Below are positions 1 through 64,000 of a stretch of 64,000 nucleotides of DNA, in pieces; position 1 is the first letter of the stretch; each line of letters starts with the position of its first letter. The DNA comes from Syncephalastrum monosporum B8922 (lineage: Eukaryota; Mucoromycota; Mucoromycetes; Mucorales; Syncephalastraceae). A program made the position numbers and the translations under genes. The notes under the pieces are model-generated. The model did not search any database, had not been told where the DNA came from, and saw only the letters and a program-made list of their open reading frames with translations. The DNA lies in assembly GCA_000697355.1 (NCBI GenBank), contig JNEN01001166.1, positions 1 to 64,000 of the forward strand, given 5' to 3'.

Positions 1-523
1 TGCGAAAAAAAAAAAAAAAAAAAAAAAAAGTAAGCAACGCCGCCTGCATCGTCCATGTCATAATGTGCAGTTCTGGGGCGGACTGGACGTGATCGTAGAG
101 AGAAAGCATAATATGTAGGAGCAACATACATGCCTACATGTACACACACGCCCACACGGAAAAGGAGATGCAATGACCCAAACTGAAAATTCTTTGATCT
201 TAATGTTCCCATGCATGCTAACGCACTTACTAAGTGAACTCACCCCATGGTTTTCGGTTTGCAATGTTTGCAATTGCCTTAGTTGGCAATTTTTTTCTCT
301 TTATGTGCGGATTTAAAACGAAACGAAGGGACTATGTATCCATGAACGGTGATATACATTTATACGAAGATAAAAGGTGAAGAGAGAAAGAAAAGAAAAA
401 GAAAAAGGAGAGAGGGAAGAGAGAGAGGGGATTATGACATATACACACACTCACGCACTACGCCGTTGACGGCTGCTACTACTACTACCACCATCACTTA
501 AATACATATGGTTCACTTTTTTT
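1..523. other. 3' flank of CHMP1 gene, no gene seen
   Basis: A run of about 25 A residues opens the window (positions 5-29). A purine-rich stretch (about 360-430) and short CA/CT tracts follow. The open frames here are short, show no recognisable protein, and end in low-complexity DNA. The last part is probably the 3' untranslated region of the minus-strand CHMP1 gene that ends at 524. Confidence 0.6.
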
Positions 524-1511
524 CTACTGCCTCAGGGCCTTAAGACGCTCGGTCAAAAGCGCATCTTCGTCCTTTTCCTTTTGCTTAGTCTGTTCACCGA
601 GCATCTTGCTAGGCTCGAGTTGGTTGAGTTCCTGGCCGAGCTCGAGGCCATGTTCATCCGCGACTTGCTGCATCAGGGTTTCGACTTCGTTCTGAGGCGT
701 CGTCATGCTCGTCGTGCCTGCCATCGCGCCCTCCATGTATTCTGTCTGCACATCCAGGTCCTCAAACTGCGACTCGAATTTGTCCATCACCATAGAAATC
801 TTCAGAGGGCACAGAACAGGTATCAGTCAGTCGCCGGCCGCCTGTAGCAGTGGCATACGAAACTTCCACTTTTTTTCTTTTTCTTTTTTTTTCTTTTACC
901 TTTTCGAGGTTCATGGACTCCATCGCTCTGTCCATGCCCTTGACGACACTGGCCATACTGCTTGTCACCTGATGAAAAGGTGTTCCAAGATGAGAAACCA
1001 ATGTGGATACAGGTACTCTGTTCTACCTTGCGCATGGTCACAGCGGTCTGCACGCGGCTTGCGGTGGCATCGATCCGGGACGACAGTCGAAGAAGGTTCA
1101 GCGCTTCGTTCTTTTTGCGAATGGCGTTCGAAGCGTAGATGCGTGCGCCTTCCATGTTGCCATCTTGAATGGCCTAATCGCCGGAAAAAAAGTTACCAAG
1201 AGACAAAAGGGGAAGGTACTGTGCCAAGAAAACCCAAAGATCGTGGCATGCATACCTTTTTCAGTTTGGCCTTCTCGGTCGCTTCATCCTTTTGGCAACG
1301 CTTGGACTGTTTGTTGAGCTGTTTGGCGGTGAACTGTCAAGAAGAAGAGATGGAAAGAGAACACAAAGAGCGAAACGTGGGGATCAGTACGAGGAAGAGT
1401 TGTTTGATTCACGCGGATGAGCAACCTTCAGCTGAAAGAGATTCTCTAATAGACATATGAGCTGGGCATACTCTTTTCTCGATAGGCAGACTTACTCTCG
1501 AGACCGCTCAT
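524..1511 (-). CDS. DID2: CHMP1/Did2-like ESCRT-III subunit
   Basis: ESCRT-III accessory subunit acting at endosomes in multivesicular-body formation and in recruiting the Vps4 ATPase. Six exons are read on the minus strand. The protein starts MSGLEKNLFQLKFTAKQL, continues through the conserved block [19 protein letters not shown] and QTAVTMRK, then [32 protein letters not shown], and ends [10 protein letters not shown], the classic C-terminal MIM1 helix that binds the Vps4 MIT domain. Family members are about 200 aa, which fits. The first coding exon is only 16 nt (1496-1511) and the second 20 nt (1426-1445). Exon 3 is 1256-1333 and exon 4 begins at 1173. The start was chosen because MSGLE..LFQLKFT matches yeast Did2 and human CHMP1 and needs both tiny exons. 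Function is inferred from the family. Confidence 0.93.
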
Positions 1512-2008
1512 AATGATGCGATTGTGAAGCGTATAAAGCGTGTATGGGTACGGAAGGGGGAGAAGGCACAGGCGGTGTCTCTCGCGCGCGCTTGGCAGGA
1601 CGAGATGAGAAATCTCAGCTCGGCAAGTGTCAGAAACAGAAATTTGCATAACTTCGTTGCTTACCCACAGTGCCATATTATATCAGTGAGATGAAATTCT
1701 CTAGTAGACATCCGCCCTCAGGCACAAGCAGCCCAATGAACTATGGCACGGCTGATATGTGTAGAGGAAAGTACAGTTTGTAGGAACGTGTTGTACGATC
1801 GACCGGACAGCCTAATCTACCCCAATAGAAGCAACGCTTCTACATCGACAAAAGTACAGAGAAACCATAGAGGAACCGAGAGCCCTTAAATTCAGTCTCC
1901 TGTCACAAGCATGTATCCCGACACGAGCATATCTTCAGATAACATTCATACAAACATGAGAGATGTTTAATGCCCAAAGAAATAGAGTATAATCCGGGAT
2001 GGGGTAAA
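1512..2008. other. Spacer between STT4 3' end and CHMP1 start
   Basis: About 500 bp between two minus-strand genes. It must hold the 3' end of the PI4-kinase transcript on the right and the promoter of CHMP1 on the left. No conserved ORF, repeat or clear terminator-like structure is visible. Confidence 0.5.
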
Positions 2009-5000
2009 TTAATAGGGAATGCCGTTGGTCAGCTTCTGGAAGTAATCGTACATGACCGTACGCTGGTTCTCGAATGAATCCTTGATACGCATCATGATAA
2101 AGTCAGCCGCGGCACGCTCGCTGCGATCGAGCTGGAAGCGCTGGCGGAGACGCTTGATCGTCTCGCCCTTGAAGCAAGGCAGGCCCGACTCAAGCATGAG
2201 CGACACAAGCTGGCAGATGTGGTCAGCGTACGGCCGTGCGGCGAGGTAGGCCTTGACGACGAGCTCTGAGAACTGGCGGAACGCCTGCTCGTCCGAGCCA
2301 CCGCCCATCACCTGGATCATCTCGGTCGTGAGCTTGAAGGGCGAGCTCTCAAAGGTGATACCACCCGGCGCAATGTCAAAGATGAAACCAAAGTCAATGT
2401 GAACGATATGGCCATCATCGTCAAGCATGATGTTGCCGTTGTGTCGATCCTTGATAGCAAGCAGGTACGAAATAACCGAATAGGCCGCCAAACTCTGGAC
2501 AAAGTTGTTGCGCGCGCGCTGGAAGTGGATCGAATCCGGACCGCCGTACTTGGCCGCAAAATAGTCGTACATGCTGTTGACCTTTTCACGGCCGAGCTGA
2601 TCACGCGAGATCGAGCGCGGGATCACGTCAATCACACCGCGACCGGGCGCGGTCGCCACCACGCGGTACGGGTACACGTACAGGTCCAAGCCAACGCTCG
2701 TAAAGATATTCTTGAATACCGAGATCAGCTGCAGCGCCAGCACGTCCTGACGGCAGTCGTCGCCGACCTTGAAAATGGCGCCCTGCCAGATCTGGATCGT
2801 CTTCTTTTGGTTCGCGGGCTCGACCTCTTCGGCGTCGCTGTCTTCTTCGCTGCCCTGGATCATGGCCTTACCCATCAGGTCCGCGTCCTCGACTTCTTTT
2901 TCAATCTTGAACGTCGCCATGAAGGGCGCCTTCGCGTGCGACTGCAGCGGACGGCCGGAGGTGCGGTTGATGTCAATCACGCGGCCGTCGCTGTTACTGG
3001 GCAGGTACACACCCACATCGACCTTGATCTTGGCCAATTCCTCGTCCAGGCGTTTCTAAGAGGCAAATACAAAGCAGGAAAGAAGGGCATGAGTACACCC
3101 ATCTATCGCATCATCGCACCCATCTTTCTTTGGCTTACCTTCTGGAGGGGTTTCTTTTCAGTCTGACCATACTTGATGTATTCCTTGAGGTAACCCGAGA
3201 TGGCCGTGACTTCACCAAAGAACTTGAACTCACGCTCATAGAACTCACGGTCAGCACCAGTGAAGGAAGCGACGAGGTTCTCAATGATGCGCTCGAGGGT
3301 CGGCTTGAGCGCGTCAGGTTTGACGCACTCCTTATCCGCATCGACATAGAAGTTGGCCTGCATGTTCCAGATGATCTGGTGGGCAAACAACTGAGACACC
3401 TGGCCGGCCTCCATAATGTACTTTTCGACGTAGCCGAGTTCATCATAGCGCAGGGCCTGCACGATTTGGGGTACGTAAAAGAAGACGGTGTCGACAGGGT
3501 AGTACTCCAAACTGCGCATCGCATACTGCAAGATGAGCGGGTTGTTGGCGTAAGCGGGGAGGAAGTAGTTGGCAGCAGTGATGGCAGGCACAGGCGCCCA
3601 GTACTGGAGATGCTTCAGGTCGAGCTTGGCGGTGGGCAGAAGGCGCTCGCCGAGGAGAATGATCAGGGCTTCGGGCACGTCGACGACGTCGAGCGTGTTG
3701 TTAGCGATCAGGCGGTGCAGCTCGCGGTGGACGATCGGCTGCACGAAGCGGGCGTCCATCTGCACCGCCAGGCGGGGCGAGACCTCCCACGCGAATCGTA
3801 CGATTTCCTTCCACGATTCGTCCATGACCATCGATTTCTCGGTGTTGCCGGAGAAGCACGCCGGATTGCCGTGGCCCATCGCATTCAGAGGGTTGGCCCA
3901 CACCGAAAGACGCGTCAGCTCGCTCTCGAGGAAGAGCATCAGAAGCTTCTTGGCCAGGTGGTGCTGACGGATCACATCATCCTTGGTTTTATCTAGAGCA
4001 GCCGATGAGAAAAATGATAGGGACCTCACTCAATGATGGACTTACCGTTCAAGAACATGTAAAGACCCGAAGCAATCTTGGAGTTCGAGTTTTTCAAGGG
4101 CGAGCTCGTCACAAGGTACGAGAGGTTGGGTGTATCGTTGACAACCGCGTTATAAAAGTCGGTAAGCAGCTTGAGCTCCATGAGGCTGGTGTTCTTGCCC
4201 GAGCCATAGTGCCAGCGTGGCTCAAGCGAGAACCAGTTGAACGCAGCGTCGTAGAGGAGCGAGCGGAACTTGTGCTCGGCGAGGGCTTCCATGCGGGTCG
4301 AGTGGAGCATTTTCATGCCGAGCAGCAGGAGCTGGAAGCGGGGCGGGCGGGCCAAAGCATGCGTGCTCATCAGGTGCGCGTTCTGGAACGACTCCTGGAG
4401 CAAGCGGACAAACATATTGACGAGGTGCTTGGATCGGTGGCGAATCGCATAAAAGCGGCTGCTGAGGAACTTGGTCCAGGTGATATGGGGCGAGAACAAG
4501 AAGGTCGCCACCTTGTGGTTATTGTCGCAGATGGCCTTGTCCGATGGCTCGTTGGTCATGCGCGACACGAACGGGTGCTTGGCGTTCAGGACGGGCGAGA
4601 ACAGACCCTTGCGGTGCTTCTGGGCCCAGTGCCACATGCTGAGGATCTCGACCATCAGGCGTTTCTCGGCGTCGGCGCGTTCGACGAGGATCCAGTTCCA
4701 GACCTGAGTACCAATATCCATCGACTCGGGGGTGAACATGTAGACCGGGATGCGGACGAGGTAGCGGATAAGGTCAGGATCGACCTTGGGCAGCGAGATG
4801 GCATACCCGGCGGCACGGTTCAGCGTACGGTGCAGGCGCTCGACCGCGACGTGGTGCTTGTGCTTGACGTCGGAAAGCAGCGTCTCGAGTGCCTCGAGAA
4901 CGAACGCGAGCTGCTCTTGAATACCGGTGCTTCCAGCGACGTCGAGGCGATCAGCCTTGTAGCGGAGGCCATACATATACTCGATGCCGCTGATCTCGCC

Positions 5001-8000
5001 CGTGTAGAAACGGCGCGAGGTGAATCCACCGATAAAGTCAGACGCTTCATCAGGAACCACGTTGGGTACCTTGGGAACAAAATCTACCAATAGGCAATTG
5101 TCAGTGGTCTCGAATACACAATGCGCTACTCTGTATTTGCTTTACCGATGGCCAGCTGGTTGCGTGCGGGCGTCTTGCCAAGTTCAAGGGCGATCGAGCG
5201 GCCGACATGGACGACATCCATAGGCTGGTTGGGCTGGTAGCAGTCAAACTCAGAGAGATAGTCCTGCAAGAGGCCGTTGAGCTCCATGGGTGAGCGGTCG
5301 AGCGAGAGACGGAGCCATTTGCGCGCACTCTCGTAAAGCTTGGTCGTGATCTCGCGACGGTAGACGTACGAGTCACCGAGCTCGAGGGTGACGCCGACCT
5401 TGGGAGACGAAAAGTGGAACACCGGCGAGTATTCGTCTCGGTATTCGGCCTCGCAGCTGAGCCAGAGGAGCTGAACGAGCTCGAGGAGAAGCGTGATCAG
5501 GGTCTTCTCGGCAAACACCTGTGGGAAAGCAGCCACGATACGCTCGGCCGTCTTGATGGCGAGCTCGTGGACCTTGCGCAGGCGGTGACAGCACAGCTTG
5601 AGGACGTTGCCCATCTGGTTCCGGAGCTCGTCCGTGATGGTCTGCGTCGCGCTCTTGGTCGCGGCATCCTTGATGAACGCGGCCACGACACGATCGTTGA
5701 TCGTCTCGAGGCAGTGCGCGAGCGAGCTGTTGTTGACGCCATCGTTCATAAAGTAACGCAGGACATAGGTGCAGTCGCCCATCTTGCTCCGCATCATCTC
5801 AATGTGGTACACACTCAGCGCAAACACGACCTGTGCAAACGAAAATGTCTTGATATCGTACGCGAGCGCGGGCAGGAAGCTCGTCAGCTTTTGGCGCATT
5901 GCCGCCAGGTTTTGCTCGGCCATGTTGCCACCGCGCAAGACGCTGTTGTACTCGAGATCGCTTTCGATGTACTTTGTCGCGCTCTCGATGACAAGCACGG
6001 GTGTCTTTTTGGCAATCACCTGCATGGAGTCGTGCCACTCGCGGATCCACATGGACTCGGTGACGAAGCCAAACAGGACACAGTGGAACCACATGTTTCG
6101 GAAGAGCGAGACCATCTCCTCGCTCGCATCCAGATGTGGGTTAAAGTCGTCGTGGTCGAGCAGCGCGCGGATGACGGGCAGGAGCATGCCAAGCTTGGAC
6201 GTCAACGGGTACTCGGCTTCTTTCTTGAGCTTGGTGAGTGTGCGCTGGATCGTGTTGCCATTCTCGACAAACAGCGACAGGAGGCTGTTCAGGTATGTGG
6301 AATAATACTCGGGTTTGGCGGACAGGCGCCGGGCCAGGCTGTGCTGCGCGTTGAAGATGGAGGTTGTCAGCTGCTTGTTGTCGATGGTCAAGGCTTCGCG
6401 CGACAAGACAGAAAAGAGGTTGATTATGTCCTCAAAGACTTGGAGGGGGCTAACGAGGGCCAGGTCTACGAGCTTGGCAATAAGGGACGCCGTCGCAGAT
6501 ACCGACAGCGACTTGCGGCGCAGGACCAGCATGGAGAGGGCTTGAGCCATGATCTAAACGGAAGCGTGTGTGAGAAACATGATGTGGACCAAAAATAATA
6601 AAAAAAAAAGCTAGTCAGCTTACACTCTCGTCCTTGAGATAGACGGCGACGCCGACAATGGCAGACAGTGCATTGGCGCACACCTGCTGCTTTTGCTTTT
6701 CGTTCAGCTGGTCGGCGGCGGGCGCGCCGGAGATGGCGTTCTTGTCCAGCATGCTAAAGCGGTCCATCGGGTTGCTGTCTTCCTCGCTGTAGCGCGTGAT
6801 CTCGTTGAGAAGCGCATACAGAGTAGAGATGGCGGCTTGCGAGACCTGCGCGGCAGGCTTGGTCTAGAGAGAGGGAAGGGCGTGAACCACTGATCATAGA
6901 AATGTGTGTATGCAGATGTGTGTTGTCTTACCTGAACACACTGCGCAAGGCGCACAATGGCAAACTGCTGCACATCCACCACCTCCTTACCGGTTTCGGC
7001 CTGAAGCTCGAAAACATTGGAGGGTGTCGCGAGGAAGCGGCAGATGGTGTTGGTCATGTCGTTATTCAAGTGGGGGAAACTAAGATGAAGATAAAGTCAA
7101 CACATATTCACAGAGGAAAAGTCGAGGACTTACTTGATGGCGAGCAGGACAGCAGCGTCGAGCGAAGCGACGTGGACCCAGGAATCGCTGCCCTTGGGTG
7201 AAGCAAACAGACATTCCGAGATATGATCGATGAGGACATCATCCACCTCGTGAAGATAGACCGATGAGAGGGCCGCAACGTGCTATACACATACACACAT
7301 CACACGAGTCAGTCGATCGCTCTCATTTTCACGCGTAGTACATACCAGACTGGTACCCATGATCTCCTGCATGTAAGCATCTGGCGCCCACTTCTTATCA
7401 TCCTGCGTCGATGCATACTTGCTAATATCCTCGTAGTAGCCCAAGCTGGTGACGTACACACTGCGCATGTTTTTGTTGAGGAGCTCGTCTTTATCGGCGG
7501 CTGCGACGCCGGTGCGACGGACACCGGGCCCGGTGCAACGCATGAGCTCGGTCCAGGCGTGCTCAATATCGCGCGTGAGGTGGACCTTGCGAGGGTTGGT
7601 AGACGGCGCGTGTGCAGCGGTGTCAGGCGTCGAGTTGGCAATGACACGAGCGGTGACGTTGCGCAGCACGACGAGGAGGTCATATACGACACGGTTGCTG
7701 CTCAGAGGTAACCCGTCCTCATAGTACTTTTGCAGGACGCGGCGGCTGTAAGCAGACGCATCGTGTTCTTTAAGGCATGCGGTGATGGCGTCGCGGATGT
7801 TGTCGAGGGTCTCATCCTGGATGAGGAACTGGGTGTTATGGCACAGGGCCAGCAGCTGGTTCGGGCGATACAGGAACGGCGACAGCTGAAGCGCACGCGA
7901 CAGGCCGGCAAGCGAAGGCAAGATGAAGGTCACAGTGAAACCGACTGTGATGGGTGTGCATGGATAGGTGAGCGGTGGGATCTCTTTGTCTTAGGCCCAT

Positions 8001-8688
8001 CCGTACCAGTATTGCACTTACCATCCTTGTTGCTCATCAACTTGATAATGAATTCGCCATAGCTCCAGAGCACCTCGGTGATCTGGTGGTAGATTTCCGG
8101 GCGCTTGTAGCCAATCTCAAGCAGGCCTGATATCAGGCTGTATGTGATCGCATCCAGGGGTGGAGTACCTGATCGTGGATGTCTGTGAGTCAAGGGCGTG
8201 CATACAAGACAGTCGCATATTCTTTTCGTCTACCTTTGTTGAGCAGAACTTCGTCCCACTCATACGCAGGCAGGTGGCGCAAGTAGCTCAGCAGACGCGG
8301 CAAGAGGTCGAGCTGGCGTTCCTCGGAGGCATTGACGGCGTACTTGACCAACGCGTCGAGGCTCTGCTGGCTGCGGCGGGTCTACATGAAAGGGTGAGGA
8401 CGGGGGAAAGGCGACAACAAAAAGAAAGCCGAATGAGCGGCATACCATGGTGCCGAGGTCAGGCTTCTGGTCCCGGGTATAGATGGTCTTGTCCTGAAGC
8501 TCACCGTCGACGGGCACAGGCGGGCAGCGCGCAATGAGCTTTTCGACCTCCAAGTTGGTCGCTTTGGCACGGGAATCGGCGAGGACCTCAGCAAGGCCCA
8601 TAAGAATCTGCGAATGCAGATCAAAATCGAGCCTACAGCACGGTAAGAAGTCGGCAGACAGAAGCTGATGTGGACATTACCCGTTCAT
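2009..8688 (-). CDS. STT4: Phosphatidylinositol 4-kinase alpha, Stt4 type
   Basis: Type III PI4-kinase that makes PI4P at the plasma membrane. The C-terminal kinase domain is complete: the nucleotide-binding region around IWQGAIFKVGDDCRQD, the catalytic loop motif DRHNGN and the HIDFGF activation-loop motif, then a conserved tail ending in FQKLTNGIPY. Upstream exons give the long alpha-solenoid and PIK region expected of the family (for example the segments with EPRWHYGSGKN and VPQIVQALRYDELGYVEKYI). The start is a short exon, ATG AAC GG at 8688, spliced to a segment beginning GLDFDLHSQILMGLAEVL. About ten introns; the protein is roughly 1,950 aa, normal for Stt4/PI4KA. Yeast Stt4 works with Efr3 and Ypp1, which are not in this window. 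The C-terminal exons are certain; some N-terminal splice sites are approximate. Confidence 0.95.
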
Positions 8689-9052
8689 GGCTGTAGCAGA
8701 ATGAGATGGAGGAAGGAGTGTGGGGATGAGAAAGGGAAAAAAAGGTGGGTGTGTATGTTGTCGAGGCGCACGGTTCCTGCTTAATTAACAGAGTCCGTCA
8801 TTGAACATTGAATGTGCCATCTTGCCGTATTTGGATCAATCCAACTGACAGAAATCAAAAGCACATGAAAACGCTATGAGCATGGGAAATCTTCATTATG
8901 GGTGTGAGTGTGTGCATGACTATGTGGATTGTAAATCTGGATCGATTCTCTATATCTTATGTACGAATGACGAAAATAAAGAAGATAAAAAAGGACAAGA
9001 GAGGGGGGTGTGGGGGGGGGGAAGGAAATAGAGGAGAAAGACAAGAGGCTAG
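8689..9052. other. Spacer between MFS gene and STT4
   Basis: A 364-bp interval holding the STT4 upstream region and the 3' flank of the MFS gene. It includes a G-rich run (about 9002-9020) followed by purine-rich sequence. No gene seen. Confidence 0.5.
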
Positions 9053-11194
9053 TTATGAATGGCTGCGCGTTTCATAAGGCAGCAAAACAACACAGAGACC
9101 CACGGCACCGAACCCACCGATGCTCACGTAGAGTGGAAGTGTCTTGCTGACCGTGAACAGGAATCCTGCGACGATCGGGCTCGCGATGCCTGCAATACGA
9201 CCTAAACCTGATGCCGTGCCCACAGCCGTGCCGCGCACGCTCGTGTCGAAGACCTCGGGTGTGTAACCGTAGATCACTGCGTAGAGAAGCGTCGCGAGAA
9301 AAGACACGGCCGACGAGGAAATGAGCATCGTCACTCGTGAGTTGATAATGGAGAACAAAAACAGAGCCAAGGACGACCCGAACGCCGAGGCAGCCATCGT
9401 GCCTTTACGGCCCAAGAATGTTTCAATCATCCAGGATGCGAGCTATGATAATCATATGAGTCGTCTGGACATCCAGTTTGTAGTCACCTCTTTCTACTTA
9501 CCACTGACCCAGGCACACCGGCCAACGAGTAAATCATGTAGTCCCAGTACACATCCTTGCGCGTCGGTGCGGCCTCGCCCTGGAATCCCAGCGTCTCGAG
9601 GTACTTTGGCAGAAACACGTTGAACATGGTGAAAGCAACGGAAGTGAAGGTCCATATGGCCCACACGAGGAGGGTCGTGCGCAGCCAACGAGGGCTGAAT
9701 AAGAGAGCCCAGCTCCCACTATGGACAGTTTCATACACATCGGCGGCCATTTTGGCCGTCATGTCCTCCTCCGCGTCGTGGCGCTCGCTCTGCAGCATAG
9801 GCTCCTGTTCATGTGTGGAAGGTGTTGCGCGCAGCTGAGGCACTTGGATATCGCTGCCTGTGCTTAGACGGCGCTCGGCCTCCATGCTGTTGGCCGTCGA
9901 AGGGTTGAGGCTGACCTGGTGGCGGCTGGGCAGATCGGTGCTGTCGATATGCACGCGTCGACCGTTGATTTGTGCAATGTCCTGCAACACGACCAAGGTT
10001 TCCTTGGTTCTATCCTGGCTCAGCAGAAACTTGGGTGTCTCGGGCAGCTTAAGCCAAAAGGAACGAACCAGCACCATGGCAAAGGTTGTCAGGCCCGCGC
10101 ACGCAAGCATGATGCGCCAGCCCGTGTTTTGTGTGGAAACGTCGCAGGTGGGCATGGGGTTGTCAGGGGATGCTTCAGGGCAACTTGTGTAGGGAAGGAT
10201 GGCATAGCCGAGGACAGAAGCCAGGACAGCGCCCAGCGAGAAGAAGACGGACATGAAGGTCAGGAGGTAGTGATATTCTTTGGGCAGGAACTCGAGATAG
10301 AGCGCACCTAGAGAGACATGTTTAGACAACCAATCCAGGGCACTTCCTTGTATAGCTATATATCATTACCGTCTGTAGGCATGTTGCCACCGACACCAAA
10401 GCCCAAGAAGAAGAGCATGAGGCAGAGACTCCAGAAACTGAACGACAGGCTGGATAGGACACCAAAGATGGTTGTGATAGTCAATGTCAAGGTATAGGGT
10501 GTCTTGCGGCCCTTGGTATCGGAATAGGAGCCCCAAAAGAAGGCACCAAAGGTCATTCCTGTGAAGAGTGCGCTCGAGACAAGGCCAACCCATCGGTCAT
10601 CGACATCAAAGTGATCTGAAGGCGGGCGATCAGTCGAATTTCTGCAAATTTCATAGAGGTTGTGTTACCTTGCACGCGTGGCAGAACAATGGCGACTGTC
10701 TATGGAGAGAAAAAGAGAGAGGGTCAGATAAAGCCAAGTAGGAGACAGGGCAACCGAATGTGTCTAGAGAGATGAAACAGGGCACAGAAATAAAGGTACC
10801 TGGAGCCACATCTAAAGGAGGTATAGCACCTGTGAGTTAATCCAACCTGTCAATCCCAGACCCTTTTCCTTTTTTTTTTTTTTTTTACGCAGCCCACCAA
10901 GGTGGCACATACATTATCTGCTAGCCAACCAAATCCGCACATAATCTATCGTGATGATGACGATCCGTATAAGTATTCTGCTGTTTAGAGGGAAAAAGAC
11001 AAGTGTACCAGCAATCGCTTTTGGAAAGTGCCGTAGCCAACACGAGACAGGAGCCCGTCGAGGATGTCATCATGGTCGGCTGTGGATGGATCAACGGTCA
11101 AGCCTTCCTCGGAATGGAGCAATGCTAGACTGTCTTCATCGACTGTGCTGGAAGTGGGCAGACGCGTGAAGCTGTGAGATGGCGATGAAGGCAT
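9053..11194 (-). CDS. SV2/SVOP-like MFS transporter
   Basis: Major facilitator with about 12 membrane segments, probably in the plasma or vacuolar membrane; substrate unknown. The N-terminus is acidic and serine-rich, then GYGTFQKRLL, IMCGFGWLADN, the four-residue exon MWLQ, TVAIVLPRVQ, and the MFS motif GSYSDTKGRKTPY between TM2 and TM3. A long charged cytoplasmic loop (about 100 residues, QINGRRVHIDSTD to DVYETVHSG) follows TM6, and the second half carries FLGRKGTMAAS and GTASGLGRIAGI. This arrangement is typical of fungal SVOP-like sugar-porter relatives. At least six introns. A 12-nt exon at 10800-10811 is required to keep frame and the conserved core. Substrates cannot be predicted from the sequence. 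Confidence 0.88.
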
Positions 11195-14150
11195 ACAAGA
11201 GGATCTACACTATGTACAAGGATATGTATAGGAACAAATAGAATGTACGTGGTGGGTCAGATTTGCACACCAGGTGTATGTGCTCTCCGCAATAGGCTTA
11301 GTGCCTTATTTTAGCGTCGTACCCAATTCAGCCCATATTTGCCTTCATCAGGAAGATCATCACGTCATCATCCCCACATAAATGATACACATCCTATCAT
11401 TTCCTTCCATCCTCTTATACCGCTCTCTGTTTCTCCTATAGCCTATCGTTGTACATACTGCAAAGAGCTGAGCAGTCATGGAGCTGCTTTATTGTACTGT
11501 TTACATTCAAAATAATGCTTTCGTTCATGCTAACGGCGTTTAAATATGCTGCTTTTTTTGTAGCAATCGGACCTCTCCGAGAGCCAACATATTTAGTGAA
11601 ATAGGCATTTTGCTGCCGGTCAAATCAGACAACAATCAAGTCAAACTGGTAGACGGATACTAAAAGCTTTAGATTCATCTTCCTGTGAGCTGTGAAAAAG
11701 ATTCAGACTATCTGGAGCAATACACACACCCTCCTGACTGATATAAACGACGCTGGCTTTCGAGACGCTCGTCTTGCAACACTGCCTTCCTGGACCTAAA
11801 GTAAAGCGTACAAGGAGCTTCGTTGTATCGCTGCTAGCACTAGCGACGCTAGAGTCAAGACGTTGAAAGCGACGAGTTCACTTTTCTTACTGTATAGACG
11901 AAGATAATAATAGCAATTTGTTAGGTGGCAGGATGCGCCAGTTGGAGTGGTACTTGTATTTGCCATGGCAACGTTTAATTTAGGACTTCTGTAACTGATC
12001 GGTATCATGTTGATAGCTTTGGACTGACCTGTTAAATAAAACTTCATGAAATATAAGGCAATTACATACCAATTCAGCGACCTAGTATTATATGACGCTT
12101 TCTCTGTATTTACGCTACTCTCACTCTTGATCGCGTAACAGCGATCGGTCAAGGTCACGATAGAGGCACGTATATCATCTTCGGCCATAAAGGCGGACTT
12201 TCGTAATTTCACCGATGCCCAGACCGTATACTCGTTTGCGATTATCCTCTCGTACACATACCGCCTTACAGATGAAGTAGCTATCGATGGAATATTAGAT
12301 ATGGAGGTAAAGGAGATAAAAAGGTATATAAGAGCAGTAATGGATATAACAGCATATCAAAATGCATTGAGGAGGTTATCAAGAAAGTTGATGATGTTTC
12401 TTGATAAAATCGGATGTACATAATCAGAAATTAATGCTGACAATAAGTGTACTTATACTGCCTGTGTGAACATTCAGAACTGTTTAGCTGGCCTTGTGAA
12501 ATTACGTCTTCTAATATATCAATGAAGAAAGGGTATATTGTCGACTGTGAGCGGAGCTGCGGAGCACATTTGTACCGAGTTTCGTGCAACTGTCTGTGCA
12601 CTGACCAATTTTCGAGATGATACACCAAACAAGACGGGTCTTTCTGCTAAAAAACGAAGTATAGACATAGGGAAGCTCATCTATTTTTGCTAAAAGTCTG
12701 AGTACATCCAAGGCATAATAGTCGGGGCCTGATTCTCACCAAGTTGCAGCGGTCTGGTATCGAGCCGTTTGCCTTGGGCAAAACAACCATTGCGAAAAAC
12801 CCTTACAAGTACATATCTTACCCTTCTACACCGTCAGTGAGCCCAGTACACAATAGCACAGAAGACAATGGTAAGTGAATGCACAATCATTTTAAATGAA
12901 GAAATCACACATTTGTTCTGCTTTTGGTGCTCTGTACTTGATACACAGAGTGCACGCAGTTAATCGTCCGAAGAAACGCAAGGCGAAAAAAAATAGCCAT
13001 GAAAGCGTTTATTTTCTTGCTTATAACGTGATACTTACTGTTTACAAGATAATCATTCCTTCGATGGAATCACCAAGCTTGCCAAACTTTTATTTGTCAA
13101 GGCGGTGGATACTGCCGAACTTTACGAGCAAGGCTTTTTCACCAACCAAGGGCATTTATCGCGCCATTGAAGTAGAACTGCCAAAGTTGAAAGACGCAAT
13201 GACTCTCACAAAGTTTGGCTTGTTGCTAAACAAACACCAAGAACACTTCGGAAGACGTGTTGCAGAGAGAACAGAAAGTGGAACAGTCTATGGAAGACCA
13301 CTTTTTATGTTTCATCGATGCCCGCGAGGTACTTTTCACGTTCAATCCATAGTGGATTAATTAATCACTTTTTTTTATGAAGAAATTGTAAATGACCAAT
13401 TCAAGCCATCCAAGTAAGATGTCCGAGCACCAAAGGAGGATTGGACCAACATTGGATATGTCAGGAAATCTTCCGGCGACGAAAGTATATTAACAAGGGC
13501 AAGACTGATCGATCGGGTGCGACGCTTGAAAAAGCAATGCTTCTGTCGACGAATTTTTGTATCAGACGGTGCAAAGGTTTATGAACCCTTGTTGTCAAGA
13601 TGGATATTTGGGGTACATCTTGCACTCTTGGACTTGAATTCCATTTGCGTTCCTTCACGTATTTTGCATCCTAACTGAGCTCTCACTGCGTTTCAACCGA
13701 TTCACGTTTTCGTGCTTAAATGAAGATTGGTAACGAGGTGCTACAGCACCCGCTCGATGACTCGATATTCGATAAGTCTACATTTCCTGAGCCGATCACC
13801 GTCGCTGCAACCGAATCATTATCTTTCTTTCGACGTGTTTAAACGAAGAAATAAATCTTTGAAGATATAAGCATAGATAGCAACCAGGTAAGTAAGATTT
13901 GTATCGAAATAGGTTATTGAGCAAAGCAAGCTGAATGTCCATTCGATTGGGGCACTCCAAAATAAAAATAAAAAAAGTTTACTTGTGGTCATTCTTTCGC
14001 ACCTCTCTTTTCATTGTTTATCTCTTTACCCTCTGACGGCGACATGAGGGCTGGCCCCATTTTAAGCCGTGGGAGCGGACTTGGGGGACTGGAGATTAAG
14101 TGGATGTTGTAATGGCCCGTAGCTGTAGGCGAAAGGGCTCACTGACATCC
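11195..14150. other. AT-rich gene-poor stretch
   Basis: About 3 kb with lower GC than the gene regions. Open frames occur (for example 11796-12257 minus, whose first codon is GTG and not ATG), but none shows a domain, conserved motif or convincing splice structure. One ATG-started frame at 12896-13360 is listed separately. No terminal repeats or target duplications were recognised by eye. Confidence 0.4.
12896..13360 (+). CDS. Hypothetical ORF of 154 aa, doubtful
   Basis: An uninterrupted frame starting MKKSHICSAFGALYLIH and ending in VQSIVD. It is rich in basic residues and has no recognised domain. A good splice donor (GTAAGT) lies just upstream at about 12871, so the frame could be part of a longer transcript. 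Codon and base composition are like the surrounding AT-rich DNA and unlike the confirmed genes. It may be a chance ORF or an eroded element. Confidence 0.15.
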   Translation: MKKSHICSAFGALYLIHRVHAVNRPKKRKAKKNSHESVYFLAYNVILTVYKIIIPSMESPSLPNFYLSRRWILPNFTSKAFSPTKGIYRAIEVELPKLKDAMTLTKFGLLLNKHQEHFGRRVAERTESGTVYGRPLFMFHRCPRGTFHVQSIVD

Positions 14151-14189
14151 GGAACACAATCAAAGTGTCAGCCATGGACGAGCCGAAGC

Positions 14190-15475
14190 GAGACCCAGGG
14201 CTTCTGATGATAACGGAATCAAAGCACATAAGTTGGTGGAGGAATCTCCATTTAGCATCACGTACACCGATGACACCGGTCTGCTATACCCTTCTGCTAT
14301 GGGCAAGACTATGATCGAGACAAATCCACATACAAGACATATCCAAACAGTCCTCCTTCATCGCAACACTTGACCGCACAAGATGGACAGGTAATATTCT
14401 ATATCAGCGATATGCATTTCGTAACATTTCTTTTACGTTTCTGTCACAGGCACCGCAGAAAACCCAGCGAACGCGGTCTTGACAGACGAAGCAGCAGATA
14501 CAACTTCAGTGTCAACTTCGGATTCCTCTCAAAATTTCTCAGGTAAAATAAATCAAATGGCTTTTCATACGAAATTGTAACATCCTTTGCAGCTGACTGT
14601 TCTGCAGATGGAGTGTGCTAAAGACGGCAAAATCGTCAAAAATACCGAGAAGGGAAAAGGTATCCAAAGGGGTAAGTGGAAACAAAATATCCCAATTGGG
14701 TGAGGGAAGGGGTGAGGGAAGGGGGGGGAAGCAACTAGAAAACGAGGGGGAAAGGACCAGAAGGAACAAAGCGAAAAAGTACGGATATGGGGGGCTGGTG
14801 AAAACCAGTCTCACAACAGGTGGCAAGGATGAGGATGTTGATTTTCTTTTTCTTTTTGTTCACAAAGCTTGCTTAATGGATCAAGGGAATGCTGGCGTCC
14901 ATAATTCTCCATGGTGTTGACAAGTACGGTCTCGTTGTTTTTGTTCATAATAATCGCACCAGCTTAGCAGTTGGGCGCAGGCATACCGTAGCTGAGGTAA
15001 AAATGTCCAGTCGTCGTTCAGTAACTAACAGGAACTGGTATCCAACTGCTTGCAGCATCGTGTGGATAAGTGCCGCGACGATGATGCTAGAGAGCGGCAT
15101 TTATGATGGAAATGCGCAAGGTATATCAAAGTGGGATCTTGGATTTCAATCACTAATTGATTTTCTTTCCTGAGCAGACATGTTCTCGTACTTGGCGACA
15201 ACACAAAAAAAGTTCGGCTATGCGTCATTGATTACGGTGGTCTTTCCACTGATTCTGATGATGTTCAAAGGATGCTAAAGTAAGCAGTGAATATCATGAC
15301 ACGGAGCAACTTGAAACAACTGACATCTTAATAATTACAGGTTAACCAAGAACATCAAGGAATTGGCGATTTTACACCGGTCTGAAATCGAGGTTCTGTC
15401 GCGGTATGATCTGAAGGATAAGACTGTGGCCAACAAGTTCGCTTGTCGTAAAGGCCCAGTACATCGATCAAAGTA
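14190..15475 (+). pseudogene. Eroded multi-exon coding region, family unknown
   Basis: Several coding-like segments in the same direction are separated by good splice signals but do not join into one open frame. They are KLVEESPFSITYTDDTGLLY followed by a stop (about 14230-14370); an exon bounded by ..GTCACAG and GTAAAATA ending SVSTSDSSQNFS (about 14451-14543); a lysine-rich part with ECAKDGKIVKNTEKGKGIQR (about 14610-14670); and HVLVLGDNTKKVRLCVIDYG (from 15179) with donor GTAAGC at about 15280, followed by LTKNIKELAILHRSEIEV to a stop at about 15475. The pattern suggests a decayed or misread member of a lineage-specific gene family. I do not recognise the family, and no function is proposed. 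Confidence 0.4.
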
Positions 15476-15594
15476 GGAACTGTGGAGTGGCATTCAAAGT
15501 AAAAAAAAAAAAAAAATGACAGCAATAAAAAATGCTTTGCGCAATCATCGAAAAGAAAAAGAAAAAAAAGAAAACGCAAGACCGGCAGGTCAAC

Positions 15595-15795
15595 CATTCC
15601 AGGCACACTCGTCAACCTCTCAGGCAAACCCGTCAACCTCTCAGGCAAACCCATCAACCTCTCAGGCAAACCCGTCAACCTCTCAGGCACACTCGTCAGC
15701 CTCTCAGGCAAACCCGTCAACCTTTCAGGCAAACCCGTCAACCTCTCAGGCACACTCGTCAACCTCTTAGGCAAACCCGTCAACCTTTCAGGCGA
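15595..15795 (+). repeat. 21-bp minisatellite, about 9.5 copies
   Basis: Direct tandem array with consensus CTCTCAGGCAAACCCGTCAAC. Variants carry CACTC in place of AACCC, CTTTC or CTCTTA in the first half, and single changes such as CATC and GTCAGC. The unit is a multiple of three, so one plus-strand frame reads repeated TSQANPS and the minus strand reads repeated GLPERLT. It follows directly after the stop of the eroded coding region and an A-rich tract, so it is probably non-coding. Confidence 0.95.
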
Positions 15796-16331
15796 TGTTT
15801 TTTTGTCACCAATACCCTAATTTCTGTAGAAAGAAAGCCTTTGGAAGGATTGCGTAATCAAAAACACACGTTTGAATTAGTTGTAATGTGATAACTGACG
15901 TGATTGTCGATCATGCAATCAGCACAAATTTATGCAAAAATTGAGGTTACCCAAGTGCGTAGAAATGATTATCAGTATGGACATGCTGTCAAGATATGGC
16001 ATAGTTTATGAGAATCACTGCTAAGAGTTTTTGCGTGGTCCACGTTATAATGAGATAGAATTGAGGTCTTTGATCGGTGTACCTGACCTGGACAAAACAA
16101 ATACAAACTCACTCACTACACCGGTTCACCCCGCCCATCACCCCTTTGGACGATCGACTTGTCGCGATATCAACTTATCGAGTGAGTACTGTAAAGCCAA
16201 CAGAAGGCACGAAACAAATCCTACTTAGTAAATTCTTATTTGGAAGCATTTGGATGGAAATATGTGGGGGTTTATGTATACAAGCAAGTGGAATTGTGGA
16301 ATTCTGCAAAAGAGAGGTATATATGACAAGA
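15796..16331. other. Spacer, no gene seen
   Basis: About 540 bp between the minisatellite and the 3' end of the RNase H-domain gene. AT-rich; no motif or domain was recognised on either strand. Confidence 0.45.
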
Positions 16332-17643
16332 TCAGCATTTCAAGCTAAAATTACGTAGCTTTGTTTCGTTGTTCATCGCTTTGCCGGCGTAACAATCCGC
16401 CATCATATTTCCCAAGACAAGTGCATGTCCTGGGACGTACATCTGGAACAAAAAAGGGCAAATAAGGATATGGATTATTATACCCACAAAATCACTTACA
16501 AAAGCGGTGAGGCCAGGACGCCTCGCGACCACAGTTTTTAGCATCTTGCTATACTTGTCCTTGACCTTAAGACTATTTGCGTTCTGGACAACGCCAGCAT
16601 GGTCCGAGCAAATCAGGACCGAGGCATCTTTCTTGCACAGCTGGATGGCACAGATGGCAGCCTGATGTATGGAGTGGATGAGTGGATAGACCGGCAGGAT
16701 GCGGTTCCGATTTAGAACTTACAATGTGCTCGCAATCACAGCTGGAGGTGACAACTTTCTTATCCAAGGGCAAACTTCGATTTCTTGGGTCATTCGGACC
16801 GAAATACACGCCACAACCACCACCTCGATTAGAATTTCCATAAGAGCCATCCGTGAAAACGATATCGTCGAAGTGGTGATGGAGATGCTTCAGCTTGAAC
16901 TCAAAGTAATACCGTAACAGCGGACGTTTGAACCCTAGAACCAACAGAATAGGGTGATTAACTTGGGATCGATCAGGGGAATTCATATCTACTTCTTTGC
17001 TTTGCATAATGCTCTACATGGCTGAGATCGACTGCTGGAATGAATGGCTCGGGAATATGTCTTGCCTTAGGTGTTGGTGGAAGAACGGATGCTGGTGGGC
17101 AAGCAGAGGCAATAAACGGGATTTCGGCAGGGGGAGTGGCTTCGGAATCTTCGTCGTCCGATATGACGATTATGTCCATTGGTTCAAGAGGAACGTGGAT
17201 AGGATCAGGCGTGCTTCGAGCCATAGATGGCGATGCAGGCGCTTGGCATGGGAGAAGAGGAGCACAACGGTCATCCATATCCAGTGAGGAGTGATGATGG
17301 ACCGCAGGCGGCAGAAGAACGGGGGGAGGTGGGATGGCCGCATTGCATGCGGTTGGTGACCCGATGACTCGACGACTGGGAGGCCCTTCTGAGCCCCCAA
17401 ATACGTCTTCAAAGAGATCCTCAACCGATGCCTGCACTTTCTCCTCCGTCAGCGACTTATGCACTCGCTGACGCTGCAGAGGAAGAAAGAATAAAAAACA
17501 GAGAAATAAAACGTGAGAACAAACGTATGCAACAGTTGTTTGAATGACAAACGAGTACGTACCTTCATTGAGGGGCCGCTTTGCACACGATGGAGCCCAT
17601 CGTCTATGCGAGCAGCCCTCTTGTCTTTGCCTTTTGTCGCCAT
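16332..17643 (-). CDS. RNase H-domain protein with a SUMO-interaction-like motif
   Basis: Five exons (17563-17643, 16993-17473, 16723-16934, 16500-16661, 16332-16442) join in phase to 348 residues. The C-terminal half is an RNase HI fold: FTDGSYGNSNRGGGCGVYFG with Asp216, Glu256 in CDCEHIAAI, Asp278 in LICSDHAGVV, and Asp328 in VPGHALVLGNMMAD, so all four metal-binding acids and the late His318 are present. The N-terminal half is proline-rich and lacks the hybrid-binding domain of cellular RNase H1. It carries IIVISDDEDSE (residues 128-138), a textbook SUMO-interaction pattern. No reverse transcriptase is fused or adjacent. Likely role: cleavage of RNA in RNA/DNA hybrids, possibly nuclear (basic MATKGKDKRAAR start). 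It could be a domesticated retroelement domain or a diverged RNase H1. Additional upstream exons (17.7-18.0 kb) are possible but did not join in frame. Confidence 0.75.
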
Positions 17644-20524
17644 TGCTATAGATACGTGAGTCAAACAAGAGATTGACGGTGGGATGGAGTTGTTTGCCAT
17701 TGCTTACGAGTATTTCTTTGATTAGTTCGGTCAGACGATCCACTTGAGTCCTGATCACGAGAATTCCTAGAGAATCCAAACAGATTGGACAAGAAGTGCT
17801 TCAAAGGCAGCATGAACAAATGCAGAGAAAGAGTAAAGCACTGACCAACACGGCCCGCAGCAGTATTTCTTCGCACAATTTACACACCCCGCATGACCTT
17901 GTGTTACCCCACCCAAGACGCTGTATATTCTGCTTTTGGTCTTGAATGACACTGGTACTTACCTCACTTGAGCAACTGGGCTTCTCATTCTCTACTTTGT
18001 CTGCATACATGCATACAAACATCTTAAAGGTAATGGCCATACTTGTTTCTCTATATGTACGTAAAGAACTGTGCAACCGACATGATTTATGCAAAAGTAA
18101 CTTGACTCTCAACACCCGGGAGCACGAGGTCCTTGTGAGCTATGCAAAGGAAACTGATGGTTATTTATGTCTCTGATAGCATGTTAGACTTTAACACTAG
18201 CAAAAACAAAGAAAAAGAGAGCCTTAAAGTGCTTCAGCGCGCCATTGACTTGTGGAGTGAGCAGCCAACTTCCTTTTATGGCATCACTTGTTGACAAGGG
18301 CAACACAGACGCACGTTTTCTAGGATACAGCTGATATTTACGGTGACGGCAAAAACAAGCAGCTCTTGTCTCATGGCGCCCAAACCCAAACGTGGACAAG
18401 GTCTTCTTTTGCATTATTTTACCTTTAAGCGCAACGCATCTGGTAAATTCCTGGCCCCAAACAGCAAATTCAAGTATGGGTTTAGATTGTGAGAGAACAT
18501 CTTGAAGCGTTTCGATATCGACATGATCGACTTGTACTAAGAGCATTATCTGAAATTTACTACATAAGTTCTTCTAGTCCCATCTAAGAGACAGTGAAAA
18601 CCATGGCCGGTTTATAAGGCAAAGTACGCTATCGTTTAGTCTTGTATGGCGCTGCATCATCTTGCGTGCCCAAGTTCGAAAGAATGCAATATGTTGCGGT
18701 CAATGAAATGGATCTCTGAAAGTGATTAAGGTGAGGCGACATAGTATGAAGGTCATAAGATCTGGGCAAGTGAAGGTACTTTGGACATTTTTTGTAACTG
18801 GCTATACAGTATATCTCGCACTCCACACAGGTGACGAATCTTGGCTATTCCAAACGAAGTTTCCGTCGTCCTGCTATTGTGTCATACACCGCACTATTTC
18901 TGTTTTCGGAGCCTATAGGGCAATGATTATCTTGCTCGCTATCGATCCTTTTTCGACTGGCATGGGCGAGAAGACTAATAATTTTTTTCTCTCGAATTTG
19001 CAAGTGCCATTCAACGAGATATAGAGAAGGCAGATATATTTTTTTCACGCCTGACATCACTTCCGCAGGACACATACGACATCAATATCAATTTCATAAG
19101 GACTATTTAATGACATACATGTACTGTAGACATACGAGTTGGGCATGTAATATATTACCCATTACGCACGTGTTACAGAGGCGATCACCCCTTGATATAT
19201 GCTCTGTTATTCGTCCCTTGCCTCATCTCTCCGTTGTCGCTTTCATTGTCTCTGCGACGCAAAAAACAGTGTGTTAATTAAAGTAAGTAACAATAATGTC
19301 TATGATACCACCCAAGCACGCGTTATATAAACTTCCATGTGTTTCATATATGCTGTAATACAATCAAAATGGTGATTTGCCCACCAAAATGGCCACTATG
19401 AAGAGCAAACGACAATAGTATATATTTTTCGTGCACAGGAAACAATATTCCTCTGATCAAAACAGGCAAACATTTGATAAGCAATGAGAAATTCAGTTTT
19501 GCGTCTGCAAAAGCGAACGCGGCTAAATAAGTGATGACGAAATCGTTCTTCCAACTCTTTCCTCAACGTTACTCTACCCGTGTGTGGCTTTAAGATCGTC
19601 TAATAGGTCGCTGCTTTGAAAACCTTCTTCCATGATTATCATCGCGATGCTTACCTCTCTTTCAACTGCCTGAGCCATGAGCATTTCTGCGGATGGTTTT
19701 GCTAGCAAAGATAATATAATACAATTTATGCTACAAGCGCCGCGCGCGCGTTACTGCCGCCTCGCCAATGAGTATGTTTCGCGTTGCATAATGCCTGGGC
19801 TACTGACACCGACTACGTTAACATATATGGCCTTTTGCTCGTCCAGACACCTTAGGCAACGTCCAAGCGAATTTATGTGCAACGCTGACATTTACTGATA
19901 GCGGAGAAATGAGGTGAGAAGCGTTTTGTAAGGCACCCTTTTGGTCAGCGCAATACCAGACGGTGTATTTGCCAAATTTGGAGCCACTCGAGACTCAACT
20001 CATAAAACAAGTACTGCCTTGTTCCAGGAGCAACTCTGGAAAGCAAGAAGGCCCTTGTTCTTCACGACGGCCTCAGTGTCGTCCTTGTGAATGTTGCTAC
20101 GGATAGCTGCCGTTTTGGGTGCTACTGTCCATCATGGGAAACCAATGTCTGTTACTTGAGCCTTATGGTGCTGGTGGTAAGAGCTGCCCACGTACCCAGG
20201 TCAGGATAGAAAGAAGGAATAAAAAATAGCACCCACCTTATTAGAAAAAGGGGGTTGTTCGTAAAGCCGGACGGACGCATCAATCTTGCACGCACACATG
20301 AACCGTGCGCTCCCAAGGTTATTATTGATCATTCCCGTTACTCTTCAGAGGCTTGCAACAAACACACTGCACCCTATCACTCATACGTTACTTTTACTGC
20401 TTATCTCCAGATAGCTTGTTCCCAGAAAACAAACAACGCCAAGAGACTGCGTGTGCTTGTTTCAGTCTCCTCTCCCGCTTCCATATTTCACAAGTCGGGA
20501 TTTTGTATGCCCATTCACAGTGTT
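17644..20524. other. Gene-poor stretch
   Basis: About 2.9 kb. Just right of the RNase H gene, minus-strand exon-like pieces flanked by GT/AG occur, including RLTELIKEIL (about 17700-17770) and a cysteine-rich GCVNCAKKYCCGPCW (about 17840-17890); they could be 5' exons or another gene. A 120-aa minus-strand frame at 18184-18546 is listed separately. The rest is AT-rich with no recognisable gene. Confidence 0.4.
18184..18546 (-). CDS. Hypothetical ORF of 120 aa, doubtful
   Basis: ATG-started frame beginning MLLVQVDHVDIETLQDVLSQ. The first 40 residues look like an ordinary soluble protein (alternating hydrophobic and charged, helix-like), while the rest is basic and cysteine-containing and ends in a phenylalanine-rich tail. 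No domain recognised. It might be one exon of a longer gene or chance. Confidence 0.2.
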   Translation of the reverse strand: MLLVQVDHVDIETLQDVLSQSKPILEFAVWGQEFTRCVALKGKIMQKKTLSTFGFGRHETRAACFCRHRKYQLYPRKRASVLPLSTSDAIKGSWLLTPQVNGALKHFKALFFFVFASVKV

Positions 20525-21943
20525 ATGCAGACGGACGACCATGACCAGAAGAAAACAGGCAGCATCGCACTGCCTATAAATGACGACACGGCCGAATCCT
20601 CGCGCTCGACGTCGACGCACTATTTCGACACGGCAGACACTACGTACGGTCGAGGCCATGTCCGCCATTGTCTGCATCGCGCCCGGCCGTATCTTCTCGG
20701 CCTCTCGGTGCGAGTCGCTGGGCTCATTGCCATCGTCGGCGTGCTGATTGGAATTGGGCTCGGGCTGCGCTACACCGAAGGGCTGCCGAGAAGCGAGGAC
20801 GATTCCAGCCTCGTGTTCGACTGGCACGTCGACCCCGCCTCGTATCTTGTGCCTTTCAACCAATCCTTCCAGTACAACGTGTTGCTGGACGGGCACGCCC
20901 ATTCCACTTACAGCGACGGCCGCATGAACGTTCGGCAGCTTTTGGAATGGCATATCGGTCAGTCTAGCTATGCCGCTCAATGCAGCGCTTCTTTTGGTTT
21001 TACTTACCACCGGGAAATATCTTGTAGCCAATGGATATAACGCCGTCATTGTCACGCAAGTATAAAATTAGAAGGTTATGTCAAAAGGGGTTAGCTCACT
21101 GTTTTGTTTCCTTTTCTTTTGCATGACTGCAGCGACCACAACACCATCCAAGGCGGTCTCGCGGCAGAAAAGCTCGCATTAGAAGAATATGCAGGCAACA
21201 TTACTGTGATCCCCGGCATTGAATATTCATGCTGTCGCATCCACATGAACCTGATTGATATCAACGAGTCTATCCCCATCGGACCCCCCGAACCCACCGA
21301 TCAAGAGCTGCAGCAGGTCATTCGGCGTGTCCATGAGCTCGGTGGCCTCGTTATTGTCAATCATATCCCATGGAGCAATACAACCGAAGACGGCTATGAT
21401 CTTCCGCGTCTGCCGAATCACCCGTCCGTAGAGGATCTGATTGCGTGGGGTGTTGACGGCTTTGAAGTCGTGCACGCCGACACATTTGATTATGCTACGT
21501 ACCTCGCCACGGGCAAACACAATCTCATTCAAATGGTCGGCACCGATGTCCACTACCCCGCGACGCCCGCCACGGCGTGGCTGGCTGTCCAGGCCGAGAC
21601 TACGACACGGGCGGGCATCATGCAGGCCATTCGAGCCCGCCGCACCTCGTTCATGGCCGATCCGGCTGGGACCCGCCAGCGCGTCTATCCACCATCGCCT
21701 GCGGCCTACGACAGACTTCTGCCTCTGACCGGCCTGGGATCTTACTTCTCCATGTTCTATACCGAATCCAAGGGTATGTACAGTTTCCAGGGCACCTTTT
21801 GCCAGCCTCAGCGCATGCAGGTGCATGGCAATATCATTGGCTGGTTTATTTTCTGGTGTATCGTCGGCCTGGGTGCCTACGAACTCGTTCGTGCCTTTGT
21901 TCGGTGGGTGACTCACCGGTTGCGGCTGCGTCTTTCCGTATGA
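20525..21943 (+). CDS. Membrane-anchored PHP-domain phosphoesterase
   Basis: Three exons (20525-20957, 21028-21055, 21133-21943) give 423 residues. A cytoplasmic N-terminus is followed by a transmembrane segment (SVRVAGLIAIVGVLIGIGLG), then a PHP metal-dependent phosphoesterase domain: DGHAHSTYSDG (the HxH metal site), IVTDHNTI, PGIEYS, IVNHIPW and MVGTDVH. A second hydrophobic segment (IIGWFIFWCIVGLGAYELV) lies near the C-terminus. The catalytic domain would therefore face the lumen or outside. Known PHP domains hydrolyse phosphate esters using two or three metal ions; the substrate here is unknown. Intron 2 is GC-AG (GCAAGT at 21056) and exon 2 is only 28 nt. An in-frame ATG at 20507 would add six residues. 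The C-terminus is basic (RWVTHRLRLRLSV). Confidence 0.85.
20958..21027 (+). other. Intron 1 of the PHP gene
   Basis: GT..AG intron of 70 nt after WHI. It restores the reading WHIANGYNAVIVTDHN across the 28-nt exon, which matches the PHP family. Confidence 0.85.
21056..21132 (+). other. GC-AG intron in the PHP gene
   Basis: The donor is GCAAGT at 21056 and the acceptor is CTGCAG ending at 21132. Only this splice restores the family motif VTDHNTI; the nearest GT donors break frame. The extended complement to U1 snRNA at positions +3 to +6 is what GC donors usually show. Confidence 0.85.
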
Positions 21944-22604
21944 CTTCTCTCGCATTCAAACCTAGCATCCACCGTGACTACCTTCTCCTTATAAAAATTA
22001 TCTTTGTATACTGCATATGTGTATAGACTGCTGGATCCCATGCAGGAGTCGTACAATGCTGTATGTATTGTAAAAGGTAGATATTATTCATGTATGTACG
22101 TATCTACACTGTCAATTCTTTCAAAAGCATCCATGACTAAACAAACAACCATTTGACATCTGTTATAGACATATTCCATACTATGTCTTACCTGTCCGAT
22201 TGATCGCCTTCGCGATGATGGCGTCATACTCGTCCTGTACTTGGATACCAATGCTCAACCGGGTGTCATTGCCAAGCGGGGAAAAAAGAAGTGGCCGAGG
22301 AGGCGTATCTAAGCCTGAAGTGTGTTTGTTGGTTACATTTTTCAATTTTTGGGTGACAATGAAGAGGCGCAGTAGCTTCTAATGGAAGACTGATTTACCA
22401 AGGGGAAGAGCGAAAACCCTGGTTCAGGGCGGTATACACTGTATACAGTACAACTATACATGGCCCATGTCGCACGCGGAAAACTTTAAAATTGTGAATT
22501 GTAAGCCGCCTAGTTTTCCTCCTGGGAAACAATCCCATTTGCCGTGATAGAAAAAAACCACACCTACACCTGTGTATTATTATAACCGAGACAATTATCG
22601 AACA
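21944..22604. other. Spacer with a short minus-strand coding-like fragment
   Basis: The interval holds the 3' flank of the PHP gene and the promoter of the MerT-like gene. On the minus strand (about 22186-22333) an exon-like segment with acceptor CACTTCAG reads LDTPPRPLLFSPLGNDTRLS and GIQVQDEYDAIIAKAINRTG, then a stop. Its composition looks like real protein, but no complete gene could be built around it; it may be a truncated gene remnant. Confidence 0.35.
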
Positions 22605-23132
22605 ATGGCAGGACAGGAACATACGTCATGGTCCTTTACCACCGTCGGCATGGCGCTGCTCGCCTCGTCATGCTGTGTGATTCAACTCGTCCTCAACATG
22701 CTTTCCATCTCGTGCGCTGGGTTTGCGGTGTTGACTCCCTACCGACCGTGGTTCACACTGGCAACGCTGGCGACGTTTACGCTGGCCTGGCAACGACAGA
22801 AATATAATAAGGATCGGCGGGTGCTATTTTGGACGGCCTGTGTCGCGGCCGTTCTTTTGGCGAGTCCAGAGCTTGTGCGGTACATGAATGAAAGCACTAG
22901 CACTCCTGATATTAGCCCGCCCATTGTGCTCCGGCTCGACGGCCTGGGCTGCCTGGCGTGTGCGAACAAGATAAAGCAGGGCCTGATGCAGGTGCCGGGC
23001 GTGGCAGAGGCGCTCGTGTTCTTTGACAATAGCACAGCGCTCGTAAAGTGCAACACACCATGTGCCGTGCCAGAATTGGTCAAGACCGTCGAAGGGTTGG
23101 GTTCGTACCGCGCGTGGGTTGTCTCAAAATGA
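22605..23132 (+). CDS. MerT-like membrane protein fused to an HMA (MerP-like) domain
   Basis: A single-exon gene of 175 aa. Residues about 14-95 form three hydrophobic segments that follow bacterial mercuric transporter MerT: the vicinal pair Cys23-Cys24 inside TM1 (LLASSCCVIQLVL), the loop signature TPYRPWF after TM1, and DRRVLFWTACVAAVLLASPEL matching MerT TM3. The MerT cytoplasmic loop with its second cysteine pair is missing. Residues about 106-175 form a heavy-metal-associated domain with LGCLACANKIKQGLMQVPGV (metal-site Cys116 and Cys119), as in MerP. In bacteria MerP passes Hg(II) to MerT for import. By inference this protein moves a soft metal ion (Hg, Cu or similar) across a membrane. 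The absence of introns, unlike nearly every neighbour, is compatible with transfer from bacteria. No merA or merB gene is nearby. Confidence 0.78.
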   Translation: MAGQEHTSWSFTTVGMALLASSCCVIQLVLNMLSISCAGFAVLTPYRPWFTLATLATFTLAWQRQKYNKDRRVLFWTACVAAVLLASPELVRYMNESTSTPDISPPIVLRLDGLGCLACANKIKQGLMQVPGVAEALVFFDNSTALVKCNTPCAVPELVKTVEGLGSYRAWVVSK

Positions 23133-23249
23133 ATTTGACGATCAGCAGAAAAAAAAAAGTAAAAAGGTTGCTAATATTCAGTTGTGCAACCTCAAAGTGA
23201 TGCCCGAAAGTTTCATTTTTGGAGAATGACTCTAGGACCCCCGCCCCAC

Positions 23250-23431
23250 CTCCCTCTTGTACTTTTCTTTCTTTATATCCTCCCTTTTTTCTTCTTCATA
23301 TAATCAAAAACAACAGGGCTTCACTGCTCGTTCGTCACTCTCCTTTTATCTTACGTCCCCTTCCCTTCACTTTACATTTTTCTCTTTTTTTTTCTTTTTC
23401 TTTTGTCAAATCAAACCGACCTCTATTCCTC
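23250..23431 (+). promoter_or_regulatory. Pyrimidine-rich promoter/leader tract
   Basis: A strongly strand-biased C/T stretch, densest at about 23373-23404, ends in TCAAATCAAACC shortly before the ATG of the SH3 protein gene. Such CT blocks are common just upstream of fungal start codons in strongly expressed genes. No experimental element is implied. Confidence 0.4.
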
Positions 23432-24858
23432 ATGACCCAACCGGCCACCATTGCTGCCATCATGCTCGCCGCAGGTCTTGCCGATGCCTCGCCCGCATGG
23501 GTGCCCGTCAAGCGCGCAGCCGAGTCGAGCAGCGAGCCTGCAAAAGAAAGCCATGACTCTTCGTCGTCGAACAGTAAAGGTAATCCATATTTTTCTCTGC
23601 CATTCATTCAGGGCATGAGTGAATCACTATCGTCATAGCAATAAATTATATTGAAACTAAATCCCGCCCATTCATGTAATCCCCAAAATGAACTGCAGAC
23701 GCGCCCAAGTTCAGCAATGCAGCGCCCACGCAATCCGCGAGCAGCAGCAAATCATCCGATGCGCCCAAAGATAATAAGAGCAGTGCTCCCAAAAGTGAAA
23801 AGCCCACCTCAACCAAGAAAGCTGCCGAGTCTACCAAAAAGTCCTCGCCCACCTCGACCGCAGATAAAAACGCCAAAACGTCCGCACCCGCTGCTGCATC
23901 GACCGACGCCTCCGCCTCGTCCACGCCTTCCATGTCCTTCAACGGTATCACCTCGGTCAGCAGCGGTCAGCCCAACAGCGCCGATACCAGCGCCTCGCCC
24001 TCCTCCTCCGCGAGCGCAGACGCGTCGTCGTCCGGCCCCTCCGGAGGCGCCGTGGCAGGTATCGTGATTGCCGTGATCGCCGTAGTGGGCGCCGTTGCGG
24101 CCTTCTTTGTCATCCGCCGCAAACGGGCGGCCGAGACACGACGACGCATGAATCAAAAGCCAGATCCATTCACCATGGGCTTTGGCAGCCACGATCCGCC
24201 GCGACACGACTTCCCACCGCCGCATACGGCCTACATGGCCAACACGGCCCCGCAGCCCATGATCCAGTTACCGCCTATTGGCGCCTCGGCGCCCACACCT
24301 ACCCCGCCTGCACCTGCGCCTGCTGCGATGGCGGGTGGCATGGCAGCGGGTGCGGCCATGGGTGCGTCTGCTTATGCGTACAGCGACTACCACGATCCTA
24401 CGCCCTCGCCTGGACCTGCTGCCATGTCCTCGACGGCCCCACCTGCCCCTATGACCACGCCTGCCCCCACCCAGACCACTACGGCGGCGGCTCCCGCCGT
24501 CGTCGCTACCCCACCGCCAGCGCCCTCTGCCGAAGCAGCGTCCTCCCACTCGCTCGGTATCTTCCACGTCATTTCTACGTACACACCCACCCTCAGCGAC
24601 GAACTGGATATTCAGCCCGGTGATCAGGTCGAAGTACTCGTCGAGTATGATGACGGCTGGTGCCAGGGCATCAACTTGTCGCGCGGCAACCAGAAGGGCG
24701 TGTTCCCCAAGCATTGCGTCGACGCTAACCCATCCAGTGGCCAGCAGCAGCCACAACAGCAGCAACAATTGGGTAATGGAGGCGAAGCAGAAAGAACTAA
24801 GCGTGTCAGCTCGATGCTGATGCAGCAGCAGCAGCAGCAGGGTCCATACTACCTGTAA
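23432..24858 (+). CDS. Single-pass membrane protein with a cytoplasmic SH3 domain
   Basis: Two exons (23432-23579, 23699-24858) give 435 aa. A signal peptide (IAAIMLAAGLADASPAW) is followed by a Ser/Thr/Lys/Ala-rich, probably O-glycosylated outer segment, then one transmembrane helix (GGAVAGIVIAVIAVVGAVAAFFV) with the basic stop-transfer RRKRAAETRRR. The cytoplasmic part is proline-rich and contains an SH3 domain near the C-terminus (GIFHVISTYTPTLSDELDIQ, then DGWCQGINLSRGNQKGVFP). The tail ends in polyglutamine runs. The plan is that of fungal cell-surface sensors and cell-fusion proteins such as Fus1 or Sho1-like SH3 proteins. A role in cell-wall or mating/polarity signalling is an inference. 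Confidence 0.85.
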
Positions 24859-25243
24859 ATTGTCATTTCTTCTATTTGCCGCTTTCTTTTTCCTTTTCCT
24901 TTCCCATTTCATAGATACTTCTTGATCTCTCATTGTATTTACCCATTCTTCCTCCTCCTTTATCGTACTACTTTTTTTTTTCTTCTTCCTCTTTTCTTCT
25001 AATATATATCCTTATTCCAACACTCATTGGCAAAAACGGATACGAAAGGAAAGTAAGGATAAAGTACTGAAAGAAATATGCTTTAATCAAGAGTATACAT
25101 GTAAGACGGAAGTAAACAAAAGTAACACAAAGGGCGGCTGAGAAAAAAATGAGACCAAGCGAGTGAGAGTTGGATACAAAGAAAGCTAATAGAGGAACAA
25201 GGAGTGATGCAAAACACGTGGTTCATATGTATGTAATGTGTGG

Positions 25244-25284
<41 letters not shown>

Positions 25285-25367
25285 GGAACTGTGTGGGTAC
25301 GGCCAAATAATAATAAAGAGTGTGAGCGAGAGAGACAGAGACAGAACCGTACTGTTGATGAGTATAG
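24859..25367. other. Convergent 3' flanks with low-complexity DNA
   Basis: Pyrimidine-rich blocks (about 24870-25010) and a TG microsatellite lie between the 3' ends of the SH3 gene and the 7-TM gene. No gene seen. Confidence 0.55.
25244..25281. repeat. (TG)n microsatellite
   Basis: About 18 TG dinucleotides with one early interruption, in the region between two convergent genes. Confidence 0.95.
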
Positions 25368-26707
25368 TTAACTTGGCGAACTAAACTTGGTCAAGGATTT
25401 ACGGCTGCTTTGTGACTCTGGGATCGAAGAGGACCTGCTCTCAAGATCGTCGTCGTCTTTCTCGGTGATCATGACAAAACGGCCATTCGCGTAGCGGTAC
25501 TGATCATGCATGCCGATCGGTGACACTGCGCTTTTCTCGTCACGTGCTGCCATCCCCCCGGCGTACCCGACCGTCCCGCTCATCGGCTCAGTAATGGTAT
25601 GTGCCGGCTGCTGATACTCACCGATATATTCGTCGATTCCGAGGTTATACAGATCAGTCTGGCGGCGGGTATAGTGCGACTTGTACTCGCTCGTCGCCTG
25701 ATGGTGTTGGGTCGCGGTGGCGAGCTTGGCCGGGTCGTCAATGGATTCATTGGGGTATGAGATGCTGTTGTTATGCTCTTTGCTCGTCTTGCCGGTCGGG
25801 TTGGTTGTGACCCAGTGGATGGTAATGACATTGATCGTGACATCGACGGTACAACACGTCAGACACAGCACACCTCGTTCGCGGCCTTCCAAAACCACGA
25901 GGGCCAAGATATTCGCAAACGAGACGATCAGACACACGACCGAGGCCGCCATCGTGCGCTGCGCGACTTCGTGCAAGCGTGAGCTCTTCCAATCAATCTC
26001 GACGCTGCGGCCGATCTTGACGAGGGGCAGGACAAACAGGATGGTGAAGTAAAGGTTAAAGATGAAATCGTATACGAGCAGCGGAATACTGGCCACTGGT
26101 TGAAGCCCGATGATGCACATTTTTGACTCCTGCACCTCGGCAATATGAAAAACGATCTGCAATGTGTAATATCAAAGTCATTAATAAATCATGGTACCTT
26201 TTCTCAAAAAACAAAAATATACCATGAGCACAAAAATAGCAATGTAGGGAAGCATAAAAATCATATGGACCTGGTACGAGCGCGTTTTCCACCGTGATTG
26301 CCTCACAGAGGATACAACCCACACTTTCTCGATCAGCCAGAGATAGATGAGAATTTTGGTGCCCGAATAAAAGATATCGCATGCCATTTCAGAGAGGAAA
26401 CATGACATGTAGTTGTCTATACATGTATGCGTTAGTAAATTGCGTCCAAGTGCTGCGCGTGTATCTGGTTCATACCGTTGTTGGTCGAGACGAAGATCAT
26501 GCCAGCCACGGTGAAACCCCACGAAAGGACATAGAGGTTCAACACGAGCCAGCGTGAATAGGTGAGATATTTAAACTGGACGTTGTAAGTCTTGATGCCG
26601 AACAAGACGACCATGACGGTGATGCACGCAAGGGAGACGAGGGCTGACGCAAGCTCGCCACCGTCAGGCTGGGGCGCTAGAGGGTTGATCAACTGTCCTC
26701 CATCCAT
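25368..26707 (-). CDS. Seven-transmembrane protein, receptor-like, family unknown
   Basis: Three exons (26476-26707, 26223-26416, 25368-26156) give 404 aa. Seven hydrophobic segments: ALVSLACITVMVVLFGIK, WLVLNLYVLSWGFTVAGMIF, ILIYLWLIEKVWVV, IFMLPYIAIFVLMV, FIFNLYFTILFVLPLV, VVCLIVSFANILALVVL and CCTVDVTINVITIHWV. A long hydrophilic C-terminal tail of about 140 residues carries many Ser/Thr and acidic residues (EKDDDDLESRSSSIPES). The short outer N-terminus and the loops resemble fungal GPCR-like proteins, but I see no family-defining motif. Ligand and coupling are unknown. A role as a surface receptor is inferred from topology only. Confidence 0.8.
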
Positions 26708-29700
26708 GTTATCGAGCGCGTATATGTGTGTATGTGTGTGTGTCTTTTTTTCGGTGTGTTGCTTTTCTTCTTGTCCTTCAGCTTATTATTGGGTGGCGCT
26801 GACAAGGAAATTTAAAGGACGAAACTCGCTCCAGTGTTGGAGGACAGAAAAGAGAACGAGAGAGAAAAAAAAGAAAAAAAGAGAGGCAGCAAGGAAAAGA
26901 AGAAAAGAAAGGAAACCCTATTTGTCGCCTCGGTTTTTAAGACAACCCAGCAGGTGGGTGGGGGCCATTACACAAGAAAACCAACCATCATCCTTGTTCA
27001 ACCTTGAGCGTCCGTGTGTGTGTATGAGTACATGACTGTACCGTATGCGCACTGGTTGTACTTCGCTTTTTTTTTTTCTTTGTGTATCTGTAACGCGCTC
27101 GGTCTTCTCCTTAAAAAGACGAAAACATAACCTGTCGCATGGCCTTTCGTGTCTCCTTTCTTACTTTCTGTCAAGCGTATTCAGTCGCTGGACTTTACTG
27201 CTTTTATCGCACTCTTCCGTCTCTTCCGCTATATCGGACCCATCGCCCCTTGTTTGGATCCCACATATTTTTAATATGTAAAAAGGGGGAACTCTCCTGC
27301 ATTGATAGCAGAAACTTATGCATCGCGTTATCTGAAGCACACGAGCGATCAATAAGAGTAATTGACTTGGCTCGCCTTCATTCTTGTCGCAAGGCTGTGC
27401 GCGCAAGTGAAAGAGTATATGAGCGTCGTACAACGATTTTTAAGGAGAGAAAATTTTTTTGTGAAGCACACAAAAGAGACCGAACTGGCTCGGGCATTCA
27501 AAAATGTGGTTTTCGATCGGCATCCATACAGCCGGGCCTAATTCCCAAAAAGATGGGACTTGAAGGACGGTAGGATAGCCGTATTATACGCGGTCGCACT
27601 GACTGCCATCCGCAAGGGCTACCGATGGTACATAAGCTGAATACTGGTATGCTCTGATTCATAGCGGTATCTCGGTTTCTCCGAGCGGAAGGTGGTTCTG
27701 TCGGCATATGTCTTGCAGACAAATTGCTCCTGTCCGATTTGTCCGTCGCACCAAACCATGCTGCACCTTCACACGCACGAACTGTAGGGCTTGCAAGAAG
27801 CATTGTTCAATGTATGATGGGCACTTGCACACATTTTCTATAATGAGGAGTGTTGTGTTGCATGTAGCCATTATACAGTTTGACGGTGACCCTTCCCCAA
27901 GATAAATCTGATGCAGAGCTTATATCGCATTATGCAGTGCTAACCTGGCCATATCCAGTCCACCTGCATCATATGCCTCCAGCGGGATTGCTCGGTGAGT
28001 AACTGCACAGAGTCGAAGAGGCGATGTTGGTCTTAGTAATACATCAAAGCTAGGGGTGGGCCGAACGCCACATTCATCATCGTGATCCCCCCTAGGGCAT
28101 AGGCTTCAAACAAGGTCAGCACGCAAAGTATAACAGCGTGCTTCCCTGTTTGTATAGTGGAGAAATCTTTATGCCGAGAGAGGGATGTCATTTGCGCGAG
28201 TGGCAATTTCTGATGTAGTCCTATCACTTCAATCGCGGCTACGTTACTTTTTTCCTCAACTATCGTAGGATAGTTCGTGATGCATAACTATCCCGTCTTC
28301 AATATGACTTTCTCTGAATGTCCATGAGAACAATCACTTAATCCTACGGACGTGGAGTTGGAAGGCATTGATCTGATAACAGCACATGTTAGAAAGGGGG
28401 GTGTAGAAGATGAAAGAAAAACGAGGTTTTCAACAAGCCAAAGTACCGCGGCGTAGGCATCCGGCAGGTCGATTGAGATCAAAAACCCTTGAACATTCCT
28501 TCATTTCAGCTCTTGTCCTTTCATTAAACCGGTTCGTCTCGAAAGGGGCTCAACTGGGGAGGCCTGCGTCTGAAAGTCTTTAGGTTGCACGGGAACACAA
28601 AGATTGCCACACCCGGCTCGCGTGTCGATCATTTCCAAAAATTGTCAATCTCATATGCACTATTTTCGATTTTGATTTCTGTGCCACGACGCGTTACTCT
28701 TCAACTTCAGCCCACCTCGTCTGTCATTTAATACGGTCCATTGTTGAAGCTAAGGATGGAACAATAAGGAGGCTCTCGGTTGTTATCTCGTCTTGTGGCA
28801 CTTCGTACGTATGCTTTTGTCTCCCCTTGTATAGAAAAAAGGGAAAGCGCTACAACTAGAAAAATTGTCCCCATGCCTTTTCTTTTTCTTTTTCTCACAG
28901 CAAAACATAATACTGGAGTGGTGGTGTGAATTTTTAAATGACGATCTGCAGCTTCAAAATTAAACAAGATAGAACACAATGCGCCGCCGAGACGCATCAA
29001 AATGAAAAAATTTAGACATGCAACTGACAGTTATAGCACAGGGACAATGACAGGACATTGTCTGACCTTCTTCAAGGTCACTCTTGATGAGAGGGATAAG
29101 TATATAGATATGAAGGGGAGTTACCTTGTCATGGATAATGGACCATACATACTTCAACTGATATAAGTAAAGATTGAGTGATTCCCGAGGTCTCGTTTCT
29201 CATTCTGCTAATGACTTCAGTAAAGTCTCAACAAGGAGAAACTGTGAACCACCCCCCGGGTCCTGGAAAAAGGAAAGAAGAGAGACAGATAGGAAGACAG
29301 AGCTGTTGTTGTAGCCAGTGGTGGACGGATAGCGGATAAGTGAAAATACAGAGTTTTGCAGGATTATTGCAATCTCTGGTCAAATGTTGAGCAGCTGTTC
29401 TTTTTTGTTTTTCACTTTTCTTTCTTTTATCACAAATGGTGGAACTCGATTCACTTCGTTCAAGAGTGACACTCCGATTGCGCTCCAGCATGAGAGAGAC
29501 CCTTTGTCTACGGCTATGGGTCATCACAACCTCCACTTGATCTCCGGTCACTCTATTTTATCATTTCATGCCATTCGCCTGTAAGCATTGTTCTCGGCCT
29601 TTTCCAACAACAGGGAAGCGAGATTGGCACATAAGCAGGGAGCATATCACAGCCGTAGAAGCTGGTAAGCATGTGCAATCATGATAAGGTTATTCAGGCT

Positions 29701-29729
29701 GACTCTTTTCAATATTCTATTTAGAGGAA
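26708..29729. other. Gene-poor stretch upstream of the 7-TM gene
   Basis: The left end (26708-27100) is the promoter region of the 7-TM gene, with GT repeats and purine-rich DNA. The remaining 2.6 kb is AT-rich. A minus-strand hydrophobic frame at 28033-28227 and others like it have no recognisable homology. No tRNA signature was found. Confidence 0.4.
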
Positions 29730-30170
29730 ATGTTGTCACTAAAACGACGTTGGGTTTCCAATGCCCTGCTTGCGACAAGAAGTCAACGAATGCGCAGTCA
29801 TATTGACGTCATGTTACCCAGTCCATCTCCAGTAATCGCTGTATCAGTCTCAGCATCCACAACCACGCTTTCCTCCCCAATAGAGACCACCTCTGCACCA
29901 ACCGATGCACCGAATATCGTCGCCAATGAGGTGGAATTTTTGGTGCCACAAGCGATCGACAGCTTCCAATTCAGGGACGTAGACATCTCATCGCAATGCT
30001 ACTTGTTTCAGACTTTTGTCAGAGACAATGTAAGAAACATATCATGGACATATGTCGACCATGTCCAGCACCTGCTTCCTTTGTCGTCGATTCTGCTCTT
30101 GAAACCAGGACGAACTCTCATCGACCTCGAAACCTGCGATGCTCTTCCTCCCCCTCTGGTGTCAACCTAG
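29730..30170 (+). CDS. Hypothetical ORF of 146 aa, doubtful
   Basis: ATG-started frame with a Ser/Thr/Pro-rich middle (SVSASTTTLSSPIETTSAPT) followed by a more ordinary acidic/hydrophobic part (EVEFLVPQAIDSFQFRDVDI). It stops in a sequence that belongs to the repeat family described at 30156-30825. No domain recognised. It could be an element remnant. Confidence 0.25.
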   Translation: MLSLKRRWVSNALLATRSQRMRSHIDVMLPSPSPVIAVSVSASTTTLSSPIETTSAPTDAPNIVANEVEFLVPQAIDSFQFRDVDISSQCYLFQTFVRDNVRNISWTYVDHVQHLLPLSSILLLKPGRTLIDLETCDALPPPLVST

Positions 30171-30210
30171 GATATCAGGCGTACGATATTGTATTCTCCC
30201 TCCCTCCCCG
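30156..30210 (+). repeat. Isolated copy of a 53-bp repeat unit
   Basis: CTGGTGTCAACCTAGGATATC, then a stretch resembling GTGTACRATWTWTTATT and a CT-rich end. It corresponds to the tandem copies starting at 30705, about 540 bp downstream. Confidence 0.6.
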
Positions 30211-30704
30211 TTTTGGAAATCAACAGAATCAACTTATACAAAATTTCCAACGGACCTGAAACAAAACTTGAAACGTACTGTCAACAATGTTGTGGAGAGT
30301 GTGCCCGGCGTAAGTTGTCGTTGCACATTTTAGCTTTTTGGAAAATACTTACGATGGGCGCGCAGTGGGAAGCAGTGACCCGCCGATCAATTGCAGACTG
30401 TGATGACACGGAGCCGCAGGCGGACGGGCTTATTTACAATCGGAATGCCGATCGAAGGCTCACGTATAGCCGCAGCGAAGCGTTCACGAAGCTGGTTTGA
30501 ATGGCTCAGAAATGTCCTCGCACCTGCTTGCTTCCTCCAAGATGATGAGTCTTCTGGATGGATACGCTTTCAGCTATGTTAACAAAATCATCCTGAGCGT
30601 CCGCAATATGTAAGCCCAAACGTCGCAAAACAAAATTTGACACATTTGTTAGTGTGGAACGACTGCCTGTCAACATCATTGGAGCTGGACCCCAAGAAAC
30701 TGAG

Positions 30705-30825
30705 CTTAGGATATTCGGTGTACAATCTATTATTCGCCCTCTCTCTCCCTGGTGCCACCTAGGATATCTAGTGTACAATTTGTTATTTCCTTTTCTTGTC
30801 TTGGTGTTCACCTAGGACATCGGCC
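30705..30825 (+). repeat. 53-bp tandem repeat, 2.3 copies
   Basis: The start motif (C)CTWAGGAYAT occurs at 30705, 30758 and 30811, exactly 53 bp apart. Each unit reads roughly CCTAGGATATC..GTGTACAAT..TATT, a CT-rich middle, then GGTGYCA. Divergence between copies is about 25-30% by eye. Confidence 0.75.
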
Positions 30826-32959
30826 AGTGATGAAGAGAAGGAAGCGTCGATCCGCCCAGACGCATCGACACCAGGGCGGATCGATCAACACTATATACGG
30901 AGCAACGCTCCGGCCAAGACTTGGTTGTGGTGAAGTTAAGGCACAATAGCAAAGGCTCAACCACAAACTCCTTGGATTGGACCCGGTTCGCGTGGCCAAC
31001 CTGACCAAAACCGCGTCGAAACGCAACTATGAACCGGTTTATCTTCGCGTTTCTGGTTGTCGGTAAGTATATACTTTGTGGAATCAATCTTGATCATTTT
31101 GAATGAACGGCCTTTTTTTAGGAAACCATGCGATGTTTTACTTGCTGAATCGCGAGCAACAACACATGTACACCATGACAGAGGTTGAGACATTTATCTA
31201 CCAATGACCCTCTCGAAGTTACCCTTCTTTCTGGCTCAAGTGCTCCAGTTCCAACGGATCATTACATGCTTTACAAACACACATACCCCATTCACCCACT
31301 CACTCTCCCTACAAACTACATGCGTCAAGTTATTTATACTCCCAAACAACTCCACCATCAATACGTAGTCTACCTCAAGCCATTAAAATCACTAGCATCT
31401 GTATAGAAAAAGCCTGGCCATATTGGCACTTATGGTCTCAATTCCCACTTTCTACTACCACGCGTAAACTTAGCACGCATTGACGTTCTGGCTAAAATGT
31501 ATAAAGTTTAAAAAAGTTACCATGATGCAGTAAACATTGGCAGACTCATGGGAAGAATAGACAGCGTAGCTGGTGCCAATGGCAGAGCCGCTCCCCTCCA
31601 ATAAAAACAATGATCTATAGCAGGACTCATTGTCGGGACAATGGCTCGACTGATTTTCAGTGCAGCCGACCCAAAGCATCTTCGCAGCTGACCTGTCCTA
31701 AGCAACCTGCTCTCTCCGTCCATCGACTACAAGAATAGCTCCATCTGTCTATCTGTCCCTGTATGGCCGGTAAAGAGCATCTAAAGAAGGAAAACTGATG
31801 AGAAGACTGGTTCTATACCTTGGAATGAACTTATCAGAGTGGTCGATCCGGCGCACGGGGCGACCGGCCAGTCCAGCCTCTTTCCAGCACTATCGCGAAG
31901 AGTGCTTTTCTCACCTTGTTCATCACTCCCGCACGACGAAAAATTGGTGCACCGCGATAACAAAGTTGCTCATTGAGTAGTCACAAGTGCAATCAATATA
32001 ACCCCTAAATCCACTCGCAACATAGCCGAAGCTTAGAGCGACACATAGGCAATACCACGATCCTCCGGGGTCACAGCTACGGGCATTGCCATTGCCACTT
32101 GCTCAGCAAATAACCCAATCTAAATAACACCTCTTGGTTAGTCCTGAGTCACTGGCGATCTGTTCCTAGTGGATTAAACTGCATAGTTCACCTGGGCAAA
32201 CCGAAGGGGCTTTCTTCTGTTTTTCTTGCCAAAAGTCGGACTAAACAGGTATCCGGAAGGATGTTTTAGTGTTTGACGCGATGGAAAGGACAGATGTTAC
32301 TGGTTGACGAGAGTGTAGGGACGAGGGATATCAAGAACGCGTACATCCGCTTATGAGATATGACCCTTACTGCGGCTTCGATGAGTCGATGAGGATGGTC
32401 TAGGCAGGATTTATATGATGTAGCTTTCTCTGTGTCAGCACCATAGACCGAGACACCTACTGCATCTGGTGCCCACGGCGATTTGCTATTCGGCTGTTAT
32501 TCGCTAACACGTCTCCAGGCCTCACCTGTCGCTTTAGGCGAGGAGTTCTGTCATTTCATCACGCATAGTCGCAAAACTGTCATAGTATGAGCTCCAGGTT
32601 CCGACTCGCAAGGAGCCTGAAGTCTTTACAAGGCATGTGATGCAGCTACAAGATACAGTGTATGGTTACGCAGGTATTTTGATATGTAGCAAACAAATCA
32701 GAGTGTGTATGCATGCCATGCTTTTGACGTGACACAAATCGATCTCCGCATCGGCACATCGGGCCTTTTGCGCAAGTTGAGGATTCGGCCCGTTTTCTCA
32801 TGCTATTCCTCACCGCCACACAAGCTCTCAAGCAACGTGCCCCACTGGCCACTCGCCTCTGCAAGTAAACAGCGCTCAGACTCTACTGTATATTGACTTT
32901 GGTTGTATGTTTCAGGTGTGGGCCAGACACGCTCATTCACGCGAAACGCGACACCCATC
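30826..32959. other. Gene-poor stretch upstream of the FUN14 gene
   Basis: About 2.1 kb. At 30955-31063 a coding-like plus-strand segment (KLLGLDPVRVANLTKTASKR) ends at a GTAAGT donor and can be spliced (acceptor TTTTTTTAG near 31121) to NHAMFYLLNREQQHMYTMTE and a stop at about 31207. No upstream exon could be defined. The rest shows no recognisable gene; the last part is the FUN14 promoter. Confidence 0.35.
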
Positions 32960-33560
32960 ATGGCGACCATGAAGCGCAGCGCCATGTTCCCCATGGCTAA
33001 AACAACGGGTGTCCTCGCTGCTTTGGGAACAACAACAATGGCTATGCCACTCTGCGTGAAACGGCCTGTTTACTGTCAAGAGCAAGGTATTTCAAGGGAG
33101 CGTCTCAGTGGTATTTCATTAACACAGCAGCTTCTAGTGAAAGTGCCGCGTCCTGTTGTCTTGGAAGAGAACAACCCTATCATCCACAAAGGCGAAATCT
33201 CGTTTGGTGCCGTGCTAGGTCTTTGTACGGGCTATTTTATTAAAAAGGTGGGCAAACTGTTCGCCTTAATGGTTGGCCTTGGCTTTGTCTTTCTGCAGGT
33301 AAGCATCTTGCAAAAATGGGTCTATTGAGTTTACTTAACGCATATATTCACAGTACATGTCACTCAACGGCTACGTGACGGTGCACTGGGACCGAATGTC
33401 GAGCGGCTATGCAAAGGGCATGGGTGTTGGCCCGGATGGGAAGGTCACTGTACGCGACGTCAACTCGCGCTGGCAGAAATTCGTCGGCTTCTTGACCCAC
33501 AATTTACAGTTCAAGTCCACTTTCCTGATCGGTCTCTACGCCGGTATCCGCTACGGCTAG
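32960..33560 (+). CDS. FUN14 domain protein (FUNDC1-like)
   Basis: Small mitochondrial outer-membrane-type protein. The core GEISFGAVLGLCTGYFIKKV, LFALMVGLGFVFLQ and YMSLNGYVTVHWDRM is the FUN14 signature, and the C-terminus (LIGLYAGIRYG) is a further membrane segment. The N-terminus is basic and hydrophobic, consistent with mitochondrial targeting. Exons 32960-33086, 33138-33298 and 33354-33560 give 164 aa; the first intron (51 nt) is a multiple of three, so an unspliced form of 181 aa is also open. Animal FUNDC1 is a mitophagy receptor with an LC3-interacting motif; no obvious Y/W-x-x-L of that type stands out here, so a mitophagy role is not claimed. Convergent with the Yhm2 gene only 80 bp away. 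Confidence 0.85.
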
Positions 33561-33640
33561 ATGACATTACACACGAGAGAAAAAGCAAGCGACATAGAGA
33601 AATCTGTATATTTGACCCAAGTGTATAAACAAAGAGGAAT

Positions 33641-34843
33641 CTAGTTTGTGCCAAAGTACTCGCGCATTGTATCGCCGAGTGTCACCATGCACACCGTTTG
33701 CCACATGCCCAGACCAATTCTTGGTACCACACCCTTGAAAAAGCCCATGGTGCCGCTGTTTTTGTAGATCCACTTGGCGGCAGTGGCAATGGTCATCTTG
33801 TCAGGGCGGCCAGGTGCGGATACCTGACTCTGCATCTCGATACGAATGACCTCGATAGGCTGGTTCCAACAGCTAAGCGCACCACCCACCATCGAAGACA
33901 GGACACGGTCGGTCGCGGTTGCCTTGGCGTTCGGGTTGTCCGGGTGACGCGCCTTGACGATGGTTTCTTGCGCCCAGCGCGAGATACCGAAACGCGAGGC
34001 CCAGTTGGTACATTGACGCACCGCAACTGCGTTTACGCCCTTGTTGATACCGCGAATACCTTCTTTTTTGAAAATGTCGGATGCGACCTTCATCGTCGAG
34101 ACCTTGGCCCCTACATGAAGAAAACGAGCATGGGTCAGATCCCGCCCAAAGGATCATATGTTCTTTGATATTGCCCACTTTACCTGACTTGTGACGCGTG
34201 ACTTCGACCGTCTTCATAAAGGTACAGAAACCCATGGTGGAGTACGCCTGTGCGATACCGCCCGTCATACCACCCACGAGACCGGCCTATGATTCAACAG
34301 ACAATCGTTTGCGTTTTGATCAGTCCATCTACCCTGGCCCTATTTGAGATGCCGCTGAGGCTCTATCGTACCACAAAAGGAGAGGCGCCAGCAGCCCGCG
34401 AACGAAACTCAAACTCGGACGCAGTAAAGAGAAGCACAGCACCCTTCGTAGAGGCTATTGCAAGCGGTGCAAGTTAGTTAGTATAGTAGATGTAAGCATG
34501 CATGCACGAAGTGTACCTTCAATCCAGGCCCATGGGATCAAGCCCTGATAGAAACCGAGGACACCACCGCGCTGCCAGACGTTGCCGGCGGCAGCAAAGA
34601 TGCTCTGACCACGGTTGGCAGCCATCTGGGTCTTGAGCACCTCAAAAGGCTGACCGAGTGTCGAGACCTCGAACAGATTGAGCGCTGTATACAAAAAGGG
34701 GAGAGGGACGATCCGTTAATTTCATGCATACAATGGACGGCCGTATTCACTTCACTGGCTCCAAGCAACAGGTTGTTCCAAGACACGGGCTTCTTTTCGA
34801 GGGGAGCGTTCGGGTCGACGGGTTGAGAAGTAGCGGGTGCCAT
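33641..34843 (-). CDS. YHM2: Mitochondrial citrate/oxoglutarate carrier, Yhm2 type
   Basis: SLC25-family inner-membrane carrier. It starts [22 protein letters not shown] and follows yeast Yhm2 closely: [103 protein letters not shown] and [21 protein letters not shown]. The repeated PxExxK/R signatures of the three carrier repeats are present in their Yhm2 variants. About 300 aa, split by four or five introns; the start at 34843 is supported by similarity of the first residues. Yeast Yhm2 exchanges citrate for oxoglutarate and has been linked to mtDNA maintenance. The 3' end faces FUN14, and the 5' end is shared with the lipase gene on the other strand. Confidence 0.95.
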
Positions 34844-35522
34844 GAGGATGGTGTGTGTGTAATAGGCTAAGAGAGAGAGTGAGAGGAAGAAAGGGATTTC
34901 GGGGAAAACAACGTTGCGGCAGACATCATAATTTCGGTTGCGCATGTGAATTTTCAGGGCCCACACTCACACCCACTCTGTACTCCCGGCTACACCCATT
35001 CAACTCCCACACTTTCTCCATCTAACGTTTTGCCTGACCTATGATGATGATTAAAAAACCTGCATCCCTTCCTAATTTCGGCATCTTGCTCTTCTTTTCT
35101 AAACCCGCTTATCACTTTAGACTTTCCACGTCCTACATGTCTAACTACTACTTGAACATTGCATAAGTATTTATCCACATTTCCTTCGACTCAAGTTTAC
35201 AAATTCAATAGCATCAAAAGAATCGGACGTGCAGCAATAAAAACAAATGCAGTGTACCAGAGAATACCCGCACACCTTTCCATTCTGAATCTTCGTCTTC
35301 GTTTCATGTTTTGCATAAAGTTGCACAGTGTTTTTCTTCCAGTGCAGGATGAGCTCATCAATATGACAAGAGAGAGGGAGAGGCGAATTGCCCAGAAGGG
35401 CCAACAGCCAACACGCTATGATGACGGCACAACCTTGGATGACAACAAAAGGGGCCGTGCGCTGCTTCGGGGTTTTTTACACTTCTTCCTCCTCCAGCTG
35501 TCAAGCTCAACCTCGCCCATCG
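34844..35522. promoter_or_regulatory. Divergent promoter region, YHM2 and cPLA2-like gene
   Basis: A 679-bp interval between two start codons pointing away from each other. It contains pyrimidine-rich and AT-rich blocks. Shared regulation is possible but not shown; no specific operator motif was recognised. Confidence 0.45.
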
Positions 35523-37829
35523 ATGCTCACCCGAATCCTGAGGAATCGACCGGCGCTCCTTCTTCTCACCGCTTCTGGACTTGCCGGCACCTACGCTTAT
35601 GCACCCTCGCCAAGGCAGTCACGCGAACGGGTCGTCGTCTTGCCTTATCATCCACAGCGCAGGCCCTTCTTGGCTCGGGTCCTCTCCACCGCCGCACTCG
35701 AATCAGCCCGTCCCGACTCTGCACCTGACAATGTGGATTCTTCAACGGACGATTTTATCAGCCGGTTGTTTGGTGATACGCGTCTGACGCTGCCGTCGTT
35801 CAGCCAGCAATTCCCGTCATTGCAAGCCATGGTCAACGAAAAGATCGCTCAAGTCCACCCGACCCTCGTTGCGCACTTGGAGCAGCTCGAAAAAAGTTAC
35901 GAGACCTTTTGGGAATTCCTGACCGTCGATGACTTCCGCCGGGTTAAAGACGAGATTGAACGGGAGAGCTGCGATCCTTCTGTCTATGAAGAGCTCAACT
36001 GGGACGCCAGTGTCCGTCAAAGTCCAGACTTGTGTCAAGGCGAGCAAGCATTTATTCGCGCCAGACGAGAGCGCCAGAAGAGGATGTTTGCCAACTTTAT
36101 TGGGGTCGACCCTCGAGAAGTCGAGATTGAGGACATTCCAGTTGTAGGTGTGGCTGCCAGGTATGTTATGCTCGGTCCACGTTGCACAGCGTAGCGACAG
36201 GGATTCATGCTAATTTATTGTATATTTTCGGGTGTTTAGCGGTGGTGGGTATCGCGCCATGCTGGGCAGTGCCGGCTATCTTCGTGCGATGGAAGAGACG
36301 GGTGCGCTGGAGACCGTCATGTACATTGCAGGCAAGTGCGACATGCATCCCCGGGTCCTCGTATTCTCATGCGCGTCCATCACTCAGGTGTTTCCGGTTC
36401 ATGCTGGACCATGGCACAATATTACTCGCCTCTTGCCAATGGGTCTACCAAACGACTTGCCGAACACCTGCAGACTCATGTGCAAACGCACTTAGCCAAT
36501 GTCTCTAGCTTCATCTCCCTCTTGAAAACGTCTCACGAAAACGCCAAGCTCATGATGCGCGGTGTCCTCGAACGCTACAAGCAGCAAAATGGCGCGCTCA
36601 ATCTGGTCGATATTTTTGGCATGTTTCTCGGTGGTGCCCTTCTGACGACGGTCGTGGACTCGGATCACACGAGCCCAGAGAACCACAGACTGCTCAGGCA
36701 CCAAAGGATGGGGCTTACCAAAGAATGTGAAGTCTTTCAAGACGGCTCACACCCCATGCCCATTTATTGCTGCGTGCATCATGACCTGACTGCTGATGAC
36801 AAGGATCAAGACAATACTTACCAGTGGTTTGAGTTCACGCCGTATGAGATGGGTAGCGAAGAACTGAATGGTATGTCACACGCGTGAGCGATGAGTCACG
36901 TGCTCATGGATGGTGTGTATAGCTTGGATCCCCATGTGGGCATTTGGGCGCAAATTCGAGGATGGCAAGAACACGCTACGTGCGCCTGAGGCTACGCTTT
37001 CGACCATGATGGGGTAAGCATTACCACATACAGTGTCCGTACCTTTCGCTTATGAATGAGCAGCGTCTTTGGCTCTGCGTTTGCAGCCAGCTTGGCCCAT
37101 TTTTACAACGAGATCCGCGGCTTTGTACCCGAAGCCGCCCTCGCCAAAGCAGATGAAGTCATTGTGCGATACCAAAACTCCATGTCGGCCTACCACCCCA
37201 TCTCTCCGGCCTGTTTCCCCAATCCCTTTTACGGCCTTCGACTCCCAGAACGCATGCAGAGCAGTGCCCTCCCTGGCCTCGAAACGCTGTGTATTGCCGA
37301 CGCGGGCATGGACAACAACATTCCTTTCTATCCGCTCTTGCGTCCTGGCCGCGACGTGGACGTGATTGTCGCGATCGATCTGAGTGCCGATATTCAAGAG
37401 GCACCTCACTTTGAGCGCGCCGAGGGCTACGCTAAGCGGCGCAACATTGATGGATGGCCCGCACAAGCCGGGTGGCCCAAAAAGATGAAGGAGAAGGCCG
37501 CGCATGACGAGTACCCATTGGGAACGTGCACTGTGTTCGCCTCGGAGACCCAGAGCCAAAGACCTATCGCCGTCGTGTACTACCCGCTCATCAAGAACAA
37601 GGCGTTCGATCCCGATTTTGATCCGCAGACTGCCGAATTCTGTAGCACGTGGAATTTCGTGTACAGCAAGGATCAGGTCGCGCAGTTGTTTGGGCTGGCC
37701 GACCGCAACTGGCGCGACAATGCGGACCGCTACAAGGAGGTCCTGCGTGTGATCTGGGAGCGGAAGCGAAACGCACGCTTGGCAGAGCACCACACCACGA
37801 GCCGCCGAGATGTGGTTCAGCTCGCATAA
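35523..37829 (+). CDS. Cytosolic phospholipase A2-like lipase
   Basis: Five exons (35523-36160, 36240-36331, 36388-36870, 36923-37013, 37064-37829) give 689 aa. It hydrolyses glycerophospholipids by a Ser/Asp dyad in the PLA2G4/lysophospholipase-B fold. Visible sites: oxyanion loop SGGGYRAMLGSAGYLRAMEE, nucleophile elbow GVSGSCW (Ser246; this GxSGS form is the cPLA2 version, against GxSGG in secreted fungal PLB), and Asp514 in IADAGMDNNIP. The N-terminus has a hydrophobic stretch (RPALLLLTASGLAGTYAYA) before a basic region, so the protein may be anchored in or imported into mitochondria; fungal cPLA2 homologues have been reported there. No C2 domain is seen. The second intron is GC-AG (GCAAGT at 36332). 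Start chosen at the first ATG preceding the hydrophobic stretch. Confidence 0.88.
36332..36387 (+). other. GC-AG intron in the cPLA2-like gene
   Basis: Donor GCAAGT at 36332, acceptor ACTCAG ending at 36387, 56 nt. It splits the codon of the first Gly of the active-site elbow; removal gives YIAGVSGSCW, which matches the family exactly. Confidence 0.88.
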
Positions 37830-40060
37830 TCAATGAGGCCCCTTTTTGTAAATATGTAATGCTGCTGGTTACTTTTATACTTGTACACTCTACTTTTCTT
37901 CTATACCTAAACGCATGCTGTAACATAATGAATGTATGTCATATTTCCTGCATAGAGAGATGTTCATTTTATCGCTTGATGGACGTTGTGGCCCCAGTTT
38001 ACAGCTCATGATCTGCCTCTTGCCGAAGCCATTGTGTGCCCCTCATCGGTGAATTACTAAAACCTAAGAGGATTATATTAGCTGCTTATAATTACTATGT
38101 CTTGGTAGCGGTCCCTTGAGGTTACCCTTGAGAAAGCAACGTCTCTGGTGACATAATGAAGAGACTGTAGACTACAGCAACTTTGAGACAAAAACCATCT
38201 AGTGTATGTTATAGACGTGCATACAGGTAGGGACTGTACCCACAATAAATGGGTTATTATCCATGCTTTTTCCATGCACAAAGTGCCTGCTCACGATAAG
38301 ACTTACACACGAAATTTTTAATCTCGTAAAACAACCTTACATGTCTTCGTGACAATACTTCTCCTATTTGCTTTTGCATAGACTTTTATTCGCGATATGC
38401 CAATAGGTCGTTTATGGCTACTATATGTTAAGTCCCTAAATCTTCTATGTTTACACATTGTGCAGGTATCTGTACACTCCGTACAGAATAGCCCTGCTAC
38501 TTTCACATACCTACCGAGTGTTGCATTCTGCTTTTAAATCTGTTGTTATTTGTGTGTTTGCAGGTAATCACACGCTTTACACTCAACATGTGTATGAATG
38601 CTCATGTATGTTTACAGCAAAATGATACGTAACTAGACATTTCTTTTCAAGGCATTAGTCTTGATATTGTCAAATAAAGTTTATGTAAAAAGCAGCGTTG
38701 CACTGTTCTCAATTTCTCGAACGCTACGGTTTTGAATCATACACTGAACTGCGATAGTTCGAGACTAGGGTATTTATGCACCCATGATTTGCTAGGTGAG
38801 AAGATTTTTAGCGCCTTACCTTGAAAGCAAGAGATATTTATGGCAGGATGTGGAAACACACGACTAAATAGAGAAAATCTAGGAGGGATGATGCATCGAA
38901 GCACTATAGTTGGATGCAGACAAATGCATGGCGTGGCACATTAGCGGAATATATATACATTTGCCACATTCAGTCGAAGTATGTGCAGGCGGTTTCTTTA
39001 TAGTATATTCTTTCTATATATAGTGCAAAATAGGGATACATCAGCGTTGAACGCATGTACTGCATGTCACAGGGCAAGTGCTCCATGTGCTTTGGTATTC
39101 TCTGGGCATGTTTACCGAATCTCTGGTCTTAGGATGATTGGTAAAGTCTTATGCTCGCTGCGGTGTACGACCTTGTCCGCTATCGTTTCAAGAAATAGAC
39201 TAATCGAGTAAGAGAACAACTGCCGTTCCCGAATTTAGAACAGTACTTGCCGCGTATTTCTACATGAATACAGATAAACCGAAGTGCCAAGCAGACATAG
39301 TAAGATGATTATCATCAAGGAGAACCCTTTGAAACGACACCCCTTAAATTGAAGAGCGGGAGATGTCCAGGCTTCAAAAACGTATGACGACGTGTCGCTA
39401 CCAATGGCGCCAAGAAGAGTGACGGGAAAATATGTACGTATTATTTCTGGGGGCGAAGCTCTAAGTTTAGGAACAAACAATGGACAGCGGGCGCATGATA
39501 GGGTACTTTGCGTGTAATGTAAGGGAGAAAGGATGGGAGAAAGGATGGGAGCTATAGAAATCATGTATATTTACATTTAGCCAATGGTGTGACGAGAATC
39601 CGGGGCATGATACGTTGGTTCGGTGTCAGGCATACCTGAACAGTTTTGTTTATCTGTCGCCATGCGCCCTCGGACGCACACGATACCTAACCGCAGCCCT
39701 ACCTTGGCAGCACACAGTTGGCTTACACCATGCAGCCGCTTCTTCATTTTGAACGGGAGCCGCAGGAACCCCCTCCCCTGAGCCCAACGCCGGATGTATG
39801 ATGTGATTGTCATAAAAGTACTGTAAAAAGAGCTGTAGCAGAGGTAGAAATAAAGAGAAGGAGCGAGATAGACTAGCCTTTTGTATGTCTACCAGCGCAT
39901 GAAGAGCAGAAAGGAAACGCGGGCAAAAAGAAACCAAACATTTTTGTGTGACCTTGGATGAGGGTTTTCCTGCCTGCTTCCCTTTTTACCATTTCTTTTT
40001 AAAAGTTTCTTGCTTCTGCTTTTTTTATTTCTTTCTCCTTTCTCAATTCACCTTTGTACA
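37830..40060. other. AT-rich spacer, no gene seen
   Basis: About 2.2 kb. Contains the 3' flank of the lipase gene and the pyrimidine-rich promoter (about 39960-40060) of the following gene. A short direct duplication, AAAGGATGGGAG, occurs near 39530-39550. No open frame with recognisable protein features. Confidence 0.45.
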
Positions 40061-41411
40061 ATGTTATCCTTGCTTCTTGCTGCATGGGTCTGTCTCTTAT
40101 TTATAGGCTCGGCTGTCGAGTCACTGAGATTTGGAGAACAATGCGACGCGACACCTATATATTCGTAAGCGTGTTTTTCCCTTTTCTAATTCTACGTTTT
40201 GATCACCCGGCCGCTGATTATTGCATTAGGAGCACATGGCAATACGACGACTCCTGCCAGAATGTATACCTCTATTGTGATCCAAAAACCAACACATGCA
40301 ACTACAAAGGATGCACCAATACAGATTACATCAAAGGGTACGTGAATGATCGGCCGTTTCTGGTCTTGGACGGCTTGTAACACAAGCATTTTTTGGTTTA
40401 TCTTTATAAACAAAGGTGGAATCCTGCTGTACACAAGTTTCCTCAGCGGTGCCCCAGCCATACGTACTGTCCAGACGCAAGCTCAAGCTGCCAGCCTCTG
40501 GTCCCAGTCGGTGGTCAGTGTGAACTGCAACGAGACGACGAGTGCTCCGGCGCTCCAAACAATATTTGTTTGAATTCAACATGTTATCTTAAAATCGCGC
40601 CACTCGGAGGCCAGTGCTCGTCGGACATGTAAGCAGAGCACAAAAAAAAAAAAAGATCACGCACGAAAAAGAAGAGAGGCACCCCTGGAGTGACACTATT
40701 TTTGAAAAAATCAACAGAACGGACTACATCTCATACGATGCGGAGGGCTATGGAGTGAATCAGCGTATTATTCGTGACAACTGCACCACAGGAACGTGGT
40801 GCGAGACGAACTCGTGCGTGGCGGCCAAGCAGCTCGGTGTCGCGTGTGAGCAAGACCGTGAATGTCTGTCCAATACGTGCAGCCCGGCCGGGTTCTGCAT
40901 CAATGGACCTGATGTATTCCATACCGTCCCGGCCTGGCTATGGGGCGTACTCGGTGTTGCGGTGTTTCTCTTTGTGCTGCTGATCCTGATCATGCTTTAC
41001 TTTTTGCAGCGATACCAGTCGAAAAAAGAACGGGCCAAGCTGCTCAAATTCTTTGGCGACAATGAAGAGTTTGCCAAATATGCGATGCTCGAGAACGACG
41101 ATGAGCTTGCCCCACCACCGCCTCAACCGCATCATGTTTCTGAGAAACAAGAGATGTCAAAAAGTGAGAGCCGGGCGAGTATGGTGTACCTCGGCACGCC
41201 GGATTACAACGAATCTGCAGCGCTGGGAACGACCCGACCTATCAGCTGGCGCCACTCGACGTCCGCCACCAAGCTGCGATCCTCATTTTCGCCCTCTCCG
41301 CACGGTTCTGCCATTTTTACCCCATCCGGTCGCAGCTCGACCCATCTTGCCACGCCTCACGCTTCCACGCCTGACCTTCACCGCCAGATGGGTGGCTCCC
41401 CGCCGCCTTGA
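40061..41411 (+). CDS. Cysteine-rich type I membrane protein
   Basis: Four exons (40061-40164, 40230-40337, 40416-40628, 40718-41411) give 372 aa. A signal peptide (MLSLLLAAWVCLLFIGSAVE) is followed by about 200 residues with some 24 cysteines in repeated blocks such as CPSHTYCPDASSSCQPLVPV, GGQCELQRDDECS and ACEQDRECLSNTCSPAGFC. This spacing recalls EB/Dickkopf-type disulfide modules. One transmembrane helix follows (WLWGVLGVAVFLFVLLILIML), then a Lys/Arg stop-transfer, KFFGDNEEFAKYAML and a Ser/Pro-rich tail. It is probably displayed at the cell surface. The function is unknown, and no enzymatic motif is visible. Confidence 0.83.
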
Positions 41412-41724
41412 TGGGTTATAATAGTAGATCGTTCTTGTTTCATTTTATCTGCATTCTTTGTATACATCCGAACACACATCATCATGCCCCTTCCCCTTCG
41501 AAAGGGACCCCCTTCCTTGCCTCTCGTGGCACTTGCCTGATTTGGAGAGTCTTTTTGCTTGTGCGCTGCGAGCACCATCACCAGAAAAAAAAAAGGCAGT
41601 GAGAGACAAGAGAGGCAGCCGACCTTAATAAACACCCATGCGGCCCTTTTTCACTTTACTCCACTTTTTTTTCCCTTTTGCTTTCTTTGTCCCTTCGACA
41701 TAAAGAGCAATAGCATAGAATAGC

Positions 41725-43209
41725 ATGCTTCCCAGCTTTTCAACTATCGCAGCCCAGGCGGGTGCGGACCATTCACTATCACCCTCGGTGCCGCCACCCT
41801 CATTTGACATTCCAACCTCATTGCACCTTGTGCCTTCCCCAACGAGCGCCTTTCAAAAATGGGATATTGATTCTGGGATTGACACCGACGAGCCTTCTCC
41901 TCCGCCTTCATCCTCCTCCCTTGCTATCCAGCACCACCGCCTTCCGCCCGCCGCTCTCTCGCCCTCTCCTTCTCCCCTCGTCCCTTGGGAGACCTCATCC
42001 AGTAATGATTTTCTCTTGCAGGATGCCAATCACCTATGGCAGCGCATGGAGGACGATCATGCCGCCAATAAGACTCGGTAACATCAATGATGCATATCTA
42101 CAGCGCATATACCCATTGTCTTCAATGAACTAGCCACTACTCTCTTATGAAGCGACGCCTGGAGCGTGCCTTGTCCGGCGTCCAAGAAGGTAAGAAAATT
42201 ATCCGCAAGGTGTACGTGTGTAGTGTGAGTGCTGTGTTTGAACAAACGAGCGCGCGCGCGCGGGACGTCGCTTGTCAGGAACCTGTGACACCTTCCAGGA
42301 TGCAGTTGCCGATCTCGAGAACGAAAGAGAGCGCGATATCCGGAACGCCAGGATTAACTGGGAAGCACGCCGACGTGAAATTCGCAAGGAGATCGCCGCA
42401 CGGATAGCCCAACTGGACAAAGATGTTGAGGTAACTTACACGATACATAATTTTCATTACATTTGGAAATACCCCTCTTTATTTATATTTTTGTCTTTCC
42501 GCCCTCTTTCCTGATTTCTTCCTCTTACTTACCTCATGTCACGTGCTGGCTCCAGGCAGAGAAAGATGCGTTACACACTGCCTTGCTCAGCGCCATCACA
42601 GAGGAGCGTGTCCGGTTGCAGAAAACGGGGAGCTGCTTACCTTTCGAGGGTACAGACATATTCATTACGTATGTAGTATCAGGGCTCATCTCTTTCCTTT
42701 TATACCATCTCAGAGGTTGTCGAGTTTGCAAGTAAACGACTCCAGGAAAAGCAGCGCACGAACCTCAAACGTAACCTAAAACGTTCCCACATGTTGACCG
42801 AGAAGCGGCCAGCCACACGAGGCAGTCATGCACATGAAAACGGCCGCCGACGTATCGCGGGTATTCCGGACGAGCCGACACATCTCATGACTGCACGCGA
42901 AGAGAAGGAGATCCATGAAGAATATCTTATGCTCAAGGTAAATTGGACTTCCTTGATGTTTATGTGCGTGCGTGTGCGTGTGTGCGTGTGCGTGTGCGTG
43001 TGTGCGTGTTCGTGTGTGTGTGTGTGTGCGCCTTTATGTGCCTTTGTGCGGAAAATCTGGGTTCCATGATTGGCTGACAAATTAAAAAAAAATTCTAAAG
43101 CGTCTTTGTACCCGGGACAGTCTTTAAAAGAAAAGCAACAAGCTTCAACACCCAACTCATCCATTCCCCTTTCCTTTACTTTAATACCATCCATTTGTAG
43201 TGTATATAG
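41725..43209 (+). CDS. Sds3-like subunit of a Sin3-type histone deacetylase complex
   Basis: Six exons (41725-42077, 42134-42189, 42279-42430, 42556-42649, 42714-42937, 43201-43209) close in phase to 295 aa. The N-terminus is Ser/Pro-rich and probably disordered. The middle is a long charged coiled coil (AVADLENERERDIRNARINW, EARRREIRKEIAARIAQLDK, then EKDALHTALLSAITEERVRL), and the end has RRRIAGIPDEPTHLMTAREE KEIHEEYLMLK. This order (coiled coil, basic linker, acidic motif close to the end) is that of Sds3/BRMS1/Dep1 proteins of the Rpd3-Sin3 corepressor. Assignment is by pattern and not by strong identity. The last exon codes only two residues and is the least certain; without it the frame would run on to 43069 through a GT repeat. 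Confidence 0.65.
42960..43029. repeat. (GTGC/GT)n microsatellite in an intron
   Basis: A run of GTGCGTGT-type units within the last intron of the Sds3-like gene. Confidence 0.9.
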
Positions 43210-45198
43210 TCAATCATGCTAGTTTTACCTCCTATTTTTCTCTTCTTTTCACCTACCGAGTATATTATTTGGGTGACATAGAATTGACTTTAAGATGGCT
43301 ACCGGTGAGCATAATGTGTTTGTGTAGGGTGTCACTGGCTGCTACCAAGTTTGATAAGAGCTATACCTGTACTAGCTGCATAGCCTAGCACCTAAAAGCA
43401 GGAGGCTATATAATATCTTGCTGATGATTCACATGGTTTACGCTATTATCTAAGTGTACGCATTTTGTATCATCTCGATCAAATACAGAAAAATGGTGTT
43501 AGGAAGTCCAACAATGAACAGGAGTACCGGTATGTACTTGGGTATTGAGAAACACTATTCCGATGCTCAGAGGTACGGAGACTTATTTTGCATGACACGA
43601 CCAAAAAACTCCTCACGATTCCTGATTATATGTCGATCTGTATATCAGTAGTTGCCGTACTACACAGAGCTTTGCTCTTGTGTAGTTTATCTGTCTTTAT
43701 CACTGACCTTACATCATTCATGACATTACTCCAGGAGGAGGAAGTATCCACAAAGTGATGGGATGGGAAGTGGATGGTGGCTGTACATACAGTGCCACTC
43801 GATTAACTGATGGCTGATAAGTCAATCTTTCGATAAGTGCATCTTCTCCATGGATAATCCGCTATATGTAACCAATATATACAGTTTTGGATCCAGAGAT
43901 GTACGGCATTGGAGGCAGTGTCCATTATAGGTGCAAATCACTGTCTTTACAATTCACATACTACTTTATACATCGGCATACATAATTGCTCAAATAAATA
44001 TGCAGGATCGGCAAGCTTACGAAGCTCAAGGACAGAAGTTGTGGATGATACATATTGATTCTGCATCGCTGAAATGTGAAATACGCATCCACAATACAAT
44101 AAGGACATCTCGGCGTCCTGGCCCAAACATTCTCTGGTTGTTATGTAAGAGGAACGCCCACGTGAGCACATCCTATGTTATGATCACGAGAACATTTTTG
44201 TCCCTGTTGTGAGTGAGTAAAAATCTTTTTACCGGGTTCACACCTCTCGTCTGCTGTCAACGTCTCTCCTCTTTCGCCTTGCATCGGCCCATAATGATAA
44301 AAACCAAATAACGTACTCGTAATGCCATATATGGTCTCTTTTCCTTTTCCAATAGATCGGTACAGTATGGATCATTTCATTCTTGATCTCCGAGACTTTT
44401 TTTCCCTAGGGTATTTTTTTCCTTTTTGTGCGGCACCATAAAATTACATGTTGTCCGTGCCTTCGGATCCCGCCATGTTTCGTCTTGCATGAGCGAACAG
44501 TCAAGCATTGGACTTGCAACCCAGCAAGATATTAATAGAAAGGAAAGTATGGTAAAGTTACCAAGCTCAACAGAGATGTGGGTATGAAGCAAACTATTCC
44601 CGAGTCAAGGTCTGATGTCCAGGGGGGGGGTTTTCGCCACTGAGGAAAATTCTTTTCCGAGTATCGGGCTTCGTCATTGGAATGCAGGACGAGCAGACCT
44701 GTGTGATGGAAGAAAACAGGAGAGTGTCTTTTCGGTGCGTATGTGCGCAATGGAGATGGAAAGTATCGGTGAGTCCAACGTTTGTGCTACGGACAGAACG
44801 GCAGACATCTTGACTAAATAGGGAGCGTGCTTGACTAACTTTGGTAAAGCCTATTTGTGTTGGATCAAGAAAAACAAAAAAAGCACTCTGCAGCTAGGCG
44901 ACAGAAAACCCATGGCATTAACGGTGGTCGATACAGATCAACCAGGTTTTTATGGCACAATAGGCTACAAAAATAATATATATGTATAAAACAATACCTC
45001 CATGGGTAGACGAAGAACAGAAAAAAGGGAGAGAGAAAGACAGAGAGAAAGACAGAGAAGATGTGTGAGGAACGAAAAGTCAAGTTGATGTACAAGGATC
45101 GAAAAGTACAGAAAGACGACGTGCTGAGGGGTGAGGAAGGACACAAGGTGGAGGATTGAAACAAGAGGGTTGGGGCTCTTCCTCTCTACTTTCTTGGC
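43210..45198. other. Gene-poor stretch
   Basis: About 2 kb, AT-rich, with a nine-G run near 44621. A short frame at about 44760-44821 ends DRTADILTK, resembling the last residues of Ty1/copia RNase H, but nothing else of such an element is visible. No gene is supported. Confidence 0.4.
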
Positions 45199-45492
45199 TT
45201 AGGCGATCAACTTGCTGTACAGGATCGGGGTATACTGGAAGACGGTCATGACAGAGAGACCGATGATGCTCAAGATAATGATATCTGTAAGAAAGCAAAA
45301 GGAAGGAAGAGAGCGACAAAAGGGCAAACAGTCAACGAAGAGAGGTTAGGCTTGGCATCCAACAAACTTACTAAAGAGAGCCTTTTCCCAAGGCTCGAGC
45401 ATGTAGAGAGCTGTCTGCAGTTCGTACTGGTAGATCAGCTTGGAGATGGCACTCGAGAACTGCTTGGAAGATTCTGCTTTGGCCGCCGTCAT
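45199..45492 (-). CDS. Small subunit of serine palmitoyltransferase (ssSPT/Tsc3-like)
   Basis: Two exons (45372-45492, 45199-45284) encode 68 residues. The protein activates the Lcb1/Lcb2 enzyme that starts sphingolipid synthesis in the ER. The block LIYQYELQTALYMLEPWEKA, spliced to LFNIIILSIIGLSVMTVF, matches the animal small subunits SPTSSA/SPTSSB (YYQYLLVTALYMLEPWE.. then FNS..VSI.G). One transmembrane helix follows that motif. The length fits the family (about 70-76 aa). The start is the only ATG giving the usual short N-terminus. Its resemblance is to animal ssSPT, not to the diverged yeast Tsc3. Such a small, split gene is easily missed in automatic annotation. Confidence 0.9.
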
Positions 45493-45728
45493 TGTGTGAT
45501 TGCGAAAGGAGGGAAGAGGGAAGTCTGAAAAGAGGACCTTCAAATAGGAAAGTGTAAAATAAGATTTTTTTGCCGCGATCCACATTTTGGATTTCAAGCG
45601 CCGTCCTTTTTCCCTTGCTTTTGGGGGAGGAGCGGCGATCGCGATAATACTAAATTCGATACAGTGCGCATGCTTTGATATCCTGTATCCACTGCATTTA
45701 TGACTTCTTGTATTATAATTATCATTAA

Positions 45729-47758
45729 TTAACATTGTTGATGTACACTAAAGGGTGGGAAGCTGTAGCCTGCTTGCTCAAACGTAGTCAGGTTCGGGTT
45801 TGTGTATGCGTCGTAATGACTAGGATGGGAGTGGCGTTAGCTCGTTATTATTCTTTCATGTCTTAGTGCATCAACAGAACATAGTAAGAAACTTACTGCT
45901 TGATATACTCTGCAGTAGGAAAATCAGGAGGACTGCAATCCACATTAATGCGGTCGGGACTTTGGTAAAACCGGATATAATCCACCAGGTAATGAGCGGG
46001 GAACTGAAGGGCCTCGAGGTCAACCGGGCCGAAGGCGGTTGACATGCCAAAATTGAAGATAAGCGACTATAAATACTCAATATATTATTATCTAATCAGC
46101 CAAGCAGCGCTCTGCCAAGAAATAAAAGATACTTGCCATGGGTTCCATGCTAATGAGTCGCTGTCCGATACGCGCCAGTTTGTTGGGTCGCACTGCATCC
46201 TCCCACATACGCCAGGTCTCCTTGCCGTTGATCAGCCACCGGATGTACGCCTTTTTCCCGGCGGTTCGGCTCGGCACATACTCAACCGCGTAGGTTTGAA
46301 ACTTACGGCCATCATAGACGCGACCGTCCAGCTGCGTCAGGGCCGATACCGCCTCTTGCCACTCACTGCCACGGTACGGATTCATAATGGTCGGGCCATT
46401 GCGCCCGATCGACGCGTTGGTGTTGGTGATCTTGTACCCGCCCTTGTAGACCTGCCAGTCCTTGTCAAACGGCGCAAACTGAACGGACTGGGAGACCGAG
46501 CCGTACTCGGTTGTGCCGAACTTATCATCTGCGCCTGTGGCTTCGATGACATCGATTTCCGGAGCGCCGCGCCCTTTGCCGGGCGAAGGGTGTTCGAGGG
46601 TCGTGACATGGCTCGGGCAGGGGCATTTGTTTAAGCGCTGGCCGGGTAAATACGACTTCATCGTCTTGCTCTGGTTCCTCGTCACCCCCACGTCGCATGA
46701 GTCATACGAATACGGCCACACCCCGTCTGTGGTAGCTCCGTACCCTGCGCGCGCCAAGTTGCCGAGCATCCATGCGCCTGGCCACAAGCCGGGCACATTG
46801 GGAGGGCCCGGCAGCGAGACGTTCACTGCGTAAACCTTGTCTCAGTATCGATAGCAGTGAAAGATTGACTCGACACTACCTTCCATGATACCGCCCGTGA
46901 AGCATATCTTATCCCACGATTGCAGCATGCCCGACACGTAATCCAGGTTGTGAGTCCTGCGCTTCTCCATTGTAATCTGCAAATATCCAGGCTCCACGGT
47001 GGTGACTTGGTCGGGTGAGTACCACTCGTAGTCGGATGTCGCCCAGTAATGGAGATCCACCGCTTCCCTATTCATTATCTGCATGTCAGCGCACCTACAA
47101 AGGCCAATGTATCTCAATGGTCCCACCAGAAGGGGTCATCGCCCGGCCGAAATGTCCTTCCCGGCTTGTTGAACTCGTCACTAAACACGAGCTGCCACGT
47201 CTCGCCCTCCATCGACGTCCGCACCCGTTCGTGCACCGGCGTATCCGGGTCGAGCATGAGGCGGCCACCAGGATCCAAAGGCACGGTCGTTGTGGGCGAT
47301 GTGTAGCGACGTCCTGCACCGCCCACGGTACCGGGCCGCATGTACCGAGAGACACTGAGACCAATTGGCAAGGCCATGAACAAGCCGAGCAAGATGCACA
47401 GAACGAGGATAAGGACAAGTGTGTTGCAGATACCGCGCCAGTTAACGAGGTTTCGCGTAGGGTCGATCAGCGCAATGTCAAAATCCGGGTCCTGCAGATC
47501 TTTGGTGATATCGTAGCTCCTGGGAGACTCGTCAGTAAGCGCCGAGTCACTCACTACTCGGCCGGCCTCAATGCGGCGGTAGAGCCCTCGAGATAAGTTG
47601 GAGGGCGTAGGTATCGTATGGTTCCGTGTGCTGGACGTTTTCTTGTCGCGCGAAGAGGACGTCGAGGCAAGCACGGTCTGGGCGCTACTCGTTGCGCTCG
47701 CATGGCTTTCGTCGCTGGTGCTGCACCGTGGCTCGGGAGCACCTTTTCTACTATACAT
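45729..47758 (-). CDS. Kre6/Skn1 beta-glucan synthesis-associated protein (GH16-like)
   Basis: Type II membrane protein of the secretory pathway needed for beta-1,6-glucan in yeast. Five exons (47127-47758, 46880-47067, 46137-46825, 45897-46066, 45729-45819) close in phase to 589 aa. A Ser/Thr-rich cytoplasmic N-terminus, one membrane anchor (ICNTLVLILVLCILLGLFMA), then the SKN1/GH16 domain: LVFSDEFNKPGRTF, DDPFW/EAVDLHYW, LPGPPNVPGLWPGAWMLGNL, the catalytic EIDVIE (Glu363 to Glu368), and NKLARIGQRLISMEPM. It ends FEQAGYSFPPF. Intron 4 is GC-AG (GCAAGT at 46136 reading leftwards). Start at 47758 (MYSRKGAPEP); an earlier in-frame codon at about 47899 would add 47 residues and is less likely. 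The last exon is needed because a TAA sits right on the GTAAGT donor of exon 4. Confidence 0.93.
46067..46136 (-). other. GC-AG intron in the Kre6/Skn1 gene
   Basis: Reading the minus strand, exon 3 ends ..SMEPM and the intron begins GCAAGT. It ends TTTATAG before SLIFNFGMS, which matches Kre6. Reading through the site would reach a stop within 14 codons. Confidence 0.87.
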
Positions 47759-48376
47759 CAGGCGTGGTACAACAGCGTGAAAATGAAATGTTTGTAAAAA
47801 GGTGGGGAGACCGCGGTCTGGCTGGGCCCATTCTCGGGTTGACTGTGATGTTTCACTCGCATAAATTTTCCGTCGCGTCTCTCTCTCTCTCTTTAGCACA
47901 GGTTTTGCATAGGTTTAAGTATTTTTGTTTCGCCCTTTACATTATTGCTCTTTATGGATCATCACGCTCAGGATGGATCTGACTTCGGTTTCCATTAGCT
48001 CCTGATACCTTATATCTCATTCTGTTTGTTTAGAAATACAGTACATAGAGTAAAGCTGCACAGCGTGGTAACATTGCAATAAATTTTGTAATTTCAAATG
48101 CATATTTGAAGTCTAAACAACTAACTTCATATTCTATTTCGAAGAGACAGCATATACACTATCAGCCGTTTGACCAGTTGAGACCTAGAGCGGACAGCAA
48201 GGAGGACAGAGAATAACGCGCAACGATGGCAAGTACGAGTCCCCTTTATGAACAATGGAAGAGGAAGGCGTGCTACCAAAAATGGAAATAGCCAAACCAG
48301 GATAGGCGGCGATGGCGAACCCGAGACCGTTGGCGCGTGCATACACGGGCCTTCTTCTTCTTTACTGCTTTCTAGA
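47759..48376. promoter_or_regulatory. Divergent promoter region, Kre6 and DUF1838 genes
   Basis: A 618-bp interval between start codons on opposite strands, with a (CT)n tract near 47877-47893. A short frame (about 48225-48290) and an acceptor-like TTTCTAG just before the DUF1838 ATG suggest a 5' UTR intron in the latter. No specific control site recognised. Confidence 0.4.
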
Positions 48377-49467
48377 ATGAGTCAAGGTATATCATTTCGG
48401 CGGAAATGCTACTCGCTTGACTCACCATTCGACAGACACAAGCCCTCTTCTGCTACGCCTGCGTTACTCGACTGAACCTGAGGCGGACACGATCTTTGAA
48501 TGGGAAGGTTCTATCTTGTAAGCAAGCGAGTTACAAGGGTCTCATGCGCAAGTTACTGAGGGATGAATCACAAGTGCTTTTCTTCCCGGACAGCCTCCGA
48601 AGCGTGTGTTTAGCTGTGTGGGCATGAATATCGGCAAGGCACGCGTGGTGGACGGCAAACTGCTGGCCACCGGTCGCGAGTTGACATACTACCTCGATCC
48701 CCAGACGAAACAAAAACTCACTCACTGGGACAACCCCTGGACGAACGAGAAGCATTTACCAGGTACAGAAGACGCTACCTCGAGACGATCTCCAAAACCT
48801 AACTTGATTGCCAGTGGTCCATATTGCCAATGACCCTGTTCAGATGGCGTTCCCTGTTGCTATCCCGTTGGATACCCGCATCAACCCTTTTGCAAAGACC
48901 ACCAAAGTCATGACAGAAGTAAGTGGAAGAACAGGAGGGCGTAAAGTGGCCTAAATACAAGCACAACAAAGATACCTCTCTTCTATCCCAATCCGCTTGC
49001 GACGGAGGATGGCAAGTTTGACGCATACGATGCAACCAAAATGTACCAAGGTAATATACTGTGGAAAACGGACCTTACAATGGAACACTGAGCCCGATTC
49101 AGCCGGAGAACTCTTTACGTTTACGTGTCCCACGAGTGAAGCCGAGTCAAATGCCACGATTGAGAATGTCGAGGTCAATTGGACGCGCGTATCACGGTTT
49201 GCCCCGTTCATGAAGATGGGAACCCAGGAAGGCTACCTTATCTACCATTGCACCGGTCACAAGCTGCCCTCGCACGCAACAGTCGACCAGCTCCAATCGT
49301 CTGTGCTTCGTGACGAGATACAGCACGTGGTGCCTGAGTATGCACATGCACCTGCCGCTTACGATCCTGCTGCCAAGAACGTCTCGAGCTGGTCCTACTT
49401 TAAGGAGCACTTTGACCGATACCAGAGTGATCCTGAAGTCACTTGGCCCATACCCACCGATAAATAA
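48377..49467 (+). CDS. DUF1838 family protein
   Basis: Six exons (48377-48386, 48436-48517, 48575-48762, 48815-48918, 48972-49050, 49103-49467) close in phase to 275 aa. Family landmarks in order: LLRLRYSTEPEADTIFEWEG, SIFAFLPGQPPKRVFSCVGM, YYLDPQTKQKLTHWDNPWTN, VVHIANDPVQ, AGELFTFTCP, VNWTRVSRFAPFMKMGTQEG and the C-terminal SSWSYFKEHF. DUF1838 proteins are of unknown function and are known mainly from bacteria, with scattered fungal members. No signal peptide or membrane segment, so probably cytosolic. The first exon gives only MSQ plus one base, and 5' structure is uncertain; another upstream coding exon cannot be excluded. No metabolic partner is adjacent, so the role cannot be guessed from context. 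Confidence 0.8.
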
Positions 49468-50182
49468 ATGGAATACTTTCAGGCTTAGTGATCAATTATG
49501 ATTTGGGCGCAGACCCGTACCATCAGTTTTATAACGGGGCAGTCGCAAAACAACTGAACAGTACTGTACATACCGTATTTACTTCTTTTACTCGGGCAAT
49601 CATATCGTGCGTTTCTTCTACCTCATCACTGCTATTGCAAGCATAGATATATATATATATATCAAACCACGGCACTGCCCGCCAGGACGAAATCCTTTTG
49701 TTATCAATAAGCGACAGGGTGGCAAAGGAGTACAAAGACCCAGCGTAGCAGCCTGAGCAGTGGAGGCCTAGGAGTACCATTCAATATATCGGGCGATGCG
49801 GTGTAAAAAAGCAGAAGGGGCTCAATGATTTGCGGGAGACGGTATATCACGCACGTTCTAATGAAGACGTCGTAGAAACCTGATCTTCTAAAATGCAAGT
49901 GCTTCTGCGTATTAGCGTAGATAGGATAAAAGTACTGATCAATGGCGTTTACGTTGAAAAACCAGTTGCGTCGATCGCATGTATTTGCTGCTGCTGAAAT
50001 TATAATACAGCACCATACAGTATACAGTAGTATCAGATCAATTGGGCAAGAATGTGTCAAAACCCCGCTTTACCAAGGAAAATGCGTTGCGGTCGGCCAT
50101 TGGTTGCATCGCGCTCATTTCTTTTGCGGCATCCACTTCCGCTTTCACACACACGTAACCATAGCAATACATAGACAGCACC
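49468..50182. other. Spacer, promoter of the Tudor-SN gene
   Basis: About 715 bp with a short (TA)n run near 49648-49664. No gene seen; the right part is the probable promoter of the Tudor-SN gene. Confidence 0.5.
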
Positions 50183-53100
50183 ATGGTACAACAGCGTCCA
50201 GTCAACAAGGCAACCGTCAAAAATGTCCTGTCGGGAGACACCGTTATTTTAAGAGGAAAACCTCGCGCCAACGGCCCACCGCCCGAGCGACTTCTCGCGC
50301 TGTCCAACGTCCAGGCACCCCGAATGGGCACCAAAGACCGCGATGACGAGGTAAACAGCCGTTGCACCTAGGCTCCCATCAGCGACTGACTCCTCTCTGT
50401 ATGCAGCCCTTTGCGTTTGAATCGCGTGAGTTCTTGCGCAAGCTGCTGGTCGGCAAGGAAGTGTCGTTCATTCCAGAGTACACGGTCACCACGACCAACC
50501 CACCCCGTGAGTACGGCGTCATTCTCTTCAACAACGAGAACGTCGCCGAGAAAGCGGTGCAGGAAGGCTGGCTGAAGGTCAGAGAGGGCAAGGCCCGGGG
50601 CTCAGAGGAGGAATACGAGGCCACGCTGAATGAGCTGCGGGATCGTCAAGATGAGGCACAGGCCGAGGGACGCGGCCAGTGGAGCAAAGACAAGGACGGT
50701 GTGCGCAATGTCAAGTATACATTCGAAGGCGATGCGCGCCAGTTCTTGACCAAATACAAGGGCCAGCCCATCGATGCCGTGATCGAGCAAGTCCGTGACG
50801 CGTCCACCTTCCGTGTGCTGCTGACCCTGCCCGACAAGACGCACCAGTACCTGAACCTGATGCTGTCGGGCGTCAAGGCAGCCGCTGCCAAGCGTGACAA
50901 CAGCGATGCCCCGGCTGAGCCATTTGGCGAAGAAGCCAAGTACTTTGTCGAGACGCGTCTCCTCCAGCGCGGTGTCAAGGTCATTCTCGAGGGCGTCGGC
51001 CAGTCCGGCGGTCAGAACTTTGTCGGCTCCGTCAAGCACCCGGCAGGTAACATTGCTGAGCTTCTGCTCGCGAACGGCTATGGCAAATGCGTCGACTGGA
51101 GCATGACCCTGGTCACGGGCGGTCCCGCCCCGCTTCGTGAGGCCGAGAGGTATCTACAGATCTATATGGGACACATCGAAGCTACACGATCTGTTGCTAA
51201 GGTGTACGTATGATGCTTAGATTGGCAAAGGAAAAGAAGCTGCGCGTCTGGCGTGATTTTGTTGCCAAGGAAAAGACCAACGAATCAGAATTCGATGCTC
51301 AGGTATGCCACTACTGATACGTGGCACGATGGTACACACTCACCCTTTTTTCTTCTAGGTCGTCAAAATCGTCACTGGTGACACCATCATCGTGAAGACC
51401 AAACAAGGCGTTGAAAAGAAAGTGCAGCTGGCCAGTGTGAAGCAAGCCCCGAGAGGCGTTGGCAGCACTGCACCTGGCTCGAGTGCCAAATCAAGAGACG
51501 TCAAGGAGGTCGGCTATCAATTTGAGGCGCGCGAGTTCCTGCGCAAGAAGCTGGTGGGCAAACAGGTAAGATGATGGATATGAAAAGAGAAGTCCCGGTA
51601 TACTCATAGGCACTTTAGGTCCATGTCGTCATTGATTATCACAAACCCGCCCAGGACGGCTTTGAAGCCAAGGATTGCGCCACGATTACCATCGGAAACG
51701 CGTATGTACGAAATTGCCTATTACTCTTGTACTCATGCGCATGTTATAGCAACATTGCCGAGCAACTCGTCGAGCGAGGTCTGGCTACCGTGATCCGTCA
51801 CCGCAAGGATGATGATAACCGTTCGCAGCGCTACGATCAGCTGCTGTTGGCCGAGGCCAAGTAAGTAATCTTTGCCTGATTGCCTCTCACCATGGATGGC
51901 TGATATTCTTCACAGAGCCCAGGACGGCCAGAAGGGCCTGCATAGTACCAAGGAGCAGCCCATTGTGCGCATTGTCGATGCATCCGAGGTAAGTTTGCAT
52001 CGTGATTTTGCTACCCATGAGGTTAACGCACAGTCCACCCATAGAATGCCAGCAAGGCGCGCCAGTTCCTCACCTTCCTGAAACGTAGCGGACGCCAGAC
52101 GGCTGTTGTGGATCACATTGCAAACGGCTCCCGCCTCTTCCTCTGGGTGCCCAAAGAAAACTGCCGCCTGACCTTTGTGCTCGCCGGTGTTCGTGCGCCT
52201 CGCGTGGGTCGTTCCGCCAATGAAAAGACCGAGCCTTACGGCCCTGAGGCCTTGGCCTTTGTCACCGACCGCTGCCTGCAGCGTGACGTAAGAGCTTTTC
52301 GTCTTTCTTTCTTCCATTTAAAATACTGATCATCTTTCTTCAGGTCGAGATCGAGATCGAGAACATTGACAAAACCGGTGGCTTCATCGGCTCCCTCTTT
52401 GTCAATGGCGAGAACCTGTCGGTGACCTTGTTGGAGCATGGTCTGGTCTCCATCCATGATTTCTCCGCCAGTGAGTCGCGCTACAGCAGCCAATTTTATG
52501 CTGCCGAGCGATCGGCACGCGATGCCAAGAAGGGACTGTGGAAGGATTATGCGGAGCAGGAGCAGGCCGAGGAAGCCGCCGCGGCCGCAGCTGCCACCGT
52601 GCAGAACGAACCCCGCCGTGAATACATTGATATTGTGGTGTCCGAGATCGTCAGCGGTACGCGCTTCTATGTCCAGGTCGTCAATGATGAGATCCGCCAG
52701 CTCGAGAAGCTCATGGCCGAGCTGTCACACTACCACAGCTCGCGTGCTGGCATGGAAAGCGCATACAAGCCCAAGGTGGGTGATCTGGTGAGCGCCAAGT
52801 TCACCGAAGACGATGCGTGGTACCGTGCCAAGGTCCGCCGCGTCTCCCAGCAGGGCGTAGCTGATGTCCTTTATATTGACTATGGCAACGTAAGATATCA
52901 AAGCCATCGCTATCCCTAATTTACTGACACCTCTCTCTCTCTCTCTCTCTCTTCGTCTAGTCTGAAATTCTTCCTGTATCTCGCATCCAAGTACTGCCAC
53001 CTCAGTTCAAGTCGCTCAAACCTCAGGCACAGGAAGCCGTGCTCTCCTTTGTAAAGGCGCCTGCGCGCGACCAAGAATACGGCGAAGAGTCGTATGAGCA

Positions 53101-53508
53101 TCTCCGCCGATTGACGGGCGTAAGTGCGGTGATGCCGGTTGATGTGTAATTATCTCATACATGTTCGATGCATTAGGGCAAGCAACTCGTGGCCAATGTG
53201 GATGCCCGTGAGGGTAACGTGCTGTGCCTGACTTTGTATGATCCCTCGAGCTCACACAGCGCCGAGGCGAGTCTAAACCTGGAGATGGTGCGTGATGGTC
53301 AAGCTTTGGTGAACTCCAAGGTGCGCTATGCGGGCGGTAACCAGTCCATCATTCAGGCGCTGCGCGATGCGGCGGAAGCGGCACGACGGGAACGCGTAAG
53401 TGAATTCATCGGGTTACATGTATGAATCGGTAACTGATGGTTTTCTGAAATGCATAGCTTGGTCTTTTCGAGTTTGGTGATCCGAGCATGGAAGACGACC
53501 TGTCATAA
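50183..53508 (+). CDS. Tudor-SN (staphylococcal nuclease domain protein 1)
   Basis: Homologue of SND1/Tudor-SN, an RNA-binding protein and nuclease active in RNA decay, RNA editing control and stress granules. Protein of about 930 aa with four tandem SNase-like domains: (1) [19 protein letters not shown] from residue 8, (2) from about [20 protein letters not shown], (3) [20 protein letters not shown], (4) [21 protein letters not shown] Tudor domain follows, [20 protein letters not shown] with the cage residues in YRAKVRR and VLYIDYGN, then a split fifth SN domain closing at [16 protein letters not shown]. About ten introns. The start [20 protein letters not shown] matches the family. A (CT)n tract serves as the polypyrimidine stretch of one intron (about 52929-52951). 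Budding yeasts lack this gene; Mucoromycota and other lineages keep it. Confidence 0.94.
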
Positions 53509-54136
53509 AATACCGCGCCATCGTTGGGCCTCCCCGAGAATTCCCCTTTCGTATTATGATTTTCTTTCGCATCATTAAATATAAGAAAAGTACATATCAT
53601 GTTCCATCTCGCAGAAAAGGGACCTATTTTCTGGATGTTCCTCATCCATGTTTGTTTTCCTAATCACACAAGGGGACATGGCACCTCGGTATGCATGCAT
53701 GATCAGGTACATTATGATGTCATACCATATATAGGCAGCTGTCAAAAAATTAGCCGTTGCCGAATATTATTACGTAAGGCATGATTGTCATTGAGCAAAC
53801 GGTCGGCCTTCAGGGGATAGAGTAACCCCTATCCCAAGCTCTTGAGTAGGGCCATATACAGATCTGGGGCTATCAACTTGAATACGTGCTGTTCGGAAGT
53901 CGATGTTTCTAATCCTATCGTTCCACAACGTGTGCAACAGGTCATAGCTAAAGTGAGAAACAGCCGAAGGGGCAAAAGTAAAAAAAAAGTGAAGCGGGAG
54001 TTTCAAGAGTACGCCGACCTAGGATTTTTCCACGGCTTCTTCTCGGATGTTCAGAGCCTTTGGTCTTCGTGCCGTCCGAATCTCGCCTTCTCTACCAAGA
54101 ACCAATAACACCGTCTCTATTGCTGCATTCCGTTTC
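53509..54136. other. Spacer, no gene seen
   Basis: About 630 bp between the Tudor-SN 3' end and the next start codon. A short purine-rich stretch lies near 53960-53995. No recognisable coding content. Confidence 0.5.
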
Positions 54137-55301
54137 ATGTCCACCACAACCGACAGGAAGCCGATCCGTGTTTTGACAGGTGAAAAGTAACAGAGGCGCT
54201 TCATAATATCATCTTTATTAAACCAAGCGCCTCTCACAGTGGGTACGGGCGCTATTGGTGCCATTTACTCCTGGCGGTTGGCCCAGTCGTGCCATGTGAC
54301 GACGATCTGCCGCTCCAATTATGAAATGGTGCGTGACAAGGGTTTTACGATCGACTCGAAGAAGTGGGGTCAAGAAAACTTTGTACCCCATGAAGGTATT
54401 CCAGAATTATCCCACGGTCGTGTCCAGTCTCCTCATCCTGATTCAAAGTGGCTCGCACTGTACCTAAGCCCGCTACCGAGGCCGACGAATATGACTATGT
54501 GCTGGTCACGATGAAGGCGCTTCCTGACGTGTACAGCATCCCAGATATTATTGCGCCTGCCGTCACGCCCGGCAAGACGCGGATTGCCCTGATCCAGAAC
54601 GGCCTGGGCGTCGAGGAGCCCATCGTCGAGCGTTTCCCAGACAACCCCATCATTTCGATCGTTGCCTACATTGGCACGTCCCAGGTCGAGCCCGGCAAAA
54701 TCCACATGGTCGGCCACGAAACCTTGGTGGCTGGCAACTACCTGCCTGCTGTCGCCTCGGATGCTGCCATTGATGATTTCACAGACCTACTCAAGCAGGG
54801 CGGGTGCAACGTCAGCCGTGTTCCTGACGTCGAACTCGTGCGGTGGCAAAAGCTTTTCTGGTAAGAAAGATACATAAAGTCGAGCGTCGAGTCGAGCTTG
54901 GTGCTGTACATTTGCTTACCCGTATTTGCAGGAACGGCTCCTTCTCCCCTGTGTGTGCTATCTCACGCATGAACACGACTGAGATCCTCAACAACCCACA
55001 GGCCATGGTGACGGTGAAGAAGCTGATGAACGAGCTGATTGAGAGTGCCAACGCGATGGGTTACGACTTTGACGCGGAGGCACAGATGCAGACTATGATT
55101 CAACGTACAAAAGAGACCGCGATGGACTACAAACCGTCGATGCTGCTCGACCTGGAGCGAGGTCAGCCCATGGAGGTCGCTGTTATCCTCGGCACGCCTC
55201 TCAAGCGCGCCAAGGCCAAGGGTCTGAACGTCCCGAGTCTGGAACTCATGCACGACCTTTGCAGCGCTATCAACGCCCATACCCTGAACCAGCGCAAGTA
55301 A
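54137..55301 (+). CDS. Ketopantoate reductase (ApbA/PanE) family enzyme
   Basis: Four exons (54137-54179, 54240-54395, 54449-54860, 54932-55301) close to 326 aa. An N-terminal Rossmann fold has VGTGAIGAIYSWRL as its dinucleotide loop and DYVLVTMKA as the second strand with the conserved Lys. Then follow LIQNGLGVEE, ISIVAYIGTSQVEPGKIHMV and the helical C-terminal domain with KLFWNGSFSPVCAISRMNT (catalytic Lys and Asn of the family) and KPSMLLDLERGQPMEVAVIL. Family members reduce 2-dehydropantoate with NADPH in pantothenate/CoA synthesis, but fungi carry several paralogues of unknown substrate. Length is normal. The start is set by MSTTTDRKPIRVLT leading straight into the GxGxxG loop. Confidence 0.9.
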
Positions 55302-56102
55302 AACTGCGTTCCTCGAAGTAGACACGCCGCACGTTAGATTGTTACTTTTGCTTGTTTATTTAGAAACTCCACAATTAAACTTCGTATCTTTATTTAACGT
55401 TATATTACGCTCGATGGAAAGAGATGCGCATGATGGGTTACACAGTCGCCTTTATCACGCACAGGGCTGTAAATATACAGCACAGTATACGAGGATGTAC
55501 CCGCCTTCTTTCTGACTGTGGGTGTCCATGCCAGCAAGCAAGGCCAAAACATATTCGGTAAAATTCCACGGTGCTGGTCTTGGGGCAACAGGTCAATGGA
55601 CACGATCGTCGACGAGGATTAGCGCGAGAGCAGTCTTCCCAGAGCTAAGCGCTCAGGTGATTTACTGTAGGACCAAGGCCTACAGATCCTGGGTTCAGAT
55701 CGCGCACAAGGACGGCGCATAAGCAGTTGACCAAACATATATAAGACACCGGCAGTAAGTCAGCTTCCGCGTGGTAGAGTTAATTTTGGTACCTGACCTG
55801 TTTGCCACGAGGTATCATGAGTGTCAGACGCCCAGTATTTGAGCAAACGCAGATATGAATTTGCGGCATTATGCCCGTCCCTTATCTAGACTACTCCATC
55901 ATGCATTCGCTAAAACATGGGTTCCGGTTGTGCAGTGTCACGTTCTGTTTCTGTTTTCATAATCGAAAAGGGAAAAAAAAGCATTTACATTTGTGTGTAT
56001 GGTACAAGCGAAGCAAAGGAGGAGAAATTGAGGAGCGGGAAGGGGGGCATAGACGGGTAAAGAAAGAGGAAGAAAGAAAAGAAAGAAAAATATACACGGG
56101 TA
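55302..56102. other. Spacer, no gene seen
   Basis: About 800 bp between convergent gene ends, with purine-rich sequence at about 56000-56095. A sequence resembling a tRNA T-loop near 55693 was examined and does not form a tRNA. No gene seen. Confidence 0.5.
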
Positions 56103-57256
56103 TTAAGCAATCTCCAAAACACGTTTCATGCGCTCATAGACGGCAAAGCTAACGGCTACCATGGGCGTCACCTTGATGTAACCGATGCTTAGACCGACAT
56201 AGAAGCCCTTGAAGCCCTTGGCACGGTACATATCCTTGACAGTGTCTGCAAAGCTGACAAACACGTCCGGCTTGAGCAGGCCACCGACTTGCATGCGTCG
56301 GCGGATGACCTCGAGCGGATAGCTGCTTGTTTGGGCGACGAGGCCGGCCAGGCCACCGCACGCGAGCTCGGCCCAGGTCTTCAAGACGGGGCGGTTCTTC
56401 TTGTCGTATGTGTCTGGGACGCAGGCGTAAGGCTGCTGGCGGAAGTAGTCGGTGGCGAGGTGGTGGGTCCAGAACGAGACACCGGCGTAGGGTATCATGC
56501 CAGCCAGCGTGGGCAGAAACCCGCGGTAGAAGTTGGCGATGCGCCAATGCCCGGCCGCAGCAGGTTCGCAGTAGATTTGGCGGGTCATGCTCAGCAAGCC
56601 GGGTCGTGATTTACCCGGCTGCTTGACTTCGTAGGCCATGCGCACCCGAAGCAGGTCGAGCGGGTATGTGAACAGGACCGAGGTCACGCCCGCCAGCGAC
56701 CCGGCGATAAATTGTCGCGCTGCGTCTTCTTTGGTGGGCATCAAGAGCTGCCATGCCAACAGAATCAGTCTCCCGTGATCTTTCCTTTCCATAGTGTAGG
56801 GTTTGTTGTTATGCTTACCACTCGGAATTGCTCATAGGCGACAAATTTGATAGCAGCATAAGGAAAGATGCGGACCAGGGTCGCTGAGTGACCTTGGAAG
56901 AGACCGACCACACCTGAGCTGTGCATGATATCACGGCCGGCCTTGAATACGCCCGAAAAAGTACCTGCATACTTGTCAAATACGGGATTCCGCGCTTGAA
57001 ACAGAATCTTGACTCGATCCAGCGGTGCAATGACGGTCTTGGCCTAATGGAAAACATAGAGTGAGCCGGCCTGTTTCCGAGTTCTTGCCATGGGGTCATG
57101 GGTCATTACCATGCAGCCAGCAATGCCGCCGGCCAGACCAGATCGAACGACGTAGTCCCAGTTCTGCGTAGATCGTTGGCGGGCAGTGGAGGTCAGCCGC
57201 TGCTTAGTCGTGTTGGGTACCGAAGCCTCTTGGATGGCATGAGGCGACGATTGCAT
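56103..57256 (-). CDS. LEU5: Mitochondrial carrier, Leu5/SLC25A42 type
   Basis: Six-helix inner-membrane carrier with three repeats. Signatures: [28 protein letters not shown].. as [20 protein letters not shown] with LLRVRM, and [20 protein letters not shown] with IRRRMQ, i.e. the PxD/ExxR motifs of each repeat. [20 protein letters not shown] and [20 protein letters not shown] are typical of the coenzyme A carriers (yeast Leu5, animal SLC25A42), which bring CoA into mitochondria. About 340 aa, three exons or so, starting [15 protein letters not shown]. The substrate is inferred from overall similarity; related ADP/ATP-Mg or CoA/dPCoA carriers are alternatives. Confidence 0.85.
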
Positions 57257-57777
57257 GGGGTCAAAAAAAACACAAGAACGAAAAAAAAATAAAGATGATA
57301 TCTCATTCTCCCCCGCATTTTCTTGGGTGTGTTTGTGTCAGCGCTGAAAATGTTGTAATTCCATGTGATACTGAATAACACGTCCAGCCAGCTTTCCCAC
57401 GATCATAGCCTTGTCAGGTACCCCTTTGTCATGCCTCCTTCTGCATCTGGAAGCATGGGTGTCCCTTTTTATACCCTTATAGTCAATCAGCGGTAAGAAG
57501 AGAATTTAGGGGTATCAAATGGCAGTCTCCAAAGCGATTTTGCATTATTCATCAACAGTAAGATTACAAAATTGTTATCAATGGCTTCAGACCCAGCCAA
57601 TACAACAGACAGAGTGGTTTGTCATACACAAAAAGAACCCACCCAGTCAAGGGGAATCATGTCACCCGTCCTTTTCCATATCAATGCGTACTGTAAATAG
57701 AATGTACCAATGCAAGCTTTTTGTTTATACACCTTTTTTTCTTCTTCTTCTGTATATGTTCACGTCTACACGCATTT
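57257..57777. other. Spacer, no gene seen
   Basis: About 520 bp holding the promoter of the Leu5-type gene and the 3' flank of the eIF2-gamma gene. No other feature recognised. Confidence 0.5.
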
Positions 57778-59371
57778 TTAGTTCTCCTCAGCCTCCAGCA
57801 CCGTACCGCGCTTGATCTTGCCCCAACCAATAAGACGCCAGTGTCTCTCGATCTTTCGGGACAGAGCGACCTTGTCGCCCACTTCTGTACAGGTCGGACC
57901 GGTCAGGACGATCTTGGCCAGATCGGCCTTGACGCCGACGACACGACCACCGGTCGAGACGGAACCAATGTTGACGAGGAGCAGCTCGCCCTTGGTAAGC
58001 TTGGAGACCTTGGCCTGTCGCTTGTCCTCGGTCTTGACACCCAGCAGACGGCGCAGCAAGAAGTAAGAGATTTCGAGTTCGGTGTAAATAGACGGGAGCG
58101 TGCCTGGGTAGCCCAGGACTTGACCGACGAGGCGGTCACCACGGCAAAGGGTAGGATCCATCTGGGTACCCACACCTACGACACACCATGAGCAAAAAAA
58201 AAAAAAACAAACAAAAAACAAAAAACATCCCATCCCATCCCATCCTAGCATGCATATCACAAACAAGAACAAAAAATTACCAATCAAACCACCAGGAACA
58301 GCAAATTCAAGCTTGTTGGTCTCGGCAGCCAGGGTGAGGATCTTGGAGAGAATAGGTCGTGCGCGGATCTTGCCCTCAGTGTCCTTGATGATGACGCCAG
58401 GCCGGACCTCAATCTCGTCACCGATCTTGAGGACACCCTTGAGGATAGAGCCACCCGCCACACCACCCTGCAGCTGGGTGACATCGGCACCGGGCTTGTT
58501 GATATCGAAGGAGCGGATGACGATGAGGCGAGGGCTGGCGCTGAAGTCACGGACAGGGACGGGGATCTTCTTTGTAATGTACTCGTTGATGGCGTCAATG
58601 TTGTACTTGAGCTGTGCAGAGATGGGGATGACAGGCGCACCGTCAGCAACCGTGCCCTTGACGAAAGCCAGGATATCGTCGTGCTGCTCCTGCGCGGCCT
58701 TCTCTTTGACGAGATCGACCTTGTTCTGCAGGATAATGACGTGCTTGAGCTTCATGATTTCGATGGCAGCCAGATGCTCCGAGGTCTGCGGCTGCGGGCA
58801 GGATTCGTTACCGGCGATCAAGAGGAGGGCGGCGTCCATGACCGCGGCACCGGACAACATGGTCGTCATGAGAATGTCGTGACCTGGGCAATCCACAAAG
58901 GAGACGTGTCGAACGAGCTTCATGCGGCCGCCGCAGCCCGCTCGCTCGCAGAGCGGATTGTCCTCTTTTGATGAGCCGTACGAGCGGTAGCAGCCGGGGC
59001 GAGGGCACTCCTCATTCTCGCACTTGTAGATCTTTGCGTTGGCGTAACCGAGCTTAATCGTAATGTTACGCTCCATTTCGTTTTTGAATCGAACCGTCTA
59101 TCGAACCATGTGTTATCGACACGCGTCTTTCTCACTGAGATGGAATGAATATACCTGGACACCCGAAATGGCCTTGACGACGGTAGATTTACCGTGGGCT
59201 ACGTGGCCAATGGTGCCTTTTTTCATGGAGATTAGAGCGATGGTATAACGTATATTAGAGCTGAGATGTACCAATGTTGATAGTAGCCTGCTTTGAGATG
59301 ACCTCAGGCGACAGAGGAGTAAGCTTGGTGACATCAATGTCGACCTTGGGCGTCTCTTCTGACACTGCCAT
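57778..59371 (-). CDS. GCD11: Translation initiation factor eIF2, gamma subunit
   Basis: GTP-binding core of eIF2, which carries initiator Met-tRNA to the 40S subunit. Visible G motifs: GHVAHGKST (P-loop; the variant A-H-G of eIF2-gamma), VDCPGHD (G3), NKVDL (G4). The zinc-ribbon-like insert [16 protein letters not shown] with CERAGCGG is present, as is [18 protein letters not shown]. The C-terminal domains include [37 protein letters not shown] and the terminal [15 protein letters not shown]. About 460 aa, in four or five exons; one intron (about 58175-58278) contains a long A-rich stretch. The start [20 protein letters not shown] lies at 59371. Divergent from SerRS on the other strand. Confidence 0.96.
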
Positions 59372-59909
59372 GATTAACTGGTTCTTTAGGGAAGGTTATA
59401 CAACTCTTCACCAAAAAATTTGTTACTTGACCCCACTGCGGCACAGCGTGACTGTGTTAACATGTCCACACACACACACACACATACACACACATGGATA
59501 GATCATGTCATAAATAGTGTTTGTATACGCTGCTGACTCACTGCCATATGAAGAGTATTAAAATAGACTCATTCAGTACATATGTCGAGGCAATGCCCAC
59601 TTGGAAATAGGCGAACAATGAAGACGTATATGACTCATGTTTTCTGATACAATCCATGTATTTTCCATTACTGCGGCAGGAAGAAGGCCCAGGTGACAGG
59701 CTGTTTACGACAGCTGCGGATGATGACTCACCACAACTACGACCGGTCATACTACTTTGGCATTAAAGGTTGAGAATACAACACACACACACACATGTAT
59801 ATATATATGTATAAAAAAAGTGGGATTATTTCGTTTCGAACTTTTTGAGGAACCGCGCCCACATCAAGAAACAATTTTTTTTTCTTTTTTCCAGTAACCT
59901 TATCGTAAA
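59372..59909. promoter_or_regulatory. Divergent promoter region, eIF2-gamma and SerRS
   Basis: A 538-bp interval separates the start codons of two translation genes that point away from each other. It contains (CA)n tracts (about 59465-59494 and 59780-59794) and a T-rich block just before the SerRS ATG. A shared promoter is possible but not demonstrated; no known factor site was identified. Confidence 0.5.
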
Positions 59910-61440
59910 ATGCTTGACATCAATTTGCTTCTGGAGGATCGCGGTGGTAACCCTGAGGCTGTCCGTGAGTCGCAGCGCAGACGTGGTGCTCCCGTCGAAA
60001 TCGTCGACGAGATCATTGCGTTGTACAAGGAATGGGTCAAAGGTACAATCATGACGCACGCGAGGACCACGAGAAGTGAAAGGGAAGCCTAATCCATCTG
60101 CCCAGTGTCCTTCCAGAGCGATCAGAAGAACAAGGAAATCAACGCCATCCAAAAGGAGATTGGCAAAAAGTTCAAGGCCAAGGAGGACGCTTCTGCGCTG
60201 CTCGAGCAGAAGGCTCAGCTCCAAAAGGAGAAGGAACAGTTCATGGTCGAGAGCAAGGAACAGGAGGCTGTCTGGCGCCAGAAGCTCGGCACCCTCGGCA
60301 ACATTGTCCACGCTTCCGTGCCTACCTCCATGGACGAGGTAATAGAATACCTTGAAATACAACCACGGTGTACTCAACAATGATTGCCATAGGACAACAA
60401 CGAGGTGATCCGCACGTACTATCACAACGGCGTCGAGCCCGTGAAGCGCACGGATATTCTGTCTCACCACGAAGTGCTTGCCCGTCTCGATGGCTATGAC
60501 CAGGAGCGTGGTGCGAACGTGGCGGGTCACCGTGGTTACTTCTTGACCGGTGTCGGCGTTGATCTGAACCTGGCCATGATCAACTACGGTCTCTCTTTCC
60601 TCGCCCGCCGTGATTACAAGAAGCTCATGACTCCCTTCTTTATGCGCAAGGAGATGATGGCCAAGACCGCCCAGCTCAGCCAGTTTGACGAAGAGCTTTA
60701 CAAGGTTTCGGGTGACGGTGACGACAAGTACCTCATTGCCACCTCGGAGCAACCCATCTCGGCCTTCCACGCCAATGAGTGGTTCGAGAAGCCCGCCGAG
60801 CAGTTGCCCATCAAGTAAGTATTCATCGTAGGCGATGTATAAAATGGGGCGGGGGCTTACCTATCTGATGTGCTATAGGTACGCCGGTTACTCGACCTGT
60901 TTCCGCAAGGAGGCCGGCGCGCACGGCAAGGATACCTGGGGCATCTTCCGTGTTCATCAATTCGAAAAGATTGAGCAGTTTGTATTGACAGACCCCGAGA
61001 AGTCCTGGGACATGTTCAACGAGATGATCGGCCATTCCGAAGAGTTCTTCCAGTCTCTCGGTCTCTCCTACCGCGTCGTGGCCATCGTCTCGGGTGCGCT
61101 CAACAACGCAGCTGCCAAAAAGTACGATCTGGAGGCGTGGTTCCCCTTCCAGGGCGAGTACAAGGAGCTCGTCTCGTGCTCCAACTGCACTGACTATCAA
61201 TCGCGTCGTCTCGAGATCCGTTGCGGCGTCAAGAAGATGTCGGACCGCGAAAAGAAATACGTCCATTGCCTCAACTCGACGCTGTGTGCGACCGAGCGTG
61301 CCATCTGCGGTATCCTCGAAACCTGGCAGCGTGAAGATGGTCTCGAGGTGCCCCCGCCGCTCGTGCCATACATGGATGGCCGCACCTTTATCCCCTACGC
61401 CAAGCCTCTCGCCACCACCGCCAAGCCCGGCAAGAAATAA
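59910..61440 (+). CDS. SES1: Seryl-tRNA synthetase, cytosolic
   Basis: Class II aminoacyl-tRNA synthetase that charges tRNA-Ser. The N-terminal antiparallel coiled-coil arm that grips the tRNA long variable arm runs from [20 protein letters not shown] to about residue 110 ([20 protein letters not shown]). The catalytic core contains the class II motifs: motif 1 around [25 protein letters not shown] (the serine-binding TxE loop), motif 2 [20 protein letters not shown], and motif 3 [17 protein letters not shown]. The C-terminus is lysine-rich (KPGKK), as in fungal cytosolic enzymes. About 450 aa in four exons; the start is the first ATG with immediate family similarity. Confidence 0.96.
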
Positions 61441-61580
61441 TCTTTTTTTTTCTACCCTCGATCACCCCTCATTTGCCGTTTTTGGTTAATAAGTGAAAAG
61501 AAAAATGTACGCATAAAGTATATCTCCGTTCGTCCATTTGTTTGTTCATAGACATACATCAACTCTTTTTTTTCATATTT

Positions 61581-62006
61581 TTATTTTTCTATCCTTGTGA
61601 GCATCATATGCAGCTTGTTGTGAGCAATCGCGAGATCCTAAAGAGGGAGAGAACAGCTTTAGAAGGAGAAGAACAAAGGAAACGCTGAAAGGAAGCGGAC
61701 TCGCACCCCCATCCCCACCCCACCCCACATACAGTGGAAAGCTCGACTTCGCTTTGATGCTGGTCCGGATCAGTTTCACCATTTAGCGTGTCCAGATGCT
61801 GAATGTCAGAGAAGTGGTCGTCCACATTCGCTAGGCGTCTCTGCAGCCTTCGTACATCTTCTTCTCTGTAGAAGTTCATTTCAGACAGGCGGTCTGCGTC
61901 TTCAACGATGGTATCCAGCTGCTTATGCACGTCATCTTTCAAGTGGGGGTTAGTCGTCGTTCACTTTATTCTCCTACTTTTTCCGCGTACTTATATCAGC
62001 ACGCAT
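61581..62006 (-). CDS. Small coiled-coil protein of 91 aa, unknown
   Basis: Three exons (61991-62006, 61733-61935, 61581-61637) close exactly in phase. The first coding exon is only 16 nt (MRADI plus one base). The protein is mostly helical and charged: DVHKQLDTIVEDADRLSEMN, FYREEDVRRLQRRLANVDDH, and an end LAIAHNKLHMMLTRIEK. Heptad-like hydrophobic spacing suggests a coiled coil, as in small subunits of tethering or adaptor complexes (BLOC/BORC type, Mediator and others), but I cannot assign it to any family. The gene is convergent with SerRS, 140 bp apart. No signal peptide or membrane helix. Confidence 0.6.
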
Positions 62007-62156
62007 GCTCAAAGCTTTTGTTTTTAAAAAGAAATAAAATAGATAACAAAGTGTTATTGGACTTGGGAGGGGTTTGTTGGATGGATGTCATGATTTGTAG
62101 AGTAAAATTGCAGGGGTCACGAGGACCAATGCGTTCATGCATGAATGAGAGAACGT

Positions 62157-64000
62157 CTACTTCTTATTGCGAATGTACCAAGGCTCTGCTTCACGCATTT
62201 GCGGCCCATACATGTGCACCAATGGGATGCACACGCAGTACGTGACAAGGCACATCAAAGCGCCCAGAGTGCTTTTGAAGAAAGACGGGGTGAGAAACAC
62301 ATCACAGACATGCCATTAACTGTGACAGCTACTTACTAGGTCCAGCCGTCGCCCAAACCGGCTCGTATTTGCACCGAGAGAATTGACAGGACCATGGAGA
62401 CTACGTTTCGCGTGAAATTGCTAACTCCCACCGCTATATAAGAGGTATCAGCTTCCCGTACTGGCGCTACGGCTTAGAGCATACCTGAAGCCGATATGCT
62501 GAGAAAAGATTCAACGAGGTAAGTGGTGCCAGTCGTGATGGTGTACATGGAACCGAAGGTAGCTGACATATATGTTAGATGACGCACGCACGCATGCACG
62601 CACGCACGAAATCACATCGGGCAAGAACGCCTTCGGGACTTACCAAGGCAATAGCCGACGAGGGGCGGGAACCAATGAATATGGAAATGCTGAAGCCAGC
62701 CATACAAAATGAACCCGATCACAATAAAGGGAATACCGAAATACATGGGAACCAAGCGATCCTCCTTGGTGACCTCGCCTTTGCGCTTCAAATGCCAGCG
62801 ATAGACGCGATCCGAGACGAGACCTGCTACGATGCTGCCACTGCAGTTGCCCACACCACCGGTGAGGTAGAGCAAACCGATCGAGGCCGTATTCAAGCCG
62901 TAAAGGCTGCTATATGTCTCGGGCAAAATCGTGACAAGGCAGTAAAACCATCCGAATGCGGTACTTATAGGTAAGCAGATGCAAAATACTTGCGGGAGTA
63001 AAAGCAACTTGAGACTTGTGAACTAGCAAATAACGGAAACCAGAGTCAGCACACAAAAGTCCCAAGTTATATGCTACATGTCTTACCGGATTAAATTTGA
63101 GCCGCTGAAGGCGGTCGCGGATCGTCTTGTGGCCCTGTTTTTCATAGAGTGCCTCTTCCGGACGGTAGAGCGTCTCACGTAGAAACAGAACATTGGCAAT
63201 GAATATAACGCCGCCAATGATGGTGCACAGATAGAAGATCCAGCGCCAGCCGAGGTACTGTGCTATGTAGCCACCGATCAAGGGTGCAAAAGCAGGTCCG
63301 ATAATGGTACTGATGTGGGCAAAGGAGGATGTGAGTGACGCCTATCACATGTAACAACTCCGTCTCTATTTCTTTCTTACGCAAGCATGAAGATACTCAT
63401 CGCACGACCACGCTCTTGAGGTGAGAAGAGATCCGCGACACTACCACCACCGACGGCCATGCCTGCAGAGGATGCAATGCCTTGAAGGACGCGAAAGGCG
63501 AAAAATAATCCAAGATTGGAAGCAATGCCACAAATAATGGTGAATACGACATAAAATGCCATCGATGTAATATATACCCATCTTAAAAGTGTCAGTATCT
63601 GATTGTGATGATAATGGATTTTTTTTTTGGCAAACAACTTACCTTCTCCCAATCCGCTCGCTTAATGGTGCCCAGAATAGCGGCTGGAAGAAAGCAAATG
63701 AAGAAGATGTGTCAGGCAAGGGCGTGCTACGAATGACAAAAGTTTTAAGTGGAACACTGAGGGCTTACCGCGATACCGATCGCAAGGACGAACAACGCGA
63801 TAGTGGCATTGATCATCTATTAGTGCGGGTGTTTCACCGTATGGTATCGTATACTGTCAGTCTTGCCGTGTTGACTTTATGCTGGCTTACAGTCAGGTTT
63901 GTATCAAAGTACAAGCGGAGGTCGTTCGTCGCAGGCATCTTCATATCATATCTTAGTCCCATCCTTGTTTTTCCGCTTGTCACCTACATAGACCGCCGAC
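62157..64000 (-). CDS. MFS transporter, DHA1 multidrug type, 5' part outside window
   Basis: Drug:H+ antiporter-like facilitator. The gene enters from the right edge: SAVY spliced to MPATNDLRLYFDTNLT (63.9 kb), then PLSERIGRR (motif A), VLQGIASSAGMAVGGGSVAD, SPQERGRAMSIFM, IIGPAFAPLIGGYIAQYLGW and RWIF (motif C region), a central loop KTIRDRLQRLKFNPVRH, and the second half to TM12. The end was placed by splicing GLGDGWTY to TLGALMCLVTYCVCIPLVHM and stopping after YIRNKK at 62157; a stop-like TAG coincides with the GTAAGT donor. At least seven introns. TM1 and the N-terminus lie beyond the window. Substrate unknown; relatives export drugs or polyamines. Confidence 0.85.

Follow-up and report, generated by a model that had tools for sequence, protein, structure and literature searches.

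The window analyzed here is a 64,000-nucleotide stretch of Syncephalastrum monosporum DNA, and it encodes at 22605..23132 (forward strand, as are all features of this gene) the protein P0001, in which a MerT-like membrane domain is followed by a heavy-metal-associated (HMA) domain. The gene is a complete single ORF of 175 aa. Its closest proteins, 175 and 178 aa long, are a metagenome protein at 98% identity and, as the nearest named one, a protein of Syncephalastrum racemosum at 87%. Because these two relatives support the ORF, the gene looks real and intronless, in keeping with the original prediction, made from the letters of this DNA, of an intronless 175-aa gene. With the fungal protein as query, the 27.5-Mb assembly yields no other full match, a second match covering residues 88-166 alone (E = 1.2e-3), and scanning the genome with the Pfam MerT model returns the place at 22605-23132 only. 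A reading as chance or artefact is ruled out by the Pfam cut-offs, the column shuffles, and the occurrence in many genera. Bacterial contamination of the assembly is ruled out as well, the closest named proteins being from S. racemosum and other Mucorales.

AlphaFold2 predicts helices in the product at residues 11-32, 37-65, and 71-96. The first, TM1 (22635..22700), is modeled with low local confidence (pLDDT about 60) and contains Ser22-Cys23-Cys24, Gln27, Leu28, and Asn31. Helix 2 starts in a conserved segment running from Cys37-Ala-Gly-Phe to Thr-Pro-Tyr-Arg-Pro (residues 37-48; 22713..22748), of which the PYRP at 45-48 is common to bacterial MerT. The TM2-TM3 loop region (residues 61-74; 22785..22826) is positively charged and is without the cysteine pair of MerT. 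TM3 (residues 71-96; 22815..22892) is a predicted helix whose end is Ser-Pro-Glu...Asn95, and it takes part in a TM2-TM3 profile match to MerT. The HMA domain (residues 108-166; 22926..23102) has its CxxC as Cys116-Leu-Ala-Cys119 and scores 34.9 bits against PF00403, above the cut-off of 24.8, which places it in that family; the predicted structure is a ferredoxin-like fold with pLDDT about 90. The Cys-Cys at 23-24, the YRP loop (within PYRP), and the CLAC at 116-119 in a C-terminal HMA domain are all where they had been predicted, the HMA assignment now resting on a profile search. Three further conserved residues, Gln27, Asn31, and Cys37, had gone unmentioned. A structure search with the first structure model matched the HMA part to Cu-ATPase domains and to MerP, with the likeness to Cu-ATPase domains at least equal to that to MerP. 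All 50 of the matches listed fall in residues 98-175, so that other parts are barely tested by that search; by sequence, with one MerT as query, no solved relative of MerT was found.

Upstream, at 20255-21943 on the forward strand, lies what is apparently one membrane protein split by an intron, neither ORF of which has a Pfam match. Its histidine-bearing stretches DGHAHSTYSDGR and GTDVHYP recall a PHP-type phosphoesterase. The downstream neighbor, 23932-24858 on the same strand, combines an SH3 domain (43.9 bits) with a serine-rich stretch and, judged by eye, a membrane segment, and is perhaps a cell-surface stress protein. Four neighboring ORFs were scanned without finding a mer gene, the one Pfam match being to SH3 domains. 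In the genome as a whole, the MerA model TIGR02053 gives 8 pieces, none over cut-off, with a best score of 205.4 of 454.45 bits under exon-wise scoring, which lowers scores. The neighbor scan and the MerA result fit the prediction that there would be no mer operon; a MerB search gave no match in its own controls and carries no weight here. The Ctr copper transporter has 5 profile matches over cut-off on two contigs, three pieces close together at C150:79364-81298 and two at C91:98412-98887.

MerT is a bacterial mercury-resistance protein, and the N-terminal half of the fungal protein is homologous to it over three helices. Pfam MerT (PF02411) matches residues 13-64 with 35.7 bits against a cut-off of 32.9. 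In a profile comparison by hhalign, 33 eukaryotic N-terminal regions from a collection of 147 proteins were set against 17 non-redundant bacterial MerTs drawn from 104 ORFs in fetched loci. The alignment has probability 98.3 and E = 1.8e-14 over 86 columns and all three helices, with a score of 80.9, where the bacterial profile with its columns shuffled 200 times reached 24.3 at best. Taken separately, the TM1-PYRP segment reaches 50.7. The TM2-TM3 segment by itself reaches 25.3, with 14.2 as the highest value after 200 such shuffles, so the predicted close likeness of the TM3 block to MerT is real, and it is weak when taken by itself. The MerT plan as a whole, for which a profile search of the N-terminal part had been proposed, is confirmed by significant Pfam and profile-profile matches. 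By tblastn against plasmids, the fungal protein hits merT and merP lying next to each other in mer operons (best E = 2e-3 among the matches listed), and the sponge member finds annotated MerT genes (lowest E = 1e-3 among the matches listed). The Pfam model covers the eukaryotic branch in part, since a chytrid member, P0054, scores 20.8 bits, under the cut-off, and a scan of 30 diverse members, picked when the collection stood at 102 proteins, found MerT in 20 and HMA in 29 at E<=0.01.

The family is broad. A single-sequence search gave 36 family proteins from 325 candidates, and two profile searches gave at least 101 from 7999 and at least 49 from 7998 scored candidates. The organism-named members among the matches listed are all eukaryotic, and many others are metagenome proteins. 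Fungal members of the Mucoromycota type come from Mucorales, Umbelopsis, Endogone, Jimgerdemannia, Bifiguratus, Mortierella and relatives, Glomus, and Funneliformis, and chytrid members from Rhizophlyctis, Entophlyctis, Batrachochytrium, Physocladia, and Polychytrium. Outside the fungi there are the green algae Chlamydomonas (P0077), Volvox, Coccomyxa, and Scenedesmus, the liverwort Calypogeia fissa, the sponge Ephydatia muelleri, and Amoebophrya. Ascomycetes, basidiomycetes, vascular plants, and bilaterians are absent from the named organisms among the matches listed.

Residue conservation was read from an alignment of 89 of 147 proteins, a selection fixed before residues were inspected; the 58 omitted are for the most part fragments, near-duplicates, and proteins of long or tandem form, along with a few ordinary ones such as P0011, P0050, and P0077. 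Ser22, Cys23, Cys24, Gln27, Leu28, Asn31, Cys37, Gly39, Cys116, and Cys119 are kept in all 89, Arg47 in 85, and Asn95 in 76. Across the full 147, the pattern [SATC]SCCxxQLx[LM]N occurs in 137 proteins, and CCxxQLxxN with CAG downstream in 130; the misses that were inspected are mostly truncated proteins or ones in which Leu28 is replaced by Met, Ile, or Val, or Ala38 by Ser, Val, or Leu. A TM1-like Cys-Cys is present in 145 of the 147 (all except P0094 and P0102), making 157 sites with tandem copies counted, and there the Gln is found at every site, the Asn at 155 (Ser in two), and a downstream Cys-Ala/Val/Leu-Gly at 154. Because members were gathered by exact shared 5-residue words, this TM1 invariance is partly built in and so inflated.

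In the loop between TM2 and TM3, 3 out of 89 aligned members have any cysteine in segment 61-74; the cytoplasmic cysteine loop is absent from the fungal protein, as had been predicted. In the sponge protein P0092 this loop contains SPSCDVC at the site of the bacterial cytoplasmic pair, and two cysteines also occur there in the metagenome protein P0084. These may be an ancestral trait that was kept or one that was regained. In another variation, the unit is doubled to MerT-HMA-MerT-HMA in P0059, P0103, P0106, P0111, and P0112, which come from Amoebophrya and several protist-like sequences. The duplication looks old, because the five second copies form one clade (support 99/91 in a 70-row tree).

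As to what the protein does, we think it reasonably probable that it belongs to a branch of the MerT superfamily that is old and eukaryotic, with a three-helix metal-carrying membrane domain, an HMA domain, and a relay mechanism. Bacterial MerP loads MerT, and by analogy the fungal protein is most likely a soft-metal transporter whose extracytosolic HMA domain would load the membrane cysteines in the same way; transport itself, its metal, its direction, and its location we infer. Charge favors a topology with N-in/C-out and the HMA outside, since the N-terminus and TM2-TM3 loop carry more positive charge (family means of +1.61 and +2.48) than the other side (+0.94 and +0.70; 89 rows). N-glycosylation sequons past TM3 occur in 31 of 89 rows, compared with a mean of 20 and a maximum of 29 after shuffling, and being barely above that maximum they add little to the case for an outside HMA.

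The proposed sequence of events would have the protein sitting N-in/C-out in the plasma membrane or a membrane of the secretory pathway, where the CxxC of the HMA on the outer or luminal face would capture a soft metal ion, Hg(II), Cu(I), or Cd(II), and hand it to Cys23-Cys24 in TM1. Cys37, Gln27, and Asn31 probably help to shape the membrane site. The cytoplasmic cysteine pair of MerT is part of the bacterial metal relay. Because loop cysteines between TM2 and TM3 are usually missing in this family, the ion could exit toward the cytosol to thiols such as glutathione or metallothionein, which would take the place of the missing pair. That same absence counts against reading the protein as a MerT-like transporter, and so do the replacement of Pro by Gln, the lack of a MerA match over cut-off in the genome (as scored exon by exon), the 10 of 30 scanned members without a Pfam MerT match at E<=0.01, and the slightness of the sequon excess. 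Since the Pro that is conserved in MerT has been replaced by Gln, the membrane site may have another set of ligands and another role.

The main rival cargo is copper. The natural substrate would be copper or another physiological metal, with Cu(I) passing between the cytosol and the lumen of a compartment and any mercury handling incidental, which we regard as unlikely on present evidence. The resemblance of the HMA to Cu-ATPase domains speaks for it and is a likeness that cannot tell Cu(I) from Hg(II). The wide eukaryotic distribution suggests a housekeeping metal, and some of the metagenome members are named "copper chaperone CopZ". Against it, the genome already encodes Ctr, so a second copper importer at the plasma membrane could be redundant; a role in an organelle is unaffected by that argument.

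It is less probable again that the protein does not transport at all, and is a membrane-anchored metallochaperone or metal sensor for which the MerT fold provides an anchor and a binding site. In its favor, three helices would make a small carrier, a static site could be formed by polar Gln27 and Asn31 with Cys37, and tandem forms exist. Opposed to this, bacterial MerT, a protein of about the same size, is well established as a transporter of Hg(II), and the plan of the MerP-to-MerT relay is kept here in a single chain.

The question of origin was addressed with a 70-row, 102-column tree made of 53 eukaryotic rows (48 proteins, with tandem copies split) and 17 bacterial MerTs, all of the latter from Pseudomonadota. 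One branch with support 100/96 splits the eukaryotic from the bacterial rows. A eukaryote-only tree of 37 rows and 181 columns, in which long branches are present, joins nine rows from Mucorales, Umbelopsis, and Endogonales with support 95/85, a cluster that is absent from the 102-column tree and that leaves Bifiguratus outside. Fungal monophyly within the family is not recovered as a clade and is not rejected (AU p = 0.06). Our conclusion is that Mucoromycotina have long had this gene. The liverwort protein P0053, on a 34-Mb contig of Calypogeia fissa, clusters with Mortierella and Glomeromycotina and not with green algae (89/91 in the 37-row tree, 81/92 in the 70-row tree). It could have been passed from a fungal partner, though the AU test does not reject a single clade of Viridiplantae (p = 0.167).

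Bacterial relatives were also sought directly. Scanning genomes from 84,980 species of bacteria and archaea for [SAG]SSCC[VI]IQL, a pattern that probes Gln27 and neither Asn31 nor Cys37, gave 6 stretches and no confirmed relative. The tree includes no fused bacterial relative because none of 299 genomes drawn from the phylum to which a Paraburkholderia genome belongs has the curated MerTP fusion over cut-off. As for a viral carrier, an IMG/VR scan gave 26 stretches, none confirmed, nothing in BFVD matched at E<=0.001, and the idea was rejected.

The tree comparison proposed at the outset sets the family apart from the bacterial MerTs, as sampled in Pseudomonadota, and its link to MerT is significant by profile. 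A recent transfer of a MerTP gene from a bacterium to the fungus, to which the intronless ORF and the bacterial counterpart of the fusion (NF033556) might point, is very improbable given that chytrid, green algal, sponge, liverwort, and alveolate relatives have Gln27, Asn31, and Cys37 when 0 of 104 bacterial MerTs do, that the eukaryotic rows make up one side of the 100/96 branch, that the nine Mucorales, Umbelopsis, and Endogonales rows cluster in the longer alignment (and not the shorter), and that the bacterial and archaeal genome scan confirmed no relative. A recent transfer private to this fungus is excluded. Of the two explanations first offered, transfer from bacteria is not supported in the form of an acquisition private to this fungus, because the family occurs across fungi, algae, sponge, and alveolates and stands apart from the sampled bacterial MerTs; the other, an undescribed eukaryotic family, is supported. 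The deepest origin may be an ancient transfer from bacteria or early eukaryotic inheritance, the bacterial sample here being Pseudomonadota. More tentatively, and with doubt outweighing belief, we suggest a metal-transporter family dating from early eukaryotes, with its own Cys-Cys/Gln/Asn/third-Cys site and a fused capture domain, with a role in the normal handling of metals and not in resistance to mercury, and later lost in many lineages.

We found no description of a eukaryotic MerT-HMA family in the literature searched, a body of text that most subscription journals lie outside. The nearest mention is a table line for the green alga Chloroidium with a MerT Pfam hit at an i-Evalue of 0.0054 (PMC5509433). 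A paper on Cyanidiophyceae red algae reports merA and no merT, and says in passing, via a further reference, that such accessory proteins are typical of other eukaryotes and bacteria. Of two reviews, one from 2026 places PF02411 among prokaryotic selenoproteins, and one from 2025 on mercury-tolerant microbes covers mer genes and lists a MerTP-family protein of Actinomyces. Mucor hiemalis EH8 accumulates Hg intracellularly, and the same report states that a merT-like Hg transporter is not known in fungi (PMC5061714). A database protein named Mucor hiemalis with no strain given, P0032, is a member of the MerT-HMA family, which makes a candidate for Hg uptake in that species directly testable. 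A type of metal transporter that is best known from bacteria may be present in fungi, green algae, a sponge, and other eukaryotes; the Chlamydomonas member P0077 is a tractable model, and the altered membrane site lends itself to a natural comparison of metal choice among MerT-type proteins.

Among curated models, the best NCBIfam match of the fungal protein is to the bacterial MerTP fusion NF033556, which has the same order of MerT and then HMA (47.7 bits, E = 1.4e-12, far below the cut-off of 180). Since such fusions already form a curated NCBI family, the MerT-HMA fusion is not new as a plan. The MerT/CopZ fusion-like selenoprotein NF045683, with a MerT-like and a CopZ part by name, scores 34.4 bits, below its cut-off of 375, with its HMA part matching near the C-terminal end of the fungal protein; the fungal ORF has no in-frame stop as a possible selenocysteine. 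Compared with MerP and the HMA domains of Cu-ATPases, the fungal HMA differs in being covalently joined to a MerT-like membrane domain, and this fusion also sets the fungal protein apart from bacterial MerT. With bacterial MerT (PF02411) the fungal protein has in common the three helices, the vicinal Cys-Cys in TM1, the PYRP after TM1, and the TM3 block, whereas the cytoplasmic cysteine pair between TM2 and TM3 of the classical mer-operon MerT is missing. The two branches also differ at the membrane site: at the position of Gln27 all 104 bacterial MerTs have Pro, at that of Asn31 all 104 have Ile or Val, and at that of Cys37, by ungapped count from the Cys-Cys, they have Gly (94) or Ser (10), while the eukaryotic branch has Gln, Asn, and Cys.
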